In this document: one piece after another, positions 1 to 64,000 of the stretch | Position numbering within the stretch: the first letter of the stretch is position 1 | Layout: every line of letters starts with the position of its first letter | Source: Synechococcus sp. AG-679-B05 | Lineage (GTDB): Bacteria; Cyanobacteriota; Cyanobacteriia; PCC-6307; Cyanobiaceae | NCBI GenBank assembly: GCA_003210795.1 | Contig: QCUJ01000002.1 | Location: forward strand, 35,359-99,358 | Length of the DNA: 64,000 nt | Reading direction: 5' to 3' | The notes under the pieces: model-generated | Databases searched by the model: none | Seen by the model: only the letters and a program-made list of their open reading frames with translations | What the model was told of the DNA's origin: nothing | Translations under genes and position numbers: made by a program

Positions 1-1454
1 GTTGCCGCTTCGCTGAGGTTGGACAGCAACCAGGGTGCAAGGCCGAGAACCAAAACACCAAGGCTCAAAGCGATCGCCGGAACCTGCTCACGCAGGGCAA
101 CACGGTCGAGGATACGGGGATTGACCACTTCGCCGGGGGCAATGGCAAGCCGTCCAAAGAAGGCGCGATTCACCAGCAGAAGGAAGTAGACCGCCGTCAG
201 TCCGGAGCCAACCATCGAAAGCAAGGTGGCGATGGGGAAGGGCTGAAGGGTGCCGCGGAAGATAAGAAATTCAGAAATGAATCCGGCCATGCCAGGGAGG
301 CCAGCACTCGCCATCACACCCACGATCATCAGCGAGCCCGTTAGCGGCAGCCCCCTCTGGGGATTGAGCAAACCACGAAGAACGTTGAGGTCGCGGGTGC
401 CGGTGCGGACGTAAACCACACCCACCATCAGGAAGAGCACTCCCGAAATCAGTGCATGGCTGACCATCTGGAACAGGGCTCCCATCAGACCCAGGGGTGT
501 TGCAGCGGCAGCTGCCAACAGCACATAGCCCATATGCCCCACTGAGCTGTAGGCCACCATCCGCTTCATGTCTGTCTGAGCGATGGCGGCTAAGGAGCCA
601 TACAACACTGAAATCGCAGCCCAGGCAGCCAGCCAGGGGGATGCCAACTGCCATGCATCCGGGAACAGGCCCATGCAGAAACGGAGAAGTCCGTAGGTGC
701 CAAGCTTCAGCAATACACCGGCCAATAACACCGACACCGGAGTGGACGCCTCGGTATGGGCATCCGGAAGCCAGGTGTGAAAAGGAAACAGTGGAATCTT
801 GATCCCGAAACCGATCAACAGAGCTCCCATCAGCACAAGCTGAGCGGTCATCCCCATTTCCCCGGCTAGAACGGGCCTCAGGCTGAAATCAATGCTGTCG
901 GTGACGAAGGCCAGCCCCAAAAAGGCCGCGAGGATCAGCACGCCAGACACGGCTGTGACGATCAGAAATTTCGTTGCGGCATAAGAACGATTCGCTCCAC
1001 CCCAGATCGCAATCAGCATCCAGAGTGGAATGAGCTCCAGCTCATAGAACAGGAAGAACAGCAGCAGGTTCTGCGCCAGGAACGCACCGTTCACGGCGGC
1101 ACTGATCACCAGCAGCAAAGCGAAGTAGATCCTCGGACGATTCTCAATCTTGCGGGAGGCGATGGCGGCCACCAGACAGAGCACGCCATTCATCAGCACC
1201 AGGGGCAGCGACAGACCATCCACCGCAAGGGCATAGTCCAGCCCGATGACATGCACCCAACGGGCCTGTTCCACCAACTGCAGTGCGGAATCGGCCGCAT
1301 CGAAGGGCAATAGCAGAGCAAAGCTGGCCACGGTCTGCACCGCCAGCACCACGATCGAGATCTCGCGCAGGCGCTCACTGGAGGGGGCTCCTGGCCAGAG
1401 CAACAACCCGAGGGCACCCAACAGTGGAATCAGAAGAAGAAGGGAGAGCAGCAT
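1..1454 (-). CDS. ndhD4: NAD(P)H-quinone oxidoreductase subunit D (NdhD4 type), C-terminus truncated by the window edge
   Basis: Manual reverse-strand translation from ATG at 1454 gives MLLSLLLLIPLLGALGLLLWPG...LPLFPFHTWLPDAHTEASTPVSVLLAGVLLKLGTYGLLRF, the proton-pumping NDH-1 subunit 4 signature; open through base 1, so absent from the ORF track. The '4' suffix is inferred from the neighbouring ndhF and carboxysome locus. Confidence 0.88.
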   Translation of the reverse strand, partial: MLLSLLLLIPLLGALGLLLWPGAPSSERLREISIVVLAVQTVASFALLLPFDAADSALQLVEQARWVHVIGLDYALAVDGLSLPLVLMNGVLCLVAAIASRKIENRPRIYFALLLVISAAVNGAFLAQNLLLFFLFYELELIPLWMLIAIWGGANRSYAATKFLIVTAVSGVLILAAFLGLAFVTDSIDFSLRPVLAGEMGMTAQLVLMGALLIGFGIKIPLFPFHTWLPDAHTEASTPVSVLLAGVLLKLGTYGLLRFCMGLFPDAWQLASPWLAAWAAISVLYGSLAAIAQTDMKRMVAYSSVGHMGYVLLAAAAATPLGLMGALFQMVSHALISGVLFLMVGVVYVRTGTRDLNVLRGLLNPQRGLPLTGSLMIVGVMASAGLPGMAGFISEFLIFRGTLQPFPIATLLSMVGSGLTAVYFLLLVNRAFFGRLAIAPGEVVNPRILDRVALREQVPAIALSLGVLVLGLAPWLLSNLSEAA

Positions 1455-1464
1455 CTCGGATGAA

Positions 1465-3309
1465 TCAGGTGAGGAACCAGCTCACCGAGGTGAGGAAGAG
1501 AACAATGGCCACAAGCACCGTGAGCACATAGGACTGGCTCTGACCGCTGACACTGAGCTTGAGCGAGTCAGCACTGGAGAGGGAGAAACGGGCGACTCCG
1601 TTGAGCAATCCATCCACCACCTTGCGATCAAACCAGTAGGCGAGGCGGGAGAAGGAAGCCACCACATTGACGATGGTGAGTCGGTAAAAGCGCTCGGTGT
1701 AGAAGTCGTAGGCGAGAAGGTCCTGCCACCAGCGCAGCACCGGGTTGAGCGAACGCGACCAAGCCTTGCTCAGCGGCAGCAGCGCGCCCACCACAAGACC
1801 GACCAGGCCACTGGACACCACAAGGGCTGCAGCCCAAATGGGGAAGGCCAAAAGTCCCTCCAACGATTCGAGGCGAAGCAGCATCAGTGGAGTGATTAAG
1901 ACGATCACGGAGAGGGCCACCATCGGCAAGGCCATCTGCCAGTTCACCTCGGCTGCACGCCGCGACTTGATAAGTGAGCTGCCCATGAACACATGGCGGA
2001 ACACCCGCACCAATCCAAGGGCGGTCAGGGCATTGGTGAGTAGAAAAATGGCCATGTAAGGCACCGATCGCACACTGAGCAACTCGATCGACTGCGCCAG
2101 GGCCAGGAATCCACCCAGAGGCAGGAATCCCACCAGTCCGGCCCCTCCGACGAGGAACGCGGTTGTCGTGGCTGGCATGCGGCTGCCGAGACCACCCAGC
2201 TCGGTGATGTCCTGACAGTTGGTGGAGGCAATCACTCCACCGATGCTCATCGAAAGCAAGGCCTTCGAAACGGCGTGGGTGAACAACAGCAGTAAAGCCA
2301 GCACTGGGATCTGCAGCGCAATCGCAATGAACACCAGACCCAACTGGGCCGTGGTGGAATACGAAAGGGTGCGTTTGATGTCGACCTGGGCCAGGGCCAC
2401 CAAAGACCCACCGATGGCACTGATGCTGCCGATCACCAGCATCACGCCAATGGCGATGGGCGAGAGCTGCAAAATCGGCATCACCTTGAGAAGCACGATC
2501 GCTCCGCAGGTCACCACCACCGAATTGCGAAGAATCGAGGCCGGGTTCGGCCCCTCCATCGCTTCATCAAGCCAGAGGTGCATCGGGAACTGAGCACACT
2601 TACCGGTGGGACCGGCAATCAAGCCGAGGCTCAGCAGTGTGGCCGCCAACGGCGACAGGCGGTCCTGCGCAGCCCATGCATAAAGGTCGTTGAAACCCAT
2701 CACACCGGAGTAGGCGCAGAGGGCGACCACCCCCATCAGCAGGAGCACATCACCAACTCTCTTGGTAAGAAAGGCATCACGGGCTGCGGTGACCACCAGA
2801 GGCTGGGCATACCAGAAGCCAACCAGGAGATAGGTCGACAAGGTGAGCATCTCCAGCAGGAAATAGCTCTGGAAGAGAGAGTCGCTGAGCACAACGCCGC
2901 TCATGGCGCCCTCAAAAAAGCCGAGCAAGGCGAAGAAACGAGCCAGGGCCCACTCCTTGTCCATGTACCCAAGGGAATACACCTGGGACAGCAAGCTGAG
3001 ACCTGTGATCAGCTCCAGAGCCACCAGATTGGTGAGAGACAGGCTGAAGCTGATGTTCAGCTCCAGATCAGCCACCGTGAGCCAGGGGAAGGCCAGATCC
3101 GCCGGGCCGAACTGGATCACCTGCTGAAAAATCAGGCTGCCGTGGGCAAAGGCCACGAGTGTCAGCAGGATGTTGAGGTAGGCAGCGGGCCGATGGGCAT
3201 CGCGGCGAAAGGCTCCACAGGCCCAGGGCAGGGAGACCAACATCCCGGAAAATCCGTAGAGCGGGATCAGCCAGGCGGTCTGGATGGGAAGCGAGAGCTC
3301 CGAAGTCAA
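1465..3309 (-). CDS. ndhF4: NAD(P)H-quinone oxidoreductase subunit F (NdhF4 type, CO2-uptake NDH-1)
   Basis: ORF 1465..3561; multi-TM protein with GPTGKCAQFPMHLWLDEAMEGPNPASILRNS. No ATG near the homologous N-terminus; in-frame TTG at 3309 gives MTSELSLPIQTAWLIPLYGF, so the upstream part of the ORF is probably untranslated. Confidence 0.85.
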   Translation of the reverse strand: MTSELSLPIQTAWLIPLYGFSGMLVSLPWACGAFRRDAHRPAAYLNILLTLVAFAHGSLIFQQVIQFGPADLAFPWLTVADLELNISFSLSLTNLVALELITGLSLLSQVYSLGYMDKEWALARFFALLGFFEGAMSGVVLSDSLFQSYFLLEMLTLSTYLLVGFWYAQPLVVTAARDAFLTKRVGDVLLLMGVVALCAYSGVMGFNDLYAWAAQDRLSPLAATLLSLGLIAGPTGKCAQFPMHLWLDEAMEGPNPASILRNSVVVTCGAIVLLKVMPILQLSPIAIGVMLVIGSISAIGGSLVALAQVDIKRTLSYSTTAQLGLVFIAIALQIPVLALLLLFTHAVSKALLSMSIGGVIASTNCQDITELGGLGSRMPATTTAFLVGGAGLVGFLPLGGFLALAQSIELLSVRSVPYMAIFLLTNALTALGLVRVFRHVFMGSSLIKSRRAAEVNWQMALPMVALSVIVLITPLMLLRLESLEGLLAFPIWAAALVVSSGLVGLVVGALLPLSKAWSRSLNPVLRWWQDLLAYDFYTERFYRLTIVNVVASFSRLAYWFDRKVVDGLLNGVARFSLSSADSLKLSVSGQSQSYVLTVLVAIVLFLTSVSWFLT

Positions 3310-3427
3310 AACGGCAAGCGGGATGGGAATCGGGCTGGTCGTTGAATAGCGGGCGAATCTAAGGGCCGGAACCGACTTGAGAGGCTCTTTGTGAACCCGA
3401 TGTAGTGCCGCCGTCGTGGTGTCTAGA

Positions 3428-3937
3428 TCAGAGGCGACGGAGTGCACCGCTGGTGGCCAGGGCAGGCTCCACTTCCTGGTGGGGGCGAGCAATGATGTGG
3501 GCGGCAACAAGGCCATCGCCGACGCGCTCACAGGCATCAGCACCGGCCCGAACCGCAGCATTCACAGCGCCTGTTTCACCGCGGACCATCACGGTGACAT
3601 AACCACCGCCAACGTATTCTCGGCAGATCAGCGTGACTTCCGCTGCCTTAGTCATGGCGTCTGCGGCCTCGATCGCCGGGACCATGCCGCGGGTTTCGAT
3701 CATGCCGAGGGCAATGCCCTGAACCGAAGGAGCTGGTGATGCCGGCGTGGGCAGCACTTTCGCTGCACCGGTGGAGCCACCTCCGGACGAGGAGGACCCC
3801 GACTTACTGGCGCTGCGTGAGGTTGTTCCACTGCTGGAAGCTGGCGTGGCCACAGGTTTCACATCCACTGTTTTGTTGGCAGCCGCGCTGCTGCTACGGG
3901 TCGTGCGGCGGCGGGGAGTGGGAGAAGGAGTGGCCAT
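3428..3937 (-). CDS. csoS1E: BMC-domain carboxysome shell protein with ~75-aa Ser/Pro/basic N-terminal extension (CsoS1E-like)
   Basis: C-terminal half nearly identical to CsoS1 (GIALGMIETRG.VPAIEAADAMTKAAEV...VGGGYVTV.VRGETGAVNAAVRAGADACERVGDGLVAAHIIARPH.EVEPAL); N-terminus MATPSPTPRRRTTRSSSAAANKTVDVKP is low complexity. Confidence 0.85.
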   Translation of the reverse strand: MATPSPTPRRRTTRSSSAAANKTVDVKPVATPASSSGTTSRSASKSGSSSSGGGSTGAAKVLPTPASPAPSVQGIALGMIETRGMVPAIEAADAMTKAAEVTLICREYVGGGYVTVMVRGETGAVNAAVRAGADACERVGDGLVAAHIIARPHQEVEPALATSGALRRL

Positions 3938-3989
3938 GGTGAGAAAAAAGTGGAAACGGAACGGAAACGGCGGAGGGTGGGGAAACTCC

Positions 3990-4241
3990 CTATCCGTCCG
4001 GATTCCAGAAATCGATGATGCCCCCGATGGTCAGATCGGTGATCACGCTGCTTTCGGGGCAGGCAAACCGGGCGGCGGAGCCGCTGGCCGTGAACACCCA
4101 GTTGCCCTCACGGGCGCCAACAGGGTCAACGGCAACGAGCTTCTTGCCCTTGTTGTTCTGAAGAATGCGCAGGTGCATGTGATCCAGACCGGAAACCCGG
4201 TAGGAGCAGACCAACGTTCCCATCACCTGCATGATCTCCAT
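3990..4241 (-). CDS. csoS4B: Carboxysome vertex pentamer protein CsoS4B
   Basis: 83 aa, BMC-P (EutN/CcmL) fold sequence MQVMGTLVCSYRVSGLDHMHLRILQ...DLTIGGIIDFWNPDG; 1-nt overlap with csoS4A. Confidence 0.9.
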   Translation of the reverse strand: MEIMQVMGTLVCSYRVSGLDHMHLRILQNNKGKKLVAVDPVGAREGNWVFTASGSAARFACPESSVITDLTIGGIIDFWNPDG

Positions 4242-4552
4242 CAGCCCTTTGCTCCTCCGCTTGGAGTGCTGGGCGACGGAGATGGAGACGGCGCAGCGGT
4301 TTTCGGTGGGTCGGGTTCCCAGTGATCAATGATTCCCACAATGGTGAGGTCACTGGGATACGACTTGCTGCCGGCGGCCTCGCGGGCGGCAGAGCTGCTC
4401 ACGCAGATCACCCAGTCGCCTGGCTTGGCTCCAACGGCATCGACGGCAACCTTCTTGGTGCTGCCGTCCTGAACCACCTGGAGATGCTTGTGCTCGAAAT
4501 CGGGGATTCGATTGGTGGAGACGAGCGGCTTGATGACCTTGACGATGAGCAT
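4241..4552 (-). CDS. csoS4A: Carboxysome vertex pentamer protein CsoS4A with Pro/Ser C-terminal tail
   Basis: Start at ATG 4552 gives MLIVKVIKPLVSTNRIPDFEHKHLQVVQD...DLTIVGIIDHWEP then DPPKTAAPSPSPSPSTPSGGAKG. Confidence 0.9.
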   Translation of the reverse strand: MLIVKVIKPLVSTNRIPDFEHKHLQVVQDGSTKKVAVDAVGAKPGDWVICVSSSAAREAAGSKSYPSDLTIVGIIDHWEPDPPKTAAPSPSPSPSTPSGGAKG

Positions 4553-4554
4553 GA

Positions 4555-6318
4555 TCAGTGGGCCTCCTGGATCGGTGGGGCGAGGGTGGAACCGATGACC
4601 TCTGCCGGAGCCGTCTGGTTCCGGTCGCGAATGGTGAGGCAAGTGTGCAGCAAACCGTCGTTCACCAGATCGGCATAACGGGTGGCAATGGCCTGGTTGA
4701 CCCGCTGGCAGTCCGCGATGGCCCGATCGCGGGCCCCGGGCACCCGACCGGAGTAGTCGAAGCGGACCACCACCGGAATCGGCAAATCCCGCGCAACGTT
4801 CAGCCCCTTGAAGATCTTCACACCCACATCAAGGTCTGGAGCACCTTCTTCAACCGTGTCGAGATGGGCGAAGTAGGTGAGGTTGCGCAGGTGCACCTCT
4901 TTAAAACCGATACCCACTCCGATGAAGCGCTCGGCATGGCCAGCATCGGGATAGGGCGCCCCGTGCAGCTCCTGCACATAGTCGATCTGAGAGCAATTGT
5001 TCGCAAGCAGACGGGTAATGAACGTCACCATGCCCGGATCCATGGCCGCTGGTGCAGCGGACTCGACCGCTTCAGCGATCTGTGCCATGGCCTGGTCAGC
5101 GGTCATCGTGGCCGTGGCTGCATGGAGCTCCTTGGCACACAGCCAACGGTCTAACACCATTTCACTGTCGCGGGATGGCGGGTGAATGCGTATGGCATCG
5201 GTATCGGTGTCGAGCCCGATCAACAACAGATCAACGGACGCACCACAGCAGAAGCTGTTCTCGACGGCTTCGCGAAAATCGAGCAATCGCTGATGACCGG
5301 CGGACGCAGCCAGTTCGTCGTTGCTCCCGTGGGCAGCACAACCCTGGTGCTCAGGATCGAGGGAGCTGAAGTGGTAAGTGACCACTTTTAAATATCGAGT
5401 CGGTTCCGACGCGGGATTGGGCATGCCCTCGCGGTGCCGGCGATGCTCCGTTTTCACCCAGCGGTTAACCGTGTTTTCCACATCGAACATCGCCCCGGCG
5501 TGGGAGCGACGACGGACCGCACTAAAAGGGATTCGGAGGGCGTAAGCAACGGTGTGAGCCAGACGTCCGTCAGCGCAAGGACTGACGTCCAACAAATGGA
5601 TGCCGCAATCGAGCAGGAACTGTTCGAACTCCGCTGCCGCAGGGCTGCTGGACGCGCCGCCCAGAGGATCGTCCTGGAAAAATCGATCACTGAACAACCG
5701 GTGGCTTTCAAACACACACCAGGCGAACAGAGCTCTCATGTCGAGAGGTCGCACCCAAGCCTTCTGAAGAATGTGATCAGGAAGATCAAAGCCCAGTTCG
5801 GTGCGGATAAGCCGCTGAGCCTGCTCAATGAAATCAGGCTCATGCTGGAGTACGGAAACCTGCTTCAGCAGAGGGACGATGCGATCAAAACGACCTTTGA
5901 CCTGTTCTTCGTAATCCCTCAGGCAAGCATTCGCTCCGGCATTGGTCAGAGGATGCTGCCGGTGCGTGATCGGCAGAGACGACCGACTGAGATTGAACGT
6001 GGCTTTCTGACTGGAGGCTTTGTTGCGGCGGACCCAGCCGGGCTGCGTGCGAGCTGGCTCAGGGCGACGTCCGTCGGCCATGGTTCGTATACGACCACCG
6101 GACACACTGCCCAGAGACAGAGTTGCCGCCTTGCCAGACGTGGTGAGGGCTCGACGCCGCTCGAGGGCGGCACCCCGGGTGCTGACCGCAACGGCAGGTA
6201 TCTCAGTGAGGCTGTCTGCAGGAGCGGCAGCGGTGCGCTCTTGCTGCAACTGACGACGGGTGGGCGCGGTGGGTGCCGAAACACCACCGCGACGGGTCGA
6301 CATGGTGGTGCGCACCAT
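4555..6318 (-). CDS. csoSCA: Carboxysomal carbonic anhydrase CsoSCA (CsoS3)
   Basis: 587 aa; position between csoS2 and csoS4A and CsoSCA-type sequence (CADGRLAHTVAYALRIPFSAVRRRSHAGAMFDVENTVNRWVKTEHRR). Start may instead be Met6 (6303). Confidence 0.92.
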   Translation of the reverse strand: MVRTTMSTRRGGVSAPTAPTRRQLQQERTAAAPADSLTEIPAVAVSTRGAALERRRALTTSGKAATLSLGSVSGGRIRTMADGRRPEPARTQPGWVRRNKASSQKATFNLSRSSLPITHRQHPLTNAGANACLRDYEEQVKGRFDRIVPLLKQVSVLQHEPDFIEQAQRLIRTELGFDLPDHILQKAWVRPLDMRALFAWCVFESHRLFSDRFFQDDPLGGASSSPAAAEFEQFLLDCGIHLLDVSPCADGRLAHTVAYALRIPFSAVRRRSHAGAMFDVENTVNRWVKTEHRRHREGMPNPASEPTRYLKVVTYHFSSLDPEHQGCAAHGSNDELAASAGHQRLLDFREAVENSFCCGASVDLLLIGLDTDTDAIRIHPPSRDSEMVLDRWLCAKELHAATATMTADQAMAQIAEAVESAAPAAMDPGMVTFITRLLANNCSQIDYVQELHGAPYPDAGHAERFIGVGIGFKEVHLRNLTYFAHLDTVEEGAPDLDVGVKIFKGLNVARDLPIPVVVRFDYSGRVPGARDRAIADCQRVNQAIATRYADLVNDGLLHTCLTIRDRNQTAPAEVIGSTLAPPIQEAH

Positions 6319-6325
6319 CAGACGA

Positions 6326-8689
6326 TCAGCCCCTTGCGCCGCCGGAGACGGTGATCAGGGATCCCTTTTCAGTGTTGCCACTCGAACCGGTGACGGGACT
6401 TACGGGCCATTCGGACTCCCCGTTGCGCTTGCGCTCGAAGGAAGACATGGCGCTCATCGGACCGGGACGGGTTGGATTACGACGGCGAGCCGAAGCACCC
6501 TCGGTACCGGTGACATGCTCACCTCGATCCCAGTCATCACCGGTGACCTTGGTGGATGAACCCTCGCCGGTCACCCGGGAAGCGGGGGCATCCTTGGGCT
6601 CGCTGACGACAGCGACGGTGGGCTGAAACTGACGTTGCTGACGGTTTTGGAATTCGCGGTTGTCGAAGCGGAATTGCTCGGTACCGGTCACCTTGCCGCC
6701 AGCCATGTCAAAAGGGCCGGTGATGCGGTTCCCCTGCTCATAGGCCGTCCCGGTCACACCCGAACGAATGTCACGCTGCTGCTGGGCAGCACGGGCTGGG
6801 GAAACGACGCTGAACCGAGTCCATGAAGCATTTTCAGGCGACACACCATGTGTATCGGTGCCAGCTGGTGCATCAGCACCACAGGCTGCTGCCAGTTGAT
6901 CAGCACCGACGTAAGGGGTTCCGGTGACCGCTTCACAAGCTCCACGCTCATCACCTGTCATGACGCCGCCAACGCCGGGTTGAATGCCGGTCATTGCAGC
7001 GGAAGGTGTTCCCGGACGCACGGGTGTGCGCTCACGGATGGCCTGAACCGCTGGGTTTCCACAGTGTTGGCCAGCCTGCTCGAGACCTGCATAGGGAGTG
7101 CCGGTGACGGCCTGGCAGCTGCCGGGCTCATCGCCGGTGACACGCTCAGAGCGGCCAGTCCGGGTACCGCTCACCACCTGATTCTTATTGGTGATGCTGA
7201 AACCGACTTTGGCGGCTTCGGGCTCTGTCTTGGACCCGCAGAATGCGTTGACCTGCTCAGCACTGACGTACTGGTCGCCTGTAACGCGATGACAGGAACC
7301 GAATTCATCGCCTGTCACAGCGGAGGAGCGGCCCACCATCGTGCCGGTGACTCCGGTGCCGGAGAGTGTGGCGGACAGGCCAACCTTGGCCGCAGGTCGG
7401 CCATCGGGTAAGGGGTCGGAACCCAGATATTGATCGCCAGTGAGATTGCGGTTGGCACCTGCTTCATCGCCGGTGACGCTGGAGGAGCGACCCACCATCA
7501 CACCGCTGACTGGACGCCCCTGTTCGGTGAGGCTGTGACCCACCTTGCGCGGCGAAGCAGTACCACCACCGCAGTAGGCAGCGGACTGGTTGGCCGAGAT
7601 GTACTCCGTACCGGTAACGGACTTGCAGGTGCCGGGCTCATCGCCGGTGACCTTCTCGGAGCGCCCCACCTCGTTACCGGTGACGCGATTGCCATGGCTG
7701 GTGGCCGTGACTCGGACCTTGGCTGGGGTTGTTGATTCAGGAGCGGTTTGACAGAAGGTCTGAAAGACCTCGGCACCCAGGTACTCCGTCCCTGTGATGG
7801 AACGGCAGGTGCTCGCCTCATTTCCGGTGGTCTTCACCGAACGGTTGGCCTGCGTGCCGGTGACTGTCTGACCTGAAGTGGTGGTGCTTTCACCAACCTT
7901 CCAATGGGCATCCGCCGCGGCAGCCTGCTTTGCGCCGTGACGATTGGGACCACTGGGACGGGTCACACCAGCGCTTTGCTTGTTGCGGGCCCCAGCCTTG
8001 GCGCGCAGTTCTCGCACCTGCTGGGCGAGTTCGCGGCTGGTGAGGTCAGGGTTGGCCTGGCGAGCCACAGCTGCGGCGCTGGTGGGCTGCTTGCCAGCCG
8101 TTTTGCCATGTTTGGCCATCGCATCACGTCGGGCGAGAACCAGTGCTCGACTGGGGTTCTCGATGGCGCGACGCTTTGGACTGGCAGAGCGTCGCTCGTT
8201 GCGACCGCTCAGCTGCAGCGTCGGGGCAGGACGTGACGACGATTGGGTTGTCTCAGCAGAACGCTTGCCGCCGCAACCGCAATCCTTGAATTCAGCAGCA
8301 ACCGGAGCAGCGGCGGATATCGACTGCTTCGCCACTTCAGATCGATTGCGATCCTTGCTTGTGTCAGCGGTCTTGCCGCGACGAGACAAAGCTTCGCGGC
8401 GCGCTAGAACCAGATCGCGACTGGGGTCACGCTTCTGCTTGACCTGGGAGCGGACAGGCGCAGCGGATGGGGTCAGGCTTGCCGAGCGTCGCGGAGAAAC
8501 AGCGACGGGCGCGGCTTGCACAGCCACATCAACCTGATTGGCATTGGCATTGGTGCGGGTTGCTCTGGAATCAGAGGCGGTCCGCACACGATTGGCACCG
8601 GCACTAACTGCGACAGAAGCTTTCTTACCGGATGTGGTGAGCGCCTTACGGCGTTCAAGTGCGAGTTCGCGACTAGAGAGTCTTGCCAT
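6326..8689 (-). CDS. csoS2: Carboxysome assembly scaffold CsoS2
   Basis: 787 aa with four N-terminal LxxRRxAxxxxGK-type repeats, about six VTGxExGxCxxVTGTxYxxxxQ middle repeats and a C-terminal domain; between rbcS and csoSCA. Confidence 0.95.
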   Translation of the reverse strand: MARLSSRELALERRKALTTSGKKASVAVSAGANRVRTASDSRATRTNANANQVDVAVQAAPVAVSPRRSASLTPSAAPVRSQVKQKRDPSRDLVLARREALSRRGKTADTSKDRNRSEVAKQSISAAAPVAAEFKDCGCGGKRSAETTQSSSRPAPTLQLSGRNERRSASPKRRAIENPSRALVLARRDAMAKHGKTAGKQPTSAAAVARQANPDLTSRELAQQVRELRAKAGARNKQSAGVTRPSGPNRHGAKQAAAADAHWKVGESTTTSGQTVTGTQANRSVKTTGNEASTCRSITGTEYLGAEVFQTFCQTAPESTTPAKVRVTATSHGNRVTGNEVGRSEKVTGDEPGTCKSVTGTEYISANQSAAYCGGGTASPRKVGHSLTEQGRPVSGVMVGRSSSVTGDEAGANRNLTGDQYLGSDPLPDGRPAAKVGLSATLSGTGVTGTMVGRSSAVTGDEFGSCHRVTGDQYVSAEQVNAFCGSKTEPEAAKVGFSITNKNQVVSGTRTGRSERVTGDEPGSCQAVTGTPYAGLEQAGQHCGNPAVQAIRERTPVRPGTPSAAMTGIQPGVGGVMTGDERGACEAVTGTPYVGADQLAAACGADAPAGTDTHGVSPENASWTRFSVVSPARAAQQQRDIRSGVTGTAYEQGNRITGPFDMAGGKVTGTEQFRFDNREFQNRQQRQFQPTVAVVSEPKDAPASRVTGEGSSTKVTGDDWDRGEHVTGTEGASARRRNPTRPGPMSAMSSFERKRNGESEWPVSPVTGSSGNTEKGSLITVSGGARG

Positions 8690-8716
8690 GTCCGCCCAAG
8701 GATGTCGACGTGAATT

Positions 8717-8736
8717 GAAGGGACACCAGTCCCTTC
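8717..8736 (-). promoter_or_regulatory. Second RNA hairpin between rbcS and csoS2
   Basis: GAAGGGAC-4 nt-GTCCCTTC, perfect 8-bp arms. Confidence 0.6.
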
Positions 8737-8746
8737 GGAAAAACTT

Positions 8747-8769
8747 GAGCCCTGATCAGGTCAGGGCTC
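8747..8769 (-). terminator. Terminator-like hairpin + U-tract between rbcS and csoS2
   Basis: Minus-strand GAGCCCTGA-cctga-TCAGGGCTC (9-bp arms) followed by AAGTTTTT. Confidence 0.65.
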
Positions 8770-8789
8770 GGAACCAATTGATCCGAAGA

Positions 8790-9131
8790 TCAGCGGCCTT
8801 CGAAGACCACGAAGCAAGCACCCTGACTTTGGGTGTAGGCGTCGTAACCAACGATGCGGACGTGGTGGTCGGGGTAAGCGCGATGGCAAGCCTCGAGCTC
8901 ACTGACCACAACGTTGAGATCCTTCTCACCGAAGAAAGGCAGCTTCCAATAGGACCAGTAAATGGCCATGGAATTACTGGGATGGACGTGCTCAACGAGC
9001 GGGCTCCAACCCTGGGCAATGATGTACGCGATCTGGTCGTAGATCTCGTCCTGGGTCATCGGCGGAAGAAAGCCGAAGGTCTCCAGGGTGGCGACTGTTT
9101 GATAGTCACCCACGGTGCTCTGGAAAGGCAT
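8790..9131 (-). CDS. rbcS: Ribulose bisphosphate carboxylase small subunit (form IA)
   Basis: 113 aa MPFQSTVGDYQTVATLETFGFLPPMTQDEIYDQIAYIIAQGWSPLVEHV...; downstream of rbcL. Confidence 0.97.
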   Translation of the reverse strand: MPFQSTVGDYQTVATLETFGFLPPMTQDEIYDQIAYIIAQGWSPLVEHVHPSNSMAIYWSYWKLPFFGEKDLNVVVSELEACHRAYPDHHVRIVGYDAYTQSQGACFVVFEGR

Positions 9132-9159
9132 GGGGGTCCTGGTTTGTAAGAAAGGTTGG

Positions 9160-9180
9160 GGCCGGTTGGATCAACCGGCC
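9160..9180 (-). promoter_or_regulatory. RNA hairpin in the rbcL-rbcS spacer
   Basis: GGCCGGTTG-3 nt-CAACCGGCC, perfect 9-bp arms. Confidence 0.65.
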
Positions 9181-9190
9181 GATGAATCGA

Positions 9191-10606
9191 TCAGTTCTGA
9201 ACGTCGAGCTTGTCGACGGTGTCGAACTCGAACTTGATCTCCTTCCAGGTCTCGAGAGCGATCGCCAGCTCAGGGCTGTGCTTACCGGCTTCCGTGAGGA
9301 TGTCCCGGCTTTCCTTCTCGATCTCGCGACCGGCATTGCGTGCCTTGACGCAGGCCTCGAGGGCCACACGGTTGGCAGCAGCACCTGCAGCGGAGCCCCA
9401 GGGGTGACCGTGGGTACCACCACCGAACTGCAGCACGGAGTCGTCACCGAAAATGGCGACCAGTGCAGGCATGTGCCAAACGTGGATACCGCCGGAGGCA
9501 ACGGCGAACACGCCAGGCATGGATCCCCAGTCCTGATCGAAGAAGTTGCCGCGGCTGCGATCTTCGGGAACGAAGGATTCGCGCAGCTGGTCGATGTAGC
9601 CGAGGGTGGTCTGACGATCACCTTCCAACTTGCCGACCACGGTGCCGGTGTGGAGCTGGTCACCACCGGACAGACGCAGACACTTGGCGAGAACGCGGAA
9701 GTGGATGCCGTGCTTGGGGTGACGGTCGATCACCGCGTGCATGGCGCGGTGAATGTGCAGGAGCATGCCGTTCTTACGGCACCACTTCGACAGACCGGTG
9801 TTGGCTGTGAAACCACCGGTGATGAAGTCGTGCATGACGATCGGCATTCCGAGTTCCTTGGCGAACTCGGCACGCTCATACATCTCTTCGGGAGTGTTGG
9901 CGGTCACATTGAGGTAGTGACCCTTGCGCTCACCGGTCTCCTGCTCGGACAGCTTGATGGCTTCCGCAACGAATTCGAAGCGGTTCTGCCAACGCTGGAA
10001 GGGCTGGGAGTTGATGTTTTCGTCGTCCTTGGTGAAGTCCAGACCGCCACGCAGGCATTCATAGACAACACGTCCGTAGTTCTTACCGCTCAAACCGAGT
10101 TTCGGTTTGATGGTGCAACCCAGCAGAGGGCGGCCGTACTTGTTCATCCGGTCGCGTTCGACCTGAATGCCGTTCGGCGGGCCGTAGCAGCTCTTGATGA
10201 AGGCCATCGGGAAGCGGATGTCTTCCAGACGGAGGTGGCGGAGAGCCTTGAAGCCAAAAACGTTGCCGACCAGTGAGGTCAGAACGTTGGTGATGGAACC
10301 CTCTTCGAACAAATCGAGGGGGTATGCGATGAACGCATAGAAAGACTCTCTGTCACCAGGGACGTCCTCGATGCGGTAGCAGCGGCCTTTGTAGAAGTCG
10401 AGGTCGGTGAGGAGCTCGGACCAAACAGTGGACCAGGTACCTGTAGAGGATTCAGCAGCCACAGCTGCGGCAACCTCTTCCTTGGGTACACCTTCCTGGC
10501 CGGTGCACTTGAAGCAGGCCAGCAGGTCGGTGTCGAGGGGTACGTAATCAGGAGTCCAGTAAGTGTCTCTGTACTCCTTGACCCCAGCGTCGTACTTCTT
10601 GCTCAT
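9191..10606 (-). CDS. rbcL: Ribulose bisphosphate carboxylase large subunit (form IA)
   Basis: 471 aa; contains [41 protein letters not shown] and [23 protein letters not shown]. Confidence 0.98.
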
Positions 10607-10679
10607 GGGAAAACTCCGTTAAGTCGGTGAAGGGGGGTTGAGACGTTCGCGTGCCTCATCAGAGGCTCAGCGGAAGATC

Positions 10680-10991
10680 TCAGTCCTTCTGACCAAGGAA
10701 GTTGCCATTGCCGAGCGCAGGCTCCACTTCGCGGTGGGGGCGGGCAATGATGTGAGCAGCAACCAGGCCGTCACCGACACGCTCGCAAGCATCGGCGCCA
10801 GCGCGCACTGCAGCGTTCACAGCACCGGTCTCACCGCGCACCAGAACGGTGACGTAGCCGCCGCCGACGAACTCACGACCGATCAGGCGCACTTCAGCAG
10901 CCTTGGTCATGGCATCAGCTGCCTCAATCGCGGGGACCAGACCGCGGGTCTCGATCATGCCGAGAGCGATGCCCATGGTTTCGTTAGCCAT
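10680..10991 (-). CDS. csoS1: Major carboxysome shell protein CsoS1 (single BMC domain)
   Basis: 103 aa MANETMGIALGMIETRGLVPAIEAADAMTKAAEVRLIGREFVGGGYVTVLVRGETGAVNAAV. Confidence 0.96.
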   Translation of the reverse strand: MANETMGIALGMIETRGLVPAIEAADAMTKAAEVRLIGREFVGGGYVTVLVRGETGAVNAAVRAGADACERVGDGLVAAHIIARPHREVEPALGNGNFLGQKD

Positions 10992-11097
10992 TGCCTACCG
11001 GTAGAAGGGGTGGAATGTTCGCTCGGGACATTGCTCCGCCGAACCCCCTTCCGTCAAGGGATTTGGACACACTTCCGGATCACTGTCCATAGTGAAC

Positions 11098-11118
11098 CTG
11101 ATAAGCCACGCTTATCAG
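11098..11118. promoter_or_regulatory. Perfect palindrome upstream of csoS1 (candidate operator)
   Basis: CTGATAAGC-CAC-GCTTATCAG; 107 bp upstream of the csoS1 start. Confidence 0.55.
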
Positions 11119-11334
11119 CCTGTCTGTGACTGTTCCGATCTGCTGTGGTTGTTCCTGTGGGCACATGCCCACATCCCGTTGCCGAACTGATTTTTCACCC
11201 ATAACTTCACCAAATGCAGCGGTCCCGAGGCCTTGCCAAGGGGTGGAATGTTCAACCCATACCGCTGCTTCCCAAATTCAGCCTGGTTTCCGTCGAGTCT
11301 CGCCCCACAATGGTGAGCCTTCTCAATCCTTTCT

Positions 11335-11916
11335 TTGCGGCAACTTCTGACCATTGCCACAGGCAATCCGATCAAGGTTGCCGAGATCGAGGCGATGCTC
11401 GGTCCCCTTTCGGTTGAAGTTCAACGTCAACCGGACGATCTCGATGTGGAGGAGACAGGGTCCACCTATCTCGAAAACGCTGAGCTGAAAGCAACAGCAG
11501 CTGCTCTTCGTACCCGTGGCTGGGCCCTGGCTGATGATTCAGGCTTGGAGGTGGATGGTCTGAACGGAGCGCCAGGACTCTTTTCAGCCCGCTACGCGGA
11601 TGGGAATCCGGCCAAGATCCAACGTGTTCTTGACGAGCTTGGGCCCACGCCTTACCGCAGCGCCTGTTTCCGCAGCACGATGGTTCTCTCCAACCCCCAG
11701 GGGGAATGCGTTGCATCCGCCGAAGGAATTTGCTGGGGGGAGTTGCTCATGGCACCGGATTACGCCGATGGTGGCTACGAATCTCTGCTCTGGGTTCGGG
11801 AAGCGAACTGCACCTACGGGGCCATGAATACGGTGCAACTGAGCCGCCTGGGCAGTCGCGGCAAGGCAGCACGTGCCCTTGCCGATGATCTACGCCGTCA
11901 TCTTCGTCTGAACTGA
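11335..11916 (+). CDS. rdgB: RdgB/HAM1 non-canonical purine NTP pyrophosphatase
   Basis: TTG start; LTIATGNPIKVAEIEAML...WALADDSGLEVDGLNGAPGLFSARYA. Lies between csoS1 and csoS1D. Confidence 0.93.
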   Translation: MRQLLTIATGNPIKVAEIEAMLGPLSVEVQRQPDDLDVEETGSTYLENAELKATAAALRTRGWALADDSGLEVDGLNGAPGLFSARYADGNPAKIQRVLDELGPTPYRSACFRSTMVLSNPQGECVASAEGICWGELLMAPDYADGGYESLLWVREANCTYGAMNTVQLSRLGSRGKAARALADDLRRHLRLN

Positions 11917-11917
11917 A

Positions 11918-11953
11918 CTCAGCTCAGCTCAGCTCAGCTCAGCTCAGCTCAGC
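11918..11953. repeat. Perfect pentanucleotide microsatellite (AGCTC)n, about 7 copies
   Basis: ctc + 6x agctc + agc, 36 nt, read directly between the rdgB stop and the csoS1D stop codon; extends into csoS1D's last codons. Confidence 0.97.
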
Positions 11954-12762
11954 ATGGAACGGCTGTTGATCCTGTCGATCGCACGCATCGCGGCGGCGGC
12001 GGCCTCCTCAACATCCCCTTCGCGTCCGGCAAGGGTGAGACGCCCGAAGGCTCCAACGGCCTTCACATCAACGAGAGTGATGTTGGATGATTTTTCGGCT
12101 TCATTGGCCGCAATCAGCACATAACCGGCTGGTTCGGTTTCAAGGATGAACATGCTCATCCCAGCCTCAATCATCGAACCACGGCGATTCAGTCGGTTGA
12201 TCAGAACGGCATGGTCGGGGGTGATCGCACGGATCACTTCCGTCCAGCTCACGTCCGCAGGAGTGCGCTGATCAATAGAACTTCCAATTGCCTCGAGCAC
12301 CACATCACCGGAGTGGAGCACGGTGCTCTGGTCGCGGTGGTACAGAGCCATCGAGCCAAAGGCTCTCTCCACAACCATCTGGCCGAGCCGCACATTGCTG
12401 GCCTTCAAGGCAATGTCGGTGACCCGGTGAACAGCCATTCCTGGAGAAACCTCCATCCAGAGACAGGCATCACCGGGGATGGGCAGGAAGCCCTGACTCA
12501 CCGAACCCATATAGGCCGCCAACTGAGGCTGAAGCGAATCGATGAAAACGTGCGTTCTCAGTTCGATCGACTGAACATGACTGTTCTGCCGCTGCAGCCG
12601 AGGTGATTCGGAATCGGTGGTGACCACACAACTGGCTCCCCCCTGCTGGGGGGTCACTTCAGTGCCGGTGACGAGAGCTCTTCCGCCGCGTCGCCGCTCC
12701 TGGGCTTCGAGGCCGGCAAAACGGGTCATGGGCGGGAGTGTACCGGACGATTTCTCGCTCAA
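11944..12762 (-). CDS. csoS1D: Tandem-BMC-domain carboxysome shell protein CsoS1D
   Basis: 272 aa with two BMC-like halves ([30 protein letters not shown]... / [46 protein letters not shown]) next to rdgB and csoS1. Confidence 0.88.
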
Positions 12763-12786
12763 CCGACGAATGAACAGTTCTCGGCC

Positions 12787-13218
12787 TTGGTCTTGCGTCT
12801 CTCAGAGCAGCCGATACCGTCCGCACAAACGCACCGATGGGCCATGGCGATCCCTGATCAATCAGCTGTGAAAGCAATCGATCTGAATGCAGATCAGGCC
12901 CTTGGGATGGTCAGCTTTGGGCTGATGCAGCGCCTGGCTCAGGACGGCCAGGTGGATTTGCCCTGGTTGGAAAGCCCGGGGAACGCCAATGCCGATCGCC
13001 TGCGTCAGCTGCGTCAGCGCTTGGAACTCACCTCTCTGGCGATCGAAACCGGAGCACCTCTGAGCACCGCTGAAGTCAGCCTGCTGTTGGGAGCACGGCC
13101 GGGCACGGAGAAGGTGGAACGGGGAGGCTTGGTGGCCCGCCGCGTCAGCCGCAATGTCTGGCGACTGAGCAGAAGGGATGAGAACGATCGCTATGACGGG
13201 TTCCGCCGCCGCCTTTGA
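12787..13218 (+). CDS. Conserved hypothetical protein
   Basis: 143-aa ORF, possible start at [15 protein letters not shown] (12844); non-overlapping and upstream of chlN. Confidence 0.6.
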
Positions 13219-13313
13219 ACTCCGCCTCTGAACTCACACTTCAACTGCCGATCCCAAAGAGTTTCAGTCGCAGCCAGCGATCAAAGCTGAATTTTGTGCA
13301 CGGTGAGGCCTGA

Positions 13314-14609
<1,296 letters not shown>

Positions 14610-14613
14610 TCCG

Positions 14614-16188
14614 ATGGAGCTGACCCTCTGGACCTACGAAGGCCCTCCCCACGTGGGCGCAATGCGGATCGCCGCCTCAATGGAGGGGGTTCACTACGTG
14701 CTGCATGCTCCCCAGGGAGACACCTACGCCGATCTGCTGTTCACGATGATCGAGCGGCGGGGTAAGCGGCCACCTGTCACCTACACCACATTCCAGGCAC
14801 GGGACCTGGGAGGCGACACCGCCGAACTGGTCAAGCGTCATGTGCGGGAAGCGGTGGACCGGTTTCAGCCGGAGGCGCTGCTGGTGGGAGAAAGCTGCAC
14901 CGCGGAACTCATCCAGGACCAGCCAGGAGCCCTGGCCCAGGGGATGGATCTGCCTATCCCCGTGGTGAGCCTTGAGCTTCCGGCCTACAGCAAAAAGGAG
15001 AACTGGGGAGCATCAGAAACCTTTTATCAGGTGCTGCGTGGACTGCTGCGCAGTCAGGCCCCCGAAAAAGCAAGTCATGATCCGACTGCCTGGCAGAACC
15101 AGGGGCGCCGCCCCCGCGTGAACCTGCTCGGGCCCTCCCTACTCGGCTTCCGCTGCCGTGATGACGTGCTGGAAGTGCAAAAACTGCTCACCATGCATGG
15201 CATTGATGTTGGCGTGGTGGCTCCTCTGGGGGCGGGCGTCGGCGACATCCGTCGCCTGCCGCAGGCGGACCTGAATGTTTGCCTGTATCCCGAAGTCGCC
15301 GAATCCGGCTGCAGCTGGCTGGAGCGAACCTTCGGGATGCCCTTCACACGCACCGTGCCGATCGGGGTCGGCGCCACCCACGACTTTCTTGTCGAGCTGC
15401 ATGGACTGCTGGGGATGACTCCTCCCTCCGCAGAGGAGGGCTATCGCCGTTCGCGACTTCCCTGGTACTCGGAATCGGTGGACTCCACTTATCTCACCGG
15501 CAAGCGGGTGTTCATTTTTGGCGATGGCACCCACGCGCTGGCAGCGGCCCGCATCTGTAATGAAGAACTTGGATTCACCGTGGTGGGGCTCGGCACCTAC
15601 AGCAGGGAGATGGCGCGACCAATGCGGGCCGCCGCACGGGAGCTTGGGCTTGAAGCGCTGATCAGCGACGACTATCTGGCCGTGGAGGCCGCCATGGCTG
15701 ACGCCTCTCCGGAACTAGTGCTGGGCACTCAGATGGAGCGCCACAGCGCCAAACGCCTGGGCCTTCCCTGCGCCGTAATAAGTACACCGATGCACGTTCA
15801 GGACGTTCCGGCGCGCACTAGCCCCCAGATGGGCTGGGAGGGAGCCAATGTGATCTTCGACTCCTGGGTTCACCCACTGATGATGGGGCTGGAGGAGCAC
15901 CTGATCGGTATGTTCCGCCACGACTTCGAATTTGTGGATGGGCATCAGAGCCATCTGGGGCAGGCCGGTGGAACCGGCATGGGATCAGAGCAGGCCAAAT
16001 CATGCGAAAGCACGCCCAGTGAAACGGATCTGATCTGGACCGCCGACGGTGAAGCCGAGCTGAACAAGATCCCCTTCTTCGTCAGAGGAAAGGTGCGGCG
16101 AAATGCCGAGGCCTACGCCAGACAAGTGGGCTGCCGAGAGATCAGCAGCGAAACGCTCTATGACGCAAAGGCCCACTACAAAGCATGA
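14614..16188 (+). CDS. chlB: Light-independent protochlorophyllide reductase subunit B
   Basis: [49 protein letters not shown]. Confidence 0.97.
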
Positions 16189-16311
16189 GCATTTGCACTC
16201 AATTATTTTTAATTAATGCAAAGAAATGTGCGGCCTGGCTGATGTCAGTGGGAGCAGATCTATCGATTACCGGTGAAATCTGCCCCTTGAACATCGGCTG
16301 CTGTTGAATGA

Positions 16312-17229
<918 letters not shown>

Positions 17230-17230
17230 A

Positions 17231-18205
<975 letters not shown>

Positions 18206-18254
18206 TCAGTCTGCCGTTGTCAAGGCTCCATCCCATGGAGGGCATTGATGAATC

Positions 18255-18653
18255 TCAACGCCAAACAACGCGTAGACGGTTGGGCGCGATCCATTGATCT
18301 TGGTTTTCGAGCAATCGCTGTTCACCCCCGAGGGTGAACAGTCGATCAAAACCCGACTGAAGCGATTCGAGCTTCGCAGTTTCCACAGCCACAACTGCCG
18401 CGATCTCACCGTGGCGTTCAAGCCTCTCCTGATAGGCCACCGATAGACGAACAACGCTGACGCAACCGAGCAAGATCAGGCCGGCCTTGGCTCCAAGAGC
18501 GATCAAGCTGCAGTGAAGTTCCTGACGATCAAGCTTCCGCTGGATCAATGCAGCACGATCAGCCGCCGTGACGGACTCAACCGATCGAGGCGACGGGTTC
18601 GTCTCCTGCCGCGGTTCAACTGGATGAAAGGAGCGAGCAGAAGACGCCGTCAA
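18255..18653 (-). CDS. Conserved small membrane protein: one TM followed by a short coiled coil
   Basis: 132 aa; hydrophobic GAKAGLILLGCVSVVRL then ETAKLESLQSGFDRLFTLGGEQRLLENQDQWIAPNRLRVVWR. Confidence 0.65.
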   Translation of the reverse strand: MTASSARSFHPVEPRQETNPSPRSVESVTAADRAALIQRKLDRQELHCSLIALGAKAGLILLGCVSVVRLSVAYQERLERHGEIAAVVAVETAKLESLQSGFDRLFTLGGEQRLLENQDQWIAPNRLRVVWR

Positions 18654-18726
18654 CGCAAGGGATCAGATGTCCGCTTGTAACGCAGCGAACAGCCGCTGCC
18701 AAGACTCACGTCACCCCTGATTGCAA

Positions 18727-18831
18727 TCAAGCCTCGTAAAGACTGATCGAAAGACGCAGGGCCAGAACAGCGGCATGGGCGGCCACCACGAGGGCAATGA
18801 AGATTTCTGGCGTGGTTAGGGCAGTGCTCAT
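18727..18831 (-). CDS. psaM: Photosystem I reaction centre subunit XII (PsaM)
   Basis: Manual translation: MSTALTTPEIFIALVVAAHAAVLALRLSISLYEA*, 34 aa; below the ORF-track length cut-off. Confidence 0.85.
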   Translation of the reverse strand: MSTALTTPEIFIALVVAAHAAVLALRLSISLYEA

Positions 18832-18914
18832 GAAGCAAAAGAACCAATCAGCTCCATTCTTCTCCATAAGGATGGCTAGAGGCCATCATTCGCAAAGGCC
18901 TGTCACACCACTCG

Positions 18915-19385
18915 ATGGAACCGGTCCAGATCAATGCCGCGATGATCCGGCGTCTCGACCTCTCTCCCCTGGAGGTCTGGAGCAGTCGTCCCCTGGCGGA
19001 GCTGCTGGAGCAAGGCCCGGTTCTCGAGCTGAATTTCGACTGGCCCAGAGAAGCCACGGATCCAAGGGAGCTGGCGGAATGCCCGGAACCACGCCTCTGG
19101 GCGCTGCGAGCCGATGCCCGCTTTCCGTGGTTACCGCTGCTGCTGGAGCGCGACAGGGGCAGCCTGATCCGCCATGTGGCCATGGTGGTTCCCCACAGCT
19201 TCAGCCGCAGTGAGGGACTGCGTTTCGAACCTCAGGCCCTGGAGTTGTGGATCACCCACCGCATGATGCAACTGGACGATCTCTGCAGCTCAACGCTGGG
19301 ACGATCGATGCGGGGGAACCTCTCACAGATGGCCGCCGCCCTTGGCTACGAGCTGGATGACAATTTCTGGAACCTGCTGAATTGA
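18915..19385 (+). CDS. CRR6-like (DUF1817) NDH-1 assembly factor homologue
   Basis: 156 aa; INAAMIRRLDLSPLEVWSSR...GLRFEPQALELWITHRMMQLDDLC resembles the CRR6 family. Confidence 0.6.
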   Translation: MEPVQINAAMIRRLDLSPLEVWSSRPLAELLEQGPVLELNFDWPREATDPRELAECPEPRLWALRADARFPWLPLLLERDRGSLIRHVAMVVPHSFSRSEGLRFEPQALELWITHRMMQLDDLCSSTLGRSMRGNLSQMAAALGYELDDNFWNLLN

Positions 19386-19389
19386 TGGT

Positions 19390-20169
19390 TCAAGCCATCA
19401 GCAGATGGAGAGCACGGCGGCAGCTATCGATCGCCAGCACAATGGCCAACCCTCGCAGCAAACGCACCAGCAGCGTGGCATCGAACTGATCCAGTCGACT
19501 GGCCGTCGACTGGGCCGAGATCGCCGCCACCCCACCAAGCAGCAACCCCATCAAAGGAACTCCGCGGCTTTCATGCAGGAACTGCAGGGACGCGGCGGTG
19601 GCGGAGCAGAAGACTGCCACCGTGCTCAGACGCACGGCGCGATGGATCGGTAAACCGAGCGGTCCGCTCATCAGCGGCACCATCACCAACCCGCCACCCA
19701 GGCCAAGCATGCCCGCGGTCCATCCAGCGATACAACCCACACCCCCCAGCCAACCAATGGCCTGCTCTTCACCCGGCTCAGCAGACTCCTCTGAGGCGGG
19801 CCGATCGCGAACGACAAAGGCCAACACCACATAGATCAGTGTTTGCATCGCCAGCAGAACCCAACCGGAGACCAGTCCAGCCAGACCGCCGAACAGCAAG
19901 GCCGAACCAAACGCGGCCCCACCGATGACGACGCTGGATCGCAACGGCAACGAGCCGCTGCGAAGATGGGCCACAAGACCGGCGAGAGCCGTGGGGACGA
20001 TGGCGAAGCTGCTGGTGGCCAGGGCTTGATGGGGCGGAAGATTCAGCCAGAGCAGCAGGGGCGCGAAAATCAAACCGCCCCCGATTCCCAGAAGACCGGC
20101 GAGTCCGCCGGCGAACAAACCGAGTCCGATCAGCAGAGGAATATCCCACCAGGGCAGCACCGCAACCAC
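19390..20169 (-). CDS. Sulfite exporter TauE/SafE-family permease
   Basis: VVAVLPWWDIPLLIGLGLFAGGLAGLLGIGGGLIFAPLLLWL...GMLGLGGGLVMVPLM; the ORF runs to 20439 but GTG starts at 20169/20160 avoid overlap with the divergent gene. Confidence 0.8.
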   Translation of the reverse strand: MVAVLPWWDIPLLIGLGLFAGGLAGLLGIGGGLIFAPLLLWLNLPPHQALATSSFAIVPTALAGLVAHLRSGSLPLRSSVVIGGAAFGSALLFGGLAGLVSGWVLLAMQTLIYVVLAFVVRDRPASEESAEPGEEQAIGWLGGVGCIAGWTAGMLGLGGGLVMVPLMSGPLGLPIHRAVRLSTVAVFCSATAASLQFLHESRGVPLMGLLLGGVAAISAQSTASRLDQFDATLLVRLLRGLAIVLAIDSCRRALHLLMA

Positions 20170-20187
20170 TCGCGCAGGAACACCAGC

Positions 20188-20931
20188 ATGCCGACCACCG
20201 CAACCTGGGGACGACTTTTGCCCAGTTTCACGAGCGATGGGCGCACCCAGATGGTGCTGGACCGTCTTCTGCTGGAGCAGACGATTCATACCCCTGTTCT
20301 GCGTTTCTACCGCTGGGATGGTCCCTGGTTGTCGCTGGGTCGACATCAGCGGGACTGGCCTCAACACTGGACCGATCTGGCGCGGAGCAACCAGATCGGA
20401 CTGGTCCGAAGACCCAGTGGTGGCCAGACTGTGCTGCATGCCGGTGGACTCACCTATGCCCTGATCTGGCCGTCAGCACCGCGCCGCCGCCGTGAGGCCT
20501 ATCGACAGGCCTGTCAGTGGCTCATCCATGGGTTCGCAGCCCTTGGGATGCCCCTGCACTTCGGCGATGAGCCGGCGGGACTGAGCGAGGCGAACTGCTT
20601 TTCAAGCTGCACGGCTGCCGACCTTGTTGATTCGCAAGGCATCAAACGCGTCGGCAGTGCACAACGCTGGCTGCATGGGCGGCTCTTGCAGCACGGAGAG
20701 ATCCTGCTGGATCCGCCACAGGCTTTGTGGCAAACGCTGTTTGGATCACCTGCTCCACCATCTGCAGAACTCGAGCCCCACAAACTGGAAACGACACTTG
20801 TGGACGCATTCAAGGAAAGCTGGCCAGACCTGAGCTGGCGAGAGCAGCCACTCAATCCAGGGGAACTTCAGGCGCTGGAGGCCTCACTGGCGGAAGAGCT
20901 GGAGCTGACCTCCATGGAACCCACGATCTGA
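20188..20931 (+). CDS. Lipoate-protein ligase A-family (BPL/LplA domain) protein
   Basis: MPTTATWGRLLPSFTSDGRTQMVLDRLLLEQ...VLRFYRWDGPWLSLGRHQ...VRRPSGGQTVLHAGGLTYALIWP. Confidence 0.85.
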   Translation: MPTTATWGRLLPSFTSDGRTQMVLDRLLLEQTIHTPVLRFYRWDGPWLSLGRHQRDWPQHWTDLARSNQIGLVRRPSGGQTVLHAGGLTYALIWPSAPRRRREAYRQACQWLIHGFAALGMPLHFGDEPAGLSEANCFSSCTAADLVDSQGIKRVGSAQRWLHGRLLQHGEILLDPPQALWQTLFGSPAPPSAELEPHKLETTLVDAFKESWPDLSWREQPLNPGELQALEASLAEELELTSMEPTI

Positions 20932-22127
20932 GGGAGCACGACCAATCCCAAGGGGTAGCTGTTGCGCTTACGCGCCTCTTCCAGGATCGGCTCAGGAAGC
21001 CGCACCCCCAATTGCTTCAGAACGGCCTCGCCAAGATCCATGCGGTCAATCGTTCCGCTTGGCAGTCCAGCAGGGCTGAGAACCAGAAGCCGTCCATGTT
21101 CCGACTCTTCAAGAGCCACCACCGCTTGCCACAAGGGAGACCTATCCTCGATCGAAGGGAGGCTGGAAAGGGGTTGCAGATGATCGCCGATGCGGTGGTC
21201 ATCCCAATGCTGAACGGGTAGATCCCGAAGAGGACGGTCGTCGACCCAACCCAACCAGCGACCACCGCGGCAGACCAACACCCAGTCAGCTCCACGCTGG
21301 TTTTCATTGTCCTGGAGCCGAAGCTGACTGAGTCTTCTCAGAGTCTGATCCGACTCCAGCACCCGGAATCGACGACCGGCAGCATCAGCGACCCGCGTGT
21401 CTTTAAGCACCTTCTGCAACATGAGCATCTGGGTCTGACTGCGGTTGGCTCCAAGCCCGAACCAACCGATCAGCATCAGCATCAGACCGTTGAATCCGCC
21501 ACCCTGAAACAACAACACTCCACCGAGAAGAATCATCAACGTGGCGAGAGCGCGGCCTGAAGCCGAAGCCACCTGAACGCCACGTTGCTGGGAACCACTG
21601 AACTTCCAAACGAGAGCTTTCAGGATCAAGCCTCCATCCAGCGGCAAGCCTGGAAGCAGGTTGAACAGGCCCAGCATCAGATTGAGCAGGCCGATCTGCG
21701 TGCAGAGCATCGGCAGGACAGGACTGATCTGAGTGGAAGGGCTTGCGGCCATTAGCAGTGCAAGCGCCAGCAGGAGACTCACCAGCGGGCCTGCCGCCGC
21801 AATTCGAAGGCTTCCCATCGCCGTGTCGCAGTCCTTCTCCACCCGTGCAATGCCACCGAGGTGAAACAAGGTGATGCTGAGTACTTTCACTCCTTCGCGA
21901 ACTGCCATCAAGGCATGACCGAGTTCATGCAGAAGCACCGAAGCGAAGAGGAGCAAGGCCGTCGCCAGGGCCAGAGCCCAGCTGAGCGGAACCGAGAGCT
22001 CCGGCGACATGTCCACGGAGTACCTGCCCTGAAAGAGGACTGTGAAAATCGCCAATGAAAACAGCCAGCTGGGCTGGATCCGCAGCGGAACACCCCGAAA
22101 GGTCAGAACCGTCCAGCCATCTCCCAT
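20868..22127 (-). CDS. Site-2 protease (M50) family membrane metalloprotease
   Basis: LLHELGHALMA (HExxH) and NLLPGLPLDGG; MGDGWTVLTFRGVPLRI start at 22127. Confidence 0.88.
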   Translation of the reverse strand: MGDGWTVLTFRGVPLRIQPSWLFSLAIFTVLFQGRYSVDMSPELSVPLSWALALATALLLFASVLLHELGHALMAVREGVKVLSITLFHLGGIARVEKDCDTAMGSLRIAAAGPLVSLLLALALLMAASPSTQISPVLPMLCTQIGLLNLMLGLFNLLPGLPLDGGLILKALVWKFSGSQQRGVQVASASGRALATLMILLGGVLLFQGGGFNGLMLMLIGWFGLGANRSQTQMLMLQKVLKDTRVADAAGRRFRVLESDQTLRRLSQLRLQDNENQRGADWVLVCRGGRWLGWVDDRPLRDLPVQHWDDHRIGDHLQPLSSLPSIEDRSPLWQAVVALEESEHGRLLVLSPAGLPSGTIDRMDLGEAVLKQLGVRLPEPILEEARKRNSYPLGLVVLPQIVGSMEVSSSSSASEASSA

Positions 22128-22214
22128 AGCCGCAGTCACGTCCTCGCCACAGGGGCGTGTTTTCGATGATCCTAGGGAGACCGATCCCGGCAGCCATTGG
22201 CCGATCACCGAACC

Positions 22215-22880
22215 ATGCCAGCCCTGAAGATTTGTGGTCTCACCGATCTTGGCCAGGCCCTGGCCATTGCAAAACTCGGTGCTGATGCGATCGGTGTGAT
22301 CGGTGTCCCTGACACACCGAGATACCTGGCTGATGCGCCCCGAAGGGCACTATTTGAATGTTTGGAGCAACAGGCACCGCAATTACAGCGTGTCTGGGTT
22401 GTCGCGAACGCAAACGAGGGCACCATCAGCAAAGGGCTGTCTGGTGTTGGAACACCGACGGTGGTGCAGCTCCATGGCGATGAATCCCCCGAAACCTGCC
22501 TGAACCTGCGTCAAAGACATCCCGAAACCAGGTTTTGGAAAGCTCTGCGGCTTAGAAGTCCCGATCAGCTCCACAGCGTTGAGCCCTACATCGATGCGGT
22601 TCATGCGTTGCTGCTGGATGCCTGGAATCCCGATCAGCTTGGTGGCACGGGGCATCGTCTTCCCCTCGACTGGCTTGCTGAAGCGGATCTCCCCCTGCCT
22701 TGGTGGATAGCGGGGGGCGTGAGCGCGGAATGGATTCCTGAATTAATGACGCAAGTCAAACCTCACGGCTTGGATGCTTCAAGCCGACTGGAAATCCGAC
22801 CAGGCTGGAAGGATCTGAATAAGGTGGCAGCTCTGGTGGAAGCGATCAGGTGCTCAGCAGAGATTCTTGCTGACGGATGA
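22215..22880 (+). CDS. trpF: Phosphoribosylanthranilate isomerase
   Basis: MPALKICGLTDLGQALAIAKLGADAIGVIGV...VVQLHGDES; WIAGGVSAEW near the C-terminus. Confidence 0.93.
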   Translation: MPALKICGLTDLGQALAIAKLGADAIGVIGVPDTPRYLADAPRRALFECLEQQAPQLQRVWVVANANEGTISKGLSGVGTPTVVQLHGDESPETCLNLRQRHPETRFWKALRLRSPDQLHSVEPYIDAVHALLLDAWNPDQLGGTGHRLPLDWLAEADLPLPWWIAGGVSAEWIPELMTQVKPHGLDASSRLEIRPGWKDLNKVAALVEAIRCSAEILADG

Positions 22881-23589
22881 GCTCAAAGAACTCCTGCTTC
22901 AGGCTGGGATCGTGGCGGAAATCACCGCGAACAACGGAGTTGATCATGCTGGTCTGGGGCTCCTTCACGCCCCGCCACTTCATGCAGTAATGCTGAGCCT
23001 TCACGATGATCCCCAAACCCTGAGGCTCGCAGAGCTTTTCAATTTCATCAGCAAGGATCATCACCGCTTCCTCCTGGATGTGGGGTCTCGAAAACACCCA
23101 GTCGGCAACACGGGTGAATTTGGACAATCCGATGACGCGTGAACCAGGTTTGATCCCGATCCAGCAGTTGCCCATGATCGGCACAAAGTGATGTGAGCAA
23201 GCGGAACGCACCGTGATCGGTCCAACGGTGTAGATCTCATCCAGCTTCTTCACGTTGGGGAAACTGGCCACCTTGGGCTGCTGGTGGTAGCGACCTTTAA
23301 ATACCTCCTGGAGGTACATCTTTGCGACGCGCTCAGCCGTCTCATGGGTGTTGTGGTCGTTATCGATATCGATCACAAGGCTGCGCAGCAGCTCGCGAAA
23401 TTTGTCTGCCACCTCGTCCTGAAGCTCAGGCAGCTCTCCGGGTTCGATGAAGTCGGCGATATTGTCGTTTGCCAAAAACGAATGTCCAGATGCAATCAGA
23501 CGTTCTCTGATCCTGGCCGAGACTTTGGGACTCAGTTTTTTGCCGCCGAAGGCAGCACCGGTGGAAACGAAAGGGACGGTGGTGGTCAT
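22846..23589 (-). CDS. folE: GTP cyclohydrolase I
   Basis: VRSACSHHFVPIMGNCWIGIKPGSRVIGLSKFTRVADWVFSRPHIQE. Confidence 0.95.
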   Translation of the reverse strand: MTTTVPFVSTGAAFGGKKLSPKVSARIRERLIASGHSFLANDNIADFIEPGELPELQDEVADKFRELLRSLVIDIDNDHNTHETAERVAKMYLQEVFKGRYHQQPKVASFPNVKKLDEIYTVGPITVRSACSHHFVPIMGNCWIGIKPGSRVIGLSKFTRVADWVFSRPHIQEEAVMILADEIEKLCEPQGLGIIVKAQHYCMKWRGVKEPQTSMINSVVRGDFRHDPSLKQEFFELIRQQESLLST

Positions 23590-23599
23590 AACTGTTCGT

Positions 23600-24307
23600 T
23601 TAAAAGGCGCCGGTGGACGGCATAAGGGTTAAATCTTCAATGACCTGATTGGAGGGTTGTTCCACCAGGTTCACCAGTGCTTCAGCCGCCTGATCAACAG
23701 AAAGCATGGCATGACGATCGAAATCGCTTTGTACGGATTCCGCATCCCACAGCGGAGTGTTGACAGCACCCAGGGTGAGGGTGCAAGCGCGGATTCCGTT
23801 TCCACGCTCCTCTTCTGCAAGACAACGGGTGAAGCTGGCTAGAGCTGCTTTGGTGACGCAGTAGGCCCCCCATTGAGGGAAGGCGTTGCGAGCGGCGTGG
23901 CTGCTGATGTTAATCACCAACCCACCCGCATTTCGCATGGCTGGAACCACTGCAGCGGAGACCTGAAAAACACTTGTCAGGTTGAGCTGCATCAACCATT
24001 GCCAACGGCTCAAGGGCATGCCCAGAAGATCACCGGTGTAAGCAGCGCCGGCGTTGTTGATCAACACCGATGGAGGCTCCCCCTGCTGCAGTAATGCTGC
24101 AACTCCGGGAGCGATCGAGTCGGGATTGGTTAGATCAAGTCGCTGACAAGCAACCTCAACACCAGAACGTCTGCAGGATTGAGCAAGATCCTCCAGCTCA
24201 TCCCCGCTGCGGGCAATCAACATCAGGTTCCAACCCCTGGCTGAAAGCAGCTCAGCGGTTCGTCGTCCGATACCTCGACTCGCGCCTGTAATCAGAGCCG
24301 TTGGCAA
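23600..24307 (-). CDS. SDR-family oxidoreductase
   Basis: TALITGASRGIGRRTAELL...INNAGAAYTG...YCVTKAALASFTR. Confidence 0.88.
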   Translation of the reverse strand: MPTALITGASRGIGRRTAELLSARGWNLMLIARSGDELEDLAQSCRRSGVEVACQRLDLTNPDSIAPGVAALLQQGEPPSVLINNAGAAYTGDLLGMPLSRWQWLMQLNLTSVFQVSAAVVPAMRNAGGLVINISSHAARNAFPQWGAYCVTKAALASFTRCLAEEERGNGIRACTLTLGAVNTPLWDAESVQSDFDRHAMLSVDQAAEALVNLVEQPSNQVIEDLTLMPSTGAF

Positions 24308-24331
24308 GCCTTATTTGCAAACCACAACAGT

Positions 24332-25321
24332 TTAAGCGGCACGCCCTGGAACCTGTGAAGAATCTTCTAGGTAGCGGCCCATTGTTCGGAACTTTTGGTA
24401 ACGAGCGTCACGCAGATCCTGTTCTGAACATTCGAGCAGCTGCGACAGATGTTTTTCTAATGCCGCCTTGAGCGTTTGCCCAGCCTCCAGGGGTGCCCAG
24501 TTGTTACCACCCGCCGGCTCCGGCAACACTTCATCCACCACACCGAGCTCGATCAGATCAGGGCCAGTGATCCGCAGTGCAGCAGCAGCATCCGGAGCCT
24601 TGGCCGCATCGCGCCAGAGAATCGAAGCGCAGGCCTCAGGGCTTGCAACGGTGTAAACGCTGTGCTCGAACATCAACAGGCGGTCCGCCACCCCGATCCC
24701 GAGGGCCCCACCTGAACCGCCCTCACCGATCACAGTGGCAATCACCGGCACTCTCAGCCGGAACATCTCGCGCAGATTCACAGCAATCGCTTCGCCCTGC
24801 CCCTGCTCCTCTGCCTGCAGCCCTGCATAGGCTCCGGGCGTATCGATGAAACTCAGGATCGGAAGACGAAAACGATCGGCATGATCCATCAGCCGCATCG
24901 CCTTTCTGTACCCCCCCGGAGTTGCCATCCCGAAATTGCGAGCCACATTTTCCTTTGTGTCACGCCCCTTCTGATGCCCGATGAGCATCACTGGCTGGTC
25001 ACCAAGGCGTCCAACACCTCCGATCAGGGCCTGATCATCGTTACCGCGGCGATCGCCATGGAGCTCAATCCAGTCCTCACAGAACATCTGGATAAAATCC
25101 AACGTGCTGGGCCGATGGGGGTGCCGAGCAACCTGGATCTTCTGGGCAGGCGTCAGATTCTGAAAAATCTCATGGCGACGTCTTGCCGCCAGTGATTCCA
25201 ACTGATGCAGCTGCTGGGTGACATCAACCTCGGAATCCCTGGCAAGCTGGCGGATCTGCTCGATCTGCTGCTCTAGCTCAACCAGTGGCTTCTCGAATTC
25301 GAGCAGAGGGCGACGGGGCAT
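24332..25321 (-). CDS. accA: Acetyl-CoA carboxylase carboxyltransferase subunit alpha
   Basis: [18 protein letters not shown]...[38 protein letters not shown]. Confidence 0.96.
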
Positions 25322-25331
25322 GACGTGGAAT

Positions 25332-26372
25332 TCAGGCGATGGAGATCTGCAGGGAGGGGCTGATGTTCAACGTGGAAAAACCATGGCGAACCGAGGCTGC
25401 ACCGATGAAATCCATCTTCTCCAGGGTGATGTTGTTGCGACCCCAGCTGAAGTTCGTGTGGCAGCGCTCGAATTCCAGAAGCATCGCTTCTGCGAAGCAG
25501 GCAAACATCTGACGCTGGGGCTTCTCCATCTCGGCGAGCTGCATCATCGTCCAGCCGATGTCACGGCAGAACTCAACGACGCCTCCCTTCAGAACGTGAA
25601 TGCCATTTCCGGCCACCTTGGTGTCCAGGTTTTTGGGATACCCCCCATCAATCATCAGACAGGGCTGGCGAAGGCTTGAGGGTTCGATCTCAAGTGTTTT
25701 GGGCATGCTTGCCACCCAAACCACCACATCGGCTTGAGGCAAAGCTTCCTCAAGGGACAGGATGCGCCCACCACCGAGCTCGGTCTGCAAGTCGAGCAGC
25801 GGTTGCTGACGACGGGCGACCAGGAGCAGTTCACCGACACCCGTGCGCATCGACAGCCAGCGGCATACGGCACTGCCAATGTCTCCGGTGGCACCAACCA
25901 CTGCAACCTTGGCCCTTTTGAGATCAATGCCAAGTGCAGGGGCGTTGTTCTCAACCTGACGCGCGATCACCCAGGCGGTATGGGTATTTCCAGTCGTGAA
26001 CCTCTCCCATTCCAACGTCGTGCTGCGGATCGTTTGGTGCTGGAGCAGGTTGAAATTCTCGAAAATGATCGACGTGAACCCCCCTAGGGCAGTGATGTTG
26101 ATGCCCTTCTTCTGCGCGAGTTCCATTGCATTGAGCACCTTGCGCCGGGCCGTTTTGAACCGTCCCAACATCTCCGGCACGAAGCAGGAGTCGATATAGG
26201 CGCCCTTGATTGTTGGTCCCGCAGGGCTGGTGATCTCGACATGCTCCACAAGCTGAGGTGGCGCGCTGCACCAGACATCCAGATCACCGTCTGCGATGTG
26301 GTCAAAGCCCAGTTCCAACGCCTTGCGACGGGCAGCATCGAAACTCGTTGAGTGCCCGATCAGACCAAACAT
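25332..26372 (-). CDS. aar: Long-chain acyl-[acyl-carrier-protein] reductase (alkane pathway)
   Basis: [35 protein letters not shown]...[17 protein letters not shown]; adjacent to ado. Confidence 0.95.
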
Positions 26373-26400
26373 TTAGCGCTTGTAAATCACCATGGGGGCA

Positions 26401-26446
26401 ACCCCGCCTGTCCATGCTCCCACGCGGGAGATTCTGGACAGGGGGT
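26401..26446. promoter_or_regulatory. Long hairpin between ado and aar
   Basis: ACCCCgCCTGTCCA ... TGGACAGGGGGT arms with inner CTCCC/GGGAG pair. Confidence 0.6.
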
Positions 26447-26485
26447 GACTCTGATCAAACCGGCTCAAACGCCTCAGATTTTTGC

Positions 26486-27205
26486 TCAGCCCGCCAGAGC
26501 TGCAGCTGCCATCCGAGCCTTTTCGCGCGACGTGAAACCAATTTCGTCGAGTGCTTCCTGATAGGCGATGAGGAAATCTTCGATCAGGTCTTCTTTTTCC
26601 ATGTGGAGTACAGCCGCATCAGAAGCGACTTGTTCCAGCATCGAGCGAATGAGGGGCAGATTGGCCTTATTGGCCTGGAAGAGTTCTTCCTTGCTGGATT
26701 CGAAATTGGCCTTGAGCCACTCCTGCCCGTAGTTCAGGTGGAGGTATTCATCCTTCACCACACCCTCAGTGATCTTGCGGGCAAATGGGTCTGAGACAGG
26801 AATGTAGATGTGATAAGCCGAGATCGCGAAGGCTTCGATGAGAAGGGCCTGGATCAGCAGACAAGTGACAACCTTGCCTTCTTGCAAGGCCGTCTGGAAA
26901 TTGCCGTGAAGAGGGCCGAAGAAATCTTTGGCGAAGGGCATATCCGCCTGGACGCCCAGATTGCGTCCACACGAGGTAAATCCCTTCGCGTGTTTCATCT
27001 CCATGCGAGCAAGCTTGGCCAGCTCATCCTTGTGCTCAGGGATCAGAGTTCCCAGAGAGATGTAGTTGTCATGGGCTTCGATTTCGCCCTCGATAACGAT
27101 CGCATTGATTCGGCTGTAAGCGTCTTTGTACGCATCTGTGGTGAAATCCGGCAGCGCGTCCATGCCCTCCACCGCCGTTGCCTCAGGTGCATTGAGGGTC
27201 GTCAT
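26486..27205 (-). CDS. ado: Aldehyde deformylating oxygenase (alkane synthesis)
   Basis: [83 protein letters not shown]; ferritin-like di-iron. Confidence 0.96.
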
Positions 27206-27281
27206 AGGACGTGGTCCACCACTTTCAGTGGGACAGAGAATAACCAGCCTTGCTTCTCTCGTGAACGATGGGGTTCTCAGT

Positions 27282-28118
27282 TCAGGACCCGGACGACCCC
27301 AAGGCTGCTCCTGAACGCGGTGGCCAATCGCTGTCCACAAGGCTCTGCAGCATCTGGATCCAGTGCCGAATCAGCAGCGTCTCAAGGGCAGCGCCGAGCT
27401 CTTCTGACGCACCACGACTGTTACCGATGACACCACTGGATGAAACATCGGACGTGAGCCAGGCACATGGCGCAGCACCTTCAAGACTCCATCCTGGCGG
27501 GGCTTGATGCGATGGGAAGGACGTCTTGAGGCCATCGGCGGGCCGAGATTCACTCACCAGTGAAGGGGCCAGACGCAGCATCAATGACGTTTCCGCCAGA
27601 CCCGCATGCAATCCATCGGAGAGTTCCGGCTCGGCGATCAGCGACGTCAGACCCTCCACCCCACTCCAGAGGAAACAGGGAAGCACCGACAGAGATGGAC
27701 AACGCTTGCGCAACTCACGAGCAGCCACCTGAAGAAGAGCGATCTGTCCGCCATGGGCGTTGAACAAGACCAATCGCTTCCAGCCCATGGCAGCAAGCTG
27801 CTCACCCAGCTCCACCACCATGGAAATCAACAATCTGGACGAAAAGCTGAGGGTGCCCGAGAAACCAACATGCTCAGGGGAGAAACCGATAGCCTGAACT
27901 GGCAGTCGCCAGATGGGGGACTCAGGTGGCAGCTTTTCCAGGACTGCATCCAGCAATCGATCGGCAAACAACGCATCGGTGGCGAGTGGCAGATGCGTAC
28001 CGTGCTGTTCACATGCGCCGAAGGGCCAGACAAGCGTGGCTCGATCGATCGCAACGGCCTGCTCCACCTGCGGCCAGCTCAGCTCATTAAAACAACGGCG
28101 AGTGGAATCCAACGGCAT
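27282..28118 (-). CDS. Creatininase-family protein
   Basis: [43 protein letters not shown]...[17 protein letters not shown]...LFNAHGGQ. Confidence 0.85.
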
Positions 28119-28180
28119 GCTTAGAGCTGATCGAAACCCGTCTCTGGCTGTCAGAATGACCGATCGATGACCCCTGGTCC

Positions 28181-29416
28181 ATGGCCGCAGCAGGCAGTCC
28201 GCAGCCCAATCGCCCCAAACCCGCGCGACCGGCATCACAACAGCCGCTGCAGGTGATGAAAATCAATCGCCGGGAGGAGCAGGAAACTCTCGAACGAGAA
28301 GCTGCCGAAGCGCGAGCGGCCGCAGAAGCTGCCGCCGAAAAAGCCCGGCTATTAGAAGAACGGGCGGGTTTGACAGGGCCACCGAAATCCCGTCCGGGCG
28401 AGGCCGCATCCAGTGATGACGATCGGTTCGACATGGGTGCCATTGAAGGCATGACCATGGCCGATCTTCTGGGATCACCCGATGACAAACCTCAACGGAC
28501 TGAACCCACCCAGAGCCGCAGCGTCGACGATTTCGATTTCGACGAGGAGGCGTTCCTCGCCGCCCTGGATGCCAACGCTCCTGTGGGGACCACAGGTGAG
28601 GTGATCCAGGGGACTGTGATTGCACTCGAAAGCGATGGTATTTACGTCGATATCGGTGGCAAAGCTCCTGGCTTCATGCCCAAGAGCGAAGCCGGCCTTG
28701 GTGTCGTCACCAACATGCGGGAGCGCTTCCCCAAGGGGCAGAAGGTGGACGTGCTGGTGACACGGGAGCAGAACGCCGATGGCATGGTCACCATCAGCTG
28801 TCGTGCCCTTGAGCTGCGCAAAAGCTGGGACAAGGTGAAACAGCTCGAGAAAGACGGCAAAGTTGTTCAGGTAATCATCAGCGGTTTCAACCGTGGTGGG
28901 GTGACTTGTGATCTGGAGGGCCTCCGAGGCTTCATCCCCCGATCCCAGCTTCAACAGGGCGAAAATCACCAGGAGCTTGTGGGTAAGACCGTCGGCGTAG
29001 CCTTTCTCGAGGTCAATTCCGAAACCCGGAAGTTGGTTCTGTCTGAAAAGCGGGCTGCCGTTGCGGCCCGCTTCCAGGATCTGGAAGTTGGTCAGTTGGT
29101 TGAAGGCCAAGTGGCAGCCGTCAAGCCCTACGGCCTGTTCATCGATCTAGGCGGGATCAGCGGACTTCTGCATCAATCGGCCATCACCAATGGCAGCCTT
29201 CGTTCCATTCGGGAAGTGTTCGACGAAGGCGAGCGTGTTCAGGCTCTGATCACTGAGCTGGATCCTGGCCGCGGCCGCATCGGTCTGAACACCGCACTCC
29301 TGGAAGGACCTCCCGGCGAACTGCTGGCGGAAAAATCCAAAGTGATGTCTGAAGCAGCAGACCGGGCCAAGCGGGCCCAGAGCGTCCTCAAGCAGCAGGA
29401 ACAGGACGCCGGATGA
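28181..29416 (+). CDS. Ribosomal protein S1-like protein with three S1 domains
   Basis: GEVIQGTVIALESDGIYVDIGGKAPGFMPKSE...VAAVKPYGLFIDLGGISGLLHQS; acidic/Ala-rich N-terminal region. Confidence 0.85.
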   Translation: MAAAGSPQPNRPKPARPASQQPLQVMKINRREEQETLEREAAEARAAAEAAAEKARLLEERAGLTGPPKSRPGEAASSDDDRFDMGAIEGMTMADLLGSPDDKPQRTEPTQSRSVDDFDFDEEAFLAALDANAPVGTTGEVIQGTVIALESDGIYVDIGGKAPGFMPKSEAGLGVVTNMRERFPKGQKVDVLVTREQNADGMVTISCRALELRKSWDKVKQLEKDGKVVQVIISGFNRGGVTCDLEGLRGFIPRSQLQQGENHQELVGKTVGVAFLEVNSETRKLVLSEKRAAVAARFQDLEVGQLVEGQVAAVKPYGLFIDLGGISGLLHQSAITNGSLRSIREVFDEGERVQALITELDPGRGRIGLNTALLEGPPGELLAEKSKVMSEAADRAKRAQSVLKQQEQDAG

Positions 29417-30309
29417 CAACCGCCGCAGCCAACTCGGCAGCATCTCTTGGAACGGACTGGGAGCTCGACTTCTACTCAAGACCGATCCTTGAATCCGATG
29501 GCCGCAAACGCTGGGAACTGCTGATCACAGCCACCCCGAATGCCGAGGCCCCCGAGGAACCGTTTCGCTTCGCCAAACGCTGTCCCTCCAGCGATGTCAA
29601 CTCCCTCTGGTTGTCTTCTGCCCTAAAGGAAGCGCGCAAAGCAGCCCTCGAATCTGGGTTGGTGGCGCCACGGCGACTGCGCTGCTGGCGAAGCTCGATG
29701 CGAACGATGGTCCAGCGGGCTGCCGCAGAGCTTGATCTTGAAATGATCTCCAGTCGCCGTACCTACGCACTTCTGGACTGGTTGCAGCAGCGGGAGCAAG
29801 AGGTGTACCCCCAGGAGGAGGGCTTCATGGCCGGGCCTCTGGCCCCACCTCCTGCATCGGTGACCACTCCAGCGGTTCCGCTGCCGGAAGAAGTTCAGGG
29901 CGATGCCTGGTCCTGGGCTGCCCTGCCCGCGCAACTGCTGAGAGAAGCCAGTGAATGGCCGATGGGGTTCAGTGGTCTGTTGCCGCTTCCCGATGCGGTT
30001 GAAGACAACCAGCCTGTACCGGGATTACGGCTGTTCAGCAACAGCCGGGCCCTGGCCATGGCTGGATGGCTAGGGGGACTTGAACCCGTTCGTCTTCTAG
30101 TGGAGGGTCGTCAGCTGGTGCTGGAGGCCGGTCAGGACGACCGATGGCTGGTGAGCGACCTTGATGCCAAGGCTGCGGAAGCGATTTCAAACGCCCTGGC
30201 TGAATCCAAGGAGATCGGCAAAGGGCTGCAATTCATTGCCATTCAGGCCAGCCCGGAGGAACAGGCCTTCGCCGGATTCTGGATGATGCGTGACATCGCC
30301 ACACTGTGA
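29413..30309 (+). CDS. Tab2/Atab2-family (DUF1092) RNA-binding protein
   Basis: TDWELDFYSRPILESDGRKRWELLIT...FWMMRDIATL. Confidence 0.78.
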   Translation: MTTAAANSAASLGTDWELDFYSRPILESDGRKRWELLITATPNAEAPEEPFRFAKRCPSSDVNSLWLSSALKEARKAALESGLVAPRRLRCWRSSMRTMVQRAAAELDLEMISSRRTYALLDWLQQREQEVYPQEEGFMAGPLAPPPASVTTPAVPLPEEVQGDAWSWAALPAQLLREASEWPMGFSGLLPLPDAVEDNQPVPGLRLFSNSRALAMAGWLGGLEPVRLLVEGRQLVLEAGQDDRWLVSDLDAKAAEAISNALAESKEIGKGLQFIAIQASPEEQAFAGFWMMRDIATL

Positions 30310-31151
30310 ATGAAGCGGCTCGAGCAGAGACGGGGCCAGGCCCTTTCGATCGACCGGACGGTCGGTTCAACGTGCTGGACGGTTGGACCTGGATCGGCTG
30401 CTACGGCGGCTATTACCTCCAGGCAGACGCACTCGCCCAACATGGCTTCGAGCATGGTTTCTTCACCCGCCTCTGGCGCGGACGGGATCCTGAGGAACTG
30501 TCGGGGTATATCAGCGTCAGCACCAGTGTTCATCGGCCGCAGCAGATTCACAGCGGCATCGTTCTCGAGGCGAACCAGGCCCGCAGCGCCCCCTGGCCTG
30601 AAGCAGACGGCCTTGTCAGCGACCGAGGTGGCCAAAGCCTGTGGGTGTGCGGCGCAGATTGCACTCCGGTGCTGATCGCCGATCCCACGACCGGTCACAC
30701 CGCGGCCTGCCACGCCGGATGGAGAGGTGTCGCAGCCCGCATCCTTCCTACGGCGGTGGACCACCTGGAAGCACGGGGAGCCAGCAGAGATGATCTTGTT
30801 GTGGCCCTTGGTCCAGCAGTCAGTGGGGCTCGCTATCAAGTTGGCGATGACGTTGTCACGGCCATTGCAGCCAGCATCGGCTTGGTATCCAATGGGCGCA
30901 CTGCTCTTGTAGAGGCTAGAGCTGTTCAGGTCGATCCCGAGCCCGGTCGCTACCGATTCGATCTGCGCTTGGCGACCGTTCTTCAACTCGAGCATGCAGG
31001 TTTGAACCTGGAAAAGATCAGCAGCTGCCCGCTCTGCACAGCGAGTGAACCTGAACTGTTCCACTCCTGGCGCCGGGACCAGGTCAAGGCTGTGCAGTGG
31101 AGCGGCATCGTTAGTCAGGCCGAGGATTCCGGAGAGAGCTTGAGAAGCTGA
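30306..31151 (+). CDS. pgeF: Polyphenol oxidase / YfiH-type laccase-domain protein (PgeF family)
   Basis: DCTPVLIADPTTGHTAACHAGWRGVAARILPTAV...LGPAVSGARYQVGDDV...CTASEPELFHSWRRD. Confidence 0.85.
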   Translation: MNEAARAETGPGPFDRPDGRFNVLDGWTWIGCYGGYYLQADALAQHGFEHGFFTRLWRGRDPEELSGYISVSTSVHRPQQIHSGIVLEANQARSAPWPEADGLVSDRGGQSLWVCGADCTPVLIADPTTGHTAACHAGWRGVAARILPTAVDHLEARGASRDDLVVALGPAVSGARYQVGDDVVTAIAASIGLVSNGRTALVEARAVQVDPEPGRYRFDLRLATVLQLEHAGLNLEKISSCPLCTASEPELFHSWRRDQVKAVQWSGIVSQAEDSGESLRS

Positions 31152-32788
31152 CGCGCCATCGCCTCCGCCGCACGAATACCGTCGATTCCTGCCGAAAAAA
31201 TGCCTCCGGCATAGCCGGCCCCTTCACCTGCAGGAATCAATCCCGCCGTATTCAGCGATTCCATTCGATCGTCACGCGGAATACGCACCGGTGAGGATGT
31301 GCGGGTTTCCACGCCGGTCAGGACCGCGTCGGGATGGTCATAACCCTTGAGTCGAAGCGCAAACGCTGGTATTGCCTCCCGTATTGCGGCAATGATCGGT
31401 TCTGGCAAAGCCGTCTCAAGATCCGCGGGGGTGGTCCCAGGCTGATAGGACGCCGCGATCGCACCGAGTTCCTGGGACGGCCGCCCCGCCACAAAATCCT
31501 CTAACCGTTGCGCTGGGGCGGCATAGGTGCCTCCACCCAGCTGGAAGGCTCTGGCCTCAAGATCCCTCTGCAGAGCGACACCGGCGAGGGGATCCCCTGG
31601 ATGACGGGCATAGGGGGCCAGATCCTCGGGCTCGAGATTCACAACCAGACCGCTGTTGGCGTTGCGCTCATTGCGGGAGTGTTGGCTCATGCCGTTGGTC
31701 ACAACGCGGCCCTCCTCCGACGTCGCACCGACAACAAAGCCACCAGGACACATGCAGAAGCTGTAAACGCAGCGACCATTCCCGGCATGGTGAACAAGTT
31801 TGTATTCAGCGGCTCCCAGTCGGGGATGCCCAGCCTGTTTCCCCCAGCGGGCATGGTCGATCAGCCGTTGAGGATGCTCGATCCGCAGCCCCACTGAAAA
31901 AGGTTTGGACTCAAGCGCAACGCCCACCTGCTCCAGCATGGTGAAGCAGTCGCGAGCGGAATGACCAGGGGCCAGCACCACATGCCGCGTCGGCAGAATG
32001 GTCCCGTCCGCCAGCTCCAGTCCGACCAGTTGCCAGGGTTTAGCGGCTGCCGAAGAAGGTGCCAGTTGCAGACGCACCACTCGGCTGCCAAAGCGCACCT
32101 CGCCGCCGAGTTCTTCGATCCGCGCCCGAAGGCCGCGCACAACCGTTGCAAGTTTGAACGTGCCGATGTGGGGATGGTGGCGGGTCAGAATCTCGGCATT
32201 GGCTCCGCATCCCACGAGCTCTTCCAGCACCTTGCGGCCGTAGTGCTCAGGATCACTCACCTGGCTGTAAAGCTTGCCATCGGAGAACGTGCCAGCTCCT
32301 CCTTCTCCGAACTGAGCATTGGATTCAGGATCGAGGTCCCGCTGCCCTCGCCAGAAGGCGAAGGTCTGACGGGTGCGTTCCTTAACCGACTGGCCTCGCT
32401 CCAGCAGTAGGGGGCGAAAGCCCATCTGCGCAAGCAAAAGAGCCGCGAAATAGCCACAGGGGCCAGCTCCGACCACCACGGGTTGTAATTCAGGACGCGG
32501 TGGAAACCCTGCCGGGGCATGACCCACGGATCGGTAACGCGTGTCAGGAGCGGGGCAAACCTTGGGATTGCGAGCATGCTTCCGGCGAAGGGCAGCCTCT
32601 CCCTTCACACGCACATCCATGCTGTAAATCAGCTGAATGCGATCACGCCGACGTGCATCCACACTGCGCTTCACAAGGTGCTGCTCCAGCAGATGGTCAG
32701 GCGGGATTCGCAACTGACGCAGCAGAGCCTGGTTCAAGTCGTCATCGGTGTGATCCAGCGGCAGCCGCAGTTCATTCAGTCGCAGCAT
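31115..32788 (-). CDS. FAD-dependent NAD(P)/FAD oxidoreductase (COG2509-like)
   Basis: PVVVGAGPCGYFAALLLAQMGFRPLLLERGQSVKERT...VYSFCMCPGGFVVGATSEEGRVVTNGMS...GLIPAGEGAGYAGGIFSAGIDG. Confidence 0.85.
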   Translation of the reverse strand: MLRLNELRLPLDHTDDDLNQALLRQLRIPPDHLLEQHLVKRSVDARRRDRIQLIYSMDVRVKGEAALRRKHARNPKVCPAPDTRYRSVGHAPAGFPPRPELQPVVVGAGPCGYFAALLLAQMGFRPLLLERGQSVKERTRQTFAFWRGQRDLDPESNAQFGEGGAGTFSDGKLYSQVSDPEHYGRKVLEELVGCGANAEILTRHHPHIGTFKLATVVRGLRARIEELGGEVRFGSRVVRLQLAPSSAAAKPWQLVGLELADGTILPTRHVVLAPGHSARDCFTMLEQVGVALESKPFSVGLRIEHPQRLIDHARWGKQAGHPRLGAAEYKLVHHAGNGRCVYSFCMCPGGFVVGATSEEGRVVTNGMSQHSRNERNANSGLVVNLEPEDLAPYARHPGDPLAGVALQRDLEARAFQLGGGTYAAPAQRLEDFVAGRPSQELGAIAASYQPGTTPADLETALPEPIIAAIREAIPAFALRLKGYDHPDAVLTGVETRTSSPVRIPRDDRMESLNTAGLIPAGEGAGYAGGIFSAGIDGIRAAEAMARQLLKLSPESSA

Positions 32789-32915
32789 CAGTGCGGTTCA
32801 GCCCAGCCACCATTCGATCAGACGAACCACTCGGAGGAGAAGTCGCTTGCCCAAGTCACCAGCTGTGAGAGGTGATCAGGAGCATCTGAGCAACGGGAGT
32901 AACCCTGGTCCGTAA

Positions 32916-33158
32916 TTAAGGCGTTTTCTCGCTCCTGTCTGAATCCGTCTGAGCCGATTCATTGCTGAGCCACTGGGCTCCCAGCCCGGCCAACAGAAGG
33001 GCCACCCCGATAGAGGCTGCCAGACCTCGATTATCAGCGGCAGCCCCTTGCCCCCAGATCGCTGTGGCCAGAAAAGCCCCACCAAGGAGCAGGCATGGAA
33101 CCAACACAATCCCCTTGGCGAAGCGATTGTCAGCCATCAAGACAACTCCGACTGACAA
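32916..33158 (-). CDS. Small hypothetical membrane protein
   Basis: 80 aa with two hydrophobic segments (GIVLVPCLLLGGAFLATAIWG; IGVALLLAGLGAQWL). Confidence 0.5.
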   Translation of the reverse strand: MSVGVVLMADNRFAKGIVLVPCLLLGGAFLATAIWGQGAAADNRGLAASIGVALLLAGLGAQWLSNESAQTDSDRSEKTP

Positions 33159-33487
33159 CTGTCGGTGGCTAGGGATGCTGCCACCAAACCAGCACTGAGG
33201 TCAGTCGGTTCACCCAGGGGGGTCACCCTGGCCAGCAGCTGTCCATCCCGGGAACCAACCGGACGCAAATTGACCCGACGGCGCCGAGGCAATTGATCCC
33301 TCAGCCACCTCACCGCATCGGCTTCATCAGCCGGATCCACAGCTGCGCAGGCCAGTTCAATGGTGTAGGTGCGATTGCGATCCCCCACCTGGAGCAGGGA
33401 GCTGGAGCGGACCTGAAGCACTTCTGCAGCGCTGACTGGCGCTGCGAGCAACAGCAGAGATAAACCGATCAGAAGTGCACGGATCAC
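33137..33487 (-). CDS. Small secreted nuclease-like (SNase-domain-like) protein
   Basis: Signal peptide MIRALLIGLSLLLLAAPVSA then VGDRNRTYTIELACAAV..WLRDQLPRRRRVNLRPVGSRDGQLLARV. Confidence 0.55.
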   Translation of the reverse strand: MIRALLIGLSLLLLAAPVSAAEVLQVRSSSLLQVGDRNRTYTIELACAAVDPADEADAVRWLRDQLPRRRRVNLRPVGSRDGQLLARVTPLGEPTDLSAGLVAASLATDSCQSELS

Positions 33488-35250
33488 TGGGGGGCTGGAG
33501 CCGGAAGGCCCACCATCTCAGCATTGCTCTTGCCAGGGGGAACCATCGGGTAACAGTTCTCACCCCGGCGCACATGCACGTCGATCAGCATGGGCCCTGG
33601 AGCTTGAAGAGCCGCTGCCAGATCACCCTGGAGGGAATCACGCTCCGTGATCTTGACCCCATCCACCCCGAAGGAGCGAGCCAGAGCGATGAAATTAGGC
33701 ATTCCGTTCAACATGTCGGAGGCGGAATAACGCTCGTCGTAAAAGCTTTCCTGCCACTGGCGGACCATGCCCTGCCATTGGTTATTAACGATCACCACCT
33801 TCACCGGAAGGCGGTAGGCCGCCAGAGTTCCCAGCTCCTGGATGTTCATGAGGATACTGGCATCGCCTGCAATGCAGACCACCTGCCGATCGGGGAATGC
33901 CACCTGAGCTCCCATGGCAGCAGGCATGCCGAACCCCATGGTTCCGAGCCCCGCACTGCTGATCCAGCCCCTGGGAGCATTCCGCAGATATTGGGCAGCC
34001 CACATCTGATGCTGCCCAACGTCGGTGGTGACGATGGCCTCGGGTGCCAGGTCTCGAACGGCCAGCAGGACTTCCTGGGGATAGATCGGCCCTTCCGCAG
34101 GGGGAATCGTGAGTGGGTAGCGCTGCTTCCACTCAGCAATCGTCTGCAACCAGGACGAAGTACGGGGTTCGACGGAGCGCTGAAGGCTCAGGGCAACAAG
34201 CCGAGTGAGGCTGAGGCCGAGATCGCCAAGCACAGCAACATCAGCACGCCGTGTCTTGCCGATTTCGGCAGGGTCGATTTCAAAATGCACCACATGGGCC
34301 TTGGGTGCAAAGGTGTCGAGCTTGCCGGTGACACGGTCATCGAATCGAGCCCCAACGGCGATCAACAGGTCGCAGTCTGTGACAGCAAAATTCGCGAACG
34401 CGGTGCCATGCATGCCAAGCATGCCCACCGAAAGTGGATGGTTTTCATCAAAGGCTCCCTTGCCCATCAACGTGGTGGTGACCGGGAGTTGATAACGCTC
34501 GGCCAGCAATTGAAGATTGTCGTGGGCAGCGGCGGAGACAGCGCCACCACCGACGTAGAGGAGAGGGCGTTCAGCCTTTTCGATCAACTCAAGAGCCGCC
34601 GCAACGGAACGGTCTTCGGGAGGCTGCGGCTGGCGGAATCCACGGGGGACGACGGAGCCAGGAGCGACCGGTATGTACTCGAACATCTCCTGACCCACAT
34701 CCTTGGGGACGTCGATCAAGACCGGACCGGGTCGACCACTGGAGGCAATCACAAAGGCTTGGGCCACAATCGAGCCGAGGTCAGCCGGATCACGCACGAC
34801 CCAGGAGTGCTTCACGATCGGAAGGGTGATGCCAAAAATGTCCGTCTCCTGGAAGGCATCCGTGCCGATCGCAGGACGTGGGACCTGACCGGTGATAACC
34901 ACCATCGGCACGGAGTCCATCTGGGCAGTGGCAATGCCGGTGACCAGATTTGTGGCCCCTGGACCGGAGGTTCCAAAGCAGACCCCAACCTTGCCTGTGG
35001 CGCGGGCATAGGCATCGGCCGCGTGGGTACCGGCCTGTTCATGCCGCACCAGGATGTGTTTGACCCAGCCCTGATCCTCTGCGATGTGCAGAGCGTCGTA
35101 AATCGGCAGGATTGCGCCGCCCGGATAACCGAAAATCGTCTCCACTCCATGGAGGCGCAGGGCATCCATCAGGGCCTCTGCACCGGAGATCGTGCGTGGT
35201 GCGACCGATTCCTGCCCGCCGATGCCCGTTGGTGCGGAGGTGAGGGTCAC
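33484..35250 (-). CDS. ilvB: Acetolactate synthase large subunit
   Basis: GAEALMDALRLHGVETIFGYPGGAILPIYDAL...GTSGPGATNLVTGIATAQMDSVPMVVITGQV; TPP motif GDASILMNIQELGTLAAYRLPVKVVIVNN. Confidence 0.96.
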   Translation of the reverse strand: MTLTSAPTGIGGQESVAPRTISGAEALMDALRLHGVETIFGYPGGAILPIYDALHIAEDQGWVKHILVRHEQAGTHAADAYARATGKVGVCFGTSGPGATNLVTGIATAQMDSVPMVVITGQVPRPAIGTDAFQETDIFGITLPIVKHSWVVRDPADLGSIVAQAFVIASSGRPGPVLIDVPKDVGQEMFEYIPVAPGSVVPRGFRQPQPPEDRSVAAALELIEKAERPLLYVGGGAVSAAAHDNLQLLAERYQLPVTTTLMGKGAFDENHPLSVGMLGMHGTAFANFAVTDCDLLIAVGARFDDRVTGKLDTFAPKAHVVHFEIDPAEIGKTRRADVAVLGDLGLSLTRLVALSLQRSVEPRTSSWLQTIAEWKQRYPLTIPPAEGPIYPQEVLLAVRDLAPEAIVTTDVGQHQMWAAQYLRNAPRGWISSAGLGTMGFGMPAAMGAQVAFPDRQVVCIAGDASILMNIQELGTLAAYRLPVKVVIVNNQWQGMVRQWQESFYDERYSASDMLNGMPNFIALARSFGVDGVKITERDSLQGDLAAALQAPGPMLIDVHVRRGENCYPMVPPGKSNAEMVGLPAPAPQ

Positions 35251-35813
35251 GGCAAATGGTCGGGGTTGACCCTAAAGATTAAGGGCCTACAGGGATGATT
35301 GCCCGTCGGCCGCGGATCATGGCCCTGAGGATCTTTGCAGGGTCCAGCCAACGACCGGAGTGACGGATTCCCCAGTGAAGATGCGCTCCGGTGGTGCGAC
35401 CGGTCAGGCCGACCTGACCAATGACCTGTCTGTCCGGCGCTCACCCACTGATCTCGACGCAGTCTCTGCCGACGCAGAAGGCAATAAATGTGGGGGTACT
35501 TGCCTGAAGCAATCACAACTCCAATCCCACAGGAGTCATCGACGATGGTTTCGATCACCCTGCCGTGCCACCAGCTCAGAACAGGGGACCCCAAGGGGGC
35601 GGCGATGTCCAGCCCGTTGTGAGGACGAAGGGTTCCGTCAGCCGTACGACGCATCCCGAAATGACTGGTGTAACCCTCAAAAACTGCAATTGGGAAGCGT
35701 CCCTCACTCCAGCCATCCGCTCGTACAGGTGCTGCTGCTGTCAGACAAACCGCGAGCAGCAGGGAACGAAACAGCTCAGAGCAATCCGAGGGCGTGCAAC
35801 GGGCCACGACCAC
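35247..35813 (-). pseudogene. M23-family peptidase, frameshifted (intact downstream frame stops at 35279)
   Basis: ORF starts HFGMRRTADGTLRPHNGLDIAAPLGSPVLSWWHGRVIET but loses the family C-terminus; after the CTGTCTGT site (35426-35433) the conserved GQVGLTGRTTGAHLHWGIRHSGRWLDPAKILR continues in another frame. Confidence 0.75.
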
Positions 35814-36951
35814 CGATCAGTTCCAGCAAGAAGGCTGAGAAGCCGAGCATCGCCAGGCGACCATTCCAGACTTCGGAACTGTTGCTCCAACCCCACTCCC
35901 ATTTTTCCTGGGGGTAAAGCTTGACGGTGTTAGGGAGTTCGGCCGCCGCATCAAGAGTGACCTCCGGTCCATCGAGGCTGGTGGTGACCAGATCGGCAAG
36001 GCCCTCAATGAACGGTGCGTAGGTGTCGAGAGCTCGCACCCGGCGGAAATTCACAACGCCAGCTTCCGTGGCCAGTTCGCGGTATTCGATATCGATTTCC
36101 TCGAGGGTTTCGATGTGCTCGCTTACGAAACTGATCGGCACAACCACAAGATCATTGATCTTGGCCTCTCCCAGCTCTTCCAGTGCCTCTTCCGTGTAGG
36201 GCTTCAGCCACTCCACCGGACCGACTCGGCTCTGATAGGCAAGGGTGTGTGGATTGGAATGACCCACCACCTCAGCGAGCTTGCCCATGATCAAGTTCGT
36301 GCAGGCTTCGATGTGGGTCTGATACGGGTCGCCGGCTTCTTCCACGTAGCTCTTGGGAACACCGTGGGCACTGAAGAACACATGCGCCTTGGTGGGGTCG
36401 TCGCTGTTGCGAACTTCCTCTGCGATGAGCTCCGCCATCGCCTTCACATAGCCGGGATGATCAAACCAACTTCGGATGCATCGGATCGGGAGCTTTTCGA
36501 AATCCGAATCCGCCTTTCGCAATCGCTGAAGTTCACGAAAGCTGGAACCACTAGTGCTGATCGAGAAGTGGGGATACAGCGGGAGCACAACCACTTCGTC
36601 CATACCGTCTGCCTTCATGTCGGCAACGGCGGATTCCGTAAAGGGATGCCAGTAACGCATCGCGACATACGTGGTGGCATCAACACCACGCTGGCGAAGG
36701 AGGCTCTGCAGTTCACGGGCTTGCTGCTCTGTGATGCGTCTCAGTGGTGAGCCTCCACCGATGGAGCGATAGGCCTCCTGTGACTTGCCACTGCGCAGGG
36801 TGCTGATCAGCCAGGCCAGGGGCTTCTGAAGAGCAGGGCTGGGGAGCCGAATGATCTCCGGATCTGCGAAGAGGTTGTACAGGAACGGTCCGACGTCCTG
36901 AATCCGTTCTGGTCCACCCAGATTCAGTAGAACAACGCCGACGCGTGACAT
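35776..36951 (-). CDS. hemH: Ferrochelatase with C-terminal chlorophyll a/b-binding (CAB/HLIP-like) segment
   Basis: [37 protein letters not shown]...; C-terminus [32 protein letters not shown]. Confidence 0.95.
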
Positions 36952-37024
36952 ACAAAAACCCTGCGATTAAGGGGGTTGAGCGTAACCCCCACTAACGGCA
37001 TGGTGAGTAGCCGATGAGCATCGG

Positions 37025-38167
37025 ATGGAACTGAAATGCGCGTTGGGCCAGATCAACCGCCGCCTTGCGGGTGAGGGCCATCCACTGCGAGTAGAACAGC
37101 GTGGACAAAAACTGAACCTTCGGGGTCGCTTGCCCGATCGACGCAACCCAGAAGTTGAACGCGTGCAACGGCTCAGCCTTGGGCTGACAGCAGATCCTGA
37201 GGGCCTTCGTGATGCCGAGCATGCACTGCGTCAAGTGCAGCGGCAGCTGCAACGCAGACAGTTCAATTGGGATGACTGGAGCACTGAGCGAAGCCATGGG
37301 TCTCCCCCCGACCTGGAGAGGGCCGTTCAATCCTTTGAGCAAGCTTTCTTCACAGACGCCCGTCGTCGTCGCAACCCGTCCGGCAGCCGCACCACCTGGA
37401 GCAGCGCTTACCGGCCCTATTTGAGACGCCTGCAATCTTTGGCAGGACTCCAGCCGATCAGCGGCAGCCTGCTGATGCAAACCCTGAAGAGCTACGCCGA
37501 TGGAAGCCGAAGCCGGCAGCAATGCGCCACGGCACTGTCTGCGCTTGCTCGCCATCTCGATGTTCCCCTGCCGGAGAACTGGCGCGAAGAGGCAGGCGGT
37601 TATGGCCTGCACAGGGCCCGCTTCCGACAGTTGCCCACCGATGCCCAGATCCTCGAAGGCGTGATGAATATCCCAAACCCTGCCTGGCGGCTGGTCTATG
37701 GGCTGATGGCGACCTACGGACTGCGCAACCACGAGGTTTTTTTCTGCGATCTGAGCAGCCTCAGCAGATCAGGAGATCGGGTGATCCGGGTTCTGCCCAC
37801 AACCAAGACCGGTGAGCATCAGGTCTGGCCTTTTCAGCCCGACTGGGTCGATCTATTTGATCTCAACGGGCTCAGCTCTGATCCCAAGGCGTTACCCGCC
37901 ATCCAGACCGATCTGCGACTGACCACGCTGCAGCAGGTGGGCCGCAGGGTGAGCGAGCAGTTCCGGCGCTATGCGCTGCCGATCACGCCCTATGACCTGC
38001 GCCATGCCTGGGCGGTGCGAACCATCCACATCGGTCTTCCAGACACGGTGGCCGCCAGGATGATGGGCCACTCCGTGGCGATTCATACCCGCACCTATCA
38101 CCACTGGATCACGCGCCGCGATCAACAGCAGGCGGTGGACGCAGCTCTGGCTCGGCAGGGCGCCTGA
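37025..38167 (+). CDS. Tyrosine-type site-specific recombinase/integrase
   Basis: 380 aa with YGLRNHEVF (catalytic R), PYDLRHAWAVR (HxxR), GHSVAIHTRTYHHW (GH...Y). Confidence 0.85.
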   Translation: MELKCALGQINRRLAGEGHPLRVEQRGQKLNLRGRLPDRRNPEVERVQRLSLGLTADPEGLRDAEHALRQVQRQLQRRQFNWDDWSTERSHGSPPDLERAVQSFEQAFFTDARRRRNPSGSRTTWSSAYRPYLRRLQSLAGLQPISGSLLMQTLKSYADGSRSRQQCATALSALARHLDVPLPENWREEAGGYGLHRARFRQLPTDAQILEGVMNIPNPAWRLVYGLMATYGLRNHEVFFCDLSSLSRSGDRVIRVLPTTKTGEHQVWPFQPDWVDLFDLNGLSSDPKALPAIQTDLRLTTLQQVGRRVSEQFRRYALPITPYDLRHAWAVRTIHIGLPDTVAARMMGHSVAIHTRTYHHWITRRDQQQAVDAALARQGA

Positions 38168-38182
38168 CCATTTTTTTAAGAC

Positions 38183-38827
38183 ATGACGTCTTTTTTACGA
38201 CCACTGGCTTATCGCCACCGCTGGATCTACGACACGGTGACCGCTGTCTCCGCTCTCAGTGTGGGAGGCGTGTCCAGGCTCCGGGGCCTGGGCGTTGAAG
38301 CTCTGCAGAATCAGCTGGAGGCAGGTGCAGCCGTTCTGGACCTCTGCTGTGGGAGTGGGGAGGCTGCAGCCCCCTGGCTCGCAGCCGGTTTTTCGGTCAC
38401 AGGGTTGGACATTGCTCCCAGGGCTTTGGACCTGGCTGCCATCCGTCAGCCACAAATGCATTTGGTGGAAGGCCTGGCGGAGGATCCACCGCTGGAAGAT
38501 GAACGCTTTGCTGCAGTGCAAATCAGCGTTGCGCTTCACGAGTTCCCCCGCGAGGAGAGAGTGCAAGTCCTCACCAGCTGCCTGCGGCTTCTGCAACCGG
38601 ATGGGTGGCTGGTTCTGGTGGACCTTCACCCCGCTGGTCCTTGGCTGAAGCTGCCCCAGCAGCTGTTCTGCGCTCTGTTCGAAACCGACACCGCGACCGC
38701 CATGCTGGAGGACGATCTGGTGTTTCAGCTCAACGAGCTCGGGTTCTGCAGCGTGAAGCAGGAGCTTCTGGCCGGGCAGGCCCTGCAACGAATTACGGCC
38801 CGAAAACCACCATCAGCCCAACCATGA
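38183..38827 (+). CDS. Class I SAM-dependent methyltransferase
   Basis: GAAVLDLCCGSGEAAAPWLAAGFSVTGLDIAPRALDLA. Confidence 0.85.
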   Translation: MTSFLRPLAYRHRWIYDTVTAVSALSVGGVSRLRGLGVEALQNQLEAGAAVLDLCCGSGEAAAPWLAAGFSVTGLDIAPRALDLAAIRQPQMHLVEGLAEDPPLEDERFAAVQISVALHEFPREERVQVLTSCLRLLQPDGWLVLVDLHPAGPWLKLPQQLFCALFETDTATAMLEDDLVFQLNELGFCSVKQELLAGQALQRITARKPPSAQP

Positions 38828-39489
38828 CCGCGAAAGACCTAGACCAAACCGCCGCCAGCCTGGGCATGGGTGGGCGAGTGTCTCCGGAAACCGACGAGGC
38901 CGGCTACCGCAAGCGGATGGAACGACGCCAGCAGGTGCAGAGGCAGCGTGTGGAGGAACGCAACAAGGAGAAGGGCCTTGTGCTGGTGTTCACCGGCCAC
39001 GGGAAAGGAAAAACCACTGCAGGGCTCGGGCTTGTGCTCCGCACGCTCGGTCACGATGAACGGGTTGCCATCGTTCAGTTCATCAAGGGCGGCTGGGAGC
39101 CAGGGGAGGCCCGAGCCCTGCGCGTCTTCGGAGATCAAGTGAGCTGGCATGCGCTCGGAGAGGGTTTCACCTGGGAAACCCAGGACCGCGAACGGGATCA
39201 GCAGCTTGTTGAGGAAGCGTGGGAGACCGCACTCGGCTATCTGCGAGACGCAACGGTGAAACTTGTGCTGCTGGATGAACTGAATGTGGCACTCAAGCTC
39301 GGATACATCTCCTCTGAAACCGTGATTGCCGGACTGAAGGAACGTCCTGAGCTCACCCACGTCGCCGTGACCGGCCGAGGGGCTCCCCAGCCTTTGCTGG
39401 ACCAAGCAGACCTGGTCACGGAGATGACCCTGGTGCACCACCCCTTCCGGGAACAGGGTGTCAAAGCACAGGCCGGCATTGAGTACTGA
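38824..39489 (+). CDS. cobO: Corrinoid adenosyltransferase
   Basis: EKGLVLVFTGHGKGKTTAGLGLVLRTLGHDERVAIVQFIKGGWEPGE. Confidence 0.93.
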   Translation: MTAKDLDQTAASLGMGGRVSPETDEAGYRKRMERRQQVQRQRVEERNKEKGLVLVFTGHGKGKTTAGLGLVLRTLGHDERVAIVQFIKGGWEPGEARALRVFGDQVSWHALGEGFTWETQDRERDQQLVEEAWETALGYLRDATVKLVLLDELNVALKLGYISSETVIAGLKERPELTHVAVTGRGAPQPLLDQADLVTEMTLVHHPFREQGVKAQAGIEY

Positions 39490-39503
39490 GGGAAACGTCG
39501 ACC

Positions 39504-39698
39504 TCAGTCCAAGGCCGAATCGTTGAGATCTTTGGTCAACAGGCGCGTCGCGTCAGTCAGAACCGATAAACCACTGATCAGGAGAGCTCGATGCACCACA
39601 GGGTCTTTCCAACAACCTGGATCTCGGCTCGCCCTCTCCAGAGCTGAAAGTGTGAGCCTGGCCATCACACCGCTATAGCTCGATTCGGTATTCGGCAT
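39504..39698 (-). CDS. Short hypothetical protein (tentative)
   Basis: [64 protein letters not shown]; fills the cobO-pyrH gap without overlap. Confidence 0.4.
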
Positions 39699-39781
39699 CC
39701 AGTGCTGGCGGCTGCACCATGCAAGCGAGGGAGGAGGGCACTGGCCAGTGCTTGCTACTGTCGATTGGATCTGGGGCACAG

Positions 39782-40495
39782 ATGACCTATTCCCGTGTGC
39801 TGCTGAAGCTCAGCGGCGAAGCTCTGATGGGTAATCAGGGGTACGGAATCGATCCAGCCATTGTTCAGTCCATCGCGGCGGATGTCGCCAAGGTTGTGGC
39901 GAGTGGCACTCAGCTGGCCATCGTTGTCGGCGGCGGCAACATTTTCCGTGGGTTGAAAGGATCGGCCGCCGGAATGGAGCGGGCCACTGCCGACTACGTG
40001 GGGATGCTTGCCACGGTGATGAACGCGATCACCCTGCAAGACGGACTCGAGCGAGCGGGAGTTCCCACCCGCGTGCAAACGGCCATCGCCATGCAGGAAG
40101 TTGCTGAGCCGTACATTCGCCGTAAAGCGATGCGCCATCTCGAGAAAGGTCGCGTGGTTGTGTTCGGGGCTGGATGCGGAAATCCGTTTTTCACCACCGA
40201 CACCACTGCCGCCCTGCGGGCAGCAGAAATCAACGCCGATGTGGTGTTCAAAGCCACCAAGGTTGATGGGGTCTATGACAAGGACCCGGCCAAGCATTCA
40301 GATGCCGTTAAACACGAGCATCTGAACTATCAGGACGTGTTGAGCGGCGAACTTGGAGTGATGGACAGCACCGCCATCGCCCTGTGCAAGGACAACAACA
40401 TCCCGATCGTTGTGTTCAACCTGTTTGAACCTGGCAACATCGGAAAAGCCGTTGCTGGTGAACCGATCGGATCCCGTATCGGCAATCCCGCCTGA
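39782..40495 (+). CDS. pyrH: UMP kinase
   Basis: [25 protein letters not shown]...[34 protein letters not shown]. Confidence 0.97.
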
Positions 40496-40523
40496 ATTCA
40501 CGACGCCGTCACCCGAGATCACC

Positions 40524-41072
40524 ATGTCGACCAAGGACCTCGAAGCCAGCATGCGCAAGTCGGTGGAGGCCACCCAGCGCAACTTCAACACAATCCGCAC
40601 CGGCCGGGCCAATTCCTCTCTGCTCGATCGAATCAATGTCGAGTACTACGGCACAGAGACGCCGCTGAAGTCACTGGCCACCTTGTCAACACCCGACTCC
40701 CAGACGATTCAGATCCAGCCCTTCGATATCAGTGCTCTGGCCTCAATCGAGAAGGCCATCGCCATGAGTGAACTCGGTTTCACCCCCAACAACGACGGCA
40801 AAATCATCCGCATCAACGTTCCACCCCTCACCGAGGAACGACGCAAGGAATTTTGCAAACTTGCCTCCAAATACGCCGAAGAAGGCAAGGTGGCACTGCG
40901 AAATCTGCGTCGTGATGCGATCGATAAAATCAAAAAGCAGGAAAAGGAAGGGGACTTCTCCGAAGACCAGAGTCGCGATAAGCAGGATGCCGTGCAGAAG
41001 ATCCTCGACAAATTCATTGCTGAACTGGAGAAGCACCTGGCCAACAAGGAAGCCGACATTCTCAAGGTTTGA
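40524..41072 (+). CDS. frr: Ribosome recycling factor
   Basis: [54 protein letters not shown]. Confidence 0.97.
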
Positions 41073-42214
41073 ACGGCAGTCCTGAACGGTTTCGCGATGT
41101 GGTCATCGTTGGGGCCGGAGCCGCTGGTGGAGCAGCAGCTGCCCACCTGTCTCGGAGTGGCCACGATGTTGTGCTGCTTGAACGCAACGCTGAGCCAAGA
41201 ATCAAACCTTGCGGCGGCGGCATGGCCGCCTCTGTGCAGAAGTGGTTCCCCTTCTCTTTGGAACCGGCTGTAGAACAGGTGGTTCGCCAGGTTGATTTCA
41301 GTTGGTGCCTGGGTGATCCAGTGGTGGCTGAGCTTCCCGGTGAAGCACCGTTCTGGATCGTGCGCCGGGAACGGTTGGATCAGCTTCTGACTGATCAGGC
41401 GAAACAGGCCGGAGCTGAATGCTGTGCCGGGGTAACAGTGACTGACATCGGTCGGAATAGCGACCACTGGAGCGTTACGGCAGCCGATGGGCAACGGTGG
41501 CGAACTCGATCCGTTGTCATTGCTGATGGCTCGGCGTCTCCCTGGCCCCAACGGCTCGGCCTGGGAGCCAAGCGCGTTCAAACAGCAACCACTATGTCGG
41601 TTCGACTCGAGGGGCAGGGCAGGTTGAAGAACGGCACGACCCGCTTCGAATTCGGCCTGGTGAAGCAGGGTTTCGCCTGGGCATTCCCTGTGGCGGGGGG
41701 GCTGAACATCGGTGTCGGCAGCTTCATCGGCAAGCAGGACGCCGACCCTGAACAGGTCTTGTCACTACTTCTTCCAGACCTGGGCTTCCCTGCCGACGCA
41801 GGCCTTCGTCAGAGCGGACAGCTTCGGGTTTGGAATGGCCATCACCGCCTCAACGGCAATGGAATTGTGGTGGTGGGGGATGCAGCGTCGCTCTGCGACC
41901 CATTCCTGGCGGAGGGATTACGCCCTGCCCTGATGAGTGGCTGTGAAGCTGCACGGCATCTCGATCGCTGGCTTCGGGGAGATAGCAATGATTTGAGGGG
42001 CTACACCATCGCCATGCGACAACGCTGGGGGGAATCGATGGCCTGGGGGAGGCGCATTGCACAGGTGTTTTATCGCTTTCCAGGCCTTGGATACCAGTTG
42101 GGGATCAAGCGACCCACCGCACCACGCCGCATTGCGCAGATCCTCTCGGGTGAGATGGGATATGGCGATATCGCACAGCGGGTGATCAACAGACTGCTGC
42201 TGCAGCGGGGCTAA
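41069..42214 (+). CDS. Geranylgeranyl reductase-family FAD-dependent oxidoreductase
   Basis: [61 protein letters not shown]. Confidence 0.85.
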
Positions 42215-43689
42215 AGCGTCAGTTCCAGCTGTTGCGTTCCATCGTCTTGCCTGGGGGAACGCCTGCGACGTCGGCTTGTCACTGGCTTCAAACCAGCCCT
42301 GCGGGATCCATGCTTGCGTTGTATCGCGTCGGCATGACGATCAAAACCAGCGGAACGGCGAATTTCCCAGATCCGATCCTTCGCAATCTGCATCGACGCG
42401 GTGACGTCAACGATCGGTTCTGGCATTCCACCGCCCAGGGACCAGGGCTCGTGGAGATGAATCGCTGGCACATCGCTGAGCTCCGGACACCACTCGCGAA
42501 TGAAATGGCCTTCGGGGTCATGATCCTGCCCCTGTTTGATGGGGTTGTAGATCCGAATTGTGTTGATCGACGTGCTCCCTGATTGCATCTGGCATTGGCT
42601 CCAGTGAATGCCGGGTTCGTAGTCGACGAACTGACGGGCAAGATGCAAGCCGGTTTCACGCCAAGGCAGCCAGAGGTTGTAGCTCGCGAACGACATCAAC
42701 ATCGCCCGCATGCGGAAGTTGATCCAGCCATGGGCTCGCAGGGCGCGCATGCATGCATCCACAAATGGCACGCCGGTGCGTCCTTCGCACCATGCCTCCA
42801 TCCTCTCGACATCGCCCTGACGAATGCCACGCATGAACGGATGAAAATCGCTGAATTCAATGGCGGGCTGATCCTCCAACTTCTGGATGAAATGACAATG
42901 CCAGTGCAGCCTTGATTCAAAACTGCGGATGCCACGGCCACTGTGAGAGCGCGTGGCCTGAAGCACTTCCCGCATGGAGAGGCAGCCCCAGGCGAGATAA
43001 GCCGACAGACGCGAACACCCTTTGAAAGCCGTATTCGGGCTGGACATCGCGCGTTGGTAACGCGGCGCTCGGCACCGAAGAAAATCGTTGAGCTCTCGGA
43101 GTCCTCTCGAACGGCCACCGGTCTGACGCTGAGGGCATGGATCGTTTGCCAGTTCCCGGCAGGGACGCTCTGGGATCACACCCGGATCAATCAGCTCAAG
43201 ATGCTGGAGCGACGGAGGAGCTGCAACGAGTGGCTCTGCCATCTGATTTTCCCAGCATCGAGCCCAACCGTTGCGGGACTTCATCCGGCGAACAACACCG
43301 AACTGCGGGATCTCCATCCAGGCGATACCGTTCAGCCGCGCCCAGGCCGCTACTCGCTTATCGCGCTGGTAAGTCCAGCCGTTACCGGTCTCTTCATGGC
43401 TCCAGAGGCGCGCAACACCGAATTGGCGCCTGGCACGTTCCAGCACCTCCACCACATCACCTGAACGCACCACAAGGGGTTGACCCAGCGCCGCGGTCGA
43501 CTCACGCAACTCCTGAAGCGACTCGCGGCAGAACATCCACTGCCGCTCAGAAGCATCCGGCTGGCACCACAGCTCGGGCTCAACAACAAAAAGGGGCAGG
43601 AGCGGACCATATGCGGCTGCTTCGACCAATGGCCGGTGGTCAACGGTGCGCAGATCACGTTTGAACCAGACGATCTGCAGCGCTGCCAT
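42211..43689 (-). CDS. Cryptochrome/photolyase-family protein
   Basis: IVWFKRDLRTVDHRPLVEAAAYGPLLPLFVVEPE...VPFVDACMRALRAHGWINFRMRAMLMSFASYNLWLPWRETG. Confidence 0.88.
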   Translation of the reverse strand: MAALQIVWFKRDLRTVDHRPLVEAAAYGPLLPLFVVEPELWCQPDASERQWMFCRESLQELRESTAALGQPLVVRSGDVVEVLERARRQFGVARLWSHEETGNGWTYQRDKRVAAWARLNGIAWMEIPQFGVVRRMKSRNGWARCWENQMAEPLVAAPPSLQHLELIDPGVIPERPCRELANDPCPQRQTGGRSRGLRELNDFLRCRAPRYQRAMSSPNTAFKGCSRLSAYLAWGCLSMREVLQATRSHSGRGIRSFESRLHWHCHFIQKLEDQPAIEFSDFHPFMRGIRQGDVERMEAWCEGRTGVPFVDACMRALRAHGWINFRMRAMLMSFASYNLWLPWRETGLHLARQFVDYEPGIHWSQCQMQSGSTSINTIRIYNPIKQGQDHDPEGHFIREWCPELSDVPAIHLHEPWSLGGGMPEPIVDVTASMQIAKDRIWEIRRSAGFDRHADAIQRKHGSRRAGLKPVTSRRRRRSPRQDDGTQQLELTL

Positions 43690-43762
43690 TCACTGCCCTT
43701 CAGCAGATCCGGTTCTAGTGGATGGAGCACGCCAACCACTAGCTTTTGGTTCAGAGGCATCT

Positions 43763-45154
43763 CTAGTCAAGATTCAGCTCCATCACATTGCACAGCCGAG
43801 TCCGAACCTTGGAGCGAAATCTGGCAATGTCCAGACGCCCCGTCATCCAGGCGGCTCCAATAAAACAAATCATCTGAAGGCCAAAAACGCCCCCATAGGC
43901 CCCATAGGCATCACCACCATTGACCGTCTGCAACAAGGTCAGCAGGCCACCTCCGCTGATGATCGCCAGGCCGGAGGAATAGGCATAGCCCGCACCCCAA
44001 ATACCAAGCAGAAGGCCCGTGCGCCCGGGCTGAACAAAACTGAACATCAGGGCGAGGCAGGCGTTGATGCACACCCCGAGCGACAAACCAAAAAATGTCA
44101 CTGCCACCCGAAGCAGGGGGATGGAGGCGTCGGTTCCCGCAAGCAACATCAGTGCCAGAGCAGAGCTGGCCAAGAAAGCTCCGACCCTGGCGATTCGGAT
44201 TGTGCCGAAACGTTGGATCAAGACAAAACCACTGAGCGCCAATCCTCCGAAGAATCCGAGTGCAACCAAGACGTTGAGCGAGGTGGTGGCACAAACGCTC
44301 ATACCGAAGACGGCGGCGCCATAGAGCTCAAGCACCGCATCGTTCAGAAACATGCTGAAGGTGAACAGACAAAGCACGCCCAGAAAGCGGCCCGCTTCCG
44401 GAATGGAACGCAAGCGCGTCAGCAGCTGGGGCAAGGCAACGCGCTGCGACTTCGGTGTGGCCTCATCGGCGAGATTATCTATCTGAGCGGTATTGGGGTG
44501 CTCCACACCCAGAACAGACACCACCCCGGAGACCCAGCAGCAGAGGAGGTGTGACAACCGTCAACCGCTCCAAACCAGCCAACAAAGCAAGAGTGCTTGC
44601 ACCGGTAGTGCAGGCATCCCCAAACACCCGATTCACCAACACACTTCCGAACAGAACTCCCAGCAAACGCATCCCCCAAACCACCGACAGCACCTTTGGT
44701 CGTTCCTCTTCCGTTGTGCGATCAGCAATCAGAGCTAAAAGCGCTGTACCCCCTGCGGCAATGGCCATACCGAGGCAACAAACACTGCCGTCAACAGGAG
44801 GATCAACCAGGACAAATTCGCTGTCCCTGCGCTCTCCATGACGCGTCCGAGCCGCAACACCAGCTGGCAGGCAAGCCCAAACAGCAACGACAGAAAAAAT
44901 GAGCTGCAGACGATGAAGGGAGTCCGCCGCAAACGACTGACAGGAATCCGATCAGAGCGATGACCGAACCACACTCGGGTAAACCCCGTCAGCTGTTGTG
45001 AGCCGATCGTCGCAGCAACCAGGACCGCCGGCAGTTGAAATTCTTCGATCAGTAGACGATTGAAGAGTCCAAAAGCAAGCACCCCAAAAATCCCAAGACC
45101 CAGCTGAAACAATCCCAGTTGGAGACCCAGAAGTAAGGGCCGCTGGCGCATCAA
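43763..45154 (-). pseudogene. PucC/BCD-like MFS transporter broken into three reading frames
   Basis: Collinear fragments 44735..45154 (LLLGLQLGLFQLGLGIFGVLAFGLFNRLLIEEFQLPAVLVAATIG), 44475..44768 (MAIAAGGTALLALIADRTTEEERPKVLSVVWGMRLLG) and 43763..44557 (GVVSVLGVEHPN...LRSIPEAGRFLGVLCLFTFSMFLNDAVLELYGA) form one transporter. Confidence 0.82.
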
Positions 45155-45261
45155 ACCAATGTCAAATCGAGCAAATTATGCATGGATTGCATAAGCGAAG
45201 GGGCTCAGATCTCCTCAAAACTCCGCCGTATCTCTATCAAGATTGAAGCGAACACCAAGGG

Positions 45262-45645
45262 TCAAGCACCATCCGTATTGATGTCGCGCAGGCGTACATC
45301 AATCGACGCCAGTAGACCAATTGCGAACATCGGAGCTTCCTGAACGGCAAACAGGAACTTCTCTCGGTTCATCACAATGAGACGACAAAAACTCATCGCC
45401 GTTGCCGTGCTCAGGCGGCAGTGATCCTCCACAACCAACGATCCCGATCCAAAGATATGACCAACAGGAATATCTTCATGGCGATCATGTGCCGATGAAT
45501 CGGTCCAAGTGAGACGAACAGACCCCTCAAGGATTCCAAACATCGTGGAACCGGTTTCGCCAGCCTTAAACACAACATCTCCCGGCTGAAGGGTGATCAA
45601 CTCACCCTTGCTTGCCAGAGCGCGCATGGTATCTAACGCATGCAT
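45262..45645 (-). CDS. Cyclic-nucleotide-binding (Crp-like cNMP) domain protein without obvious HTH
   Basis: ALASKGELITLQPGDVVFKAGETGSTMFGILEGSVRLTW; 127 aa. Confidence 0.78.
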   Translation of the reverse strand: MHALDTMRALASKGELITLQPGDVVFKAGETGSTMFGILEGSVRLTWTDSSAHDRHEDIPVGHIFGSGSLVVEDHCRLSTATAMSFCRLIVMNREKFLFAVQEAPMFAIGLLASIDVRLRDINTDGA

Positions 45646-45658
45646 CGTGATGAATTGG

Positions 45659-46831
45659 TCAGGCTGTGGTTAGCGTTAATGCAGCCCCGAATCCACGGCG
45701 AATATCCTCCTGAGAGAGGCGACCGTCATGGTCGAGATCAAGGGCATCAAATACAGCATCACTTCCCAGCCATTCGTCACGGGTGATGCATCCATCCCCA
45801 TTGAAATCATTCAGCAAAAATATTTCTTGAACGGCATGGCCGAAAGCTGCGCCTCCCTCAACTTCAGCCAAACGGTGGGCAAGCTGCTGCTCAAGGGTTT
45901 CGATTGCCTTACTGAAGCCTTTGATTCCTTCACTCAACTTGTCGGAGGCCATCCGATCGTCGGCCATCAGAGCATCAAAGCGTTCACGATCCACATGAAT
46001 CTGGGCTTCCTGACAGTTGGACGATGCCGCATCAAGCTTGCGCTGAAGAACTGCAGGGCTTTCGCGTAGCTGATCAAGAAGTTTGGGGGAAATGGTCAGC
46101 AGATCGCAACCTGCAAGCTCAGTAATTTCATCCAGATTGCGGAAACTGGCACCCATCACTTCGGTGGTGTAACCGAATGTCTTGTAGTAATTAAAAATTC
46201 TGGTGACTGAAATCACACCTGGATCTTCAGGCCCTGGATAGGAATCACGACCAGTATCAGCTTTGAACCAATCGAGAATGCGACCTACAAATGGGGAAAT
46301 CAAGGTGACTCCAGCCTCTGCGCAAGCCACGGCTTGACCGAAACCGAACAAAAGAGTGAGGTTGCAATGAATACCTTCCCTTTCAAGGATTTCCGCAGCT
46401 TTAATACCTTCCCATGTTGAAGCAATTTTGATCAGCACGCGATCATTGCTGATCCCGGCGTCGTTGTAGAGGCGAATCAATTTCCGACCTTTCTCCACCG
46501 TTGCGGCCGTATCCCAACTCAGCCGAGCATCAACTTCGGTGGACACTCGACCTGGAACAATCTTGAGAATCTCCTTACCGAAGATCACACTGATTTCGTC
46601 AAGGGCTTCATGCACCACATCCTCCACGGGTGCATTACTACCAATTAGCCGTCTTGAAGAACGCAGCGCTTCATCAATCAGGCTCTGATAGGCAGGAATT
46701 TGAGCTGCCGCCAGAATCAATGAAGGATTGGTTGTAGCGTCTCTAGGTGTGAATTTGCGGATCGCCTCAAGATCACCTGTATCCGCCACCACGACGGTCA
46801 TCTCGGAGAGTTGATCAAGCAGAGAAACCAT
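45659..46831 (-). CDS. tal: Transaldolase with C-terminal EF-hand pair
   Basis: [12 protein letters not shown]...[33 protein letters not shown]-terminal [12 protein letters not shown] and [12 protein letters not shown] loops. Confidence 0.95.
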
Positions 46832-46879
46832 GGAAACACAGGCCGTGTTATCTACAACGTAGCGGGGTTGGCCAATCCG

Positions 46880-48679
46880 TCAGCTCATCAATGTCTTGTT
46901 CAATTCTGCAGGTTTTGACGGGCTGATTTTTTCGATAACAAGCAGGCCATCAATGATCTGTTTTGCCACTGGTACGGCAACGGTGGAGCCGTAGGCATGG
47001 GCACCCTGTGGCTCATCGACAGCCACGAAAACCACGTAGCGCGGGGACTCGATGGGAAGAGTGGCCACAAAGCTGCAGATTTTGGCTCCAGGCAGATAGA
47101 TCCCGTTCAGGGCTTTCTGGGCAGTTCCTGTTTTACCGCCGATGCGATAACCCGGCGTCTTCACACCCACACCACTGCCCTGCTCAACAACTGACTCCAT
47201 CCAAGATAGAACCGTTGCAGCCACCTCAGGGGTGAGCAATTTTCTCCCCGATGGCGATGCAGGTGGAGCCAAAGCACCCCCGGAGCGGAATCCTCTGGTG
47301 ATATGGGGACTGACCATGCGACCACCGTTGGCCAGGACCGCATGCAGCTGCACCAGCTTGAGGGGCGTCAGCGCAAATCCCTGCCCAAAGGCGGTTGTCG
47401 CCGGCTCGATCGGATGGGTAATGAACTGCTCCTTACTTTTCAACTGACCGGCAACGGCACCGGGAAGATCGGTGTCCGGACGCTGATCAATTTCAAGCCG
47501 GTTCATCCAGTCCCAGTACACATCTGTCTTCATCCGGCCCATGGCGCGCACCATGCCGACATTGCTGGACACCTGCAGGACCTTGGCCAGCCCTACAAGT
47601 CCATTAGCCTTCTTGTCGTGGTTGTTGATCGGCCAGCCGCCGATGGTGATCCTGCCGGTGTCATGGACCCGATCCTCCGGCGCGATCGCCTTCTCCTCAA
47701 GAGCCAAGGCCAGATTGATCGGCTTGAACGTGGAACCTGGTTCGTAGAGGTCCTGAACCGACCACTCGCGGAAGCGAGCCGGTGAGAATCGCCAGTAGCG
47801 GTTGGGGTCATAGGTCGGAGTCGATGCCAGCACCAACAGCTCGCCGTTGGTGACATCCATGACAATCGCAGCGCCCTTCTTGGCTTTCCATGTCGCAACC
47901 TGGGCCGCAAGAGCTTTTGCCGCCAGCTCCTGCAGACGCGCATCGAGGGTTAACTGGAGGCGTAGATCATCCCCGTAGAAGGCTCCAGGGTTGAGATCAT
48001 CCGGAAGCGGGGTGCCATCGGCTCCCCTGCGGAGACGTTGCGATTGTTCATGCCTCAGCAGGTCGTCATGACGACTCTGCTCGAGCCCCGCCTGGGGCAC
48101 CCGCTCATCATTGAGGAAACCAACGACATTGGCGAAGAGCGACCCTTGGGGATAGATCCTCTGGGGATATGCCTCGAGGTCGAGACCGCTGATCCCTAGG
48201 CCACGAATGCGATCTGCCGTCTCAGAGTCCAGTCCCTCGGCAAGCCGTACCCCTGATCGGCGGTTCCCCAGTTCAATGCGCAGACTTTCCGCCGATCGAG
48301 CCAGAGGTGCCGCAAGAAGTGTCACCACATCCTCTGGAGGCCGCACCCGTCCAGGGTCGTCGCCGGGAAGATTGAAGTAACGAGGATGGGCCCAAAGACG
48401 GAACCGCTTCTCATCCATCGCAACCAGCCGACCGGTGCGATCAACGATCGGGCGACGTGTTCCGAGGGGGGCGCTTGTCTGCGTCTGCAGCCGACGGGCA
48501 CGGGCTTCGAGTGCACCTGTCTGAACCAGCTGCAGCCAGGCCATACGCCCGATTAATCCTGTCAATCCCGTGCAGAGGATGAGGAAAACAATCCAGAGGC
48601 GATGGGCCGGCACTTGGGCCAACGGAACAACCCGGGGACGAGGCCTTTTCCGAACTGACGAAGACGATTTTGCTCGCAT
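46880..48679 (-). CDS. ftsI: Peptidoglycan transpeptidase FtsI / penicillin-binding protein
   Basis: YEPGSTFKPINLALALEEKAI (SxxK), SSN motif (QVSSNVGMV), KTGTAQKA. Confidence 0.92.
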   Translation of the reverse strand: MRAKSSSSVRKRPRPRVVPLAQVPAHRLWIVFLILCTGLTGLIGRMAWLQLVQTGALEARARRLQTQTSAPLGTRRPIVDRTGRLVAMDEKRFRLWAHPRYFNLPGDDPGRVRPPEDVVTLLAAPLARSAESLRIELGNRRSGVRLAEGLDSETADRIRGLGISGLDLEAYPQRIYPQGSLFANVVGFLNDERVPQAGLEQSRHDDLLRHEQSQRLRRGADGTPLPDDLNPGAFYGDDLRLQLTLDARLQELAAKALAAQVATWKAKKGAAIVMDVTNGELLVLASTPTYDPNRYWRFSPARFREWSVQDLYEPGSTFKPINLALALEEKAIAPEDRVHDTGRITIGGWPINNHDKKANGLVGLAKVLQVSSNVGMVRAMGRMKTDVYWDWMNRLEIDQRPDTDLPGAVAGQLKSKEQFITHPIEPATTAFGQGFALTPLKLVQLHAVLANGGRMVSPHITRGFRSGGALAPPASPSGRKLLTPEVAATVLSWMESVVEQGSGVGVKTPGYRIGGKTGTAQKALNGIYLPGAKICSFVATLPIESPRYVVFVAVDEPQGAHAYGSTVAVPVAKQIIDGLLVIEKISPSKPAELNKTLMS

Positions 48680-49077
48680 CAGTACCCCGGACGAACCCTC
48701 GGTTGTGATTGTTCATTCCGAGCGATGACGACGGAAGGATCAGAGACCACAACAGGGGAACGCTCGAGATGAATCAGATTCGTCACCTTGGTGGGGACGA
48801 ATCGAGACGGGCTCGTTGTGCTGTCCAGCCAATGCTGCTCCAGGAGAGCTGTGGATTCCGTCAGCCGATGGGACAACAACTTGGTGGCCTCAAAGCGCTG
48901 AAACGCCATCGTCCAGCGGTGCTGCCAATGCAGCGTGAGACCGGCAAGAACAGCCAATGCGGCGAAAACACCCAGCAACGTGCCGTCGGCAAGACGATGC
49001 AATCCGCCCACCAAGGGGGAGCGTCGGGTGATTCTTCCGGCGGAGAAGGAGCCCTGAATCAGCTGAAGAGCACTCAT
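48679..49077 (-). CDS. Small bitopic membrane protein overlapping ftsI start
   Basis: MSALQLIQGSFSAGRITRRSPLVGGLHRLADGTLLGVFAALAVLAGLTLHWQHRWTMAFQRFEATKLLSHRLTESTALLEQHWLDSTTS...; TGA/ATG overlap with ftsI. Confidence 0.7.
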   Translation of the reverse strand: MSALQLIQGSFSAGRITRRSPLVGGLHRLADGTLLGVFAALAVLAGLTLHWQHRWTMAFQRFEATKLLSHRLTESTALLEQHWLDSTTSPSRFVPTKVTNLIHLERSPVVVSDPSVVIARNEQSQPRVRPGY

Positions 49078-49160
49078 CGAGAAGCGCTGATTGGATGCGG
49101 CCACCCTTGGCTGAACTATCAATGGGTCAGTGAACCATTCGGACCTGCCTGGGGCAAGCC

Positions 49161-50417
49161 TTAAAGCAAAAGCAGATTCAAAAACGTGATGGCATTCCAG
49201 GTGCCATGCATCAACACGCTCGGGAGCAACCGTCCAGTGCTCATACGAACCAAGCCGAGACCAACCCCCAGAACGGTGAGCGGAGCCAGTTCCCCGATAC
49301 TGATGTGGGCCATGCCAAACAACAGCCCCGACCACAGCACTCCAGCGAGAGGACCGAAGCGACGGGCCAGCACCGGGAGAAGAGCGCCACGGAAGATGAT
49401 CTCCTCGAACAGAGGAGCAAGAACGACTGCGGTGAAAGCGAGCAGAGCCAGTGCCAACGGATCGCGACTGCCCAACACCAGCTCGAGCAAGGGATTGCTG
49501 CCACCTGGATCGCCCACGACCTTGACCAGCACCCAACCGGTCAGCATCACCACAGGGGTGATGCGAAGCCAACCACTCAGAGCTGCCATGACAGCAGAGG
49601 CAAGCGGCTTGATGCGCCACTGAAGCCATCCCTCAGATGGCCGCTCTTGATCCGGACAGGAGGCGAGCTGACGCCGCAAGATCAGCAGACTCGGCAGCGC
49701 CATCAAGCCGTAATTGATGACCACACCCACAGCTTCACGGCGTGGACTGGCCAGGGATGCGGTCAGCGTTCCGACCAGGGGAAGCACCACAAGAGGCACT
49801 GCCACGGCGCTGACCACCACAAAGCCACCCGCTACCAACAGCGCCATATCCAGCAGGGTCAGCATCGGACCGCGCAGTTCGGGCCAGGTTTCAGCGCGAC
49901 CACGCCATCGACGCCACCACTGGATGACCAGCAGCAACGTGCCTGCGAGCGCCGTCAGCAGCGGAAGCAATGCACTGAGCGCCAGCCGCACCAGGGCTGT
50001 GCGGGCCACGGCGGGGTCACTGCATTCGGCCTGAGAACCACCCTGGGCCTCGCAATCAAGCAGCTTCAACAAAGCATCAGCATCTGTTGGAACAGCAACA
50101 GACCGTCCGGACAACAGCTCAAGCAGCTGCGTCTGCCTTGGACTGCGTTGATCCGATGACGTTCCCTCCAGCGACTGCCGCAGAGCCATGCGGGGGTCGC
50201 CATTCCCTAACAGCAGCGGAACCAGGGAGGGCGGCACAGCGGGTTCCGCCAGAACGGTGATCTCCTGCTGCTGCAGATTGAGGCTCGGGGCCACCGACGG
50301 ACGCGAAAGGCTGCTGACCAGGCCTGAAAACCAGATCAAGGCAGCCATGAGCAGGGACAGCAGCCCAAGCAGAATTTTCCAGGCGGGCTGGGCTTGGCGT
50401 TGGGAACTGGACGACAC
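49161..50417 (-). CDS. CPBP-family intramembrane metalloprotease
   Basis: LAPLFEEIIFRGALLPVLARRFGPLAGVLWSGLLFGMAHISIGELAPLTVLG...VLMHGTWNAITFLN. Confidence 0.85.
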   Translation of the reverse strand: MSSSSQRQAQPAWKILLGLLSLLMAALIWFSGLVSSLSRPSVAPSLNLQQQEITVLAEPAVPPSLVPLLLGNGDPRMALRQSLEGTSSDQRSPRQTQLLELLSGRSVAVPTDADALLKLLDCEAQGGSQAECSDPAVARTALVRLALSALLPLLTALAGTLLLVIQWWRRWRGRAETWPELRGPMLTLLDMALLVAGGFVVVSAVAVPLVVLPLVGTLTASLASPRREAVGVVINYGLMALPSLLILRRQLASCPDQERPSEGWLQWRIKPLASAVMAALSGWLRITPVVMLTGWVLVKVVGDPGGSNPLLELVLGSRDPLALALLAFTAVVLAPLFEEIIFRGALLPVLARRFGPLAGVLWSGLLFGMAHISIGELAPLTVLGVGLGLVRMSTGRLLPSVLMHGTWNAITFLNLLLL

Positions 50418-50493
50418 CCGGTCGGCTCAACTGCAGCCGATTGTCCCCTGGAATCGCTTGACCCATACGATGGCCGCGCCCTGATCCCGCACC

Positions 50494-51822
50494 GTGACCC
50501 TCCGTCTACTCCTGGTCCGCCACGGTCTGAGCAGCTTCAACCTTGAGCGGCGCATCCAGGGGCGTGACGACCAATCCAACCTGAGCGACAAGGGGCATGA
50601 ACAGGCCCGGTGTCTTGGGGCCAGCCTGGCGGATGTGTCGCTGGACGCGGTCTACAGTTCAAGGCTGCAGCGCGCCGCAGCCACCACGGAATCTCTGTTG
50701 GAAGCCCGCGGCGGCCATGCCCCCGCCACTGTTTTCGATGACGGCCTGCTTGAGGTGGATCTCGAGCCCTGGTCAGGACTGAGCATCGATGAACTCACAG
50801 AACAGCATCCCGAGGCCTACGGCATCTGGAAACGACAACCGCTTGCGCTGGAATTAGAGCGTCGTGATGGCAGCCGCTACAGACCTCTTGGAGAGCTGAT
50901 GGAGCAAGCCAAGGGGTTCATCCAGGCGCTCACCGAACGTCATCCGGTGGAGCAGGACAGCACCGTGCTGATCGTCGCCCACAATGCAATCCTGCGCTGT
51001 CTGATGCTGGCCATGCTTGGGGAGCCCGAGCATGGATTCCGACGCCTTCGGGTCGACAACACCTCGCTTTCGGTGTTCAACCTGCGGCCCGGAACAAGCG
51101 GAGCTCAGGTTCAGATCGAGTGTCTCAACAGCACCACCCACCTGCAACCTCTGCCGGCGCGGGGCAGCGGCGCAAGACTGATCCTGGTGCGACATGGCGA
51201 AACCGACTGGAACAAGGCCGGACGCTTTCAAGGACAGATCGACATCCCTCTGAACGACAACGGTCGTCGTCAAGCAGCCGCGGCCAGGGACTTTTTGAAG
51301 GAAGTTGCGATCGATCGAGCCTGGAGCAGCACCCTCTCCCGCCCCACTGAAACCGCAAGCATCATTCTCGAAGCGCACGCCGACATACCTCTCACGCAGA
51401 TCGATGGTCTTGTGGAGATCGGGCACGGAGTATGGGAAGGGAAGCTTGAATCCGAAATCCGCGCCGACTGGGCAGAACTTCTCGACACCTGGAAGACATC
51501 CCCTGAAACGGTGCAGATGCCGGAGGGAGAAACCATCCAGGACGTCTGGACCCGGTCGGTGAATAGCTGGAAAGAGATCGCGACCGGGCTCAAACCAGAT
51601 GAAACGGCGCTGGTGGTGGCCCATGACGCCGTCAACAAAACCATCCTGTGCGACCTCCTGGGCCTAAAGCCAGCCGACATCTGGGCTGTGAAGCAAGGCA
51701 ACGGCGGCGTGACGGTGGTCGACATCGCTGCCGATCCAGGCCAGCCTGCGGTCGTGACCTGCCTGAATCTCACCTCCCACTTCGGAAGCGTGATCGACCG
51801 CACCGCGGCGGGCGCCCTCTGA
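50494..51822 (+). CDS. Tandem histidine-phosphatase (phosphoglycerate mutase-like) protein
   Basis: Two RHG modules: LRLLLVRHGLSSFN and RLILVRHGETDWNKAGRFQGQIDIPLNDNGRRQA. Confidence 0.88.
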   Translation: MTLRLLLVRHGLSSFNLERRIQGRDDQSNLSDKGHEQARCLGASLADVSLDAVYSSRLQRAAATTESLLEARGGHAPATVFDDGLLEVDLEPWSGLSIDELTEQHPEAYGIWKRQPLALELERRDGSRYRPLGELMEQAKGFIQALTERHPVEQDSTVLIVAHNAILRCLMLAMLGEPEHGFRRLRVDNTSLSVFNLRPGTSGAQVQIECLNSTTHLQPLPARGSGARLILVRHGETDWNKAGRFQGQIDIPLNDNGRRQAAAARDFLKEVAIDRAWSSTLSRPTETASIILEAHADIPLTQIDGLVEIGHGVWEGKLESEIRADWAELLDTWKTSPETVQMPEGETIQDVWTRSVNSWKEIATGLKPDETALVVAHDAVNKTILCDLLGLKPADIWAVKQGNGGVTVVDIAADPGQPAVVTCLNLTSHFGSVIDRTAAGAL

Positions 51823-51826
51823 TCCG

Positions 51827-53086
51827 ATGCAAGACACCCTGTTGCTGGATCCGGTTCGGATCTTGCGTGGTCCTGGGATCCCGCTTCAGCAGGGAGCGGT
51901 TTTAATCGAAGCGGGCCTCCTCATCGGCTTCGATGAGGAGGCCCGACAGCGCGGCAACGCTTTGGGTCTCAACCCAACACCCGCACCTGAGCAGCTCGTG
52001 GCTCCCTGCCTGGTGGACCCGCATTCACTGCTGCCAACCCCAGTGAGTGGAACGGTGGAGACCCTGACGAGCCTTCGCCGCTGCGCAGCAGCAGCTGGCT
52101 ACGGCCAGGTGGCCCTGCTCCCAAAAGCAGACAGCTGGCGAGACCAGCCGGAGCGGTTGTTCGGTCTGCACAGCATTGGCCCATCGGATGTCCACCTCCC
52201 GCTCTGGGGAAGTTTCAGCACCGGCGGACGGGGGGAGGAGCTGGCACCCCACGCGGACCTGCTCGAACACGGCGCCATCGGACTGGCAGACGACGATCAG
52301 ATGATCCCGCTGGCGTTGCTGGAACGGGGACTGTCCCTTGGGGAAATGGGTTCTTGCCCGGTGCTTCTTGCCGCAAGAGATCCCCTGCTGCAGGGAGACG
52401 GTTTCGTGCGAGAGGGCGTCGAAACCCTCAGGGCGGGATGGCCGCCGGATCCCCTGGCCAGTGAGCTGCAACCCCTGAACCAGCTGCTGACGCTTCAGCA
52501 TCGCCATCCGGATCGTCAACTACGCCTGATGAACCTTTCCACAAGTGAGGCCGTTGAAGCGCTGCAACAGGTCGCAGCACGACCGTTATCCAGCGTGTGC
52601 TGGTGGCACCTTCTGGCGGAGCGGGGCTCTCTAGGAGGCGCTGAACCGGGATGTGGGGTCCGTCCATCTCTTGGGGGGACGAGGGACCGCAGCCGTTTGC
52701 GATCGGCGCTGCGGGATGGGCTGATTCAGGCCGTTGCGGTCCACGCTGTCCCTCTGGATCAGGAGGACATGCTGCTGCCGATCGATCAACGCCCCCCAGG
52801 CTTGAGTGGCCACCATCTGGTTCTTCCCGCCCTGTGGTCGGCCCTGGTGCGAGAGGAACATTTCAGCGTTGAAGAGCTGTGGCAGGCCCTAAGCTTCGGC
52901 CCCTCAGCCTTCCTGGACAGACCAGCGGAAACGCTGACGATCGGCAGTCGACGCTGGTTGCTGTTTGATCCCAATCATCCCTGGACGGTGCGTCGCGACG
53001 ATCCTGCAGCACCGGGAGCCGCCAATCTCCCCTGGCTTGGGGAAACACTCAAGGGACGCGTCACGGCCTGCGGCCTCAGTCGCTGA
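51827..53086 (+). CDS. Dihydroorotase-like protein, probable non-catalytic
   Basis: Amidohydrolase-like layout (LVAPCLVDPHSLLP; ETLTSLRRCAAAAGYGQVALLPK) but no DxHxH. Confidence 0.7.
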   Translation: MQDTLLLDPVRILRGPGIPLQQGAVLIEAGLLIGFDEEARQRGNALGLNPTPAPEQLVAPCLVDPHSLLPTPVSGTVETLTSLRRCAAAAGYGQVALLPKADSWRDQPERLFGLHSIGPSDVHLPLWGSFSTGGRGEELAPHADLLEHGAIGLADDDQMIPLALLERGLSLGEMGSCPVLLAARDPLLQGDGFVREGVETLRAGWPPDPLASELQPLNQLLTLQHRHPDRQLRLMNLSTSEAVEALQQVAARPLSSVCWWHLLAERGSLGGAEPGCGVRPSLGGTRDRSRLRSALRDGLIQAVAVHAVPLDQEDMLLPIDQRPPGLSGHHLVLPALWSALVREEHFSVEELWQALSFGPSAFLDRPAETLTIGSRRWLLFDPNHPWTVRRDDPAAPGAANLPWLGETLKGRVTACGLSR

Positions 53087-53753
53087 GTAAACCGATCCGG
53101 TTCGGCGGCCAGAAGCGAACGACGGCCCGGCCGAGAATCTCCTGCTGTGGCAGGAAGGGACTCCCTGGCCAGAAGCGGCTGTCCCAGCTGTTGCTGCGAT
53201 TGTCGCCAAGCACCAGCACTGATCCCTCGGGCACGGTGATGCTGAGGGTGCGGCAGGGGCTCATTCCCTGAGCATTCAGCGGACAGAGTTGTTCGACGTA
53301 AGGCTCCTCCAATGGCACGCCATTGAGGTTGACCGCACCGGTTGGGCCAACAACGACCCGGTCTCCGGCAACACCGACCACCCGCTTGATGTAGGCATCA
53401 CAGGCCGGATCCCCGAGACCGGGGATCAGACCCAGCAACGGAAGATTCACCAGGCCGCAGAGAAGAGGGGAAGGCTTCTGCGGCGATCGCAACGCAGGAT
53501 CGAAGGCATAGGGGGAATTGAACACCACGATCTCGCCGCGCTGCGGCGTTCTGGTTTTGTAAGTGATTTTGTCGACCAGCAATCGGTCCTGAATCTTCAG
53601 ACCCGGCTGCATCGAGCCGGACGGGATGTAGCGGGCTTCGACCAGAAACTGACGAATGCCCAGATAGAGGGCCAGCATGAACACGATCGGGCCCCAGAAG
53701 TCCCAGAAGGGATGAGGCTGCGCCCCCTTCGTCTTTGATTCGTCGACTGCCAA
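53076..53753 (-). CDS. lepB: Signal peptidase I
   Basis: ARYIPSGSMQPGLKIQDRLLVDKITYKTRTPQRGEIVVF...YIKRVVGVAGDRV...VLGDNRSNSWDSRFW. Confidence 0.95.
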   Translation of the reverse strand: MAVDESKTKGAQPHPFWDFWGPIVFMLALYLGIRQFLVEARYIPSGSMQPGLKIQDRLLVDKITYKTRTPQRGEIVVFNSPYAFDPALRSPQKPSPLLCGLVNLPLLGLIPGLGDPACDAYIKRVVGVAGDRVVVGPTGAVNLNGVPLEEPYVEQLCPLNAQGMSPCRTLSITVPEGSVLVLGDNRSNSWDSRFWPGSPFLPQQEILGRAVVRFWPPNRIGLLSD

Positions 53754-53826
53754 CGGGCCTGTCCGGGGAGAGTTGGTTCACGATAGGGGTGATGTTCTAT
53801 GCAGCCCTGCAGCCCAGCATCTGCCG

Positions 53827-55293
53827 ATGATCCGACCGCGCTGGCAGGGATTGCCCCAACGACCGCATCAGCGACCGTGGCATCGCTGGGACCAAACCAT
53901 TGCCCTGCTTGCAGTGGCCAACCTTGCTTGGGTGCTTTTTGACGTCTCCTACATCCCCCTGCGCAATTTCTGGCTTCAACGCAATCTCTATCCACTCCCC
54001 ACGTTGCCACTGGTGGTGCCGTTGCCCTGGCTGCCAGACATCACACCGTTTTACGACCAGGTCAAAGGTATTGAGCCGCATCGCAGCACCCGTCTCTACA
54101 GGGAGCAGTTCAATTCCCTGGATCTGGCCCTCAACAAGCGTGAATTGACCGATCCGCTGGTCATTTCGCTGTTGGAACAACAGCTGGAGCTCACGCAGCG
54201 GCTGATGGACACCAACCCTTTTGTGAGTTCAGGAAACACCGGTGCACTCGAAAAGATCAAAAGCCTGCTGCGCACAAGGGCCGACGAGGAGTCGGCACGC
54301 GCAGCAGCAACACAGCTGCTGGGTACGGACTACCTGAAGCAGGTGAGCTGGACTGATGAAAGGCAGTTCTGGCGAAGACAGATCCTGCCCCTGGTTGAGA
54401 TCAACTATTGGAGAAGCATCGATGCCAGCGGTCAGCCAACCGATCTGAGTTGGCGGATTGACCTTCCCTTTCAACTGTTATTTCTGCTGGATATTGGCCT
54501 GCGAAGCCTTCGCCTGCGACGGCGTTACCCCGCTATCAGCTGGCGGGATGCGCTGCTGAGGCGATGGATCGATCTCCCCCTGCTGCTGCCGATCGGCCGG
54601 GTGTTGCGAATCGTTCCGGTGACGGAACGATTGTCTGAAGCCAATCTGATTCAGCTGGAGCCCCTGCGAGCTGTGATCAGTCGAGGCGTGGTGGCGCTGC
54701 TGGCCCTCGAGCTGTTTGAAGTGATCACCATCCGCGTTGTGGACGCTCTGCAGCAGCTCATCCGCTCGCCTCAGCTGCCCCAAAGGATCCGCAGCCTTTG
54801 CTCACACCAGAGCACAGACCTGAGGGCACAGCCTGAACTCATTGAACTGCTGCGCTTATGGGTGCCGCTGCTCATGGTCCAAGTGGGACCATCCCTGCGC
54901 CCGCAACTGGTGGAACTGCTTCATCACGTGCTCCGCAACAACCTCGCTGATGGTTTGGCGCCGGAATCGATCAGTCGGCAACTCGCCAGCGGTGCGGTGG
55001 ATTCCCTGCTGAATGTGTCGCGCAGCACCGGGGAACGCCTGGGAACACAGGATGAGGTCTTAAGCAGCCTCGGAACTGACACCTTGGATCGGTTCTGGGA
55101 AGAACTGGCTCGGGTGCTCGAGGACGGACCGGTTCTGGAACGAAGCCAAATCCTGATGGCTTCTATGCTCGAAGAACTGAAACTCTCGAGCTTCCGTCAG
55201 CTTCGTGATCAGGGCGGGGTGGCAGAACTGATCAGCGAACTGGACGGCTTGAATTTCAACCCCTCAGCTGCTCTGCCCAGAGATCAGCCTTGA
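53827..55293 (+). CDS. Conserved hypothetical membrane protein
   Basis: MIRPRWQGLPQRPHQRPWHRWDQTIALLAVANLAWVLFDVSYIPLRNFWLQR; long uninterrupted ORF divergent from lepB. Confidence 0.75.
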   Translation: MIRPRWQGLPQRPHQRPWHRWDQTIALLAVANLAWVLFDVSYIPLRNFWLQRNLYPLPTLPLVVPLPWLPDITPFYDQVKGIEPHRSTRLYREQFNSLDLALNKRELTDPLVISLLEQQLELTQRLMDTNPFVSSGNTGALEKIKSLLRTRADEESARAAATQLLGTDYLKQVSWTDERQFWRRQILPLVEINYWRSIDASGQPTDLSWRIDLPFQLLFLLDIGLRSLRLRRRYPAISWRDALLRRWIDLPLLLPIGRVLRIVPVTERLSEANLIQLEPLRAVISRGVVALLALELFEVITIRVVDALQQLIRSPQLPQRIRSLCSHQSTDLRAQPELIELLRLWVPLLMVQVGPSLRPQLVELLHHVLRNNLADGLAPESISRQLASGAVDSLLNVSRSTGERLGTQDEVLSSLGTDTLDRFWEELARVLEDGPVLERSQILMASMLEELKLSSFRQLRDQGGVAELISELDGLNFNPSAALPRDQP

Positions 55294-55618
55294 ACCCAAC
55301 CAACACATCACCATTGGATCTCTGGAGGAAAGGCCTCTTGATCAAGCGGCCATCTGCTGCCAAAGCATCGAGCGCTTCGTCCTCCGTCATCGCTTTGACA
55401 GCAGCTGCTCCCAAGGCGCGATAACTCTTGCCGCTTGTGTTGAACAGCGGCTTGCGATCCCCAAATTGATCAGCGGCGGCCTTGATCTGGTCGCGTGAGG
55501 GGGGATTCAAGGTGATGTCCACCACTGAATAAGGAATGCCCTCAGCATCGAGCCATGCGAGGGCTTTACGGCAAGTGCTGCAGCGGCTGTAGCTGAAGAC
55601 CGTTAAGGACTCGCTCAA
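55256..55618 (-). CDS. Spx/MgsR (ArsC-like) family protein
   Basis: LTVFSYSRCSTCRKALAWLDAEGIPYSVVDITLNPPS (CxxC). Confidence 0.85.
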   Translation of the reverse strand: MSESLTVFSYSRCSTCRKALAWLDAEGIPYSVVDITLNPPSRDQIKAAADQFGDRKPLFNTSGKSYRALGAAAVKAMTEDEALDALAADGRLIKRPFLQRSNGDVLVGFKADLWAEQLRG

Positions 55619-55620
55619 AA

Positions 55621-55980
55621 TCAGCGTCCGAACAGGGCTTTCACAGCACCCACCAGGCTGTTGGAACCCCGCCCAACTCCATCTGCTGGTCGGGTTCTAA
55701 CCGTGACATCACCGAAGACGCTGGCGCGGCAGCTGAGGCGGAAGTTGGCCGGACGATCGGCCAGATAGACCTCTTCAACGTCACTGCGAGGCGAAAGATT
55801 TTCGAGACCCTCGACGATTTCCATCACGCAGGTGCCGCACTGACCGACACCACTGCAGTTATTGAGGTTGTTGACACCGTTGTAGGGATTGACGCCTGCG
55901 TCCAACGACGCTTTGCGCAAATTGGCACCCTCAATGCATCCAACTTGCTGTCCTTCCTGCTCATATTGGATGGTGGGCAC
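55621..55980 (-). CDS. [2Fe-2S] ferredoxin
   Basis: NNCSGVGQCGTCVMEIVEG...LSCRASVFGDVTV. Confidence 0.88.
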   Translation of the reverse strand: MPTIQYEQEGQQVGCIEGANLRKASLDAGVNPYNGVNNLNNCSGVGQCGTCVMEIVEGLENLSPRSDVEEVYLADRPANFRLSCRASVFGDVTVRTRPADGVGRGSNSLVGAVKALFGR

Positions 55981-56048
55981 GGCGCAACAGTGGTATGGGT
56001 GCGAACCAACCTACAAGCATTCGGCAGAGGGCTACGGCCTCTGATCCG

Positions 56049-56567
56049 TCAGCGTGAAACTGCTGCGCAGGTCTTCAGCAACGGCGGCACAGCATTTGCA
56101 TCACGCCAGCCCTGACGCAGAACTAAACCGCCCTCGACATGACGGATCGTCCGGAAAAATTCAGCGATCTCTTCCAGCTGGGCCGGAGCGATCTGACGGA
56201 TGCTCCGAATGGCATCCTGGCGCGGGTCGGCATCAGGAATGCAAAGCAGGGTGCTGACGCACAGATTCTGCTCATGCAGCTCTAAGAGTCCGATCGGACG
56301 AGCTCGGATCAGACAGCCGGTGGGTAAGGGTTCTGCGGCAATGACCATGGCGGCCAGTGGGCTTCCGTCCAAGGCCTTGGTATTGGGCACAAACCCGTGA
56401 TCGAAGGGATGACGGATGGAGGAATCCAGCACCCGCTTCAAAACCATCAGACCAGCATCAGGGCAGTAGTCGTACAGGTGACGACTGCCCGCTGGGTTCA
56501 CCACCAGAAGGTGCACCAGGCCGGAGGACGGTGAGGGAGGAAGTCGACTGAGATCCATCGCGTTCAA
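56049..56567 (-). CDS. Inorganic pyrophosphatase-like protein, probable non-catalytic
   Basis: HPFDHGFVPNTKALDGSPLAAMVIAAEPLPTGCLIRARPIGLLEL aligns with family I PPase, but acidic metal ligands are substituted. Confidence 0.7.
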   Translation of the reverse strand: MNAMDLSRLPPSPSSGLVHLLVVNPAGSRHLYDYCPDAGLMVLKRVLDSSIRHPFDHGFVPNTKALDGSPLAAMVIAAEPLPTGCLIRARPIGLLELHEQNLCVSTLLCIPDADPRQDAIRSIRQIAPAQLEEIAEFFRTIRHVEGGLVLRQGWRDANAVPPLLKTCAAVSR

Positions 56568-56833
56568 GAGCTGCCGGAATCAAACGGTCCGACGTGGATT
56601 CGCGATCGGTGAATACCGCAATCAAAGGGAGCGAAACGCTCATTAGAGCGAGAATAAAACCTCTGAGAGCTCGGAGAGGCAAGCCCGGACTGAACGGCTC
56701 CTCTCCGGCTTCAGACGACGGATGGCTGTCGTCTTGTAGAGGGACTGCAGGTTGTGAAGCCATGTTGTTGGTCCGGCACGCCGGACCTTTCATCCCAGTC
56801 AAATATCAACGGATTCTGTCACCGACGGGACAT

Positions 56834-57298
56834 TCACGCAGCAGGACGATCTTTCCGCTCACGGCGGGACGCAAGATCCGCAGGTGATTCGTTGAACGAT
56901 TCGAGATGAATTCGAATTCCCTTGAGCTCCTCAAGAATGGCCCCAAGCATCTGCTGCGTTGCCGTTGAAGGAGAGTTCAGAACCTCAACCGTTACTTCCT
57001 TGATCCGAAGAACATCTTTGGCGAAACGAGCAACCTCGTTTGGATGAAAAAGAAGTGGATCCTTCTGATCACTTCGATATTCAGGATTGAGCTTGCGGGG
57101 GTTGAACGGGGGATTGAGATTTCTTGTATCTGTATTTGTGTATCGGTAAACCGAAGCCCTGGAGCGGTTCAGCGACTTCTGAACATCGTCGATGCCAACA
57201 AGTGCGTCACCACTGGATCCGGAAGCAATATTTTCGATGGCCATCTCCACGGATTGTTGAACCTGGGATGTGACGGATTCAACCGACCGAGGAAACAT
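56834..57298 (-). CDS. Hypothetical protein, possible HTH/DNA-binding
   Basis: GIDDVQKSLNRSRASVYRYTNTDTRNLNPPFNPRKLNPEYRSD resembles a short helix-turn-helix reader followed by basic segment. Confidence 0.5.
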   Translation of the reverse strand: MFPRSVESVTSQVQQSVEMAIENIASGSSGDALVGIDDVQKSLNRSRASVYRYTNTDTRNLNPPFNPRKLNPEYRSDQKDPLLFHPNEVARFAKDVLRIKEVTVEVLNSPSTATQQMLGAILEELKGIRIHLESFNESPADLASRRERKDRPAA

Positions 57299-57445
57299 GA
57301 GACAGGCCTAGGACAGGCTGGACTCCGCGGACGGTAGCAGCCAAGGCTCGTGCCGCACAGAGGTTTCGTCTGGCAGGAGACAGTTTTCGAATCGACCGGA
57401 TATTGAGCGATGATAGCTTCTCGCATCCTCGATTCCTGTGTTGCC

Positions 57446-59227
57446 ATGCGCGTCTCCCGCCAAATGCTGGTGACGCTGCGCGATGTGCCAGCAGAAGCCG
57501 AGATCGCCTCCCATCAATTGCTCCTCCGTGCCGGTTACATCCGCCGCGTGGGATCCGGGATCTACGCCTACCTCCCCTTGATGTGGAAGGTGATCCAACG
57601 CATCACCAAAATCGTCAGGGAAGAGATGGGTCGCGCAGGCGCCCTTGAGACCCTTCTTCCACAGCTGCATCCCTCTGAGCTGTGGCAACGCAGTGGGCGT
57701 TGGCAGGGCTACACGGCAGGGGAGGGAATCATGTTCCACCTGGAGGACCGCCAGGGACGGGAACTGGGACTCGGCCCGACCCATGAAGAGGTGATCACAA
57801 GCCTCGCTGGGGAGTTGTTGCGCTCCTACCGCCAACTGCCGGTGAATCTGTATCAGATCCAAACCAAATTTCGCGATGAGATCCGGCCTCGCTTCGGCTT
57901 GATGCGAGGGAGGGAATTCATCATGAAAGATGCCTATTCCTTTCATGCAAGCGAAGAGAGCCTTCAAGGCTCCTACGCAGCCATGGACGAGGCCTATCGG
58001 CGAATCTTCTCCCGATGCGGACTTGATGCCGTTCCCGTTGATGCGGACAGCGGAGCCATCGGCGGTGCCGCGTCACAGGAGTTCATGGTGACCGCCGACG
58101 CAGGCGAAGACCTGATTCTGATCAGTGACGACGGTCTCTATGCCGCAAATCAGGAGAAGGCCATCTCCTGTCCCCACAAACCCATTCCTCTCGAAACTGG
58201 AGAGTCAGCCACCCTGAAAACACCCGGACAGGGGTCCATCGAATCGCTCTGCGAAACCCAGGGCTGGCATCCCTCCCAGGTGGTGAAGGTGTTGATGCTG
58301 TTGGCCCGGATGGAAGACGAGAGCGAAAAACCTCTCCTCGTGGCACTGCGGGGAGACCAGGATCTCAATCAGGTCAAGCTGGTCAATGCCCTCAGTCGCT
58401 TGCTGGATCAAGGGGTTCTGGACTGCCGTCCGATCACCGTGGAGGAGACGGCCCGCCAAGGACTGGACCCTCTTCCGCTCGGCGCCATCGGCCCCGACCT
58501 TGACGATGCTGTACTCAAAGGTGCAAGCAGCTGGGCGCCATCCTTCATTCGTCTGGCCGACACCACCGCCACTGAACTGGATCGGTTTCACTGCGGCGGC
58601 AACAGCCACGAGCTTCACCGCTGCCACTGCGATTGGGAGACTCTGGGGGGGCGACCCGAGGGGCAAGACCTGCGCAATGCCCGCGCCGGTGAAGCATGCG
58701 TGCACAACCCAAAGGCCCGCTTGCAGGACAAGCGGGGGATTGAAGTGGGTCACATCTTTCAACTGGGCCGCAAGTACTCAGAAGCGATGGACAGCCGCTT
58801 CACCAATGAAAACGGACGCGATGAAGCCTTCTGGATGGGGTGCTACGGCATCGGGATCTCGCGTCTTGCGCAAGCTGCCGTTGAACAGCACCATGACGAA
58901 GCTGGAATCTGCTGGCCAACGGCCATTGCCCCCTTTGAAGCCATCGTGGTGGTGGCCAACATTCAAGATGAGGCCCAGCTGGCCCTTGGTGAAGCCACCT
59001 ACTCAACCCTTCTTGAGGCGGGAATCGACGTTCTGCTGGACGACCGCAAAGAGCGTGCCGGGGTGAAATTCAAGGATGCTGATCTAATCGGAATCCCATG
59101 GCGCATCGTGATTGGCCGCGATGCAGCTGAGGGCAACGTTGAACTGATTCAGAGATCGAATCGCGAGATGAGCAAGCTGCCCCATGCTGAAGCCACCTCC
59201 AGCCTTCTCAGGGCTTTGCGCCCCTAA
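57446..59227 (+). CDS. proS: Prolyl-tRNA synthetase
   Basis: MRVSRQMLVTLRDVPAEAEIASHQLLLRAGYIRRVGSGIYAYLPLMWKVIQRITKIVREEM; GLGPTHEEVIT. Confidence 0.97.
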   Translation: MRVSRQMLVTLRDVPAEAEIASHQLLLRAGYIRRVGSGIYAYLPLMWKVIQRITKIVREEMGRAGALETLLPQLHPSELWQRSGRWQGYTAGEGIMFHLEDRQGRELGLGPTHEEVITSLAGELLRSYRQLPVNLYQIQTKFRDEIRPRFGLMRGREFIMKDAYSFHASEESLQGSYAAMDEAYRRIFSRCGLDAVPVDADSGAIGGAASQEFMVTADAGEDLILISDDGLYAANQEKAISCPHKPIPLETGESATLKTPGQGSIESLCETQGWHPSQVVKVLMLLARMEDESEKPLLVALRGDQDLNQVKLVNALSRLLDQGVLDCRPITVEETARQGLDPLPLGAIGPDLDDAVLKGASSWAPSFIRLADTTATELDRFHCGGNSHELHRCHCDWETLGGRPEGQDLRNARAGEACVHNPKARLQDKRGIEVGHIFQLGRKYSEAMDSRFTNENGRDEAFWMGCYGIGISRLAQAAVEQHHDEAGICWPTAIAPFEAIVVVANIQDEAQLALGEATYSTLLEAGIDVLLDDRKERAGVKFKDADLIGIPWRIVIGRDAAEGNVELIQRSNREMSKLPHAEATSSLLRALRP

Positions 59228-59250
59228 AGTCTTTCAAAATCGCCTTTGCC

Positions 59251-59676
59251 ATGCTCAGCGCCCTGGCCCGCCTTACGCAGTCGTTATCACGGTTGGCGAT
59301 TGCCCTAATGCTTGGTTTGTCTCTGCTGCTCACTGCTTGCAGCGGTGAGGCCGATGCGCGGCTCACAGGTGATTACGTGGAAGACACCGTGGCGGTGTCC
59401 CGGAACTTGCGGGAGGTGATCGACCTACCCCAGGACTCAGAAAATCACGCTGAGGTTGAAGCCGAAGCACGGGCGCTGATCAGCGAATACGTGTCGCGCT
59501 ACAGACCGCAACCCAGGGTGAATGGCTTGAGCTCTTTCACAACGATGCAAACAGCGCTCAATTCGCTTGCAGGCCATTACGCCTCCTACGCGAATCGCCC
59601 CATACCGGAGGCCCTGCACGACCGCCTTGCCAAGGAACTGTCCAAAGCTGAAAAATCGGTTATTCGCGGCAGCTGA
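59251..59676 (+). CDS. psb27: Photosystem II assembly lipoprotein Psb27
   Basis: LLLTACSGEADARLTGDYVEDTVAVSRNLREVIDLPQD (lipobox LTAC). Confidence 0.9.
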   Translation: MLSALARLTQSLSRLAIALMLGLSLLLTACSGEADARLTGDYVEDTVAVSRNLREVIDLPQDSENHAEVEAEARALISEYVSRYRPQPRVNGLSSFTTMQTALNSLAGHYASYANRPIPEALHDRLAKELSKAEKSVIRGS

Positions 59677-59701
59677 AGCACAGATCTCATCACTCCTTTG
59701 A

Positions 59702-61081
<1,380 letters not shown>

Positions 61082-61122
61082 TCCACTAAAGGGCATACTG
61101 CGTTGCTGTTTCCATACCTGTT

Positions 61123-62136
61123 ATGGCTCCCGATTCCCGCTTCCCCAGCAGCTGCAGCCTGGATGTCGTTGGGATCGGCAACGCCATTGTTGATGTGCTC
61201 GTCCAAACCGACGATGCCTTCCTGAACGACAACGGCCTGCAAAAAGGTGGCATGGCCTTGATCGACGAGACCCAGGCCGGAACCCTCTATTCCGCAGGAG
61301 GTGATGGCTTGGAAACCTCCGGCGGATCAGTGGCGAACACCGTTGTGGGAATCGCCCAGTTGGGCGGTCGTGCCGGCTTCATCGGTCGAGTGCGCGATGA
61401 CAAGCTCGGCACGATTTTCAGCCGAGACATCCGTGCTGTAGGGGCTCGCTTCGACACCCCTGCCGCAACAACAGGGGCCACGACCGCACGTTGCCTGATC
61501 TACGTGACGCCCGATGCCGAGCGCACGATGTGCACTTTCCTCGGCGCTTCAACACAGCTGGAGCCTGAGGACCTGGATCTTTCGATGGTCCAACAGACCA
61601 AGGTTCTCTATCTCGAGGGCTACCTCTGGGACAGCCCAGCTGCAAAACGCGCCTTTATCGCAGCAGCCGAAGCGTGCCGCGCCGCCGGAGGCAAGGTTGC
61701 GCTTTCTCTTTCGGACGGGTTCTGCGTGGACCGTCACCGCGAAAGCTTCCTGGAGTTAGTGAACGGTCATGTGGATGTGCTGTTTGCCAATGAGGTGGAG
61801 ATCATGTCTCTCTACAAAACCGAAGACATCAACAGCGCCATCGAGGCTGTGCGGGGATGCTGTGAAGTGATTGCCATCACCCGAGGTAGTGAGGGTTCCG
61901 TGGTGCTCAGCGGTGAGCAGCGTCTGGACATTGGCATCGTCAACCTCGGTGAGCTTGTTGACACCACCGGTGCAGGCGATCTGTACGCCGGTGGTTTCCT
62001 GCATGCCTACACCCAGGGGGAAGAGCTGCAACGTTGCGGGGAATTGGGAGCGCTCTGTGCAGGACAAATCGTCACCCAGTTGGGAGCTCGCTCCCAGGTG
62101 TCTCTCCAGCAGCTTGCGACGACCCACCTGAACTGA
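61123..62136 (+). CDS. PfkB-family carbohydrate/adenosine kinase
   Basis: LDVVGIGNAIVDVLVQTDDAFL...GGSVANTVVGIAQLGGRAGFIGRV...DTTGAGDLYAGGFL. Confidence 0.9.
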   Translation: MAPDSRFPSSCSLDVVGIGNAIVDVLVQTDDAFLNDNGLQKGGMALIDETQAGTLYSAGGDGLETSGGSVANTVVGIAQLGGRAGFIGRVRDDKLGTIFSRDIRAVGARFDTPAATTGATTARCLIYVTPDAERTMCTFLGASTQLEPEDLDLSMVQQTKVLYLEGYLWDSPAAKRAFIAAAEACRAAGGKVALSLSDGFCVDRHRESFLELVNGHVDVLFANEVEIMSLYKTEDINSAIEAVRGCCEVIAITRGSEGSVVLSGEQRLDIGIVNLGELVDTTGAGDLYAGGFLHAYTQGEELQRCGELGALCAGQIVTQLGARSQVSLQQLATTHLN

Positions 62137-62449
62137 TTTCCGCAAGAGCCCATTGGCCATAGGCCGATGCGGCATCCACCGGCCAGCTCAGCCATTCGGG
62201 CGTTTCGTAGCTGTGCAGGTCCATCACGGTCTCACGCAACACATCAAGACAGCAGGAACTGGTCTTGAGGAGCAACTGGACTTCGCTGTCCCGCTCCAAC
62301 CGACCGTTCCAGCGATACATCGACCTCTGAGGCTGAAGACTGACGCAGGCGACCAAGCGGCGTTCCAGCAAAGCCTCAGCCAGGGCTTCAGCCCGCCCCT
62401 GATCGCCTTCCGTGGTCAAAGCCACAACAAGGCGGGAGGTTTCAGTCAT
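62072..62449 (-). CDS. cutA: CutA-family divalent cation tolerance protein
   Basis: LVVALTTEGDQGRAEALAEALLERRLVACVSLQPQRSMYRWNGRLERDSEVQLLLKTS. Confidence 0.88.
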   Translation of the reverse strand: MTETSRLVVALTTEGDQGRAEALAEALLERRLVACVSLQPQRSMYRWNGRLERDSEVQLLLKTSSCCLDVLRETVMDLHSYETPEWLSWPVDAASAYGQWALAEISSGGSSQAAGETPGSELPTG

Positions 62450-63263
62450 GGGTTGATTGGAGGGGTGATGACGAGGGACCGGAAAGACAGCGCAACAGAT
62501 CCGCCTCACAGTCCACAGTCTCAACACCCGCCGGTGGGGCTGGCCGACGCAGGAGCAGCAGATCCAGATTCAGCTCATCACTGACACGCCGCCAGAGCCG
62601 CTCCGTGACACCACCGGACTGTCGACAGAGGACGGTGGTGATGCCCCATCTCCGACAGAGAGCCCGTTCAATCGAACCTGGCTCCGCTCCCTGCAGGGGC
62701 CTCAGGACCGCTAGGTGGTCTGGAGGTAATCCGGCCGCCAACGCCAGGCGTAAACCTGTGGCTGAGGGAAGGCAGCGGGCGAAAACCTCAGCTCCCGCGG
62801 CACGCGCAACCGCATGGGCCATCGACAAATGACGACCACCGATCGCCAGAAAGAGACTGCGTCCATGTATGTCGGCTTGCGCCAGGTCACCCCATTGATT
62901 CAGCAAGCACCCTTTATCTCCGCGTTCCAGAGACCGTTCGAAACGCAGCAATGGCTGACCTGCAGCGGCACACGCGCGTTGCAGGTCAGCACTGATCTGG
63001 CACGCAAACGGATGCGTCGCATCCACAACGCAGCGGAACGGGAGATCGGCCTTCAGTGCCGCCGTGATGTCTTCAGGCCCCTGAAGAGCTCCAACGTTGA
63101 TCTGATCGAGATCGAGTTCTGAGTAGGCGCATGCCGCTGCAGCCGTGACAACGCTCACGGACACTCGCCAACCATGACGTTCCAGAGCTGCGGCAAGCTG
63201 CGGACCTTCCCCCGTTCCAGCCAAAAGCCAGATTCGGTCCTGGCGAAAGCCGCGACCTTGCAT
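62442..63263 (-). CDS. cobK: Precorrin-6A reductase-like (CobK/CbiJ)
   Basis: RIWLLAGTGEGPQLAAALERHGWRVSVSVVT...VVDATHPFACQIS...LPFRC. Confidence 0.75.
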   Translation of the reverse strand: MQGRGFRQDRIWLLAGTGEGPQLAAALERHGWRVSVSVVTAAAACAYSELDLDQINVGALQGPEDITAALKADLPFRCVVDATHPFACQISADLQRACAAAGQPLLRFERSLERGDKGCLLNQWGDLAQADIHGRSLFLAIGGRHLSMAHAVARAAGAEVFARCLPSATGLRLALAAGLPPDHLAVLRPLQGAEPGSIERALCRRWGITTVLCRQSGGVTERLWRRVSDELNLDLLLLRRPAPPAGVETVDCEADLLRCLSGPSSSPLQSTHD

Positions 63264-63283
63264 CAGGATGACCCCCGAAAACG

Positions 63284-63727
63284 GTGATGACCATGAACCA
63301 CTGCGTGCTGGAAGTGGAAGTGATCGACGCTCCGACGGTTCGATACACCCAGGACAATCAAACCCCGATCGGCGAAATGACCGTTCGATTCGATGCCCTG
63401 CGGGATGGTGACCCCCCCGGGGAACTCAAGGTTGTGGGCTGGGGGAACCTGGCCCAGGAGCTTCAGAACAAGGTGCAGGTTGGTCAGCGACTGATGCTTG
63501 AGGGGCGTCTGCGCATGAACACGGTGCCCCGACAGGACGGCATGAAGGAAAAGCGGGCGGAATTCACCCTGGCAAGGATGCACCATGTCGGTGGCGCCGC
63601 AGCTCCATCCAACCCGACGAGCAAAGCAGCGGCGCCATCCGCACCTGCTCCAGCGAAGGCGGAACCGGAGGCCGCCAACTGGAATGCGGCTCCCCTGGTG
63701 CCGGACACCGACGAGATCCCGTTCTGA
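63284..63727 (+). CDS. ssb: Single-stranded DNA-binding protein
   Basis: OB-fold LKVVGWGNLAQELQNKVQVGQRLMLEGRLRMNTVPRQDG; acidic tip DTDEIPF. Confidence 0.88.
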   Translation: MMTMNHCVLEVEVIDAPTVRYTQDNQTPIGEMTVRFDALRDGDPPGELKVVGWGNLAQELQNKVQVGQRLMLEGRLRMNTVPRQDGMKEKRAEFTLARMHHVGGAAAPSNPTSKAAAPSAPAPAKAEPEAANWNAAPLVPDTDEIPF

Positions 63728-63729
63728 TC

Positions 63730-63948
63730 TCACCGGGATCCTGAATCCTCCAGCAATTCACCTGCGCGCACGATCATCTGGCCAAGCTCCCTTTCCAGAG
63801 CTGCCAGATCAAGCCGCAGATCAACCCAACGTCCGCTGTCGATCTGTTGCAGCAACCAAGCCCGATCGGTATCGAGCTGCTGGAGCAGGTCCTCTAACTC
63901 CTCTCTGGAGGCACCGGTCAAGGTCAAGGCTGGGCATCGCCTCTCCAT
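63730..63948 (-). CDS. Small hypothetical protein
   Basis: 72 aa, Leu/Glu-rich coiled-coil-like LEDLLQQLDTDRAWLLQQIDSGRWVDLRLDLAALERELG. Confidence 0.5.
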   Translation of the reverse strand: MERRCPALTLTGASREELEDLLQQLDTDRAWLLQQIDSGRWVDLRLDLAALERELGQMIVRAGELLEDSGSR

Positions 63949-64000
63949 CCTGATGGCCGGGAGGTCACAATGGCGTCCTTGACATGGCGTCCATGAAGGA

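Follow-up and report, generated by a model that had tools for sequence, protein, structure and literature searches.

Carboxysome genes and sequence elements at the locus

We analyzed a 64,000-nucleotide stretch of DNA from Synechococcus sp. AG-679-B05 (hereafter, the window). The carbonic anhydrase gene csoSCA lies downstream of cbbL, cbbS, and csoS2 (ORFs from 10606 to 4555, minus strand), a position that fits a cso operon. The genes and elements considered in this work are as follows, all on the minus strand:

9191..10606, minus strand: cbbL, form IA Rubisco large subunit (alignment to 1SVD/7SMK)
8790..9131, minus strand: cbbS, Rubisco small subunit (alignment to 1SVD)
6326..8689, minus strand: csoS2, carboxysome scaffold, 787 aa (Pfam CsoS2_M, E 2.6e-219)
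8564..8680, minus strand: CsoS2 residues 4-42, N-repeat 1 (N1) with its trailing segment, the best-scoring repeat against CsoSCA
8372..8419, minus strand: CsoS2 N-repeat 2 (N2), RDLVLARREALSRRGK (motif match)
8102..8149, minus strand: CsoS2 N-repeat 3 (N3), RALVLARRDAMAKHGK (motif match)
7988..8035, minus strand: CsoS2 N-repeat 4 (N4), RELAQQVRELRAKAGA, degenerate (from sequence)
4555..6318, minus strand: csoSCA (csoS3), carboxysome beta-class carbonic anhydrase, 587 aa
6247..6276, minus strand: APTAPTRRQL block, CsoSCA residues 15-24, a PTAPx[R/K]R element shared by CsoSCA proteins of alpha-cyanobacteria
6067..6186, minus strand: CsoSCA residues 45-84, homologous to the N-terminus of CsoS2 (local alignment to CsoS2 4-42, HMM)
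6130..6177, minus strand: CsoS2-type Rubisco-binding motif, RGAALERRRALTTSGK, CsoSCA residues 48-63, fitting R-x5-RR-x6-GK
6025..6045, minus strand: QPGWVRR element, CsoSCA residues 92-98, downstream of the N-repeat copy (tail sequences)

CsoSCA consists of a disordered tail (residues 1-121) followed by an N-domain, a catalytic domain, and a C-domain (Pfam CsoSCA_N 122-214, CsoSCA_cat 231-461, and CsoSCA_C 462-578, all far over the cut-off). In the AlphaFold2 model the pLDDT of the tail is mostly <50, so that the motif region is read as disordered; a helix at residues 47-60 is of low confidence (pLDDT ∼45), and the rest of the tail is disordered. The QPGWVRR element recurs across the CsoSCA tails of marine Synechococcus.

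A CsoS2 N-repeat in the tail of CsoSCA

A sequence-only reading of the window had pointed to a CsoS2-type N-repeat in CsoSCA, pairing LERRRALTTSGKAA (CsoSCA residues 52-65; window 6124-6165, minus strand) with LERRKALTTSGKKA (CsoS2 residues 11-24; window 8618-8659, minus strand). The coordinates and residues were right, and the similarity extends further than was noted. The published motif R-x5-RR-x6-GK is complete in both proteins (R48...K63 in CsoSCA and R7...K22 in CsoS2), and CsoSCA 45-84 aligns with CsoS2 4-42 over ∼40 residues, in which the trailing stretches (GRIRTMADGR / NRVRTASDSR) match too. The local alignment score between the CsoSCA tail and N1 was 95, a value reached by none of 5000 shuffled tails (mean 49, maximum 86); the regular expression for the motif was found in 148 out of 200,000 shuffled tails. 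An HMM of CsoS2 N1 detected the segment with an i-E of 7.9e-12. Judged by these comparisons, the CsoSCA segment is homologous to N1 beyond the letters of the motif. The score of 95 for N1 compares with 41, 37, and 30 for N2, N3, and N4, suggesting that CsoS2 residues 4-42 (N1 and its trailing part) are the likely source of the copy.

Distribution and origin of the copy

The N1 HMM was built from 94 genomes, with three marine Synechococcus groups left out: g1 and g5, the two sister genera that carry the copy, and the motif-less g29. It matched the CsoSCA tail in 41 out of 44 genomes of g1 and g5, and these were exactly the 41 motif-bearing tails (E 1.7e-13 to 7.8e-7). The sequence-only reading had made its claim depend on conservation in close relatives; the motif is kept in 20/21 genomes of the window's genus and 21/23 of the sister genus, with its defining residues invariant. 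Across 121 genomes from 33 other genera the same HMM matched 0/121 CsoSCA tails, none outside g1 and g5 falling below E 0.5. Profiles of N2, N3, and N4 yielded nothing below E 0.18 among CsoSCA tails outside the two genera, and copies of other N-repeats in other genera were rejected on that basis. The motif was found in none of the Prochlorococcus tails examined, and a profile of the CsoSCA copy run against 40 further genomes (g2 and g4) matched CsoS2 only or nothing; we therefore rejected a motif hidden in Prochlorococcus.

Three genomes of the carrier genera (G035, G055, and G056) are without the N-repeat core, while csoSCA is apparently retained and PTAP is retained. In G035 the second half of the copy is still recognizable (profile positions 20-41, E 5.3e-5), which indicates secondary loss of the motif. 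Because it has been lost in G035 and in G055/G056 apparently without loss of csoSCA, the motif is not strictly essential.

A tree inferred from concatenated CsoSCA, CbbL, and CsoS2 groups g1 and g5 in a single clade (SH-aLRT 99.5) that excludes the motif-less g29, giving three state changes. Since the carriers are united in this way, one gain followed by two losses accounts for the pattern, and a single origin is the most parsimonious reading, needing the fewest changes. Prochlorococcus falls among the Synechococcus rows in a tree of CsoSCA only, which would require one extra loss; these data do not reject g1 and g5 as a single clade (AU p 0.39), a grouping that the concatenated tree supports.

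The sequence-only reading also held the two DNA stretches to be similar. This stood as far as base identity is concerned (28/42 bases), but the likeness is weak: the same codon is used at 4 out of 12 shared residues, and 9 out of 1000 codon shuffles reached the observed score. The DNA likeness thus follows from the protein likeness, pointing to an old copy and not a recent one. Gene conversion between csoS2 and csoSCA was rejected, as identity over the 16 codons was 0.621 within genomes versus 0.628 between genomes (permutation p 0.94). The copy is old, and no gene conversion is going on.

Constraint on the motif and the Rubisco partner site

Eight positions of the 16-mer (R1, L5, R7, R8, A10, L11, G15, and K16) were invariant in 40 CsoSCA orthologues, whereas E2, L3, and K9 have drifted relative to the CsoS2 repeat. 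The linkers drift among the CsoSCA copies. The pN/pS of the motif was 0.18–0.24, similar to the value for the folded domain, compared with 0.64–0.82 in the preceding linker (linker 1). The copy is maintained by purifying selection.

We then considered the partner site. CbbL F71 and D98 occupy the positions of Y72 and D99 in the Halothiobacillus neapolitanus peptide site, with F71 present in 137/138 loci and D98 in 138/138; the key aromatic Y72 is replaced by Phe, preserving the aromatic character. CbbS Y99 corresponds to the peptide-site residue Y96, and Tyr is found there in 140/140 loci. A pooled N-repeat profile that included the CsoSCA copy matched 6UEW, the structure of a CsoS2 peptide with Rubisco (E 0.0038). 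Pooling was needed, as phmmer with the single 51-aa CsoSCA segment against the PDB gave a weak CsoS2 match (E 0.78).

Since CsoSCA carries a copy of the peptide with which CsoS2 grips Rubisco, it probably attaches to Rubisco through the same site. Such tethering is mechanistically sound, because direct docking is established for Halothiobacillus, where the disordered CsoSCA N-terminus was found by experiment to bind Rubisco at the CsoS2 site (Blikstad et al. 2023; PMC10614612). We consider it highly probable that N1 was copied once into the CsoSCA tail and kept, and we predict that it docks carbonic anhydrase on Rubisco; tethering appears the likeliest function of the copy. Part of csoS2 (N1 and trailing residues, ∼40 aa) would have been copied in the common ancestor of g1 and g5, landing in the disordered N-terminal tail of the adjoining csoSCA, there to be retained by purifying selection. 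The tail would dock where CsoS2 does, in the groove between Rubisco subunits, its arginine pair stacking or bonding with the aromatic at CbbL 71 and with CbbS Y99, and the peptide may turn helical upon binding. Docking would bring CsoSCA into the Rubisco–CsoS2 condensate and hence into the carboxysome.

Alternative readings

The APTAPTRRQL block contains PTAPx[R/K]R, proposed as a possible cyanobacterial CsoSCA motif (PMC10614612), and is a candidate second Rubisco-binding element. It is distinct from the N-repeat copy, being general to the group and unrelated to the CsoS2 repeats: an xAP-type element occurs in 163 out of 165 CsoSCA tails, with or without the N-repeat motif, including the three genomes without the core, and its pN/pS of 0.11–0.13 indicates stronger constraint than on the copy. 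PTAPTRRQL could then be what actually directs CsoSCA to Rubisco or into the carboxysome throughout the alpha-cyanobacteria, with the N-repeat copy an auxiliary that only adds avidity. We give this a sizeable chance, though short of even: it leaves the invariance of the eight copy positions unexplained, and the Rubisco role of PTAP is likewise putative. It is also compatible with docking through the N1 copy, the two not being exclusive.

It is unlikely that the copy persists as a tolerated relic or that its partner is not Rubisco but CsoS2, a shell protein, or a different polyanion. CsoSCA of H. neapolitanus (HnCsoSCA) also interacts with the shell protein CsoS1A (PMC12646314), and the motif is dispensable in three genomes, but purifying selection acts on the very positions that define Rubisco binding, and the shell contacts of CsoS2 are made by its M and C regions, not by the N-repeats (PMC12646314, PMC12918739). 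Convergence, in which the tail gained a short motif independently under selection by the same groove, is very improbable even though that site is plastic (HnCsoSCA uses an unrelated motif there; PMC10614612) and other genera have lineage-specific basic elements, given ∼40 residues of N1-specific similarity that include the non-motif trailing segment and are detected at E ∼1e-12 with an HMM built on unrelated genera.

Relation to known systems and significance

The predicted docking of CsoSCA through its N1 copy extends a known principle, described for Halothiobacillus with a different motif (Blikstad et al. 2023). The copy shares with the CsoS2 N-repeat of 6UEW the motif R-x5-RR-x6-GK, homologous sequence, a disordered context, and an adjoining gene in the same operon. 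CsoS2 has three or four repeats per chain, whereas CsoSCA, an enzyme, has one; multiplicity is a property of CsoS2 and not a requirement on a single repeat. The H. neapolitanus peptide PRLDLIEQA (7SMK/7SNV) likewise lies in the disordered CsoSCA N-terminus and docks on the CsoS2 site (PMC10614612), yet it differs in sequence and binding pose, and it is absent from the CsoSCA tail of the window.

The docking idea is not new, because an earlier study noted the CsoS2 motif in "a handful" of CsoSCA sequences from Prochlorococcus and suggested an evolutionary relation (PMC10614612). The motif and the protein are the same; the carriers here are marine Synechococcus genera, in 41 of 44 genomes, and genus naming may differ between the studies. 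Our analysis adds the homology to N1, the single gain, the losses, and the selection; near-fixation and common origin in marine Synechococcus are not described in the main text of that report.

More speculatively, the CsoSCA hexamer, which could supply multivalency (PMC11086599), may also be a scaffold, its six N-repeats (and possibly six PTAP elements) cross-linking Rubisco within the condensate as CsoS2 does and competing with CsoS2 for sites. CsoSCA dosage would then shape carboxysome packing, and Prochlorococcus and freshwater relatives would recruit CsoSCA by other elements. We regard this extension as possible but rather doubtful.

These findings bear on how alpha-cyanobacteria recruit carbonic anhydrase: the published structure comes from a chemoautotroph, whose motif is not conserved. 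The Cyanobium CsoSCA under study reportedly had its tail removed by truncation. In marine Synechococcus, a homologous peptide predicted to bind Rubisco can be identified, and there are natural losses to compare; the case also documents a linear motif spread between adjoining genes through segment duplication.

A segment of CsoSCA resembles the first CsoS2 repeat

The genes lie on the minus strand in the usual order, cbbL-cbbS-csoS2-csoSCA, and Pfam confirmed the identity of CsoS2 and CsoSCA.

4555-6318, minus strand: csoSCA open reading frame (carboxysome carbonic anhydrase)
6326-8689, minus strand: csoS2 open reading frame (carboxysome scaffold)
6025-6045, minus strand: QPGWVRR, recurrent in marine Synechococcus CsoSCA tails, adjoining the N-repeat copy
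5971-5997, minus strand: FNLSRSSLP, likewise recurrent and adjoining the copy

The sequence-only reading had placed a shared motif in the two proteins, and both stretches are where it put them: LERRRALTTSGKAA at CsoSCA residues 52-65 and LERRKALTTSGKKA at CsoS2 residues 11-24. Extended four residues upstream, both match the published CsoS2 Rubisco-binding motif, R-x5-RR-x6-GK, an expression that by itself occurs in 148 of 200,000 shuffled CsoSCA tails. When the 121-residue CsoSCA tail was aligned locally to CsoS2, CsoSCA 45-84 (the copy) paired with CsoS2 4-42 at a score of 95 (5000 shuffled tails: mean 49.1, s.d. 7.1, maximum 86). The repeat matched is N1, since N2, N3, and N4 scored only 41, 37, and 30. 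The similarity also claimed for the DNA proved unremarkable (28/42 bases identical; same codon in 4/12 shared residues).

Distribution among relatives

We examined 165 CsoSCA N-termini from 35 genera, comprising cso loci from relatives within the same order plus named records. Conservation in close relatives was borne out: The strict motif is present in 20/21 genomes of the window's genus (g1), 21/23 of a second marine Synechococcus genus (g5), and 0/121 of the 33 remaining genera. Every motif-bearing named record is labeled Synechococcus, and the window's CsoSCA is 99% identical to proteins of Synechococcus sp. AG-679-D13 and AG-673-B04; the motif was absent from all fetched Prochlorococcus, Cyanobium, and Vulcanococcus records. 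When an HMM was built from the first 44 CsoS2 residues of 94 genomes (g1, g5, and g29 left out), it recovered precisely the tails that carry the motif, 41 in number (E 1.7e-13 to 7.8e-7), with genome G035, where the motif is deleted, next (E 0.17) and then noise. A profile of the copy, run against 40 additional Prochlorococcus-type genomes (g2, g4), matched CsoS2-sized frames only, or nothing.

Blikstad et al. (2023) (PMC10614612) established CsoSCA-Rubisco docking, reported no conserved motif across CsoSCA, and described "a handful" of Prochlorococcus CsoSCA with the CsoS2 motif, for which they suggested evolutionary relatedness; in those parts of later papers and reviews that were searched, the point does not come up again. 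In contrast to that handful, none of the Prochlorococcus tails examined here has the motif, a discrepancy that may reflect a difference in naming. The sequence comparisons here add the near-fixation of the motif in two marine Synechococcus genera and its derivation from N1 across ~40 residues; it is also old, is under selection, was lost at least twice, and most simply arose once.

Origin, losses, and constraint

In a concatenated CsoSCA, CbbL, and CsoS2 tree with motif regions excluded, g1 and g5 formed a single clade (SH-aLRT 99.5), with a motif-lacking g29 genome immediately outside. The CsoSCA-only tree was less clear, and the clade was not rejected (p-AU 0.39). Motif presence on the concatenated tree requires three changes; provided that the root falls outside the clade, a single gain followed by two losses is the simplest account. 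Both losses appear to be secondary: The C-terminal half of the copy survives in G035 (AKLVQGAIGGGRVRSAGDQR, E 5.3e-5), and in G055 and G056, two genomes nested among carriers, the stretch separating RRQLQ from QPAWVRR is cleanly deleted.

Nucleotide likeness between N1 and the copy was no greater within genomes (0.621) than between them (0.628), giving no sign of ongoing csoS2-csoSCA gene conversion and ruling against it. Across 40 copies, positions R1, L5, R7, R8, A10, L11, G15, and K16 of the 16-mer motif (CsoSCA 48-63) are invariant; positions 2, 3, 6, and 9 drift. For g1 and g5, respectively, pN/pS was 0.18 and 0.24 in the motif, 0.64 and 0.82 in the linker before it, and 0.09 and 0.18 in the folded enzyme.

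Other features of these loci were also recorded. QPAW[VI]RR is retained even in tails that have lost the copy (L056, L132). The g29 locus L112 (genome G192) encodes an 869-aa CsoS2 with four strict N-repeats instead of three, and a CsoSCA without the copy. Tails of g9 (L006, L079, L147, and other loci) share a conserved basic element, SKVLRQRELAxxxR, unrelated to CsoS2 N-repeats by profile and a candidate lineage-specific recruitment motif. An RGT[RA]AR-like element, often followed by AxxQxAR, occupies a similar position in tails of L148, L149, L151, and L076 (g14, g34, part of g8). At L179 (G115, g21), only 217 aa make up the open frame containing the CsoSCA N-domain, which points to a frameshift, an assembly error, or a broken gene.

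A putative route to Rubisco

A pooled N-repeat profile, which includes the CsoSCA copies, matched CsoS2 entries in the PDB and 6UEW, a Rubisco large subunit-CsoS2 N-peptide fusion, aligning in register (SGRDLARARREALSQQGKAAV); by this register, CsoSCA R55 would be the counterpart of R10 of the CsoS2 peptide. The Halothiobacillus neapolitanus peptide-site residues (CbbL Y72, D99; CbbS Y96) correspond in the window to CbbL F71 and D98 and CbbS Y99, conserved across 137/138, 138/138, and 140/140 loci. CbbL Tyr72 is described as conserved in alpha-carboxysome Rubisco in PMC10614612; the equivalent position (residue 71; cbbL 9191-10606, minus strand) is Phe in 137/138 alpha-cyanobacterial loci, so aromatic character alone is retained there, not Tyr. 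An AlphaFold2 model leaves the CsoSCA tail disordered, with a low-confidence helix (47-60) overlapping the motif.

Recruitment may instead, or additionally, depend on the PTAPTRRQL block (APTAPTRRQL, CsoSCA 15-24) as the primary or a second element: It is found in nearly all CsoSCA tails, Blikstad et al. (2023) (PMC10614612) give PTAPx[R/K]R in 87% of cyanobacterial CsoSCA sequences, and its constraint is even tighter than that on the N-repeat motif (pN/pS 0.11 and 0.13 in g1 and g5).

We favor the reading that CsoSCA of marine Synechococcus bears a CsoS2 N1 repeat transplanted into it, which would dock on Rubisco's CsoS2 site; from binding onwards, this is what we infer for this organism. PMC10614612 describes Halothiobacillus CsoSCA and CsoS2 competing for the Rubisco site, with CsoSCA nonetheless entering Rubisco-CsoS2 condensates. 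CsoSCA forms hexamers, according to PMC11086599 and PMC12646314; a hexamer would display six N1 copies, which would suffice for avidity.
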